Shown piece after piece: positions 1 to 35,300 of a stretch of 35,300 bases of DNA. Under the pieces are notes generated by a model that saw only the letters and a list, made by a program, of their open reading frames with translations, ran no database searches and was not told the DNA's origin. A program made the translations under genes and the position numbers. How positions within the stretch are numbered: position 1 is the stretch's first letter; every line of letters begins with the position of its first letter. Origin of the DNA: Deltaproteobacteria bacterium (GTDB lineage Bacteria; Desulfobacterota; Syntrophia; Syntrophales; UBA8958); contig JAPLJZ010000199.1 in the NCBI GenBank assembly GCA_026388335.1, positions 1-35,300 of the forward strand. The letters are read 5' to 3'.

Positions 1-1285
1 CGCCGGTCACGGGACTGTCGCGATCCTCAAGAAAGTTGATCAGTCCTTGCGCGGGGGCCTTATATGTCTTTCCACCGGCGTTGTAGGCCCTTTCCTCCCA
101 GGTCCGCCGAAAGGCAAGACCGCTAAGACCAGAGGCGCCGTAGTCTTCATAGTCTTCGGGATGGACATTCACGACAATAGCGCTATTGGCGTAAATCCCA
201 TTGCGAGCCGACAGGCTCATCCCATTGGTCACGATACCTCCTTCCCCGGAACTGCTGCCGATTACCTGGCCGCCCGGACACATGCAAAAGGAATACACGG
301 ACCTGTTCAATTCCGGTACGCGCGCCGTCAAAGTATAGTCCGCCGGGGGCAGAACGGGATGGCCTGTCCAGCGGCCATACTGAATCCGGTTGATATGCTC
401 CTGGGGGTGTTCGATGCGCAACCCCATGGCAAAGGCTTTCCTGACGAGATCAATACCTCGATCTTCCAGCAATCGGTACGTCTCTTCAGAGCTCTGGCCA
501 ATCGCCAGCACGAGATGGGCGGTCTTAATTTCCCCGGCGCCGTTGACGATGATCCCTTCCAGATGATTTTTATGGATAATCAGGTCCGTCATTTTGGCAT
601 TGAAACTGACTCGACAGTTCATTGACAAAAGACGCTTGCGAATATTAACGAGAACCTTTCGCAAACGATCCGAACCGATATGAGGTTTCGCATCCGTTAA
701 TATTTCCGGCGCGGCCCCCATATCCACAAGGGTCTTCTTCACCCAATCGGTATAGGGATTACGGACGCGGCTTGTCAGTTTGCCGTCGGAAAATGTCCCG
801 GCGCCGCCTTCACCGAAATAGACGTTGCTGTCGGGAAGTAACATTCCCTGATTCCAGAAGGATTGCACGTCCCGATGTCTTTCCTCAACCGGCTTTCCCC
901 TCTCCAGGAGGAGTACGGGACATCGTTGAAGAGCAAGGAAAAGAGCGGCAAAAAGCCCGGCTGGACCGCAGCCGACAACAATGACCTTTTCACCTGCCGG
1001 CAAAACAGGAACATAAGAAACGGGCGCCGGTTCTGCCGGGACGCTGCTTAACTTGACTCCGGAGGGGAGATCTTCGGGGGCCGACCAATCGTCTTCCACG
1101 GTAAAAGCGACGTTATAGATAAAATGGGGGGGGCGATTACGCCTGGCATCCAGAGATTTCCTGATCACCTGCAGATCCCCGATATTATTTTCATTAATAT
1201 GCAGCATCGCGGCGACTTTAGAGTTTAATAACTGCTCATCTTCGTCCAGGGCGAGAGGAACGCCCTCAATACGCCAGCGTTTCAT
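1..1285 (-). CDS. FAD-dependent dehydrogenase, COG2509 type (3' end outside window)
   Basis: I translated the reverse strand from ATG at 1283-1285, which has a GGAGAAATTC ribosome site just upstream; it stays open to the window edge (about 428 residues seen). Residues 1-95 form the N-terminal extension typical of this family. A dinucleotide-binding VIVVGCGPAG motif lies at about 101-110, followed by an acidic strand end (LLLERGKPVEERH). Downstream are the family-like stretches NVYFGEGGAGTFSDGKL, an AIGQSSEE segment and FCMCPGGQV. These match the uncharacterised FAD-dependent dehydrogenases of COG2509, usually about 530 residues, so roughly the last fifth is missing. The substrate is unknown. 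It is transcribed divergently from the NusG-like gene. Family call good, function unknown. Confidence 0.85.
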   Translation of the reverse strand, partial: MKRWRIEGVPLALDEDEQLLNSKVAAMLHINENNIGDLQVIRKSLDARRNRPPHFIYNVAFTVEDDWSAPEDLPSGVKLSSVPAEPAPVSYVPVLPAGEKVIVVGCGPAGLFAALFLALQRCPVLLLERGKPVEERHRDVQSFWNQGMLLPDSNVYFGEGGAGTFSDGKLTSRVRNPYTDWVKKTLVDMGAAPEILTDAKPHIGSDRLRKVLVNIRKRLLSMNCRVSFNAKMTDLIIHKNHLEGIIVNGAGEIKTAHLVLAIGQSSEETYRLLEDRGIDLVRKAFAMGLRIEHPQEHINRIQYGRWTGHPVLPPADYTLTARVPELNRSVYSFCMCPGGQVIGSSSGEGGIVTNGMSLSARNGIYANSAIVVNVHPEDYEDYGASGLSGLAFRRTWEERAYNAGGKTYKAPAQGLINFLEDRDSPVTG

Positions 1286-1296
1286 GAATTTCTCCA

Positions 1297-1323
1297 TTGC
1301 AAAAAATAATGGTTTGATATAAT
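1297..1323 (+). promoter_or_regulatory. Putative sigma70 promoter of the NusG-like gene
   Basis: A perfect TATAAT (1318-1323) lies 44 bases before the NusG-like ATG. The best upstream box is TTGCAA at 1297-1302, giving a short 15-base spacer. The region is only 81 bases long and divergent from the FAD gene, so it probably holds promoters for both directions. Inferred from sequence match only. Confidence 0.4.
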
Positions 1324-1366
1324 CAGCCCCTTCGCAGATTCAAAACTTTGCAGCAAGGATTTTTTT

Positions 1367-1870
1367 ATGGCCTGGTATGCCGTCCACACAAGAAGCCGTC
1401 ATGAAGACCGGGCATTCCTTGGTCTTGCGCAGAAGTCATTAAACGTATTTCTGCCCAAGATAGAGGTATGGAGCCAGCGGAAGGACCGGCGCAAGAAGAT
1501 CCTTGTCCCCATGTTTTCCGGTTATCTCTTCGTGGAGCTGATGAATATCGACAATGATACCAAGCTGGAGGTCCTTAAAACTTTTGGCGTCGTTCGAATC
1601 CTGGGCAAACCTTATGGTCATGAACCCATTCCCGTACCGGATTATCAAATTGAGGTCATTCAGCGCATCGTCCATTCGAAGATTGAAGTCCAGCAGTTCC
1701 AGTATCCCAAGGTCGGTGAACGTGCAAAGATTGTCAATGGTCCCTTCCAGGGCATCGAAGGGCTCGTGGTCAGCACTGATCTCGAAAGGGAGCTTTTCGT
1801 CATCACCATTGAACTTCTTCAGCGCTCTGTGGCCATAAAATTGGAGGGTTTTCAAGTCGCCAAGGTCTGA
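1367..1870 (+). CDS. NusG-family antitermination factor (stand-alone paralogue)
   Basis: 167 residues. The start MAWYAVHTRSRHEDRA is the classic opening of the NGN domain (about 1-105), which binds the RNA polymerase clamp helices. A KOW-type segment follows (about 115-142: VGERAKIVNGPFQGIEGLV). It is shorter than housekeeping NusG and has no secE/ribosomal-protein neighbours, so it is best read as a specialised paralogue of the RfaH/UpxY/LoaP group that prevents premature termination of a particular long operon. Such genes often precede polysaccharide clusters; here the next genes are a 2-oxoacid oxidoreductase operon, and a nucleotide-sugar cassette lies 9 kb away. An AAGGA ribosome site lies upstream. 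The target operon is unknown. Confidence 0.85.
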   Translation: MAWYAVHTRSRHEDRAFLGLAQKSLNVFLPKIEVWSQRKDRRKKILVPMFSGYLFVELMNIDNDTKLEVLKTFGVVRILGKPYGHEPIPVPDYQIEVIQRIVHSKIEVQQFQYPKVGERAKIVNGPFQGIEGLVVSTDLERELFVITIELLQRSVAIKLEGFQVAKV

Positions 1871-1992
1871 CGTCCATAAATTTAACCTTGACATTCGTCC
1901 CAAGATGCGCAAAGAGCCTTGACATATTTTTTCTGTGAAGAGCGGATCGGTTGGACGCTGTGCCGTTCTCGGGCCATAAAAATTAAATTTTA

Positions 1993-2217
1993 GTGAGATT
2001 AGCGCGAGTGAAGGGAACCATTACAATCAACAGTGAATTGTGTAAGGAATGTCTTCTTTGTACAATATCATGCAAAAAAGAGAATCTCCAGCCTGCCAGT
2101 GAACTCAATTCAAAGGGATTTCATCCCATTATTCTAAAGGCGGACGCCGACTGTAACGGCTGCGCCCTCTGCGCCATCATGTGCCCGGACATCGCCATCG
2201 AGGTATACCGTGAATAG
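1993..2217 (+). CDS. 2-oxoacid:ferredoxin oxidoreductase, ferredoxin-like delta subunit
   Basis: A 74-residue two-cluster ferredoxin. It has two [4Fe-4S] motifs, CKECLLCTISC (Cys17, 20, 23, 27) and CNGCALCAIMCP (Cys54, 57, 60, 64), the arrangement of the delta subunit of KOR/VOR enzymes, which relays electrons to free ferredoxin. It overlaps the alpha subunit gene by 8 bases, implying translational coupling. The start is uncertain: GTG at 1993 or GTG at 2008. The later one gives the N-terminus VKGTITIN, closer to typical homologues; neither has a strong ribosome site. Two TTGACA boxes (1888-1893, 1919-1924) lie upstream but no convincing -10 was seen. Confidence 0.88.
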   Translation: MRLARVKGTITINSELCKECLLCTISCKKENLQPASELNSKGFHPIILKADADCNGCALCAIMCPDIAIEVYRE

Positions 2218-3265
2218 GATTCTGATGCAGGGCAACCGTGTTATCGGGGAAGCGGCCATCCGCGCCGGATGCCGCTTCTACGCCGGATACCCCATCACCC
2301 CTCAAAATGAATTGACTGAATACATGGCCGACAATATGCGTCGCGCCAAGGGTGGCACCTTTATTCAGGCAGAAAGTGAAATAGCCGCCATTAATATGGT
2401 TCTGGGAGCCGCTGCCGCCGGTGCTAGGGCCATGACATCATCGTCCAGCCCCGGCATATCTCTTAAGCAGGAGGGTATCTCGTCCCTCGCCGCGGATGAA
2501 CTTCCCGCCGTTATCGTCAATATTATGAGGGGCGGACCGGGACTTGGCAATATCCTTCCCTCCCAAGGGGATTATTTTCAGGCCACCCGAGGAGGCGGCC
2601 ACGGCGACTATCGCACCATTGTCCTCGCCCCCGCCTCCGTACAGGAATTAGCCGATCTTACCATGGATGCCTTTGATCTGGCTGACCGCTACCGGAATCC
2701 CGTGCTCATCCTCGCCGATGGCATGATGGGTCAGATGATGGAACCCGTCGAGTTCAGCGATCCCTCCTCTAGACAATACCCTGAATGCTACATCCTCAAG
2801 GGCAAGGGCAAGGGGAAAAGCAAATTCATCCGGGGTCTGATCCTTGACGCAATCCGCATGGAGGAGCACAATTGGAAGCTCTACCGGAAATACCAGGTAA
2901 TCACCCAGAAGGAAGTCCGTTTCGAGACCTTCTGGACCGACGATGCGGAGATTTTGATCGTCGCCTACGGAACGGCGGCAAGAATCGCCAAGGGGGCAAT
3001 CAAGCGCAGTCGGGAGATGGGAATCCCGGTCGGACTGATCCGGCCCATAACCCTCTGGCCATTTCCCATGGAGGTCATTCGATCCTTTGCAGAACGAGTG
3101 GAAAATTTCCTCGTTTTCGAGATGAACACGGGACAGATGGTGGAAGACGTTCAATTGGCCCTGGGTGGAATTGGCAAGGTTCAGTTTTATGGAAGGCCGG
3201 GGGGAGTTATCCCGACGCCTGCGGAACTCGCCAAGGTAATCGCTTATCAGGCCCGAAAGAAATGA
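2210..3265 (+). CDS. 2-oxoacid:ferredoxin oxidoreductase alpha subunit (VorB/KorA type)
   Basis: 351 residues, GTG start within the ferredoxin gene. The N-terminus has GNRVIGEAAIRAG and the family signature YAGYPITPQNEL (about 24-35), followed by the pyrimidine-binding and transketolase-like domains of the alpha subunit. The subunit works with the TPP-bearing beta, gamma and ferredoxin subunits to convert a 2-oxoacid and CoA into acyl-CoA, CO2 and reduced ferredoxin in the cytoplasm. In syntrophs such enzymes run in amino-acid oxidation or in the reductive, carboxylating direction. The length and separate subunits resemble VorB (branched-chain 2-oxoacids) as much as KorA (2-oxoglutarate); substrate cannot be fixed from sequence alone. 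Confidence 0.9.
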   Translation: MNRILMQGNRVIGEAAIRAGCRFYAGYPITPQNELTEYMADNMRRAKGGTFIQAESEIAAINMVLGAAAAGARAMTSSSSPGISLKQEGISSLAADELPAVIVNIMRGGPGLGNILPSQGDYFQATRGGGHGDYRTIVLAPASVQELADLTMDAFDLADRYRNPVLILADGMMGQMMEPVEFSDPSSRQYPECYILKGKGKGKSKFIRGLILDAIRMEEHNWKLYRKYQVITQKEVRFETFWTDDAEILIVAYGTAARIAKGAIKRSREMGIPVGLIRPITLWPFPMEVIRSFAERVENFLVFEMNTGQMVEDVQLALGGIGKVQFYGRPGGVIPTPAELAKVIAYQARKK

Positions 3266-3266
3266 T

Positions 3267-4007
3267 ATGAAGAAAGTATTTTCCCGCCCCAAATCACTGA
3301 AAAATACGGCCTTTCACTATTGCGGAGGCTGCGGCCACAGCATTGCCCACCGTCTTATTGCCGAGTCGATTGATGAACTGGACATCCAGGACCGTATTAT
3401 CGGCGTGCCGCCGGCAGGATGTGCCGTCATTGCTTACAATTATTTTGACATCGATATGCTGGAGTCCCCACATGGCCGTGGTTGCGCCGTGGCTACGGGT
3501 ATCAAGCGCGTCCTTCCCGACCGGGTGGTCTTTTCCTATCAGGGAGACGGCGATTTAGCGGCCATCGGCACGGCGGAAACCTTTCATGCCGCCAACCGGG
3601 GAGAAAACATTACGGTGATCTTCATCAACAATGCCGTTTACGGGATGACAGGCGGACAGATGGCCCCGACAACCCTCCTGGGACAGGTATCCACAACCAC
3701 GCCGCCGGGGCGGTCGGCCCTCCTCGATGGACACCCGGTTCACTTCAGTGAGATTCTCGGCCAACTCCCCGGTACGATGTACGTCGAACGCTGTGCGGTC
3801 AATACCCCGGCTAATGTCATGAAAGCAAAAAAGGCCGTTAAAAAGGCCTTCCAGTATCAGATGGACAACGTTGGCTTTTCGCTCATTGAAATCCTGTCCC
3901 AATGCCCTACAAACTGGAAAATGTCTCCCGTTGAGGCCTGTCGATGGGTGAATGAAGTGATGATGAAAGAATACCCCCTGGGAATAATAAAGGATAGCAA
4001 ACGGTAA
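3267..4007 (+). CDS. 2-oxoacid:ferredoxin oxidoreductase beta subunit, TPP-binding
   Basis: 246 residues, starting one base after the alpha stop codon. It shows the beta-subunit hallmarks: HYCGGCGHS near the N-terminus (about 17-24, the usual CPGCGH position) and the thiamine-diphosphate motif, which begins at GDGD (93-96) and ends at NN (121-122) followed by YGMTGGQMAPTT. This subunit carries TPP, where the 2-oxoacid is decarboxylated. It lies in the gene order delta-alpha-beta-gamma and is clearly co-transcribed. VOR versus KOR specificity is undecided, but family and subunit identity are firm. Confidence 0.92.
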   Translation: MKKVFSRPKSLKNTAFHYCGGCGHSIAHRLIAESIDELDIQDRIIGVPPAGCAVIAYNYFDIDMLESPHGRGCAVATGIKRVLPDRVVFSYQGDGDLAAIGTAETFHAANRGENITVIFINNAVYGMTGGQMAPTTLLGQVSTTTPPGRSALLDGHPVHFSEILGQLPGTMYVERCAVNTPANVMKAKKAVKKAFQYQMDNVGFSLIEILSQCPTNWKMSPVEACRWVNEVMMKEYPLGIIKDSKR

Positions 4008-4020
4008 GGTTCAGAGAGAT

Positions 4021-4557
4021 ATGATCAGGAAGACCATATTTGCAGGTTTCGGAGGTCAAGGTGTGCTGATGATGGGCTACATCTATGCCCATACCGTGAT
4101 GAACGAGGGCTACCATGTCACATATCTACCCTCCTATGGCGTCGAAGTAAGGGGGGGAACGGCCAATTGTACAGTTGCTGTGTCGGACGAAGAGATCGCT
4201 TCGCCCATAGCCTCCGAACCGGACTATCTGGTGGTCATGAATAAACCTTCATTATACACCTACCAGAACCGCGTCGCCCCGCAGGGAATTATCTTTCTGA
4301 ACTCTTCGATAATCGATACCAGGCCGACGCGGAAAGACTTGAATATCCATGATGTCCCCGTCGGAGATATCGCCGGTAAATTAGGCAATCCCCGGGTACA
4401 AAATGTTGTCATGATGGGATCCTTCATCAAGAAAACCGGTCTGATCACCCCCGAAGCTTTCCTGAAGGGTTTGAAACAGATTCTGGGGGAAAAGAAGAAA
4501 TCGGCAATGGAAATCAACCGCAAGGCATTTGCGGCCGGATACGAGCTGGAAATCTAA
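4021..4557 (+). CDS. 2-oxoacid:ferredoxin oxidoreductase gamma subunit
   Basis: 178 residues. The N-terminal FAGFGGQGVLMMG (about 7-19) and the later YGVEVRGGTANCTV segment are the standard signatures of the gamma (CoA-handling) domain of pyruvate/ketoisovalerate oxidoreductases. It completes the four-subunit enzyme begun at 1993. It is separated from the beta gene by 13 bases containing a weak AGAGAT ribosome site. The double-ACT gene follows 3 bases after the stop (or 21 from the alternative start), so it probably belongs to the same transcript. Confidence 0.9.
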   Translation: MIRKTIFAGFGGQGVLMMGYIYAHTVMNEGYHVTYLPSYGVEVRGGTANCTVAVSDEEIASPIASEPDYLVVMNKPSLYTYQNRVAPQGIIFLNSSIIDTRPTRKDLNIHDVPVGDIAGKLGNPRVQNVVMMGSFIKKTGLITPEAFLKGLKQILGEKKKSAMEINRKAFAAGYELEI

Positions 4558-4560
4558 AAA

Positions 4561-5007
4561 ATGGGAACTTTCAATACCATGGCCATAAAACAGGTGTCTG
4601 TACATCTTGACAACGTCCCCGGCGCCCTGACGAAACTTGTGGATATCCTCGACAAGGAAGACATAAAGGTAAAGGCCATGTCTGCGGCCAGTACTGAAGA
4701 GCACTCTACCCTGCGCCTGGTAGTCAACGATCCGCAAAAGGCCGTCACCATTCTGGAAAGTTTCAATTTCAGAATTGAAGTCGCCCCGGTCATCGCAGTT
4801 GAGGTACCATGTCATCCCGGGGGCATGAATGCGATTGTAAAGCCCCTGTCTGAGGGAGACGTCAACATCCATTACATCTACACAACCATTGAAAGAATCG
4901 GGAAAGAAACCATTCTCATTATAGGTTGCGACAGTATCGAGAGAGCGGTCGAAATTCTGAACCAACACTGGGTTAACTTCATCGGCGACGAGATCTATTC
5001 TCTCTAA
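4561..5007 (+). CDS. Double ACT-domain amino-acid-binding protein
   Basis: 148 residues from ATG 4561, or 142 from ATG 4579 (MAIKQVSVHLDNVPGAL), which matches the usual start of an ACT domain better. Two ACT-like beta-alpha-beta-beta-alpha-beta units fill the protein. The first has VHLDNVPGALTKLVDIL, the usual ligand-loop motif (N/D-x-PGAL); the second, weaker unit spans about 70-141. No catalytic domain is present. Free-standing double-ACT proteins are often found next to indolepyruvate/2-oxoacid oxidoreductase and acyl-CoA ligase genes and are thought to sense amino acids. Its position right after the gamma subunit suggests it tunes or reports on amino-acid-derived 2-oxoacid oxidation (inference). 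Confidence 0.85.
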   Translation: MGTFNTMAIKQVSVHLDNVPGALTKLVDILDKEDIKVKAMSAASTEEHSTLRLVVNDPQKAVTILESFNFRIEVAPVIAVEVPCHPGGMNAIVKPLSEGDVNIHYIYTTIERIGKETILIIGCDSIERAVEILNQHWVNFIGDEIYSL

Positions 5008-5102
5008 TAAATAACGCTATCATCTCATGGAACAAAGGTAACCTTCCATATCCCTTGTGACTGCTACCCCACACGATGGTTTAGAATGTTTTTCAAGTCG
5101 TT

Positions 5103-5525
5103 ATGAACATGTTTACCGTCTCTGCGGAAAAAGAAACTCTCCTGCAGGAAAGAATGACACAACTTGGCGTCTCAGAAGATGAGCTGAGGGAAACCTTTGT
5201 CCGTTCTTCCGGTCCCGGGGGACAAAATGTTAATAAAACCTCATCTTGTGTACAGTTGGTGCACGTGCCTACAGGCCTTTCCGTCAAGTGTCAGCAGGAA
5301 AGATCCCAACTCCTTAATCGATTTTTAGCCCGGCGTCTCCTGCTGGACCGGATTGAGCGTCTACAAAGGGGATTGGTTGAAGCGGAAAAGATGCGTAACG
5401 AAAAAATTCGTCGCCAGAAACGGAAGCGATCAAAAAGGGCTAAAGAAAAGATCCTGCAGGATAAACATCATCAGGCGGAAAAGAAGGTCCAGCGCACCCG
5501 TCCCCTGATTTCTGACGGGGCCTGA
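5103..5525 (+). CDS. Small release-factor-like protein with GGQ motif
   Basis: 140 residues. [18 protein letters not shown] (about 35-52) is the peptidyl-tRNA hydrolysis motif of class I release factors; Gly39-Gly40-Gln41 is the catalytic triplet. No codon-recognition domain is present. The C-terminus (about 95-140) is a long highly basic tail rich in K and R, as in ArfB/YaeJ and C12orf65-type ribosome-rescue factors, where the tail probes the empty mRNA channel. The protein therefore probably frees stalled ribosomes. Most ArfB proteins have the catalytic domain in the same order, but I cannot assign this to ArfB rather than the generic 'release factor-like' group. Start ATG 5103, alternative ATG 5109. 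Confidence 0.82.
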
Positions 5526-5562
5526 ATCATAGCGGATTCGCGACAAGTATTCATTTCCACTT

Positions 5563-5688
5563 ATTCCAATTCCAAATCAAAGCGCTATCTTCGTTGGCTT
5601 CGTCATCGGCTCCTCGACGTATTTCCGTATACGCCTGCGTCGCCTCTTCCTTGCCGCCTTGATTTCATCTTTGATTTGGAATTGGAAT
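5563..5688. repeat. MITE-like inverted-repeat element, 20-bp perfect arms
   Basis: Arm 5563-5582 (starts ATTCCAATTCC) is the exact reverse complement of 5669-5688 (ends GGAATTGGAAT). The 86-base core is GC-richer than the AT-rich arms and contains the palindrome CGTATACG. No clear target-site duplication and no transposase are visible. It sits in the gap between the convergent release-factor-like gene and atpE. It looks like a non-autonomous, probably dispersed repeat; copy number cannot be judged from this window. Confidence 0.7.
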
Positions 5689-5709
5689 TTTATGTGGGTA
5701 ATGGCAAAA

Positions 5710-5754
5710 GAAAAGGGAAAAGGAGTCTGTTTTTAGTGCCCCTTTTCCCTTTTC
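5710..5754 (-). terminator. Hairpin terminator of atpE (possibly bidirectional)
   Basis: Arms 5710-5723 and 5741-5754 form a perfect 14-bp stem (GAAAAGGGAAAAGG with its complement) around a 17-base loop, 29 bases past the atpE stop. On the minus strand the stem is followed by a TTTTGCC stretch; on the plus strand it could also stop readthrough from the release-factor-like gene. Confidence 0.65.
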
Positions 5755-5782
5755 AATAATTACAGGAATATGTATGTTCTAA

Positions 5783-6157
5783 TTATCCGCCGATGCCTGC
5801 AAACTTAAGAAGCGGATTTGCATACAGGATGACGAGTGAAACAACCAGCGCGTAAATAGCGACTGATTCTGTCATGGCCATACCGACCATCATGGTAAGC
5901 ATAATTTTACCCTGGGCTTCCGGATTTCTACCCACCGCATTGTTCGCACCGCTTGTAGCCTGACCAAGACCGAGACCAGCGCCCACAGCTCCGACTCCCA
6001 TGGCCAAACCGGCAGCGATGACACTGCAACCCAGAACGATCGCTTTGGTGTAATCAACCGCACCACCAGGAGCAGCCGCTTCTGCAGCCATCGCCAGCGG
6101 AGCAACAACCAGCATCAACACCATACCCAAAAGCCCTCTTACCAAACTTTTCTTCAT
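5783..6157 (-). CDS. atpE: ATP synthase F0 subunit c
   Basis: 124 residues with a strong AAAAGGAGG ribosome site. The protein begins with a signal-peptide-like leader ([24 protein letters not shown], about 1-24), longer than the usual ~80-residue c subunit. Two membrane helices follow: about 39-68, glycine-rich ([12 protein letters not shown]), and about 87-113, joined by the polar loop RNPEAQ (77-82), which contacts F1. The ion-carrying carboxylate is Glu97 in MTESVAIY. Ser98 and Tyr102 match Na+-type c subunits, but the position expected to hold the helix-1 Gln is Leu64. It lies 10 kb from, and opposite to, atpI/atpB, unlike the usual atpB-atpE adjacency. Very confident in identity; coupling ion unsettled. 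Confidence 0.95.
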
Positions 6158-6298
6158 TGTTTTCCTCCTTTTGATTAAATTTGTTTAATGTTGACCAACA
6201 CCGATTCCATCTATTTATATTCCTGCCCGATCATCACCTCCTTATCATCATACTTTCTTGGGTCTCATAATAAGAAAACAGCCCCATTTGCGCCTTCG

Positions 6299-6327
6299 TG
6301 CATATAAAAGTGGGAACAAATTGTCAA
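6299..6327 (-). promoter_or_regulatory. Putative sigma70 promoter of atpE
   Basis: On the minus strand TTGACA (6322-6327) and TATGCA (6299-6304) are separated by exactly 17 bases. This would give an atpE leader of about 135 bases. The consensus -35 and exact spacing make it convincing by sequence; no operator was recognised. Confidence 0.6.
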
Positions 6328-6454
6328 GAAATATTTAAATCCATGATAGTGTCCAAATTTAATTCATCCCACTAATAGCCTTTTCCTGGAAAAGTCGGAG
6401 GCAGGCATCCACTACACTTGTAATCAAGAACGTTATTTTCTTTGTAATTATGAT

Positions 6455-6607
6455 ATGAATGATGATATGTGTTCACTGATAAGGGGTCGGGGAGTACGGA
6501 TACTGGTTGAGATATTTAGCGCCACAGGGAAACCAAACATCAACCTGCTGTATCTGGGAGGACAGGACTACTCGGCTCAAATAGATAATATATCAGCACT
6601 TATTTAA
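6455..6607 (+). CDS. Possible small ORF of 50 residues
   Basis: This open frame (ATG 6455 to TAA 6605-6607) lies in the otherwise empty 475-base gap between atpE and the MinD-like gene. It reads MNDDMCSLIRGRGVRILVEI, continues with FSATGKPNINLLYLGGQDYS and ends in AQIDNISALI. There is no clear ribosome site, no recognised family and no membrane segment. It ends 25 bases before the MinD-like start, so it could be a leader peptide or a chance frame. Apart from it and the atpE promoter I see nothing in 6158-6632. Confidence 0.22.
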   Translation: MNDDMCSLIRGRGVRILVEIFSATGKPNINLLYLGGQDYSAQIDNISALI

Positions 6608-6632
6608 AAAATAATTTTAAAGACTGATTCAT

Positions 6633-7571
6633 ATGTCACAGATATGGTCCATAGGCGGTGGAAAGGGGGGCACCGGAAAGAGTTTTATTGCCGGTAATCT
6701 CGGAATTCTGCTCGCAAAGCAGGGATATAAAACACTTCTTATCGATGTTGACTTTGGTGCGGCAAATCTTCACACCATTATCGGGATTTCCAAGCCGGAA
6801 AGAAGCATCTCAGACTTTTTAAGTAGAAGGTTTGGCACTCTTGACGAGGCGGTTGTACCCACAGCCATTCCAAACCTCTATCTCATAAGCGGCGCCATGA
6901 ATAACCTGGACATCGCCAATCTTACTCATCAGCAGAAAATGAAACTGCTGCGAAACATTGCCAGACTTTCTTACGACTATATTCTACTGGACATCGGCGC
7001 GGGAACCTCTTTTAACACAATCGATTATTTTATGGTTGCTGATTCGGGCATTTTTGTAACAACGCCTGAACCGACTTCGATAGAAAATGTCTATCGTTTC
7101 ATTCGTTCTGCATATTTCCGCAAAATACACCACGTGCTTAAAGCACATGATTTCCGTACATTGGCCGAGGAGGCCGAAAGGCAAAACTGCAATGCCACCG
7201 TCAGCAATCCGGAGATTCTCCTCCACGTTATTAAGGAGCTGGATCCGGGAAAGGGTGATATTGTGGAAAAGGCGCTGCGGACCTTAGATTTCAAACTTAT
7301 TCTCAACCAGTTAAGAAAGCAGGATAACCCAAATATCGGGGAATTGATCTGCAAAATTATCGAAAGACACCTTGCCCTGAAGATGTCTTTTATAGGAAAC
7401 ATCAGCTATGATGACCACGTTCATAATTCAGTCTGTAAAAAGCTTCCTTTCGTCGATCTCTATCCATACACCCGGACTGCCCTTGATCTCAGAGAATGTT
7501 GCAAAAATCATTTATCAATTTATACTGAATTGCAAAAAAATGAAAAACAAAGATCAAACCATCAAGCATAA
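6633..7571 (+). CDS. MinD/ParA-family ATPase (FlhG-like)
   Basis: 312 residues. The deviant Walker A motif GGGKGGTGKS (8-17) with its signature lysine, LLIDVDFGAANLHTIIG (switch I region) and DYILLDIGAG (about 115-124, Walker B-like) identify a MinD/ParA ATPase. These proteins dimerise on ATP binding and position other machines at membrane, pole or nucleoid. The general layout is closest to FlhG/YlxH, but no flagellar gene is nearby. No C-terminal amphipathic MinD membrane helix is obvious; the tail is basic and polar. It is the first gene of a three-gene set with the J-like/HTH and SPOR genes. Expected partners are therefore those two proteins (inference). Confidence 0.85.
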   Translation: MSQIWSIGGGKGGTGKSFIAGNLGILLAKQGYKTLLIDVDFGAANLHTIIGISKPERSISDFLSRRFGTLDEAVVPTAIPNLYLISGAMNNLDIANLTHQQKMKLLRNIARLSYDYILLDIGAGTSFNTIDYFMVADSGIFVTTPEPTSIENVYRFIRSAYFRKIHHVLKAHDFRTLAEEAERQNCNATVSNPEILLHVIKELDPGKGDIVEKALRTLDFKLILNQLRKQDNPNIGELICKIIERHLALKMSFIGNISYDDHVHNSVCKKLPFVDLYPYTRTALDLRECCKNHLSIYTELQKNEKQRSNHQA

Positions 7572-7606
7572 TTTCACTGATTGACGATGAATAAAGGATA
7601 AAACAA

Positions 7607-8272
7607 GTGCCTATGAAACTCTACCAGGAGAAAAATCACTATGAGTTGCTGGAGATTCATTCTGACGTAGCTCCGACAGAAATCCGCCAAGCCTACAAAA
7701 TACTCTTTGATCTTTATCAGGATGAGTCCATAGCCACTTATTCTTTTTTTTCCGAAAAGGAAAGAAAGGAGATCCTTTCCAGCCTGGAAAAGGCTTATCT
7801 GACTCTGATCGACCCTGAATCAAGGAAGGCATATGATCGCAATCGGATTGAACTCGGAGGGTTAGAAGGAGAGGAAAGGAAACATTCCAATCACAAGAAG
7901 AATCCGTCTTCTATTTATGATTTCAAAAAAACCCATCTGCAAGGGTTGGTGACGATAAGAAATCCAGAGGAACTAAAACATCGCGCCTCACAAAACCCGG
8001 TGATTCAAAATATCCTGGATCAGGACACCATTACCGGAAGGGATATAAAAAAAATACGGACAGAACTTAAAATCACTCTCGAAGAGATTGCCGAAGCAAC
8101 AAAGGTGAGAATTGAAATGCTCAGGATTATTGAAGAAGACAACCAGGAACTTTTTCTGCCTATGGTTTACATGACTGGATTCTTGAAATCTTATGCGCGA
8201 TACCTTCAGCTTGACGAGAATGCTATTCTAAGTGGTTTCATCAAACATATCAATAAAGGAAAGTGCCCTTAA
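7607..8272 (+). CDS. Degenerate J domain fused to RodZ-type helix-turn-helix
   Basis: 221 residues from GTG 7607, chosen because AAAGGA (7592-7597) is 9 bases upstream; ATG 7613 is the alternative. Residues about 11-77 (YELLEIHSDVAPTEIRQAY, ending in LIDPESRKAYDRNR) follow the J-domain pattern, but the HPD tripeptide that activates DnaK is absent: the position reads LYQDES. Residues about 144-215 (IKKIRTELKITLEEIAEATK and the following helices) are a HTH_25 domain as in RodZ, which binds MreB in rod-shaped bacteria. No transmembrane segment is seen, unlike RodZ. A scaffold role linking the MinD-like ATPase to the envelope SPOR protein is plausible but inferred. Confidence 0.75.
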   Translation: MPMKLYQEKNHYELLEIHSDVAPTEIRQAYKILFDLYQDESIATYSFFSEKERKEILSSLEKAYLTLIDPESRKAYDRNRIELGGLEGEERKHSNHKKNPSSIYDFKKTHLQGLVTIRNPEELKHRASQNPVIQNILDQDTITGRDIKKIRTELKITLEEIAEATKVRIEMLRIIEEDNQELFLPMVYMTGFLKSYARYLQLDENAILSGFIKHINKGKCP

Positions 8273-8282
8273 TAGGTGTTTT

Positions 8283-9041
8283 ATGAAAAATAAAGAGCCC
8301 AAAGATGTTGACCTTGAACAGGAATTGGAAGCCCTTTATCGGAAGGTCGCAAGTGCAGATCTTCCGGGAGATTCATCTTATCCTTTACAACAGTTAAAAA
8401 CAGAAACTGCTGCACCTGAAGAACCGGGGCTGCCTGAGCAGACGAACGATTGTCCCATACCAAGAAAAGAAGGAAGCGCACGTCGATTTCTCCTTATGGC
8501 CATAGGGATGTTTTTTTTCCTTAGCCTTCTCTGTCTGGTCGCCATCTTCTTCTGGCCAACGATCTACAACTATGAATCCTTAAATTTGGGGGAGAAAGTC
8601 TATCCGATCATGATTAACAAACTGACCGGAGAAACACCGTTAAATCCGCCCGTTTCCGAAGCAATTAAAAATCCTGTTTCCGGAAATCTAAATAACCCAT
8701 CAGCCATTATCCCTCCCGAAACGAGTAAAATTAAAGCCCAAGCAGAGGAGTCAACAGCCGCACCTGCACCTTTAAAAACTCGCGACAAAGCGAAATACGT
8801 CATCCAGATCAAGGCCTTCCCCGAAAAGAGGGAAAAAGACGCCTATGCATTTATGGAGGATGTTAAAAAGAGAATGCCCGATATTCAGATGAAAACCACC
8901 CATATCGCGGGACATGGTGTCTGGTATCGGATATGGGTCGGAAATTTCACGAGTATGAAAGAAGCTTCCAATAACATGAAGAAACTTAAGCTGTCCGAGT
9001 CATATCCTGACAGTTTTATCCGGATGCAATCCGAGGAATAA
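8283..9041 (+). CDS. Membrane-anchored SPOR-domain protein
   Basis: 252 residues. ATG 8283 is chosen: AGGTG lies just upstream and the frame's earlier start would overlap the previous gene by 41 bases. Residues 1-67 are acidic and cytoplasmic; a single hydrophobic span occupies about 69-91 (RFLLMAIGMFFFLSLLCLVA and onward). A Pro/Ala-rich linker follows, and the C-terminal 80 residues (KYVIQIKAFPEKREKDAYAF to the end, with WYRIWVGNFTSMKEA) form a SPOR domain. SPOR domains bind denuded septal peptidoglycan, so this protein probably marks the division site or another cell-wall zone. It ends the module begun at 6633. Confidence 0.85.
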   Translation: MKNKEPKDVDLEQELEALYRKVASADLPGDSSYPLQQLKTETAAPEEPGLPEQTNDCPIPRKEGSARRFLLMAIGMFFFLSLLCLVAIFFWPTIYNYESLNLGEKVYPIMINKLTGETPLNPPVSEAIKNPVSGNLNNPSAIIPPETSKIKAQAEESTAAPAPLKTRDKAKYVIQIKAFPEKREKDAYAFMEDVKKRMPDIQMKTTHIAGHGVWYRIWVGNFTSMKEASNNMKKLKLSESYPDSFIRMQSEE

Positions 9042-9194
9042 ACCCTTTCAACTCTGGCAGAGTACCATTCAACAGGCCTGTATCGCCTTGTCTCATCGGC
9101 GGTCATCTCCGTTTAATGTCAATTCCTTTTGTATTCACCGTGAAATATGATATAGGCGGCTTTAAATGATAGCACGATGTTTTGATCGTCGTAT

Positions 9195-9668
9195 GTGAGG
9201 CCCATGATTTCAGATAAGGAAAATCAGATTGCCCGGCGTCTGCAGAAGGATATTTTCATCGTAAGCCGTCCGTTTCAGGACATTGCCAATGTCACAGGTA
9301 CAACTGAAGAGGATGTCCTGCAGATTACCCGTAATTTCATGAGTCTTGGGTGGATTCGGAAATTCAGCGCCATCGTCCGGCACCAGAAGATAGGTTTCAC
9401 CAGAAATGCCATGGTCGTATGGACGGTCCCGGAAGAGCGAATGGATGAAGTCGGGAAGGCTATGGCATCGCTACGAGAAATTACCCATTGCTATGAAAGG
9501 GCGCCTCTTTTTCTGGAAAAGTTTAATTTATTCTGCATGGTCCATTTAAAGGACACTGATCCGGAGTCATTCATCCATGGTATCGCGGTAAGACTGGGCA
9601 TCCCGGACTATCAGATCCTGTTGAGCGAGGAGGAACTGAAAAAGAGCTCTATGGAGTACTTCACATGA
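9195..9668 (+). CDS. Siroheme decarboxylase-type Lrp/AsnC-like protein (AhbA/AhbB family)
   Basis: 157 residues from GTG 9195; ATG 9204 is an equally good start. The N-terminal winged helix (ISDKENQIARRLQKDIFIVS) resembles Lrp/AsnC. The central RHQKIGFTRNAMVVWTVPEE and THCYERAP-x6-FNLFCMVH stretches are typical of AhbA/AhbB/NirDLGH decarboxylases, not of amino-acid-sensing Lrp. These enzymes remove acetate carboxyls from siroheme in the alternative heme or heme d1 pathways. The stop overlaps hemL by 4 bases, supporting a tetrapyrrole role. The usual aromatic W-P-Y segment after HCYxR is replaced by LFLEK. The partner subunit is not in this window. A transcription regulator is the less likely alternative. 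Confidence 0.8.
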   Translation: MRPMISDKENQIARRLQKDIFIVSRPFQDIANVTGTTEEDVLQITRNFMSLGWIRKFSAIVRHQKIGFTRNAMVVWTVPEERMDEVGKAMASLREITHCYERAPLFLEKFNLFCMVHLKDTDPESFIHGIAVRLGIPDYQILLSEEELKKSSMEYFT

Positions 9669-10948
9669 ACGAAATGTCGACGCAGCTGTTCGAGCAGGCA
9701 AAAAAAATTATCCCCGGTGGTGTAAACAGTCCCGTCCGCGCCTTCAAGGCGGTGGGAGGCCTGCCCGTATTCATGCGTGAAGCCCACGGTGCGCGGATCA
9801 CCGATGTCGACGGCCGGGAATATGTGGACTATGTCATGTCCTGGGGCCCCTTGATTCTGGGCCATGCCCATCCGGCGGTTGTCGAGGCCATTAAAGACCA
9901 AGCCGGGAAAGGAACAAGCTATGGCGCCCCGACGCCCTTGGAAGTTGGTCTTGCCGAACTGATCATCGAGGCCTTTCCTGCCATGGAGATGGTGCGCATG
10001 ATGAGCTCGGGAACGGAAGCGGTAATGACGGCCATCCGCCTCGCCCGGGCCTTTACAGGCCGGGAGAAAATCGTCAAATTTGAAGGTTGTTATCACGGAC
10101 ATGCCGATTCCCTGCTTGTCAAAGCGGGATCCGGCGTCGCCACCCTGGGGATTCCCGGCAGCCCGGGTGTCCCGAAACACCTTGCAGAACTGACACTCAC
10201 CGTCCCCTTCAATGATCAGGCATCCATTGCAAATGTTTTCGAGGTACACGGGCAGGAAATCGCCGGGGTCATTGTGGAACCGGTGGCCGGCAATATGGGC
10301 GTCGTAACGCCCAACCCTGGATTTCTTAAGAAGTTGCGGGAACTTACAAAGGCACATGACAGTCTCTTGGTTTTCGACGAGGTCATTACCGGGTTCCGTT
10401 TAACTTGGGGGGGCTACCAGGGAATCGCCGGTATCGACCCGGATCTGACTTGTCTGGGAAAGATAATCGGCGGCGGTCTACCCGTAGGCGCGGTCGGAGG
10501 CAAGCGGATCATCATGGAACAGTTGGCCCCTCTCGGTCCTGTTTATCAGGCGGGAACCCTATCAGGAAACCCGCTGGCCATGACCGCCGGGCTCACCACC
10601 CTGGCGCTCTTGCAGCACAGCACGGATTGCTACGAAGCCATGGATCGCCTTGCCTTCAGTCTCTGCGAAGAGATGAAACCTTTATTCAGCCGAAAGGGAA
10701 TTCCCGTAACTATCAATCGCATGGGTTCCATGTTTACCGTATTTTTTACCTCTGAACCTGTCAGCGACTTTGCCTCGGCAAGCCGTGCGGATAAAGAGAT
10801 GTTTGCCCGCTTTTTCCGGGGGATGCTGAAGAACGGCATCAGTCTGCCGCCGTCCCAGTTTGAGGCATGGTTCCTTTCTCTGGCCCATAACCATGAGGAC
10901 ATGGACGAGACCCTGGCAGCCTGCGCCTCAACCCTCAAAAACCTGTAA
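9665..10948 (+). CDS. hemL: Glutamate-1-semialdehyde 2,1-aminomutase
   Basis: 427 residues, the family's normal length. It starts with the family hallmark IPGGVNSPVRAFKAVGG (about 16-32). A PLP-binding SSGTEA (114-119), VFDEVITGFR (236-245) and the Schiff-base lysine Lys266 in CLGKIIGGGLPVGAVGG are all present. HemL converts glutamate-1-semialdehyde to 5-aminolevulinate, the entry to all tetrapyrroles by the C5 route. The start codon ATG overlaps the previous stop (ATGA), so the gene is translationally coupled to the siroheme decarboxylase-like gene. Identity is firm. Confidence 0.97.
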   Translation: MNEMSTQLFEQAKKIIPGGVNSPVRAFKAVGGLPVFMREAHGARITDVDGREYVDYVMSWGPLILGHAHPAVVEAIKDQAGKGTSYGAPTPLEVGLAELIIEAFPAMEMVRMMSSGTEAVMTAIRLARAFTGREKIVKFEGCYHGHADSLLVKAGSGVATLGIPGSPGVPKHLAELTLTVPFNDQASIANVFEVHGQEIAGVIVEPVAGNMGVVTPNPGFLKKLRELTKAHDSLLVFDEVITGFRLTWGGYQGIAGIDPDLTCLGKIIGGGLPVGAVGGKRIIMEQLAPLGPVYQAGTLSGNPLAMTAGLTTLALLQHSTDCYEAMDRLAFSLCEEMKPLFSRKGIPVTINRMGSMFTVFFTSEPVSDFASASRADKEMFARFFRGMLKNGISLPPSQFEAWFLSLAHNHEDMDETLAACASTLKNL

Positions 10949-10962
10949 GGAACAGATTTATC

Positions 10963-12297
10963 ATGATCATAAGACCGAAACTTGAAAATTTTGTCGCCCA
11001 TTCCGAGAAAATCGCCGTAGTCGGGTTAGGCTATGTCGGCCTGCCCCTTGCGGTTCATCTTTCCCATCATTTTTCTGTCATCGGTTTCGATGTCAAAGAT
11101 TCCCGGATCAGAGAACTGCGGCAAGGATTCGACCAGACGCTTGAAATCACCCTTGAACAGCTCAAGGCCGCAGCGCTGACATTCACGAGCGACCCCCGCA
11201 GGCTTGCCGAATGCCGGCTGATTATCGTGGCTGTTCCTACCCCGATCGACGGTTCCCGAATTCCCGATCTCAGCGCCATTCGCGGCGCCTCAACCCTGGC
11301 GGGAAGACATCTGAACCCCGGTTCCTGCGTGGTCTATGAATCAACCGTTTATCCAGGCGTTACGGAAGAGATATGCGTTCCCATCCTGGCATCGGAATCG
11401 GGATTAAATTTTGGACAGGATTTTTTCGTGGGCTATTCACCGGAGCGGATCAACCCCGGCGACAAGGTCCATACCCTGGAGAGCATCGTTAAAATCGTCT
11501 CCGGCTCCGACCAGGACACAGTGGAGCTTCTCAAGGGAATCTATGGAAAGATCGTCAAGGCGGGCATTTATGAAGCCTCCTCCATTAAAGTGGCGGAGGC
11601 GGCCAAGGTCATTGAAAATACACAGCGGGACATAAACATTGCCCTCATGAACGAGCTGTCCATCATTTTTCAGCGCATGGGAATAGACTCCCTCGAAGTC
11701 CTGGAAGCGTCAGGAACGAAATGGAATTTTCTCCCCTTCCGCCCGGGACTGGTCGGAGGTCATTGCATCGGCGTCGATCCTTACTATCTTACCTACAAGG
11801 CCGAAAGCCTGGGTTACCACCCGGAAATGATCCTGGCCGGACGCCGGATCAACGATGGCATGGGAAAATACATCGCCGAACGGACGGTCAAGATGCTCAT
11901 CGCTGCCGACAAGCCGGTCCGTAAGGCCCGCGTCGCCGTCCTTGGCCTGACCTTCAAAGAAAACATCCCCGATATCCGTAATACCCGGGTGGTTGATATC
12001 ATTACGGAACTGGTGGGATACGGCATTGAAGTCCTCGTCCACGATCCCCTTGCTATCCCGGAAGAGGTCCACGAACATTACCACCTCAACCTGACACCCC
12101 TGAGAAATATTACAGACATGGACGCCATTATCGTTGCCGTGGCCCATGACGAATACCTCAAGCTGGGCGTCGAGAAAATCGCTACGCTGTGTAAGACGAT
12201 GCCGCCTCTGGTGATCGACATTAAGGGTCTCTTCAAAAGCCGGGACATGAGGGGCCGTGACATGGAAAAGCAGAATATACAATACTGGAGCTTGTAA
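10963..12297 (+). CDS. Nucleotide-sugar (UDP-HexNAc/UDP-Glc) 6-dehydrogenase, TviB/WbpO type
   Basis: 444 residues. The NAD-binding motif VVGLGYVGLPLA is at about 19-30, and the catalytic cysteine is Cys268 in GLVGGHCIGVDPYYL. AKVIENTQRDINIALMNEL is the linker-helix signature of the UDP-glucose/GDP-mannose dehydrogenase superfamily. The KWNFLPFRPGLVGGHC stretch and overall length match TviB/WbpO/VipA enzymes, which oxidise UDP-GlcNAc or UDP-GalNAc to the uronic acid, better than UDP-glucose dehydrogenase. It opens a four-gene sugar-nucleotide set that starts 14 bases after hemL. The product would feed a capsule, O-antigen or exopolysaccharide. Exact sugar is not certain. Confidence 0.9.
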   Translation: MIIRPKLENFVAHSEKIAVVGLGYVGLPLAVHLSHHFSVIGFDVKDSRIRELRQGFDQTLEITLEQLKAAALTFTSDPRRLAECRLIIVAVPTPIDGSRIPDLSAIRGASTLAGRHLNPGSCVVYESTVYPGVTEEICVPILASESGLNFGQDFFVGYSPERINPGDKVHTLESIVKIVSGSDQDTVELLKGIYGKIVKAGIYEASSIKVAEAAKVIENTQRDINIALMNELSIIFQRMGIDSLEVLEASGTKWNFLPFRPGLVGGHCIGVDPYYLTYKAESLGYHPEMILAGRRINDGMGKYIAERTVKMLIAADKPVRKARVAVLGLTFKENIPDIRNTRVVDIITELVGYGIEVLVHDPLAIPEEVHEHYHLNLTPLRNITDMDAIIVAVAHDEYLKLGVEKIATLCKTMPPLVIDIKGLFKSRDMRGRDMEKQNIQYWSL

Positions 12298-12300
12298 GAT

Positions 12301-13311
12301 ATGGCCGAAATCCTCATCACCGGCGCCGCCGGATTCATCGGTTTCCATCTGTCACGCCGACTGCTGGCGGCGGGCAGAGCCATTGTCGGCATTGACAACC
12401 TCAATCCCTACTACGATGTCCGCCTGAAAGAGGACCGTTTGCGGAGGCTCCAAGAGAATGACGCTTTCCGGTTCATCCGCCTCGATATCGCCGACAGAGA
12501 GGCTCTTTCATCCTTGTTCGCCCGGGAAAAACCACGTCTGGTGGTGCACCTGGCCGCCCAGGCCGGCGTCCGCTATTCCCTTACCAATCCCCACGCCTAT
12601 CTGGACAGCAACCTGTCAGGATTCCTCAACATCCTGGAAGGTTGCCGGGCTATTAAGGCAGGTCATCTTGTTTTCGCTTCTTCGAGTTCCGTATACGGGG
12701 CAAACAAAACCATGCCCTTTTCCGTTCATGACAATGTCGATCATCCCGTCAGCCTCTACGCGGCGACTAAGAAGGCCAATGAACTGATGGCCCACGCCTA
12801 TGCGGCCCTTTATAATATACCTTGCACGGGACTGCGCTTTTTCACCGTTTACGGACCATGGGGGCGGCCGGACATGGCGCTGTTTCTTTTCACCCGGGCC
12901 ATCCTTGCCGGCAAACCCATAGACGTATATAACGAGGGCCGGATGCAAAGGGATTTTACCTATATCGACGATATTGTTGAAGGCATCGCTCGCGTTATGG
13001 ACAGGACACCCGCCCCTGATCCTGCCTGGAAGGGAACTCATCCCGATCCCGCGACGAGTTTTGCCCCTTATAAGATCTACAATATCGGGAACAACCACCC
13101 CGTCGCCCTGCTTGACTTCATCGCAACCCTGGAGAAAAAACTGGGGAGAAAGGCAACTCTGAATCTTCTTCCCATGCAGCCCGGCGACGTTCCGGCGACC
13201 TACGCCGATGTTGACAACCTGATGGCCGACGTGGGATTCAAGCCCGCTACGTCGATCGAAGAAGGGATACGACGGTTTGTTGATTGGTACAGGGACTACT
13301 ACCAATTGTAA
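12301..13311 (+). CDS. UDP-glucuronate 4-epimerase-like SDR enzyme
   Basis: 336 residues of the extended short-chain dehydrogenase family. The Rossmann motif GAAGFIG is at 8-14, and the catalytic Tyr153/Lys157 pair lies in YAATKK with the serine motif ASSSSVYG before it. AAQAGVRYSLTNPHAYLDSN and RFFTVYGPWGRPDMALFLFT are close to CapI/LspL UDP-glucuronate 4-epimerases, which make UDP-galacturonate. It follows the dehydrogenase by 3 bases, which supports a two-step route to a uronic-acid donor. If the dehydrogenase makes UDP-HexNAcA, this epimerase may act on that product (as WbpP/TviC do on HexNAc). Confidence 0.88.
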   Translation: MAEILITGAAGFIGFHLSRRLLAAGRAIVGIDNLNPYYDVRLKEDRLRRLQENDAFRFIRLDIADREALSSLFAREKPRLVVHLAAQAGVRYSLTNPHAYLDSNLSGFLNILEGCRAIKAGHLVFASSSSVYGANKTMPFSVHDNVDHPVSLYAATKKANELMAHAYAALYNIPCTGLRFFTVYGPWGRPDMALFLFTRAILAGKPIDVYNEGRMQRDFTYIDDIVEGIARVMDRTPAPDPAWKGTHPDPATSFAPYKIYNIGNNHPVALLDFIATLEKKLGRKATLNLLPMQPGDVPATYADVDNLMADVGFKPATSIEEGIRRFVDWYRDYYQL

Positions 13312-13373
13312 TGACACCTTATTGTAAAAAGATGGTGTGACCATAACAACATAACAGGAGGCTAAGCCCTTAC

Positions 13374-14402
13374 ATGAAAAAGGCATTTATTACCGGCATT
13401 ACCGGACAGGACGGATCATATTTAGCCGAGTTTCTCCTTGGCAAAGGTTACGAGATCCACGGTCTGATCCGTCGGGCCAGCACTTTCAATACTGACCGCA
13501 TTGATCATCTCTACAAGGACTTTCACGATCCGGAAGCCCGTGTCTATCTCCATTACGGGGATCTGGCCGTTTCGGGGCAATTGACGGACCTCATCAACGG
13601 CATCAAGCCCGATGAAATATACCACCTCGGCGCCCAGAGTCATGTCCGGGTTAGTTTTGACATGCCCGAATATACAGGCGACGTTACCGGCCTGGGTACC
13701 CTCAGGCTTCTGGAGGCAATCCGCAAGTCGGCGAGCAAGGCCCGCTTTTATCAGGCATCGTCGAGTGAGATGTTCGGAGCCGCCCCGCCGCCTCAGAGAG
13801 AGGCGACCCTTTTTCAGCCCCAGAGCCCTTACGCTGTAGCCAAGGTCTATGCCTATTACATCGCAAAGAACTACCGCGAGGCATACGGGATCTTTGCCAC
13901 CAACGGCATCCTCTTCAATCACGAATCCCCCCGACGGGGAGAAACCTTTGTCACCCGAAAGATCACCCGGGCGGCGGCCCGGATCAAGCTCGGTCTTCAG
14001 GACAAGCTCTTTCTGGGAAACCTGGAAGCCAAGCGGGACTGGGGCTTTGCGGGGGACTACGTGGAGGCCATGTGGATGATGCTTCAGCAGGACAAACCCG
14101 ACGATTATGTCATTGCTACGGGAGAGACCCACTCGGTCCGGGAATTTGCCCGACAGGTCTTCCGGAAACTGGATCTGGACTATGAGAAATACGTAATTAT
14201 CGACAAGCGTTATTTCCGCCCCACCGAGGTGGATGTCCTGCTGGGGGATCCCACAAAGGCGAGAAAACAGCTTGGCTGGCAACCCCGGATCGGTTTTGAA
14301 GCGCTTATCGACATGATGGTCGCCGCCGACATGGAGAGCGCCGAGAAGGAAAAAACCCTGTACAACGCTGGCTATGTCACGGGAAACCATCACATGCTAT
14401 GA
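13374..14402 (+). CDS. gmd: GDP-mannose 4,6-dehydratase
   Basis: 342 residues. The opening [20 protein letters not shown] is diagnostic, as are [19 protein letters not shown], the SSSEMFG catalytic segment (129-135) and the Tyr153/Lys157 pair in YAVAK. It turns GDP-mannose into GDP-4-keto-6-deoxymannose. AACAGGAGG (13352-13360) is a strong ribosome site 13 bases before the ATG. GDP-fucose synthase follows 7 bases after its stop, so the pair makes GDP-L-fucose. The C-terminus is normal length. Identity is firm. Confidence 0.96.
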
Positions 14403-14409
14403 GGCAACC

Positions 14410-15348
<939 letters not shown>

Positions 15349-15460
15349 GAGCGATCGCTCCATTATTAATAAATGCCCGGACGTTACGAAAAGATAATGA
15401 AGAGTCCCTGCCATTTTGTGTTGACTTCACTTCTCGTCCGTGATAGAAGGCGCTGCGCCG

Positions 15461-15745
15461 ATGGATAAGGAAGATAGGAAAGCATACGTTCAGATGGCTT
15501 ATGCCAGCAGTATTGGCTTTGCCTTTGTTATTTTGATCTTTGGGGGGCTCTTTGTCGGCAGTTGGCTGGACAAGAAGATGGGCACGTCATTCTTCTTTAC
15601 AGTCCTGTTTTTCATCATGGGCGTTTTTGGGGGCTTTAGAAATTTGTATGTCCTGATCAGCAGATCCATTCAGGACGATAAAACGATTATCAAGAGTGTA
15701 AAAAGTGAACCACACCGGAAAAGACCCGCTCCAGCAAAGGCTTGA
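15461..15745 (+). CDS. AtpZ/AtpI-like F0F1-ATPase accessory membrane protein
   Basis: 94 residues from ATG 15461, preferred because GAAGG lies 11 bases upstream; GTG 15440 would add seven residues. Two hydrophobic spans (about 15-35 and 41-63) are separated by a short LDKKMG turn with a GLFVGSWLD motif, as in the AtpZ/F0F1 putative subunit family. Such proteins help Mg2+ uptake or c-ring assembly. The basic tail overlaps the next gene by 41 bases in another frame. Its place before atpI and atpB supports the call. Confidence 0.85.
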   Translation: MDKEDRKAYVQMAYASSIGFAFVILIFGGLFVGSWLDKKMGTSFFFTVLFFIMGVFGGFRNLYVLISRSIQDDKTIIKSVKSEPHRKRPAPAKA

Positions 15746-16097
15746 AATCGTTAACTGGGTCATGCTTGGCGTCTTTGTCCTTGTCAGCGCGCTTCTGTTT
15801 TCTCCAAGATTCACCCTTGGCGTTCTGCTTGGCGGCCTGATCAGCATCGTCAATTATCACTGGCTCTATCGGGATGTCAAAAATGTCTTTCAGCACCTCA
15901 ATGATCGTGCAAAGTCACGGATCATGTTCAAATACTACATTCGCTTCGGCGTCACGGCGATTGTCCTGTTCTTTATCGTTTCCAGTCAGATCGTGGATGT
16001 GATCGGTCTTTTGATCGGCCTCTCCACGGTTATTATCAATATTGTTTTGACTGCCATTGTGGCATTAAAAAAAACTTGCGTTGAGGAGGTCAATTAG
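15705..16097 (+). CDS. atpI: ATP synthase subunit I
   Basis: 130 residues from GTG 15705, inside the end of the preceding gene. Four hydrophobic stretches (about 15-32, 34-50, 77-95 and 98-121) give the four-helix layout of AtpI, a c-ring assembly chaperone that is not part of the final enzyme. The GVLLGGLISIVNYHWLY segment is typical. It ends 3 bases before atpB. Because its presumed client atpE lies elsewhere in this window on the other strand, expression of chaperone and client is not linked by a shared operon. Confidence 0.85.
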   Translation: MNHTGKDPLQQRLEIVNWVMLGVFVLVSALLFSPRFTLGVLLGGLISIVNYHWLYRDVKNVFQHLNDRAKSRIMFKYYIRFGVTAIVLFFIVSSQIVDVIGLLIGLSTVIINIVLTAIVALKKTCVEEVN

Positions 16098-16100
16098 AAG

Positions 16101-16760
16101 ATGCACACTCTGTCTTTCCTGCAATTAATCTTTCCCGGTATTCCCACTTACATTAGCGCTACGTGGTTTGTAATGGCCCTGCTCGCCCTCTTTTCGTTCC
16201 TGGCAACACGCCGGCTGCAACTGACACCGGGGGGGTTTCAGAACACTATGGAAGTTTTTGTCAGCGCCATCCAGAAACTGCTGATCGATACCATGGGGAC
16301 TCATGGGATGCGTTTCTTCCCCCTGATCGCTACGCTGGGTTTTTTTATTCTGGTTTCGAACCTGATCGGGTTGATTCCGGGGCTGGACTCTCCCACCGCC
16401 AATCTGAACACAACCGTCGCCATGGCCCTCGTCGTCTTCGTCCTGACCCACATCGTGGGCGTTCAGATTCAAGGACTCAAGTATTTCAAGCAGTTCCTGG
16501 GACCCATTTGGTGGTTGACGCCCCTGATGCTGCCCATTGAAATCGTAAGCCATATCTCCCGTCCCGTGTCACTGTCCATGCGTCTCTTCGGAAACATCGA
16601 GGGTGGCCATATCGTGCTCTTCGTTCTGTTCATTCTCGTTCCGCTCTTGGTGCCGCTGCCCATCCTCGTCCTCAAACTCCTGATCTCTTTCATCCAGACC
16701 CTCGTTTTCATGCTCCTGTCCATGATGTACATTGCCGGGGCGATGGAAGAACACCACTAA
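16101..16760 (+). CDS. atpB: ATP synthase F0 subunit a
   Basis: 219 residues, short but usual for this lineage. It has about five membrane spans, and the essential Arg161 in [14 protein letters not shown] faces the c-ring and releases the coupling ion. SNLIGLIPG (about 86-94) is the other family landmark. GAGGAGG (16083-16089) lies 11 bases before the ATG. The operon stops here with a terminator: the c, b, delta and F1 subunit genes do not follow. Identity is certain. Confidence 0.96.
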
Positions 16761-16789
16761 TCAGAAGAACACAAATCCGTTTAAAGCAG

Positions 16790-16819
16790 AAGAGGGGTTC
16801 CTGGAAAGGAGCCCCTCTT
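16790..16819 (+). terminator. Rho-independent terminator after atpB
   Basis: Twelve-base arms (16790-16801 and 16808-16819, core AGAGGGG/CCCCTCT, with one G-T pair) enclose a 6-base loop, followed by TATTTTACT. It sits 29 bases after the atpB stop and closes the atpZ-atpI-atpB transcript. Confidence 0.75.
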
Positions 16820-16912
16820 ATTTTACTCATTCAGCATCTATTGCTGCTGCTAATCTATACCATCCGTTGGTTATTCCCGCTTGATTGCAAGGACCCATAA
16901 TGAGGGCATTCT

Positions 16913-17161
16913 TTACTTTTTGACCTCCTCATCGTAGGTATCCCGAGAGATCTCTTTTATCTCCGAGTTCTGAATGGTAACTATTGCTCCGGTTTTGGCG
17001 TCTTTAAATGCCAGCCCGCCTGTTGTTTTGTTTTTTTCATAATCCTTTGAATAATAAACATTTTTCGATGTTGGATCTGTAATTTTGTAATAGGAACCAC
17101 AACCTGATATTGCCAGCAACATCAGGCCTGAAACAACTAAAGAAACCAATCTGATCATCAT
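16913..17161 (-). CDS. Small lipoprotein
   Basis: 82 residues with GAAAGGAGCG as ribosome site. The N-terminus is a lipoprotein signal (hydrophobic run, then LAISGC with the lipidated Cys21). The mature part of about 60 residues is polar and carries the stretch TSKNVYYSKDYEKNKTTGGL followed by KDAKTGAIVTIQNSEIKEI, similar to small lipoproteins that contain one SH3-like strand set. I do not recognise a precise family. It follows the barrel gene on the same strand by 47 bases and is probably co-transcribed, so it may be an envelope partner of that protein. Confidence 0.75.
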   Translation of the reverse strand: MMIRLVSLVVSGLMLLAISGCGSYYKITDPTSKNVYYSKDYEKNKTTGGLAFKDAKTGAIVTIQNSEIKEISRDTYDEEVKK

Positions 17162-17208
17162 AATAACGCTCCTTTCTAAATACCTTATTATTCCCTTTTA
17201 TTATGAGT

Positions 17209-17991
17209 CTAAAATCCAACCGTTAACGCTACATAAGGACCGCTGAACTGGGTGCTCATATAGTAATCGCTAACATCCACCTGTAAGCCTATGTATTTAT
17301 AGCCGCCGTGGATATCAACAAACGGAAAGGGGGTCACGGAAATATCCGCAAGAGCTTCAATAACATAATTTCCCGAATATCCCATTCCCGTAACCTGCGC
17401 TCGCGCCTCTAAAATGTTGGCAATCAGCCCAATATGGGCTCCCAGTCCCACCATCGGGATCGGGGCGCTGAAGCTCTGCTTGATATCCTTTCCGGCAACT
17501 GCGGTGGTTTTCATCTCAGCAGATCCGGAAACGTATTTCACCTGCAGCATGGGCCCTATGGAAAAACCCGCCAAGATATTTTCCATATTAATGATATCGT
17601 AAAGGTATTTTACATCCATCATGTAAAAATCAAGATTATAATTGACCGCTGAATTGGCCGCAAAATTTGTCCCGCCAAAGTTGATCCCAGATGTTAAAGT
17701 AGTATCACTTGAATACTTAATGGGCGTATACATGGCACTCAGGTGATGCTTACCAATACCCCCGTAAACCTCGCCAGACCAGAAAGACTGGTTACCGACA
17801 CCCAGGGCATCTTTTACGTCAAATTCCGTCCCTTTCATGGATGCCGTATCAACCCGTTGCTTGGCAGAAAAGGCAGGAAACCAGTAATACCCCCTAACCC
17901 CTAATTCCAGGGCCTGGGCAAAATTTGCCACCCCGATTACCACAATTAAAACGATTCCAAGCAGCAACAGGGAAAACTTTTTCTCACTCAT
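17209..17991 (-). CDS. Outer-membrane beta-barrel protein
   Basis: 260 residues from ATG 17989-17991, picked for the AGGAGGG 7 bases upstream; an earlier in-frame start would put a charged stretch before the signal. A Sec signal peptide (MSEKKFSLLLLGIVLIVVIG and on) ends at AQA-LE. The mature chain alternates hydrophobic and polar residues in short strands (LELGVRGYYWFPAF, HLSAMYTPIKYSSD, FYMMDVKYLYDI, PFPFVDIHGGYKYIGLQ) and ends in YVALTVGF with terminal Phe, the BAM recognition signature. It is probably an 8- to 12-stranded barrel. No specific substrate is suggested. Confidence 0.82.
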   Translation of the reverse strand: MSEKKFSLLLLGIVLIVVIGVANFAQALELGVRGYYWFPAFSAKQRVDTASMKGTEFDVKDALGVGNQSFWSGEVYGGIGKHHLSAMYTPIKYSSDTTLTSGINFGGTNFAANSAVNYNLDFYMMDVKYLYDIINMENILAGFSIGPMLQVKYVSGSAEMKTTAVAGKDIKQSFSAPIPMVGLGAHIGLIANILEARAQVTGMGYSGNYVIEALADISVTPFPFVDIHGGYKYIGLQVDVSDYYMSTQFSGPYVALTVGF

Positions 17992-18058
17992 CGATGTACC
18001 CTCCTCATTACGGATTTTGACAATTTCATCTTCCATCCCCTGTATCTTTATTAGTCGG

Positions 18059-18088
18059 ATTATGAATAAAGACGTCCTTTCTTGTCAA
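18059..18088 (-). promoter_or_regulatory. Putative sigma70 promoter of the barrel gene
   Basis: Minus-strand TTGACA (18083-18088) and CATAAT (18059-18064) are 18 bases apart, 68 bases before the barrel start. The rest of the divergent gap 18089-18260 is AT-rich; I found no clear promoter for the hydrolase gene. Confidence 0.5.
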
Positions 18089-18260
18089 GCAGAAAGAACC
18101 TGCACAGAGCATCTTTTCACTGAAAATCCTCCTTGGTATCAGAATATAATCATTTATCAGGAATAATCTTTGATGAAGGGTTTTTCTTGCCATAAAGCCC
18201 TGAATTGCATTACAAGATAACTACCTTCGATTGAAGAATAGATTCCGGGGAGAGATATGT

Positions 18261-19157
18261 ATGCGAAAAGCCATGTTCAATGCGGCAGTTGGCTATATTT
18301 CCTTCTTGATCATATTAGGCGTTGTCTGCATTCCCGGCAACGCACTGGCAGAAAAAGCAAGGCATGCCGATCATAAACCAAAGCAACCTGTCATTGTAAT
18401 GATCCACGGCATGTTTGTCGGTTCCTGGTGTTGGGATTCATATCGAAACTATTTCGAACAGCGGGGATATCGTGTCATTACCCCGGTCCTGAGATACCAT
18501 GACTTACCCCTGAGCTCACCTCCGAATCCCGGACTGATGGAGACAGGAGTTCTCGATTATGTCGCCGATGTAGAAAAAGAGATACGCGCCCTGGATCAGA
18601 AGCCCATCATCATTGGCCATTCCATGGGCGGACTGATTGCCCAGATTATGGCAAGTAAAGGTCTGGCCCGGGCAACTATCCTGATTGCACCGGCAGTTCC
18701 CCGGGGTATCAACCCCATCTCCTGGACAGGGATCAAGAGTTTCTGGATGAACCGGCAGCGGTTCGGACATTGGCGTGAACCGCTCCGCCCTACTTTTGAG
18801 GGGGCCGTCTATTCTTCCCTGTATCTACTACCCCCGGATCAGCAGAAAACGGTATTTGACAAGTTTACCTACGAATCCCCCCGGGCTGCCGGGGAGATCA
18901 GCTTCTGGTACTTCGACAGGCATAAGGCCACGTACGTGGATGAATCAAAAGTAACCTGCCCGATCCTCACCGTTGTGGGCGCCCAAGATCGCCTCACACC
19001 ACCTTCAATCGCCAAAAAGATTCACAATAAATACAAATCCTTATCCACATATCGTGAATTCGATCGACACTCCCATTTCATTATTGCTGAACCAGGATGG
19101 GAGGAGGTTGCGCAATCTATCGAGGCCTGGATCGCTGAGCATAAGCAAAGAATTTAA
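18261..19157 (+). CDS. Exported alpha/beta hydrolase
   Basis: 298 residues from ATG 18261 (GGGGAGAG upstream); an in-frame TTG at 18231 is less likely. A signal peptide covers about 1-30 (cleavage near GNALA-EK). The fold's landmarks are HGMFVGSW (oxyanion hole, 49-56), the nucleophile Ser121 in GHSMGG, an acid Asp243 in GAQDRLTPP and His272 in DRHSHF, a complete triad. The protein should be an esterase or lipase-like hydrolase acting in the periplasm. No substrate is indicated. It lies 24 bases before spmA but probably has an unrelated role. Confidence 0.88.
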   Translation: MRKAMFNAAVGYISFLIILGVVCIPGNALAEKARHADHKPKQPVIVMIHGMFVGSWCWDSYRNYFEQRGYRVITPVLRYHDLPLSSPPNPGLMETGVLDYVADVEKEIRALDQKPIIIGHSMGGLIAQIMASKGLARATILIAPAVPRGINPISWTGIKSFWMNRQRFGHWREPLRPTFEGAVYSSLYLLPPDQQKTVFDKFTYESPRAAGEISFWYFDRHKATYVDESKVTCPILTVVGAQDRLTPPSIAKKIHNKYKSLSTYREFDRHSHFIIAEPGWEEVAQSIEAWIAEHKQRI

Positions 19158-19181
19158 AAACATGGATGGCTTTGAAATCTA

Positions 19182-19757
19182 ATGAATATTATTTGGGTCA
19201 TTTTGATTGCAGTGAGCATTGTTGCCGCCTTCTGGACGGGCGGTCTTGAAGCGGTTACCAGGGCCATGTTTGACGGGGCCAAGGCAGCGGTTGAAATATC
19301 GCTTTTTCTGCTGGGGATAGTCTCGCTATGGCTTGGCATAACAAAGATTATCGAAGATTCAGGACTGATCTACCGGATTTCCCGTGCTTTCAGGCCTCTA
19401 ATTACCCGGCTCTTTAAAACGGTTCCCCCAGACCACCCCGCAATCACCTCTATTACGCTTAACATGCTTGCCAACTTTTTCGGCCTTGGCAATGCCGCAA
19501 CCCCACTCGGAATCAAGGCCATGCAGGACCTTCAGACACTCAATGAAGACAAGGACTCCCTTACTTTTGAAATGATGCTCTTTATAGTTCTAAATACCGC
19601 AAGCGTCCAGTTGATTCCCTTTACAGTGGTAGGTATCCTTTCAGATTTTGGGTCTGCAAACCCCTCGGCCATTGTTTTTCCCACGATAATCTCCACCGTA
19701 ATCTCTGCTATTATCGCACTTGGCGTGCTGTTGCTTTTCAGGAGGCTTATGAAATGA
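19182..19757 (+). CDS. spmA: Spore maturation protein A-like (nucleoside-recognition/Gate domain)
   Basis: 191 residues with four or five hydrophobic spans. ILIAVSIVAAFWTGGLEAVT at the start and MLANFFGLGNAATPLGIKAM (about 88-107) are strong SpmA signatures; the latter is the Gate-domain motif. In Bacillus the pair affects spore core dehydration; in diderm bacteria without sporulation the same proteins are common membrane proteins of unknown transport role. The stop overlaps spmB (ATGA). The symbol refers to homology and does not imply sporulation. Confidence 0.9.
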   Translation: MNIIWVILIAVSIVAAFWTGGLEAVTRAMFDGAKAAVEISLFLLGIVSLWLGITKIIEDSGLIYRISRAFRPLITRLFKTVPPDHPAITSITLNMLANFFGLGNAATPLGIKAMQDLQTLNEDKDSLTFEMMLFIVLNTASVQLIPFTVVGILSDFGSANPSAIVFPTIISTVISAIIALGVLLLFRRLMK

Positions 19758-20281
19758 AGACCGTTGCTTTTATCTCCCAACTCGCAATTCCTGCGTTTAT
19801 ACTTTTTGCGGTGCTGTACGGCGCCTTTAAAAAAGTGCGCGTCTATGATTCATTCGTGGGAGGTGCAAAGGAAGGACTACAGGTCATTGTTAAAATCTTT
19901 CCCTACCTGCTGGCCATTTTTGTTGCGGTCAAGGCCTTTCAGGCATCAGGGGCGTTTGATCTCATCAGGCAGGCTCTTTCCGGATCTTTCTCGGCTCTTG
20001 GCATTCCGCCTGAGGTTCTGTCTGTGGCAATCATCAAGCCTCTTTCCGGAAGTGCATCAACGGCTATCTTTACCGATATTGTCAAGACCACAGGCCCGGA
20101 CTCGCTTGCAAGCAGGATTTCCGCGGTGATCATCGGAAGTGCGGAAACGACTTTTTTTGTTCTTGCCGTGTATCTTGGCGCCGTGAATATCCGCAGGACA
20201 AAATATCTGGTGCCTGTGTGCCTAATTGCCGACGGCGTGGGAATTCTCATTGCCATTGCAGTTGTAAAATTGATGTTTTAA
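19754..20281 (+). CDS. spmB: Spore maturation protein B-like membrane protein
   Basis: 175 residues, overlapping spmA by 4 bases. It has the Gate-domain features GAKEGLQVIVKIFPYLLAIF (about 37-56), IKPLSGSASTAIF and GSAETTFFVLAVYLGAV (about 132-148). Several predicted membrane spans. SpmA and SpmB probably form one complex. A GGAGAAAGGAG stretch and ychF follow 24 bases downstream, so the three genes may share a transcript. Confidence 0.9.
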   Translation: MKTVAFISQLAIPAFILFAVLYGAFKKVRVYDSFVGGAKEGLQVIVKIFPYLLAIFVAVKAFQASGAFDLIRQALSGSFSALGIPPEVLSVAIIKPLSGSASTAIFTDIVKTTGPDSLASRISAVIIGSAETTFFVLAVYLGAVNIRRTKYLVPVCLIADGVGILIAIAVVKLMF

Positions 20282-20305
20282 TAAAGAGGAGAAAGGAGTC
20301 TACTT

Positions 20306-21400
20306 ATGGGCTTTCGCTGTGGTATTATCGGCCTTCCCAACGTTGGAAAATCAACCATCTTCAACGCCCTTACAGCCGCAGGGGCCGAGGTGGCCAATTA
20401 TCCATTCTGCACCATCGATCCGAATGTCGGGATGGTCGCCGTTCCGGATCCCCGTCTTGACAAAATCGCTGCAATTCTTCACCCCCCGAAAAAGACATAT
20501 ACCACCATGGAATTCCTCGATATTGCCGGTCTTGTTAAAGGAGCGAGCCGGGGTGAGGGACTGGGAAACAAGTTTCTCGGCCATATTCGGGAAGTGGATG
20601 CCGTGGTCCATATTGTCAGGTGCTTTGACAACCCCAATGTTGTCCATGTTGACGGGATGGTCGATCCCGTCCGTGACATTGAGATCATCAATACGGAATT
20701 AATGCTTGCCGACCTGGAAACTCTTGAAAAGCGTCTCGCTGTGATTGATAAGAAGACCAAGGCCGGCGATAAATCCGCGACTCATGACATGGAGTCGATG
20801 CGTATTCTTCAGGACGCCCTGGGAAGAGGGATTCCTTGCCGCAATCTTTCTCTAGAGGAGGAAAAATCGACCGCATTGAAAGATCTTCACTTATTGACTG
20901 CCAAGAAGGTCCTTTATGTGGCCAATGTCAGCGAGGAGGTTCTGAAAGGTGACCAGGGCTATATAAAAGAGGTTAAAGAAATTGCCGAAAAAGAAGGATC
21001 ATCCGTCATTACAATCTGCGGGGATCTCGAAGCGGAAATCACAGAATTGGCGGTGGATGAACGAACAGCTTTCCTTGCGGATCTGGGCCTCCATGAATCG
21101 GGTTTGGAGCAGCTTATCAGGGAAGGCTACAAACTTCTCGGGTTAATTACTTTTTACACCACCGTCGGGCCTGAATTGCGCGCCTGGACAATCCCCAAGG
21201 GAACACGCGCGCCGATGGCAGCGGGCAAGATTCACACCGACATGGAAAGGGGATTTATCAGGGCTGAAATCCTGCATTATGCCGACTTCCTTGCTGTGGA
21301 TAGCATTACCCAGGCCAGGGACAGAGGGTTGATCCGTTCAGAGGGGAAGGACTATGAGCTCAGGGATGGTGATATTGTACTCTTCAGATTTAATGTATAA
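20306..21400 (+). CDS. ychF: Redox-responsive ribosome-binding ATPase YchF
   Basis: 364 residues, the standard length. The P-loop GLPNVGKST (9-17) opens the Obg-like G domain, followed by YPFCTIDPNVG with Cys35, the residue linked to oxidation sensing in E. coli YchF. DIAGLVKGAS is the G3 region. The specificity motif is of the NxxE type (ANVSEE), so ATP rather than GTP is bound. The C-terminal TGS domain (about 275-363) contains GPELRAWTIPKGTRAPMAAG. A strong GGAGAAAGGAG ribosome site precedes it. YchF binds ribosomes and modulates stress translation. Two unusual hairpins lie just after its stop codon. Confidence 0.97.
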   Translation: MGFRCGIIGLPNVGKSTIFNALTAAGAEVANYPFCTIDPNVGMVAVPDPRLDKIAAILHPPKKTYTTMEFLDIAGLVKGASRGEGLGNKFLGHIREVDAVVHIVRCFDNPNVVHVDGMVDPVRDIEIINTELMLADLETLEKRLAVIDKKTKAGDKSATHDMESMRILQDALGRGIPCRNLSLEEEKSTALKDLHLLTAKKVLYVANVSEEVLKGDQGYIKEVKEIAEKEGSSVITICGDLEAEITELAVDERTAFLADLGLHESGLEQLIREGYKLLGLITFYTTVGPELRAWTIPKGTRAPMAAGKIHTDMERGFIRAEILHYADFLAVDSITQARDRGLIRSEGKDYELRDGDIVLFRFNV

Positions 21401-21403
21401 AAA

Positions 21404-21537
21404 AGGCGGATGGAAAAGGAGGGACTTAAACCATCCGCCTGTATATAAACTGAAAGGGGTTATAAAATGCTCCCTCTCAGATCGCCCATTAAGGGGGGTC
21501 GGTGAGTGGAAAGGAGGGACCAAAACCACCCACCGAC
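21404..21537 (+). ncRNA. Tandem hairpins with conserved GGAGGGAC loops (candidate structured RNA)
   Basis: Hairpin 1: arms 21404-21413 and 21431-21440, a perfect 10-bp stem (AGGCGGATGG), 17-base loop. Hairpin 2: arms 21498-21509 and 21526-21537, a 12-bp stem (GTCGGTGAGTGG) with one A-C mismatch, 16-base loop. The outer stems differ, yet both loops contain AAAGGAGGGAC, then two variable bases and AAA. The spacer has TCCCTC (21471-21476), complementary to GAGGGA in either loop. No U-run follows either hairpin, so they are poor terminators. The AAAGGAGG is also complementary to the 3' end of 16S rRNA, and GGA loops are CsrA-like sites. Function unknown. Confidence 0.5.
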
Positions 21538-21564
21538 ATTAAAAAACAACTTTTTACTGCAGGA

Positions 21565-21777
21565 TCACTCAGGTAGAAAGAAGGTCACACTCTTGTCTTC
21601 TATTACCTCTTTGTTCTTTTGATCACCTGTTTTATCCATGGTTAACTTTTGATCAACTTTGCCGCTATCTACAGAAAGAAAAAAATCATACACTTTTTGC
21701 CTGTCAAGCCTGATATCTTTAACGCCTTCTTTCCCACCTGAGTCCTGCCGTGAATGATTTCTCTCCTCCTCGTTCAT
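21565..21777 (-). CDS. Small hydrophilic hypothetical protein
   Basis: 70 residues, rich in Lys, Asp and Glu (MNEEERNHSRQDSGGKEGVK, then the segment DRQKVYDFFLSVDSGKVDQKL). No ribosome site is visible before the ATG, no membrane span and no known family. It is convergent with ychF and lies downstream of the sigma54 activator on the same strand, with the dyad sites of 22049-22083 upstream. It may be real, but the evidence is only an open frame of reasonable composition. Confidence 0.4.
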   Translation of the reverse strand: MNEEERNHSRQDSGGKEGVKDIRLDRQKVYDFFLSVDSGKVDQKLTMDKTGDQKNKEVIEDKSVTFFLPE

Positions 21778-21973
21778 CTATGGAATCTATGTTTCATTTT
21801 TTCATTATTCTATGCAACTTCGATGCCATGATGAGAAATATGAATTCGGAAAATATTTTAAAAAGATAACTAATAGGCTTTAGGATATTTTATAGTCTAA
21901 TATGCCAGGCATATAGGCAGTTCATTCCTAATTTTTACAAGATGATTTTCAGATGGAACTGGAAGCATTAGGG

Positions 21974-22002
21974 GGCAGGCGTTCGATTATCGAACACCTG
22001 CC
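21974..22002. other. GC-rich palindromic hairpin in the intergenic gap
   Basis: Arms 21974-21986 and 21990-22002 (GGCAGG-C-GTTCGA with TCGAAC-A-CCTGCC) pair over 13 bases with one mismatch around a 3-base TTA. The inner 15 bases, GTTCGATTATCGAAC, are a perfect palindrome around the central T. No U-tract follows on either strand. It could terminate the minus-strand operon or bind a regulator. Apart from this and the dyads at 22049-22083 I see nothing in 21778-22094. Confidence 0.4.
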
Positions 22003-22048
22003 ATTGATGTAACCGCGGGAGTTGCCTACTACAGGCCTTCAGCAAAGA

Positions 22049-22083
22049 GTGCATATTTCGCACAGCCTGTGCATTATACGCAC
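22049..22083. promoter_or_regulatory. Two 15-bp dyad sites spaced 20 bp (candidate operator/enhancer)
   Basis: On the minus strand 22069-22083 reads GTGCGTATAATGCAC and 22049-22063 reads GTGCGAAATATGCAC. Both fit GTGCG-N5-TGCAC and share conserved outer half-sites. Their 20-bp spacing places them on the same DNA face. They sit 12 bases past the sigma54 activator stop and upstream of the small gene at 21565-21777. Enhancer proteins usually bind such paired dyads; no -24/-12 promoter was found nearby. Confidence 0.4.
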
Positions 22084-22094
22084 ACAGGACTGCT

Positions 22095-24257
22095 TCAGGA
22101 CAGCTTTTGAGTCAGGTTATCAAACTTCTTCTGTTCTCTAATAAATTTATACCTGGAAATACCTAACTGTTTTGCTGCCTCTGACTTGTTTCCACCTGAT
22201 TTGGTAAGGGCGTTTTTCAATATTTTTGCTTTGACATCTTTGACTATTTTGTCTGTTACTACATCATAATTAATCCCATCCAACGGCAACTGTTGAAGAA
22301 ACGGCTCAATTTTAATCTCAACGCCTTTCTGGTCCAGGGACTTTAACTCGGAGGGCATATTATCAGGGTTTATAACTGTTCCCAAACTCTTTAGAATCAT
22401 GATCCTTTCGATGATATTTTTTAATTCTCTGACGTTTCCCGGCCATGGATAAACCTGAAGGATCGTTTCAGCGTCTCTGCTGAATCCCTTGACACGTTTG
22501 CTGAATTTCTTATTGAATTCCTGGACGAAGTACCGCGCCAGTATAATTATATCGTCTGCCCGTTCCCGCAGGGGAGGAATCAATACCGGAACGACACTGA
22601 TACGATAATACAGGTCTTCGCGGAAAGTTCCCTTGGCCACCATATCGCTGAGATCACGATTAGTTGAGAATACAAAGCGAACGTCGTTGGGAATATTTTC
22701 ATTCCCTCCCAGGCGCCGGATATGTCCGTCCTCAAGCATCCGCAGAAACTTTGCCTGAAGCTGGATCGGCATCTCCCCTATTTCATCAAGTAAAATTGTT
22801 CCCCCGTTGCAATATTCGAGGAGCCCGATTTTTCTTTTTCTGGCATCGGTAAAGGCACCGGCCTCATAGCCAAATAGTTCGCTCTCCAGGAGCGTGGGGG
22901 GTATTGCCGCACAGTTGATGTCCACGAAAGGTTTCAGGCTCCGGTGCGAATGCCGGTGAATGGCCCGGGCAATGAGTTCCTTGCCCGTTCCGCTTTCTCC
23001 CTGGATGAGAATATTTGTATCATGACCCGCCACATCAGCAATGATATGAAAGATATCAATCATTTTTTGTGATTTGCCAAGGATATCGTGGAACCCCATT
23101 ATCTGGTCTTCCCGCTCCTTGAGTTTCTCAACCTCCGTCTTCAAACTTTCCGCTTCGCGGGAGAGCAACGAATGCATGATGGCATTGTCATAAGAAGTAG
23201 CGGCATTTTTGACTAGGACATCAAGAATGTTGATCTGATCAGGGGTATAACCGCCCTTTTGCTTCGCAAGATAGAGGGCGCCGACAAATTTATTCTTGAT
23301 TTGGAAAGGAATGGCAATTTCTGATGGAAATCCCGCAAACATGAGCTGGTTTTTTTCTTCACCAGAAGTCTGCCTAACAACAATCGTATGGCCTTCGATC
23401 GCCTCTTTGATAATGCTCGTGCCGATCTTTTCATCACATTCCTCTTTGCCTTCAATGAAGATATGCTTTCCATCATTAACAAGGCATCGATTTCTTTCAA
23501 TATCCCAAACATAACCCATGACGCGCTCGGCATAGGCAATCTTCAGGGCGCTGTTGAATACAATTTCAAGGATTCGATTATCAAGAGAATAACTCTGATT
23601 GAGCCCCGAAACGGCTTCCTGTAGAATCATCAACTGACGGATCTTCTCGGCATTCGTCTCCAGGAGCCTGGCATTATGAATGATGACGCTAACCTGGTTG
23701 GAAAAGGTAAGAAAAAGATTTATTTCCTCGGCGAAAAAATGCACCTCCTCCTCACGCCAGGCGGCAAGAATGCCGATAACATAATCTCCGATCTTCAGGG
23801 GCGCACAGACGATGGAACCATGACCGATTATTTTTGTAAGCATCTTGTCGGTATCCGTTATCCTTGGATCCGTAGCAGCGTCTCTGATGGTAATCATGTC
23901 TCCGGATCGCGCTACCTTTGTGGCCAGGCATTCATGTTCTTTTATGTCTAATGGCGTTTTAAAAGCCCTTAGGGCTTCTTCCTCACTGTAATTCTTCACT
24001 ACTCTCGCCACCAGGTACTGTTGGGATTCATCAAAAAGACGAATAATGCCCCGGTCAAAACCGATGGCGTCAATCAGTTCATCAAGAATTTTCGCGAGAA
24101 TCTCATCCTGATTGGCCTGAGCAGTCAGCAGGGTACTGATCCTGAAAATGCTTTTCAGGAGTTTGTCCTTGTCGAGGAGAGGACCCGGCACCCAGTCTGA
24201 AAGTTCGATCATCCCGTCGGTTTCGGAAGGAATGGGCATGAATTCTGTCATCGCCAT
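22095..24257 (-). CDS. Sigma54-dependent activator with two GAF domains
   Basis: 720 residues. Residues about 35-200 form a GAF domain, about 205-360 a second GAF-like domain, then a coiled linker (about 362-388). The AAA+ domain (about 390-620) has Walker A GESGTGKE (420-427), the sigma54-contact loop GAFTDA (467-472, where most have GAFTGA), Walker B ILLDEI (488-493) and an arginine-finger region FREDLYYRISVVPV. The C-terminus (about 670-710) is a Fis-type helix-turn-helix (SGGNKSEAAKQLGISRYKFI). There is no receiver domain, so it senses ligands or redox directly. It lies 12 bases after a cNMP-binding gene in an apparent operon, hinting at input from that protein. Targets unknown. Confidence 0.93.
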   Translation of the reverse strand: MAMTEFMPIPSETDGMIELSDWVPGPLLDKDKLLKSIFRISTLLTAQANQDEILAKILDELIDAIGFDRGIIRLFDESQQYLVARVVKNYSEEEALRAFKTPLDIKEHECLATKVARSGDMITIRDAATDPRITDTDKMLTKIIGHGSIVCAPLKIGDYVIGILAAWREEEVHFFAEEINLFLTFSNQVSVIIHNARLLETNAEKIRQLMILQEAVSGLNQSYSLDNRILEIVFNSALKIAYAERVMGYVWDIERNRCLVNDGKHIFIEGKEECDEKIGTSIIKEAIEGHTIVVRQTSGEEKNQLMFAGFPSEIAIPFQIKNKFVGALYLAKQKGGYTPDQINILDVLVKNAATSYDNAIMHSLLSREAESLKTEVEKLKEREDQIMGFHDILGKSQKMIDIFHIIADVAGHDTNILIQGESGTGKELIARAIHRHSHRSLKPFVDINCAAIPPTLLESELFGYEAGAFTDARKRKIGLLEYCNGGTILLDEIGEMPIQLQAKFLRMLEDGHIRRLGGNENIPNDVRFVFSTNRDLSDMVAKGTFREDLYYRISVVPVLIPPLRERADDIIILARYFVQEFNKKFSKRVKGFSRDAETILQVYPWPGNVRELKNIIERIMILKSLGTVINPDNMPSELKSLDQKGVEIKIEPFLQQLPLDGINYDVVTDKIVKDVKAKILKNALTKSGGNKSEAAKQLGISRYKFIREQKKFDNLTQKLS

Positions 24258-24269
24258 AGGCCTTTACGA

Positions 24270-24782
24270 TTATATTTCCTTCAGGATGATACTGAGGGCC
24301 GTGGTCAGTTTTACCGTTTCCTCATCTGATTTCCTCAGGCGGGTACTTACAATTCTTGCCAGATTCAGCAGGATTCTGTATCCTAGAGCGCAATCACCCT
24401 CTGCCAGATTCAGGAAATCATCCTTCCGAATTTCGTAGAGAGTACATTCCGTGACGGCCTTGATTGTCGCTGTCCGCCTCTGGGCTTCGAGAAGGGCAAT
24501 CTCTCCGAATACTGCATGGTCACTGGCATCGAGCCGGGTAAATACCTTATTATTCGCCGTTTCCTGTTCATCATCGAAATCCCCGAGGATCAGACTCTTC
24601 ACTACCTCGACCGTTCCCTCCATCATGATATACATGGTATCGCCAATATCGCCCTCTTTCATGATGATGGCCCCGGCAGGGAAGGATACACGGCGGGCAA
24701 TACTAATGATTTCCCTGATCTGATCAGGTGAGATGTCCCTGAATATTTCCGGTTCTTTTAATAAAGTCGCTTCATCCTGCAT
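24270..24782 (-). CDS. Cyclic nucleotide-binding domain protein
   Basis: 170 residues from ATG 24780-24782 (AGAGG six bases upstream); a TTG at 24800 is less likely. One CAP_ED domain (about 13-135): FPAGAIIMKEGDIGDTMYIM, and the phosphate-binding cassette FGEIALLEAQRRTATI with the Glu and Arg that contact the cyclic nucleotide. A helical C-terminal tail (about 140-170) has no DNA-binding HTH, so it is not a CRP transcription factor. Twelve bases separate it from the sigma54 activator and 30 from the K+ channel gene. It probably acts as a free cNMP sensor for one of them (inference). Confidence 0.88.
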   Translation of the reverse strand: MQDEATLLKEPEIFRDISPDQIREIISIARRVSFPAGAIIMKEGDIGDTMYIMMEGTVEVVKSLILGDFDDEQETANNKVFTRLDASDHAVFGEIALLEAQRRTATIKAVTECTLYEIRKDDFLNLAEGDCALGYRILLNLARIVSTRLRKSDEETVKLTTALSIILKEI

Positions 24783-24812
24783 GGATACGCCTCTGTACAA
24801 TGTGCGATCGGT

Positions 24813-26000
24813 CTATAATTCAGGCATGGATCTGGAGAGGACAACCGCCAGATCATCCGCCGCAATCATATAATCATCATCGGGATTGATGTTGATCTTG
24901 ACGGCGTCCTTTTCCACGGAAAATTCCTTCTTTGATTCACGGATCTTTTCCCTTATGAAGGTATCAATCATCGACGTATTATCGGAAAGAATATCCTCTA
25001 ATTTGATCGCCTTTTTTTCCTTCATTATGCCGATCAGAATAGTATGATCCTTCTCCCGATAATAGGAAGATAATTCTTTAAACGGCTTGTTAACAAACAT
25101 GCCGGGAATGTGCGTCCGCCAGAGCTTGTTCTTGTCCCCAAGGGATACGATACTGGATATCACCCTGGGTAGTCCCGGGGAATTAATGGCACTGGCCAGT
25201 AAGGAGCCGATATGTTCGCCCCGGACAACAATCTCATCCACATTGGCTCTCTTGAGATGGGGGCGACTTTCTCCATCCAGGAGTTCTGCGATTGTCTTGA
25301 CATGAGGAGCGAGTGACTTTACGGTCAAGGCCGCCAGAGCAGTCCTTTCATCACTGCGCTCGCGGGGATGCCCGCCTGACTGATCCGCCATGATCAGAAC
25401 AAAAGTGGCCCGGGAAACATTGGCCCGGACTAAGACCTCCTCATGTACATAATCACCCCGCAGAAATTTCAGGTTGTAACGGCTGTATTTAGGACGAAGG
25501 GCCTCGATCTCATCCACGGTCAATTCGTTGATCAACACAATGGCCTTCTCCCTCATGGCGCCATAGGTCGTAAGACCCTGAATAACGTCATCCGTATGCT
25601 GGTTCCATCCGCAGATAATTATATGTTCCTTAGCTTTGATGGTCTCCAATCCCCTGCCCTCCTTCATTCTTCTTTCTATAAAGGTCGACGCAATGGTTGC
25701 GGTAAATAGCGACATCAGTCCTACTCCCGTGAAAATGAGAAAGATCCCCACCATTCTCCCACCCGTGGTGACAGGATACTTATCTCCATAACCGACCGTC
25801 CCCATGGTCACAATGGCCCACCAGATACCATCCCAAACGGTGTTGATATTGGAGCCCGACTCGACGTTTTCGAAATAATGAACAGCCAGAGCGCTCATAA
25901 AGAGAATCGCCAGGGTAATCGCCGCTACTTGAACAATGGTTTTTCTATAGATACCGGAGAGGATCTTAATGAATTGCTGAATAGACCTCATCCGCCCCAT
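24813..26000 (-). CDS. Two-helix potassium channel with RCK (TrkA-N/TrkA-C) domains
   Basis: 395 residues. Two membrane helices (about 20-42 and 82-107) flank the pore loop with the K+ selectivity filter TVGYGD (68-73). An RCK/TrkA-N Rossmann region (about 124-245; HIIICGWNQHTDDVI) and a further TrkA-C-like region follow, as in MthK/Kch-like channels gated by Ca2+ or nucleotides. The glycine pattern is IICGWN-x3, not the canonical GxGxxG, so the NAD-type site may be altered. It begins 2 bases after the EF-G stop, and the cNMP-binding gene follows. A membrane-potential or ligand sensor role for the operon is inferred. Confidence 0.93.
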   Translation of the reverse strand: MGRMRSIQQFIKILSGIYRKTIVQVAAITLAILFMSALAVHYFENVESGSNINTVWDGIWWAIVTMGTVGYGDKYPVTTGGRMVGIFLIFTGVGLMSLFTATIASTFIERRMKEGRGLETIKAKEHIIICGWNQHTDDVIQGLTTYGAMREKAIVLINELTVDEIEALRPKYSRYNLKFLRGDYVHEEVLVRANVSRATFVLIMADQSGGHPRERSDERTALAALTVKSLAPHVKTIAELLDGESRPHLKRANVDEIVVRGEHIGSLLASAINSPGLPRVISSIVSLGDKNKLWRTHIPGMFVNKPFKELSSYYREKDHTILIGIMKEKKAIKLEDILSDNTSMIDTFIREKIRESKKEFSVEKDAVKININPDDDYMIAADDLAVVLSRSMPEL

Positions 26001-26002
26001 AG

Positions 26003-28036
26003 TTATGCCTTGTCATAGACGAGAAAATGCATGGAGAAGATTGCCCGCCCCTGGGTTGCCGAGCGAAGATCCGTCGAATAACCGAAGAGGGCTTTGAGAG
26101 GAACCTTCGCCTGGATTTCACTGACGGGTCCCTTTGGGCTTATGGACTGGATCTCCCCGCGCCGGGCATTGATGTCACCGATAACATCTCCCATAAATTC
26201 ACTGGGCGTTATAATATCCACCACCATAATCGGTTCCAGCAATAGTGGGTCCCCCTGGGAACAACCATCCCGAAAGGCAGTGGAAGCGGCAATTTTATAT
26301 CCCAGTGCAGATGATTCTCCATCTTTGAAGGACCCGCCCTTGACAATGACCTCCACATCCACTACGGGATAGCCGGAAAGAACGCCACTCATGATGGCTT
26401 CCTGGACCCCTTCCGCAATGGCCGTATGAAATTCCTCCGGGATCATTCCCGCAACTACGTTCGACACATAAGCGTTTCCCGTTCCCCGTTCCCTGGGTCG
26501 TAATTGTAGTAAGACATGACCAAAATGCCTTCGCTCCCCGAGTTCCCGTTCGAAACGCCCTTCCACCTCCACGGGCGACTGAATGGTCTCCCGATAAACC
26601 ACCCGGGGCTTGCCCACGTTGACATGGGCATTAAATTCTCGCTGCAGACGGTCGATCACTATCTCCAGATGGAGTTCCCCCATTCCGGATAATACAGTTT
26701 GTGCGGTCTCATCATCATATTTCAAGCGCAAGGTAGGATCTTCTTCCATCAGCTTGACGAGCGCGAGAGAGACCCGTTCCTGATCGGCCGGAGTTTTGGC
26801 CTCGATGGCCTGACTGATCACGGATTCATAAAAATCCATGGTTTCCAGGAGAATTGGCTGAGTCTCATCACAGATAGTATCCCCTGTCTTGCCTTCTTTT
26901 AAACCCATAACGGCAATGATATCGCCTGCCTGGGCCTGATCCAGTCTCTCCCGTTTGTTGGCGTGCATCTTCAGAATCCGGGATGCCTTTTCCTTCTTGC
27001 CCTTCGAGACATTGTAGAGATCATCCCCGGCCTTTATCTGTCCCGAATAGATCCGCAGGTAAGACAGCTTCCTGCCCTCATCCTGCATGATCTTGAATAT
27101 AAGAGCGGCGAGGGGCCCTCGGGGATCGCTGGTTCTCTCCTCTTCCAACCTGGTAAGGGGATTTATTCCTTTGATCGGGGGAACATCTTCAGGGGACGGT
27201 AAAAAAGAGATTACCGCATCCAGAACAGGCTGGATGCCTTTGTTTTTCAGGGCAGACCCGCACATCACTGGAACCACCTGCAGGGAAAGGGTGGCCCTCC
27301 GAATCGCTTCGATTAGTTCCTCTGCCGTTATATCTATGCCTCCCAGATACTTTTCGGCAATATTATCGTCCAAATCGGCAATGGTTTCTATCAACTTGTC
27401 TCTGTACTCACGTACTTTAGGCTGCATATCCTGCGGTACATCCGACAGGGAATAAGTAGCCCCCAGCGAGGTATTGTCCCAAGTAATGACCCTGTTCCAG
27501 ATCAAATCAATAGCACCCTGGAACTGATCTTCTTCACCCAGGGGTATCTGAACAGGCAGAGGCGTGGAATTGAATCTTCGGCGCATCATATCGATGGTTC
27601 CAAAGTAATTAGCGCCAACTCTGTCCATTTTATTAATAAAGGCTATTTTGGGAACGCCATATTTATCGGCTTGATGCCAGACCGTCTCCGACTGCGGCTC
27701 GACCCCGCCCACAGCGCAGAAAACCACCACGGCCCCGTCAAGCACCCGCAGGCATCTTTCGACTTCAATTGTAAAATCTACATGGCCAGGGGTGTCAATG
27801 ATGTGAATATCGTAATCTTGCCAATTGCAGGCAGTAACAGCCGAAGTGATCGTGATTCCCCGTTCCTGCTCCTGAGGCATCCAATCCATAACTGCTTCTC
27901 CATCGTGCACCTCGCCCATTTTATGAGACCTGCCGGTATAATATAAAATCCTTTCCGTAACGGTCGTCTTGCCGGCGTCAATATGAGCGACAATGCCGAT
28001 ATTTCTGATTCTGGCCAGCTTGGATTTGGGGGGCAT
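26003..28036 (-). CDS. fusA: Elongation factor G (second copy type)
   Basis: 677 residues, slightly shorter than the usual ~690-700. All G motifs are intact: AHIDAGKTT (G1), RGITITSA (G2), DTPGH (G3) and NKMD (G4), with the EF-G domain IV/V regions behind. It is not next to rpsL/rpsG, the common home of fusA, but between a GerMN membrane protein and a K+ channel gene, so it may be an EF-G paralogue (EF-G2 group) rather than the main translocase. Whether the organism has another copy cannot be seen here. It catalyses tRNA-mRNA translocation or, if a paralogue, ribosome recycling or stress translation. Confidence 0.93.
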
Positions 28037-28047
28037 AACTCTATATC

Positions 28048-28671
28048 CTACTTCTCTTTTGCCGCTTGAACGATCAATTCCTTGTTGGCGCCAAAGGCTT
28101 GCCGGGTATCTATATGTCCCTTAATGGACTCTATTTCTTTACCGGCAACCATAATTTTAACCTTTTTTATGGTGGGTATATTGATCGTCAGGGTATTGGT
28201 CAGGGAGTATATGGTCGCCATCTCGCTGGCGCTGCCGCCGGGATGATTTTTTATGAGATTCTTATTGAAACTTACATAGGCTATCCCGTCGTCGATCTTG
28301 ACATTTGTCACCTCCACCTTCTCTGGGAAGGTATTGACGAAACCCGTCCTCGATCCGTCTAAAAGTACTTTCACTAGCTCCCGAGCCAAGGCGGAAGGCG
28401 TCTCCTCTTTGGAAACATATCTCTTTTCCGGGACAAGGAAACGCTCATTTGCGTCGGAAAAATAAACTGTGACTTCTTGCTTGTCCTTCTTTTTAGCGAC
28501 TTTACCCTGACCGTCTACGGGTGGATAAACATAATCAAACAGGGTCAGAAAGAAAAAAACCAGGAACCCCACCAAGGTAGTAATCACAAGAAAAAGAACC
28601 GACTTTTTCATCTTTCTCTTTTGCTGCTTGGTCTTGACCGTAGCTGTCCTACGCTGCTTCTTTGAGGCCAT
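28048..28671 (-). CDS. GerMN-domain membrane protein
   Basis: 207 residues from ATG 28669-28671 (AAGGGAG six bases upstream). A basic cytoplasmic head (1-23) precedes one hydrophobic anchor (about 24-45, [20 protein letters not shown]). The exported part carries a GerMN domain (about 75-195): [20 protein letters not shown], then [14 protein letters not shown], ending in [20 protein letters not shown]. GerMN domains occur in spore-germination GerM but also widely in cell-wall-associated proteins of non-spore-formers. It starts the apparent minus-strand operon, 11 bases ahead of EF-G. Envelope function is inferred; precise role unknown. Confidence 0.85.
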
Positions 28672-28700
28672 GTAGATCTCCCTTTTCAAAAAGATCAGTG

Positions 28701-28729
28701 AGGGTAGGTCATTTTGCTATTGCTGTCAA
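28701..28729 (-). promoter_or_regulatory. Putative sigma70 promoter of the GerMN/EF-G/channel operon
   Basis: Minus-strand TTGACA (28724-28729) and TACCCT (28701-28706) are separated by 17 bases, 30 bases before the GerMN start. It would drive the whole set down to the sigma54 activator. Confidence 0.55.
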
Positions 28730-28772
28730 GGAAAGATGGATACCTCAGAAGATAGGAAAATGGCCCGGCAAC

Positions 28773-29597
28773 TCAGATATTGATCAATTGCAGGGCCTGC
28801 TTAGCCTTCAGACCGAAATCTGAACCTGGGGCAAGTTTGACGACCATTTCATAGGCCCGTCTCGCCTCCGACATTCTCCTTCGCTTGGAATAGCACTCAC
28901 CCAGCCAAAAATAAGATTCAACAAGATTGGGCACCAACTCCGTTGATTTTTTGAAATGACCAATAGCACCGTCGATGTCTCCTTGCGCATAACTGGCCTT
29001 TCCCATTTCCTTTTCGATCAGGGGAAGAAGCTCAGGTCTGGTAGCCTTTACGGCGGCCTCCTGGTATTTCGTTAATGCCCGCTGGTAGTCGCCTTTGCTT
29101 GCATAAGCCCTACCCATATTGTACAGGGACATCTCGGGCGTCTCATAGAGGATATTGGCCAGAGCGCTGTTAAAGGCAGTTATCGCCTTGTCATACTGCC
29201 CACGATCATAATAAAGAATCCCCAGAAAGTGATAAGCAGTGGAGTAATCAGGCTTGAGCCTGACTGCTGTTTCACATTCCTCAATCGCCTTTTCGTTGTA
29301 CCCCTTTCCGAAATAGGCGACGGCCAGATTATAATGAATCGTGGGGTTTTCCGGCGTATATTTTTCCGCTTCCATGAGTTCCTTGAGGGCTGCGGTGTAA
29401 TCTTCCCCCTCCACATAGGCCTTACCGATATTCAAATGGTTTTCCGCCAGCTCCCTTCGCTTTTGCGACCCGGCACAAGACAAGAGACTCGCAACCATGA
29501 ATAGTACGAGACAAACAGCCGCGCATGCAAACCATGTCCCATGCTTGCCGCGATCATATCCGCATGCCGCTTTACGCTTCTTTGTTGTTATTGCCAT
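28773..29597 (-). CDS. TPR-repeat lipoprotein (PilF/NlpI-like)
   Basis: 274 residues. A basic head, hydrophobic stretch and lipobox ASLLSC (Cys41) make a lipoprotein signal. Six or so tetratricopeptide units fill the mature part; examples are NIGKAYVEGEDYTAALKELM, YNLAVAYFGKGYNEKAIEEC and FLGILYYDRGQYDKAITAFN. The general layout resembles PilF/PilW or NlpI, outer-membrane lipoproteins that assist pilus secretins or peptidoglycan enzymes, but the partner is unknown and no pilus gene is nearby. It overlaps the upstream HD gene by 26 bases, so the two are translationally coupled. Confidence 0.88.
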   Translation of the reverse strand: MAITTKKRKAACGYDRGKHGTWFACAAVCLVLFMVASLLSCAGSQKRRELAENHLNIGKAYVEGEDYTAALKELMEAEKYTPENPTIHYNLAVAYFGKGYNEKAIEECETAVRLKPDYSTAYHFLGILYYDRGQYDKAITAFNSALANILYETPEMSLYNMGRAYASKGDYQRALTKYQEAAVKATRPELLPLIEKEMGKASYAQGDIDGAIGHFKKSTELVPNLVESYFWLGECYSKRRRMSEARRAYEMVVKLAPGSDFGLKAKQALQLINI

Positions 29598-30156
29598 TGA
29601 TCCACCAGTCCCCCTTATCTTTGAACCACCAGGCAGAAGAATCTGTTTTCAAAATGCTGTCAGCGAGTTTCTTTGCGTTCTCCGTACAGAGTCGCTTGAC
29701 GGCGAAGGAAATCCATTCCTGACTGTATTTGTTCCCCAAATCACCATATTCTTTCAATTGTATGATCAGCGCCAACTGATCGGCGTCATGGGCGATGCGC
29801 GCCTCTCTGGTCTTTTTCTCATTGAATTCATAAATGGCCGACGCAATATCGTCGCCAAAAAACAGCGTTTCCGCCAGTTCCTCAACGGCCTTTTTCTCGT
29901 TTACGGCCACATACTTTTTATTGACATAATTCATGTCCCCGGTTCTCGCTTCCGGCAGATCATGGACCAGACAAATCTTGAGCACCCGATGCTCATCGGC
30001 TTGACGATCAAGCTTGCAAAGGGTGTAGCCGATATAAATTGTTCTCAGAATATGCTCAGCAACCGACTCACAGCCGGAGCCGAGAAACTGATATCCCGAA
30101 CGGGGGGTCTTTTGCAGCATGCCTACTTCGAAGAGAAAATTCGCAATATTTTTCAT
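29572..30156 (-). CDS. HD-domain phosphohydrolase (YfbR/HDDC2-like)
   Basis: 194 residues. The metal ligands of the HD fold are visible: His35 in SVAEHILRT, His65-Asp66 in LVHDLPEA and Asp126 in AHDADQLAL. GMLQKTPRSGYQFLG at the N-terminus is typical of the YfbR/HDDC2 group, 5'-deoxynucleotidases or related pyrimidine-nucleotide phosphatases. No (p)ppGpp-synthetase domain is attached. No clear ribosome site is seen. The coiled-coil gene at 30181-30405 lies 24 bases upstream on the same strand. Confidence 0.87.
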   Translation of the reverse strand: MKNIANFLFEVGMLQKTPRSGYQFLGSGCESVAEHILRTIYIGYTLCKLDRQADEHRVLKICLVHDLPEARTGDMNYVNKKYVAVNEKKAVEELAETLFFGDDIASAIYEFNEKKTREARIAHDADQLALIIQLKEYGDLGNKYSQEWISFAVKRLCTENAKKLADSILKTDSSAWWFKDKGDWWINGNNNKEA

Positions 30157-30180
30157 AAATTTATATGCAGTAATGGTTCT

Positions 30181-30405
30181 TTAATCATTCTGAGTCCTTT
30201 TTATAATCATGATCCGGTTGTTCATCATATCCGACACCTTTTTAATCTGGGTCTGGAGAGCCCCGACGCCTTCCGGTTTCATCATCAGAACCCGCGTTAA
30301 CTGCTCACGCCAGTGTTCAATAACGCTGATCTCATGTTCCCGCAATTTTTTATCGAACCTGGTTTGCATCTCCTTAATAAAAGATTCCTGCCCCTTGTCC
30401 CCCAT
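30181..30405 (-). CDS. Small coiled-coil hypothetical protein
   Basis: 74 residues from ATG 30403-30405, chosen because GAGGAG lies six bases upstream; the open frame extends to 30447 without a good start. The sequence is alternating charged and hydrophobic (MGDKGQESFIKEMQTRFDKK, later ALQTQIKKVSDMMNNRIMII), suggesting a helical or coiled-coil protein without a membrane span. No family recognised. It heads the cluster with the HD and TPR genes. Confidence 0.6.
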   Translation of the reverse strand: MGDKGQESFIKEMQTRFDKKLREHEISVIEHWREQLTRVLMMKPEGVGALQTQIKKVSDMMNNRIMIIKRTQND

Positions 30406-30450
30406 TTTTTTCTCCTCACGCAATTTCGTTCTTCCAATTATGAGCACATC

Positions 30451-30478
30451 CTTATATCAATTTCCACCTTCCTTGCAA
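30451..30478 (-). promoter_or_regulatory. Possible promoter of the coiled-coil/HD/TPR cluster
   Basis: On the minus strand TTGCAA (30473-30478) and TATAAG (30451-30456) are 16 bases apart, 45 bases before the coiled-coil gene start. A weak but properly spaced match. Confidence 0.4.
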
Positions 30479-30502
30479 CCTCGATTTTTCTCAGAAAACA
30501 CC

Positions 30503-30531
30503 TTGACACTCTGCCTGCATTCATATATATA
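30503..30531 (+). promoter_or_regulatory. Strong sigma70 promoter of the acyl-CoA dehydrogenase gene
   Basis: TTGACA (30503-30508), a 17-base spacer and TATATA (30526-30531) are near consensus. This would give a 5' leader of about 180 bases (to 30716). The leader shows no riboswitch I can recognise. High promoter strength fits the codon use of the gene it serves. Confidence 0.65.
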
Positions 30532-30716
30532 GCCTTCCGCGTTTCGGCTAATTTTCTTCAGAATATCGCTTCTTGATTATTCCTGAGATGACACGCAGAT
30601 CGTAACCAATATGCGGGATGAACTCACCTTGCCAGGGATGTGTCTAAGCAACACCCGACAATCTGAGCTTACTCGTGTCAGGTTATATAAATTCTTTACA
30701 AAAGGGAGGTAGTGTT

Positions 30717-31916
30717 ATGGCGTTAGATTTTACATTTACAGATGAGCAAAGGATGCTCGAGGATTCAGTTTACAAATGGGCGATCAATTGGCTAGAACCC
30801 CAGATGGAACACATGTATGAGATCGACGAAATGCCCAAGGATCTCTTCAAGCAGACGGGCGACCTCGGTATCAACGGTATCGTATTCGAGGAAAAATACG
30901 GCGGCGCCGCTTTGGGTTACGTAGAAACCCTGCTGGCATACGAGACCATCGCCCGGGTCAGCAACGCCCTGTCGATGACCGTAGGCGCCAGCCAGTCGCT
31001 GTGCTTCGACAACTTCCGTAGAAACGCCACGGAAGCGCAGCGAGCCTATGTCCTTCCCAAGTCCGTTACCGGGGAATGGATCGGCTGCCTCGGCATCACC
31101 GAACCCAACGCCGGTTCCGATGCCATGAGCATGGCAACCAAGGCGGAAAAGAAGGGCGACAACTACATCATCAACGGCAGCAAGATTTTCATCACCAACG
31201 GTCCCGTGGCAGATTTCATGGTGTTCTACGCCAAGACCGATCCCGCAGCGGGTCCCAAGGGCATCTCGGCCTTCTTCTTCGAAACTGCAGCGCAAAAGAA
31301 GAAGGGCGCCGTCAAATTCGAGAAGATCAAGAAATGGGGTATGAGGACCTCTCCCACCGCCCTAGTCACCTTCGAAGACATGGAACTTCCCGCAGAGAAC
31401 CTCATCGGCGGCCTGAACAAGGGCGTCGCCGTTCTCACCAGCGGTCTGTGCACCGAGAGAATCACCCTGTCCGGCTGTACCCTCGGCGGCCAGAGAACCT
31501 GCCTTGAGCTCTCTCTGAAGTATGCCAAGGAAAGAGTTCAGTTCGGCAAACCCATCGCCTCCTTCCAGACCATCCAGGAGAAATTGGCTAATATGTACTG
31601 CGGTTACAAGGCAGGTAAGTGGCTGGCCTACAGCGCTGCCGCCTACTGTGACACCCTGACGAACAAGTCCGGTGGCAAGGGAACCGACCTTGACCGTATG
31701 GCCGCCGCCTCACTGCTGTTCAACGGCGAGATGGGCACCAAGATCGGCCTCGACGCGATTCAAATCTTTGGTGGTTACGGTTACTGCACCGAATACGCCA
31801 TTTCGAGACATTTCTTGGATCAGAAGCTTTGGGAAATCGGCGCCGGCACCTCGGAAATTCGCCGCATGATCATCGCCCGCGAGCTCATGAGAGACGACTT
31901 CAAGAGTGGTTTATAA
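30717..31916 (+). CDS. Acyl-CoA dehydrogenase
   Basis: 399 residues from ATG 30717 with AAAGGGAGG upstream. The substrate/FAD motifs CLGITEPNAGSD (124-135) and FITNGPVADF are present. The usual C-terminal base site reads WEIGAGTSEIRR, without the Glu of MCAD; instead Glu247 in SGLCTERITLSG corresponds to the base of isovaleryl-CoA dehydrogenase-type enzymes. It oxidises an acyl-CoA at C2-C3, passing electrons to ETF. Codons end strongly in C or G (AAC, ATC, GGC, AAG), more than neighbours, suggesting high expression. It is monocistronic, between its own promoter and terminator. Substrate unknown: short-chain, branched or alicyclic acyl-CoA are all possible. Confidence 0.95.
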   Translation: MALDFTFTDEQRMLEDSVYKWAINWLEPQMEHMYEIDEMPKDLFKQTGDLGINGIVFEEKYGGAALGYVETLLAYETIARVSNALSMTVGASQSLCFDNFRRNATEAQRAYVLPKSVTGEWIGCLGITEPNAGSDAMSMATKAEKKGDNYIINGSKIFITNGPVADFMVFYAKTDPAAGPKGISAFFFETAAQKKKGAVKFEKIKKWGMRTSPTALVTFEDMELPAENLIGGLNKGVAVLTSGLCTERITLSGCTLGGQRTCLELSLKYAKERVQFGKPIASFQTIQEKLANMYCGYKAGKWLAYSAAAYCDTLTNKSGGKGTDLDRMAAASLLFNGEMGTKIGLDAIQIFGGYGYCTEYAISRHFLDQKLWEIGAGTSEIRRMIIARELMRDDFKSGL

Positions 31917-31950
31917 GATCTAAACTGCTCGATTTAGTAATGAATTAAAG

Positions 31951-31987
31951 AAAATGCCATGGCTGATCACGGCCATGGCATTTTTTT
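31951..31987 (+). terminator. Rho-independent terminator after acyl-CoA dehydrogenase
   Basis: Perfect 13-bp arms (31951-31963, AAAATGCCATGGC; 31972-31984) enclose an 8-base loop and run directly into seven T residues (31981-31987). It is the best terminator in the window. Confidence 0.95.
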
Positions 31988-32058
31988 GGTCATTTGACAA
32001 TCTTCCGAAAATCAGGTATCAAACCAAGCACGGGACAGGTAATATGAGGAGCATTCAT

Positions 32059-33501
32059 ATGTCTTATCGCTTACGGTTAATAACGATCTTCCTTGTCGGC
32101 GTATTTCTTGCCGGCGGATCGCTATGGGCTAAGGAGGATACGGCATACCTGACTTTCCAGAAGTCCGCTCCATCCCGACCGGTAATCACGGTTTACACGG
32201 TCAAGAAGGGAGAGTGGCTCCTTGATATTGGACGCCGGGTGACAGGGGAAACAAAGCATGTCTATTCGATCATCCGTAAGTATAATCCCGGCATCAAGGA
32301 TCTGAACCGAATTTATCCGGGGCAAAAGGTCTATTTGCCCAGCAAGGCAAAGACTAACGTTTCCTCAACTGACACCTCTCCCGTAAACGCCCCGCCTCCT
32401 TCTCAGCGGGCGGGCGTGTTGAAAGATGACATGGCGTACCCGGCCCAGATCAAATGGAACCTGGTAAAACATGTCCTCGACCAAATTGGCGCCACTGTTA
32501 CATCCCAAGGCAAATATTACCTTCCCCTACGAGATATGGGACAAATAACCATCGATTGCCGGAAAATACCCATGGTCGAATTTGCAGACAAGGGAACAGT
32601 CTTTATCGATTTCCGCAACCAAATACCCGACAATCTCAGGCAACTGGTCCGTCGTACCTGGAAGCACTACGCTATCATCAAGGTGAATCCTCAATCGGAA
32701 GCCCCCATTCTTTTAGAAAAGATCATTCAGGCGTCAAACACCCATGCCATGATTCGACAGGAACAACCCTTAAAGATAGGATCGCAACCGGTCTTGCAGA
32801 TTCCTGCCTCCTGGACAATCACTCGTAAATCATCTACAGTAACAATTCCTCCCCATGCCATAGCTCTTTGGACCAGATCGGAAGGGACGCATGGTCTCCC
32901 TGAACCCCTCAAAGCCTATGCAGAGACAAAGGGATGGAAAATCCTCGAATTGGTCCAGGACAGAATCGTCAAACCCGCTCCCGACAATCCGATTCTGGCC
33001 AGGCCGGTCTCAAAACTCACTTCAACATCATTGATCGACTTGGCAGATGATTGCTTCCGGAGGCTTGGGCTACAGACACAGAAGAATGCCGAATTAAAGA
33101 TCTTTGACTCTGCCCGCGACGGTTTTGATCTGAGAGTAGAAGCCGATCTGTTGGTCAGCAAAGGAGAACAAAGGCTCATCTTCCTGTCAAAAAAAATGCC
33201 CGACCAATTCCTTAACATGCTCAGAAACAACGGGATGGAAGTCATCCTCGCCATGGGGGGAGAAACAAAAAAATCTCTTCTGGAAAAGTCATTCAAGGCC
33301 CTGAACATCCCCTGCGAGTTCAACACCTTTTCCCTTCCTGCTTCAGAGAAAACGGAAATGGCAGGTACGTACATCGTTTTCCCCGCCCTGAAAATATCCA
33401 TGAATAATGGCAAAATTATATATTTGATTGATTTTGATCTGGATGAACGCATGAATGGTTTTCTTTCCGAAAAAATGGGCCTACTGGTTATAAAATATTG
33501 A
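32059..33501 (+). CDS. Exported LysM-domain protein of unknown function
   Basis: 480 residues from ATG 32059 (GAGGAG seven bases upstream); an earlier frame start would lie inside the terminator. A signal peptide (about 1-24, LWAKE end) precedes a LysM domain (about 43-93: YTVKKGEWLLDIGRRV, later NRIYPGQKVYLPS), which binds peptidoglycan. A Ser/Pro-rich linker (about 94-115) follows. The remaining about 360 residues, with no recognised family, contain two similar-looking alpha/beta blocks. It overlaps the PP-loop gene by 4 bases, though an envelope protein coupled to an RNA-modification-type enzyme is unexpected. Confidence 0.8.
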   Translation: MSYRLRLITIFLVGVFLAGGSLWAKEDTAYLTFQKSAPSRPVITVYTVKKGEWLLDIGRRVTGETKHVYSIIRKYNPGIKDLNRIYPGQKVYLPSKAKTNVSSTDTSPVNAPPPSQRAGVLKDDMAYPAQIKWNLVKHVLDQIGATVTSQGKYYLPLRDMGQITIDCRKIPMVEFADKGTVFIDFRNQIPDNLRQLVRRTWKHYAIIKVNPQSEAPILLEKIIQASNTHAMIRQEQPLKIGSQPVLQIPASWTITRKSSTVTIPPHAIALWTRSEGTHGLPEPLKAYAETKGWKILELVQDRIVKPAPDNPILARPVSKLTSTSLIDLADDCFRRLGLQTQKNAELKIFDSARDGFDLRVEADLLVSKGEQRLIFLSKKMPDQFLNMLRNNGMEVILAMGGETKKSLLEKSFKALNIPCEFNTFSLPASEKTEMAGTYIVFPALKISMNNGKIIYLIDFDLDERMNGFLSEKMGLLVIKY

Positions 33502-34475
33502 TAACCAAGGCTATATCACTATTTTCCGGCGGCCTTGACAGCATTCTCTCAGTGAAAGTCATCCAGGATCAAGGCATCTCCGTGCAAGGAGTAACCTTCG
33601 AAACCCCTTTTTTTAATGCCCGCAAGGCACGAGAAACGGCCATACATATCCAGTTGCCCCTCCTTGTTGTCGACATAACAGACAATCATCTTGCCATGCT
33701 CAAGGCCCCAAGATACGGTTACGGCAAAAACATGAACCCCTGTATCGATTGCCACACCCTCATGCTTCGTGCAGCAGGAAAAATAATGGGGGAAACAGGC
33801 GCGGATTTTTTATTTACAGGGGAAGTTCTTGGGCAGCGGCCCATGTCTCAGACCAGGCAATCCCTGCACATCGTGGCAAAAAATTCCGGCTACGCAGACT
33901 ATATCGTCAGGCCGCTGAGCGCCCAACTTCTTGCCGAGACCCGACCGGAACAGGAGGGCAAGATCAACCGGCAGCAACTGCTGGCCATTCAGGGCCGGGG
34001 CAGGAAAGTGCAGATGGCAATGGCGAAAACTTACGGAGTTCATTATTATCCTCCTCCGGCGGGCGGATGTCTCTTGACAGACCCCATGTTTTCCAGGCGC
34101 CTGAAAGATCTCTTTTCCCATGATCCGGGACATGACCCCAAGGACATTGAATTGCTCAAGTATGGCCGGCATTTCCGGAGCGGCGAATCCGTCAAGATCA
34201 TTGTAGGAAGAAATCACAAGGATAATGAAGCCCTACAGAAATTGATCAGGGACGGCGATACGGTCATGTGTATGGACCAGTTACCCGGGCCGCTTGTCAT
34301 GATACCTGGCGGCGGCAACGAGGAAGTTGTCAAAAATGCTGCCCGGCTTTGTGTTCTTTATAGTGACGCTCCGGAAAATGAAAAGGGGATGGTTAATATA
34401 ACCAGCGCCGGGCAATCTCATCTTTCCTTATTTTCACCGGCAAATAGAAGCGATGCCGCTGAATGGATTATTTGA
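33498..34475 (+). CDS. PP-loop ATPase, tRNA sulfurtransferase-like
   Basis: 325 residues from TTG 33498 (overlapping the previous stop as TTGA). TTG must be used because the PP-loop LFSGGLDSILSV (about 8-19) lies so near the start. The SGGLDS motif, the CIDCH pair (about Cys82/Cys85) and GGCLLTDP (a third Cys near 190) resemble MnmA/ThiI-like adenylating sulfur-transfer enzymes that use cysteines or a [4Fe-4S] cluster. The C-terminal about 100 residues resemble an NFACT-R-like domain. The likely action is ATP-dependent thiolation of a tRNA base, perhaps s4U8 or s2U34. Identity of the modified base is uncertain. Confidence 0.75.
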   Translation: MITKAISLFSGGLDSILSVKVIQDQGISVQGVTFETPFFNARKARETAIHIQLPLLVVDITDNHLAMLKAPRYGYGKNMNPCIDCHTLMLRAAGKIMGETGADFLFTGEVLGQRPMSQTRQSLHIVAKNSGYADYIVRPLSAQLLAETRPEQEGKINRQQLLAIQGRGRKVQMAMAKTYGVHYYPPPAGGCLLTDPMFSRRLKDLFSHDPGHDPKDIELLKYGRHFRSGESVKIIVGRNHKDNEALQKLIRDGDTVMCMDQLPGPLVMIPGGGNEEVVKNAARLCVLYSDAPENEKGMVNITSAGQSHLSLFSPANRSDAAEWII

Positions 34476-34487
34476 TAAGGGATAACC

Positions 34488-35300
34488 ATGTTACCTCTTG
34501 AAGGGATGCAAGTACTCGATCTTTCCCAGATGTTGCCCGGGGGGCTCTGTACTCTGATTTTAGCCGATTTGGGGGCGGATGTAATCAAGATAGAAAATCC
34601 CCAGGGGGGAGATGGCTTTCGTAGCGCCCCCCCGATGATTGGCGCCAATGGTAGTTTCTTCCACATTCTGAACCGTAACAAAAAAAGTATGACCCTGAAT
34701 ATCAAGAAGCCCGAAGGGAGAGACATTTTCCTAAGAATGGCGGCCCGTGCCGACGTCATTATCGAGAGTGCCCGTCCGGGAGCCATGAAAAAAATGGGGC
34801 TGGCCTATGAAGACATGCAGAGTATCAATCCCAAAGTAATCTATTGCTCATTAACCGGTTTCGGACAAACAGGGCCATATTGCGAACGTCCTGCACACGA
34901 CATCAACATCCTTGCCATTTCAGGCATTCTGGACCTTTTATGCGAAAAGGATAGACCTCCCATCGTCCCCGCCATCATGATTTCCGGCGCCGGGGGGGGT
35001 GGAATCAATGCGGCCTTGGGTATTATGGCGGCCCTGCTGCGCCGGGAAAGGACGGGTAAGGGGCAGTATTTGGACGTGTCCATCCTCGACGGCTTAAGTC
35101 CTTTCCTCGCCCTGATGATGTCAGAATATGTTGCCCGGAAAGAGGCCCCTGTTAGGGGGGAGTCGCGGCTTGGAGGAGGATATGCCTCCTACAACATCTA
35201 CGAAACAAAAGACGGGAAATTCCTCGCCATCGGATGTTTGGAGAAGAAATTCTGGGAGGAACTGTGCCGTTGTTTAAACAGGGAAGATCTCCGGGAAGAC
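34488..35300 (+). CDS. Class III CoA transferase (CaiB/BaiF family), partial
   Basis: I translated ATG 34488 (AAGGGA upstream) to the window edge: 271 residues, of about 380-400 expected. MLPLEGMQVLDLSQMLPGGL and LGADVIKIENPQGGD are the standard N-terminus. Asp138 in ERPAHDINIL is the catalytic Asp that forms the aspartyl-CoA thioester. Family members move CoA between acids or racemise alpha-methylacyl-CoA; the overall match to racemase-like enzymes is good. It lies 12 bases after the PP-loop gene. A role with the acyl-CoA dehydrogenase 2.6 kb upstream is plausible, but they are not in one transcript. Confidence 0.93.
   Translation, partial: MLPLEGMQVLDLSQMLPGGLCTLILADLGADVIKIENPQGGDGFRSAPPMIGANGSFFHILNRNKKSMTLNIKKPEGRDIFLRMAARADVIIESARPGAMKKMGLAYEDMQSINPKVIYCSLTGFGQTGPYCERPAHDINILAISGILDLLCEKDRPPIVPAIMISGAGGGGINAALGIMAALLRRERTGKGQYLDVSILDGLSPFLALMMSEYVARKEAPVRGESRLGGGYASYNIYETKDGKFLAIGCLEKKFWEELCRCLNREDLRED

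Follow-up and report, generated by a model that had tools for sequence, protein, structure and literature searches.

A putative sigma-54-dependent locus in Syntrophales encoding a small protein and an RNA element with anti-Shine-Dalgarno loops

Results

The locus

The window, a 35,300-nt stretch of a Syntrophales contig (JAPLJZ010000199.1), carries a sigma-54 activator gene on the minus strand and, downstream of it, candidate activator sites, a predicted promoter, a small open reading frame (ORF) and three hairpins designated HA, HB and HC. The hairpins abut the convergent gene ychF. In minus-strand order, the features are as follows.

22095 to 24257, minus strand: sigma-54 activator gene, with GAF, Sigma54_activat and Fis-type HTH domains by Pfam
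22068 to 22084, minus strand: first putative activator site, TGTGCGTATAATGCACA, the sole exact TGTGC-N7-GCACA in the window's genome
22048 to 22064, minus strand: second putative activator site, TGTGCGAAATATGCACT, from site scoring and array analysis
21980 to 21996, minus strand: third putative activator site, TGTTCGATAATCGAACG, from array analysis
21813 to 21828, minus strand: predicted sigma-54 promoter, TGGCATCGAAGTTGCA, from the pattern in the window and family counts
21565 to 21777, minus strand: 70-aa ORF with FFLS and FFLPE motifs, from the ORF call, the FF motif in relatives and dN/dS
21498 to 21537, minus strand: hairpin HA, a 12-pair stem (one G-U) with loop UUUUGGUCCCUCCUUU
21493 to 21497, minus strand: C-run CCCCC directly 3′ of HA, seen by eye after HA in most copies
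21450 to 21480, minus strand: hairpin HB, arms CUGAGAGGG and CCCUUUCAG, with two-sided changes in 7/7 pairs
21404 to 21440, minus strand: hairpin HC, a 10-pair stem with loop UUUAAGUCCCUCCUUUU, the predicted terminator stem
21399 to 21404, minus strand: U-tract 3′ of HC, overlapping the ychF stop codon of the opposite strand

The genes at 22095–29597 run in the order TPR, Germane, EF-G-like, K+ channel, cNMP-binding and activator. This order partly recurs upstream of the RNA at other loci, where the EF-G-like gene is found at 24 of 60, the K+ channel gene at 9 and a cNMP-binding gene at 12 (including a weak match at L104 with 25% identity; at most 8 kb searched per locus). The two genes before ychF (19182–20281) presumably encode look-alikes of the spore-maturation proteins SpmA and SpmB.

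Structure and strand of the RNA element

An earlier note on this DNA had described two hairpins with near-identical loops and different outer stems that pair almost perfectly, and these are present at 21404–21440 and 21498–21537, with 21 of 25 bases of the loop plus 3′ arm common to HA and HC. The region 21395–21560 folds more stably than its shuffles on both strands (z-scores of −5.58 on the plus and −6.12 on the minus strand; 0/200 shuffles as good on each). A-C mismatches on the plus strand correspond to G-U pairs on the minus strand, and the stem positions of 62 distinct family hairpins (chosen by the core CCCTCCTT(T)), read on the proposed strand, comprise 690 Watson-Crick pairs, 21 G-U pairs and 3 A-C mismatches. 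Six T's occupy 21404–21399 of the minus strand, the first of them paired within HC, and the minus-strand order of the element is HA, C-run, HB, HC and then the U's. Because A-C mismatches become G-U pairs on the minus strand, a third hairpin lies between the other two, and T's follow the last hairpin, the element is read in the minus-strand direction, as HA-HB-HC. The note was right about the hairpins but wrong in its plus-strand reading, and its remark that neither hairpin has a U-tract holds for the plus strand only, since HC enters six T's on the minus strand.

HC consists of a G+C-rich stem followed by a U-tract and is the predicted intrinsic terminator of a minus-strand RNA; a simple terminator scan missed it because that scan permits loops of 3–8 only. 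The segment TCCCTC, previously regarded as a spacer, turns out to be one arm of HB, all seven pairs of which show two-sided changes. Support for the pairing proposed between this segment and the loops is weak: complements of 5 nt or longer, variable in length, occur in 25 of 35 pattern-caught arms vs. about 20% of shuffled arms.

Distribution and covariation

DNA similarity located the element in 39 of 60 genomes, counting the window's own. A MAFFT alignment of 21 copies yielded a consensus of 26 pairs, 11 of them with two-sided changes, and a covariance model (R1) built from this alignment matched 86 of 155 Syntrophales genomes at E ≤ 0.01 (54 of 92 good-quality genomes; 43 of 53 genera). In a sample of 395 genomes across the phylum, clear R1 matches were confined to 8 genomes, all Syntrophales, and the only matches outside the order were in four marginal genomes (E 0.0024–0.0051), which is chance level at E 0.01 per genome. 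When 51 distinct copies were aligned to R1, two-sided changes appeared in 23 of 26 pairs (10.6 in shuffles) and in 148 cells (34.6 in shuffles), and 96.9% of cells paired (85.2% in shuffles), figures that are favourable to pairing because this alignment is fitted to R1, unlike the 21-copy MAFFT alignment. With partners slid by 1–3 columns, 30.7–54.3% of cells paired and 6–23 cells were changed. Covariation is present in all three hairpins. The two outcomes that would have counted against the note, no homologues and no covariation, were thus not encountered, and there is strong support for its view that selection acts on an RNA structure whose loop is functional.

A pattern scan of genome contigs returned 60 stretches, of which 31 carry Syntroph- names, 28 are named only as Delta-/Proteobacteria or Pseudomonadota, and one is from Flavobacteriales. 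The last (L132), with neither an R1 match nor a matching outer stem, was set aside as a chance match. The hairpin pattern had no matches in viral contigs, where signs of viral spread were sought. A known Rfam family was rejected as the identity of the element, the window having no Rfam match at gathering score; the 13 Rfam matches up to E 10 at 21380–21860 and the two matches up to E 1 in seven relatives all fall far under gathering scores. Among open-licence papers, we found no published description of the element itself.

The same material contains other arrangements. A single-hairpin form, with a sigma-54 promoter ~100 nt upstream and extra conserved sequence before HA, was seen at L032, L034 and L038 (2541–2590), and also at L076, L083, L092 and L129; at L076, L092 and L129 an acyl-CoA dehydrogenase-like gene (matching window positions 30675–31913) lies upstream on the other strand. 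At L022 (1427–1550) and L029 (2483–2612), a tandem pair of HA-like hairpins has the anti-Shine-Dalgarno core in both.

Promoter, activator sites and activator gene

Upstream regions were scanned with a pattern based on the sigma-54 consensus, TGG[CT]A[CT]-N5-[TC]T[GT]C[AT]. Of 61 entries, 56 extend 300 nt or more upstream, and the pattern occurs on the same strand as the element in 38 of these 56, on the other strand in none, and in 0.15% of dinucleotide shuffles. With one mismatch allowed, 51 of 57 elements (window included) have it on their own strand and one has it on the opposite strand, leaving six without a recognisable sigma-54 promoter. The 38 fixed-pattern promoters fall into two groups, 13 near (49–176 nt upstream) and 25 far (269–420 nt), the latter including L102 and L102b, which share one promoter.

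When exact inverted half-sites upstream were counted, TGTGC-N7-GCACA ranked first (18 of 61 regions). With the extended form TGTGCG-N5-CGCACA scored out of 12, the best site reaches 10 or more in 51 of 57 regions, whereas mononucleotide shuffles predict 1.26 such regions. Site pairs recur at spacings of 20, 68–70 and 88–90, and in 39 of 57 regions a three-site array with spacings of 20 and 67–70 scores 26 or more out of a possible 36; among 1140 shuffles the highest sum was 23. The arrangement is that of a sigma-54-dependent small RNA, with a −24/−12 promoter on the same strand and putative activator sites upstream of the promoter.

Of the 50 entries that extend 1.2 kb or more upstream, 39 have a relative of the activator in the same orientation no further than 1.3 kb upstream; 11 shorter entries were left out. 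The 11 entries without a linked activator include L119 and L127, further copies in genome G002, where the activator is encoded elsewhere. Genome G044, a single contig, has the RNA 1.4 Mb away from the activator, and neither activator site nor promoter was seen around the latter. The GAF half of the activator was detected at E ≤ 1e-60 in 76 of 155 Syntrophales genomes, and co-occurrence with the RNA is tight: 75 genomes have both, 11 the RNA only, one the activator only and 68 neither (Fisher p 1e-30, uncorrected for ancestry). Five of the 11 RNA-only genomes belong to one genus (g25), and stretches from two of these lack promoter and sites by the patterns used. From position and co-occurrence, we infer that the G000 activator binds the TGTGCG-N5-CGCACA sites.

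The small protein

In 24 of the 25 far-promoter entries, a frame with the FF motif ends just before or inside the element (the exception is L111, and the frames of L090 and L086 appear to contain frameshifts). Between promoter and element, an FF frame of 50–95 aa is missing from all 13 near-promoter entries; for one of them, L083, the filter returned an FF frame that starts upstream of the promoter. Among six copies from one genus, dN/dS was 0.14–0.37 in 14 of 15 pairs and 1.43 in the remaining pair, which has seven differences, values that on the whole support coding selection on the small ORF. No match was found in Pfam up to E 10 (six representatives) or in NCBIfam up to E 0.1 (five representatives). 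With start codons assumed, a strong Shine-Dalgarno sequence precedes 6 of 38 small ORFs, compared with 19 of 26 ychF genes and one of seven EF-G genes. The protein appears charged, with few hydrophobic residues save one or two FF[LVI][SPTA] motifs, and in L079, L105, L106 and L128 its C-terminus resembles FFLSDYPWDDE.

The loop core and complementary sites

The loop had earlier been given as GGAGGGA. On the strand proposed here, the loops of HA and HC instead carry UCCCUCCUUU, a match to the anti-Shine-Dalgarno tail of 16S rRNA; across the 62 family hairpins, selected on that core, the loop reads CCCUCCUU(U) every time. The suggestion that the loop offers a Shine-Dalgarno sequence to 16S rRNA is thereby reversed, as the loop is the complement of such a sequence and a copy of the 16S tail. 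That comparison rests on one Syntrophales genome (L182), whose 16S tail ends ATCACCTCCTTTCT; the two share CCUCCUUU, equal over 8 nt, and the loop has an extra UC at its 5′ side. The exact tail pattern was matched in one of nine genomes and the 16S model, in pieces, in one of four, with nothing found in the single-contig genome, so that 16S genes seem to be missing or withheld from these sequences. The core is predicted to be mostly unpaired, with a median of 0.79 over 83 cores and values of at least 0.7 in 67. It stays constant in HA and HC while the stems vary. A different terminator hairpin replaces HC in L036, L037 and L040, and the HC loop core is lost in L014 and L019; the HA core is kept in all five. 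The HA loop of L021 departs from the core (CCCTCCTCT).

Sites complementary to the core are common. The pattern AAAGGAGG-N5-11-ATG occurs 137 and 104 times in two genomes, against 14 and 20 for reversed-pattern controls, and the full 10-nt site AAAGGAGGGA occurs 3–18 times per genome in seven genomes (controls 0–3). Among the neighbours of 30 of 62 such places, one gene type, which we take to be a CaiB/BaiF-type CoA transferase, recurs in three of seven genomes and a 97-aa protein in two of seven; shared ancestry may explain this recurrence. Because complementary sites are so common, they yield candidate targets only, and selectivity of the loops would have to come from the extra bases, accessibility or the co-encoded protein, unless the effect is broad.

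Hfq was detected in none of seven Syntrophales genomes by a search that was positive in 5 of 14 known genomes used as a control. CsrA was detected in four of the seven but not in G013, G015 and G022, and the RNA is present in all seven. Since those three genomes have the RNA without detected CsrA, a CsrA decoy, as the note had suggested, is not the shared function; in addition, the HA and HC loops contain no GGA on the presumed transcribed strand.

Discussion

Our preferred reading, which we consider probable, is that a sigma-54 activator switches on a transcript for a small protein and a small RNA whose loops pair with Shine-Dalgarno sequences. Comparative sequence evidence supports the strand and structure of the element, the promoter, the activator sites, the linkage and co-occurrence of the activator, and coding selection on the ORF. 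The element would form the 3′ part of a sigma-54-dependent minus-strand transcript running from ~21800 to ~21399, roughly 400 nt. A dedicated GAF-domain activator, encoded just upstream, would bind the three TGTGCG-N5-CGCACA sites and fire the promoter at 21813–21828. The resulting RNA would encode the 70-aa FF[LVI] protein and end in HA-HB-HC, with HC as terminator. Its 3′ part, as such or after processing, may then act in trans, the exposed UCCCUCCUUU loops pairing with AAAGGAGG(GA)-type Shine-Dalgarno sequences on mRNAs and hindering ribosome binding without Hfq. For a pair of exposed anti-Shine-Dalgarno loops, pairing with ribosome-binding sites would be the simplest function. Covariation, the G-U asymmetry, the U-tract, the strand of the promoter, the site array, the linked activator, the ORF and the unpaired core all count in favour, as do the 8-nt identity of the core with the L182 16S tail and its retention in HA where HC loses it. 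Against it count the abundance of complementary sites, the six of 57 elements without a promoter, the 11 RNA-only genomes and the divergent HA loop of L021.

An unlikely alternative is that the RNA acts as a decoy whose C/U-rich loops titrate a protein, perhaps the co-encoded one, or disturb the ribosome by mimicking the 16S tail. A generic core with a common complement, a protein encoded on the same presumed transcript and the failure to detect Hfq in seven genomes would fit such a role, but the candidate partner protein is only hypothetical, and the 13 near-promoter entries carry the RNA without an ORF between promoter and element, which makes the RNA independent of the protein in cis. Those same entries bear on the proposal, in our estimate quite improbable, that the hairpins merely terminate and stabilise the small-protein mRNA, with loops that owe their conservation to folding or to chance. 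While HC does look like a terminator and 24 of the 25 far-promoter entries place the RNA after the ORF, near-promoter elements keep their hairpins with no ORF to serve, the loop core is constant in both HA and HC as stems change, and HA, which is no terminator, keeps the core where HC has lost it. Scarcely credible is a plus-strand structure in the ychF 3′ region that would sequester CsrA, mimic a Shine-Dalgarno sequence or bind a ligand: the hairpins fold on that strand too, CsrA occurs in four of seven genomes, and ychF is convergent within 600 nt in 26 of the 52 elements with enough sequence, but the other 26 have no adjacent ychF, CsrA is undetected in three of seven genomes, the G-U to A-C asymmetry of 21 to 3 favours the minus strand, and the U-tract, promoter and activator gene are all on that strand. 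Ligand binding in particular is unsupported, and a riboswitch was rejected, the element being 3′-terminal on its presumed transcript and ending in a terminator.

The protein-plus-RNA transcript of our preferred reading resembles the CcsR ('cuckoo') RNAs and CIN1 loci, for example CcaF1-CcsR1-4 of Rhodobacter sphaeroides and SmelA075/SmelA099 of Sinorhizobium (PMC10253847, PMC3927594, PMC8625941). In CcsR RNAs every loop bears CCUCCUCCC and the stems vary (PMC3927594); at the CIN1 locus, an RpoHI/RpoHII promoter drives one transcript that includes both the CcsR RNAs and the message for a 71-aa DUF1127 protein, CcaF1, and that closes with a 3′ terminator (PMC10253847, PMC8625941). Both systems share tandem hairpins with anti-Shine-Dalgarno loops and variable stems (here HA and HC, HB having no motif) and a protein of ~70 aa upstream on one transcript with a 3′ terminator, an arrangement that is predicted from sequence in Syntrophales. 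They differ in the loop (CCUCCUCCC vs. UCCCUCCUUU), in the protein (DUF1127 vs. one with no Pfam match), in the promoter (RpoHI/RpoHII vs. sigma-54 in 51 of 57 elements) and in taxon, CcsR/CIN1 belonging to Alphaproteobacteria, another phylum; the extra hairpin HB without the loop motif is found only here. Because loop, promoter, protein and taxon differ, the Syntrophales element, which resembles the CcsR locus in architecture, is not filed as a member of CcsR/CIN1.

The 6C RNA (B11) of Actinobacteria has two C-rich loops that are considered to pair with G-rich mRNA 5′ regions (PMC10470900). The likeness lies in the two C-rich loops and their presumed G-rich targets, whereas the loop and overall structure are unlike the Syntrophales element; the 6C Rfam model has no gathering-score match in the window and is not among the window matches up to E 10 or those up to E 1 in the seven loci.

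A further parallel is offered by Qrr, GlmY/GlmZ and CrcZ, sigma-54-dependent small RNAs of which several use Hfq. They likewise stand behind a −24/−12 promoter with an enhancer-binding activator; to our knowledge, they have no sequence or structure relation to the Syntrophales element, and the use of Hfq by several of them differs from the situation in Syntrophales, where Hfq was found in 0/7 genomes.

A more ambitious and rather doubtful extension of the preferred reading is that a sigma-54 switch resets translation in syntrophs lacking Hfq. With one activator and essentially one promoter, loops that mimic 16S rRNA would hit many mRNAs, and the FF[LVI] protein would join the RNA on ribosomes or in RNA decay, making a two-part regulator.

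If the preferred reading is correct, the locus would represent what seems to be an independent parallel to the alphaproteobacterial pairing of a small protein with an anti-Shine-Dalgarno RNA, governed by a sigma-54 activator of its own and found in a widespread syntrophic order with Hfq undetected in 7/7 genomes. It raises the question of how selectivity is achieved by an RNA that duplicates the tail of the ribosome itself, and would make post-transcriptional control in syntrophs open to direct test.
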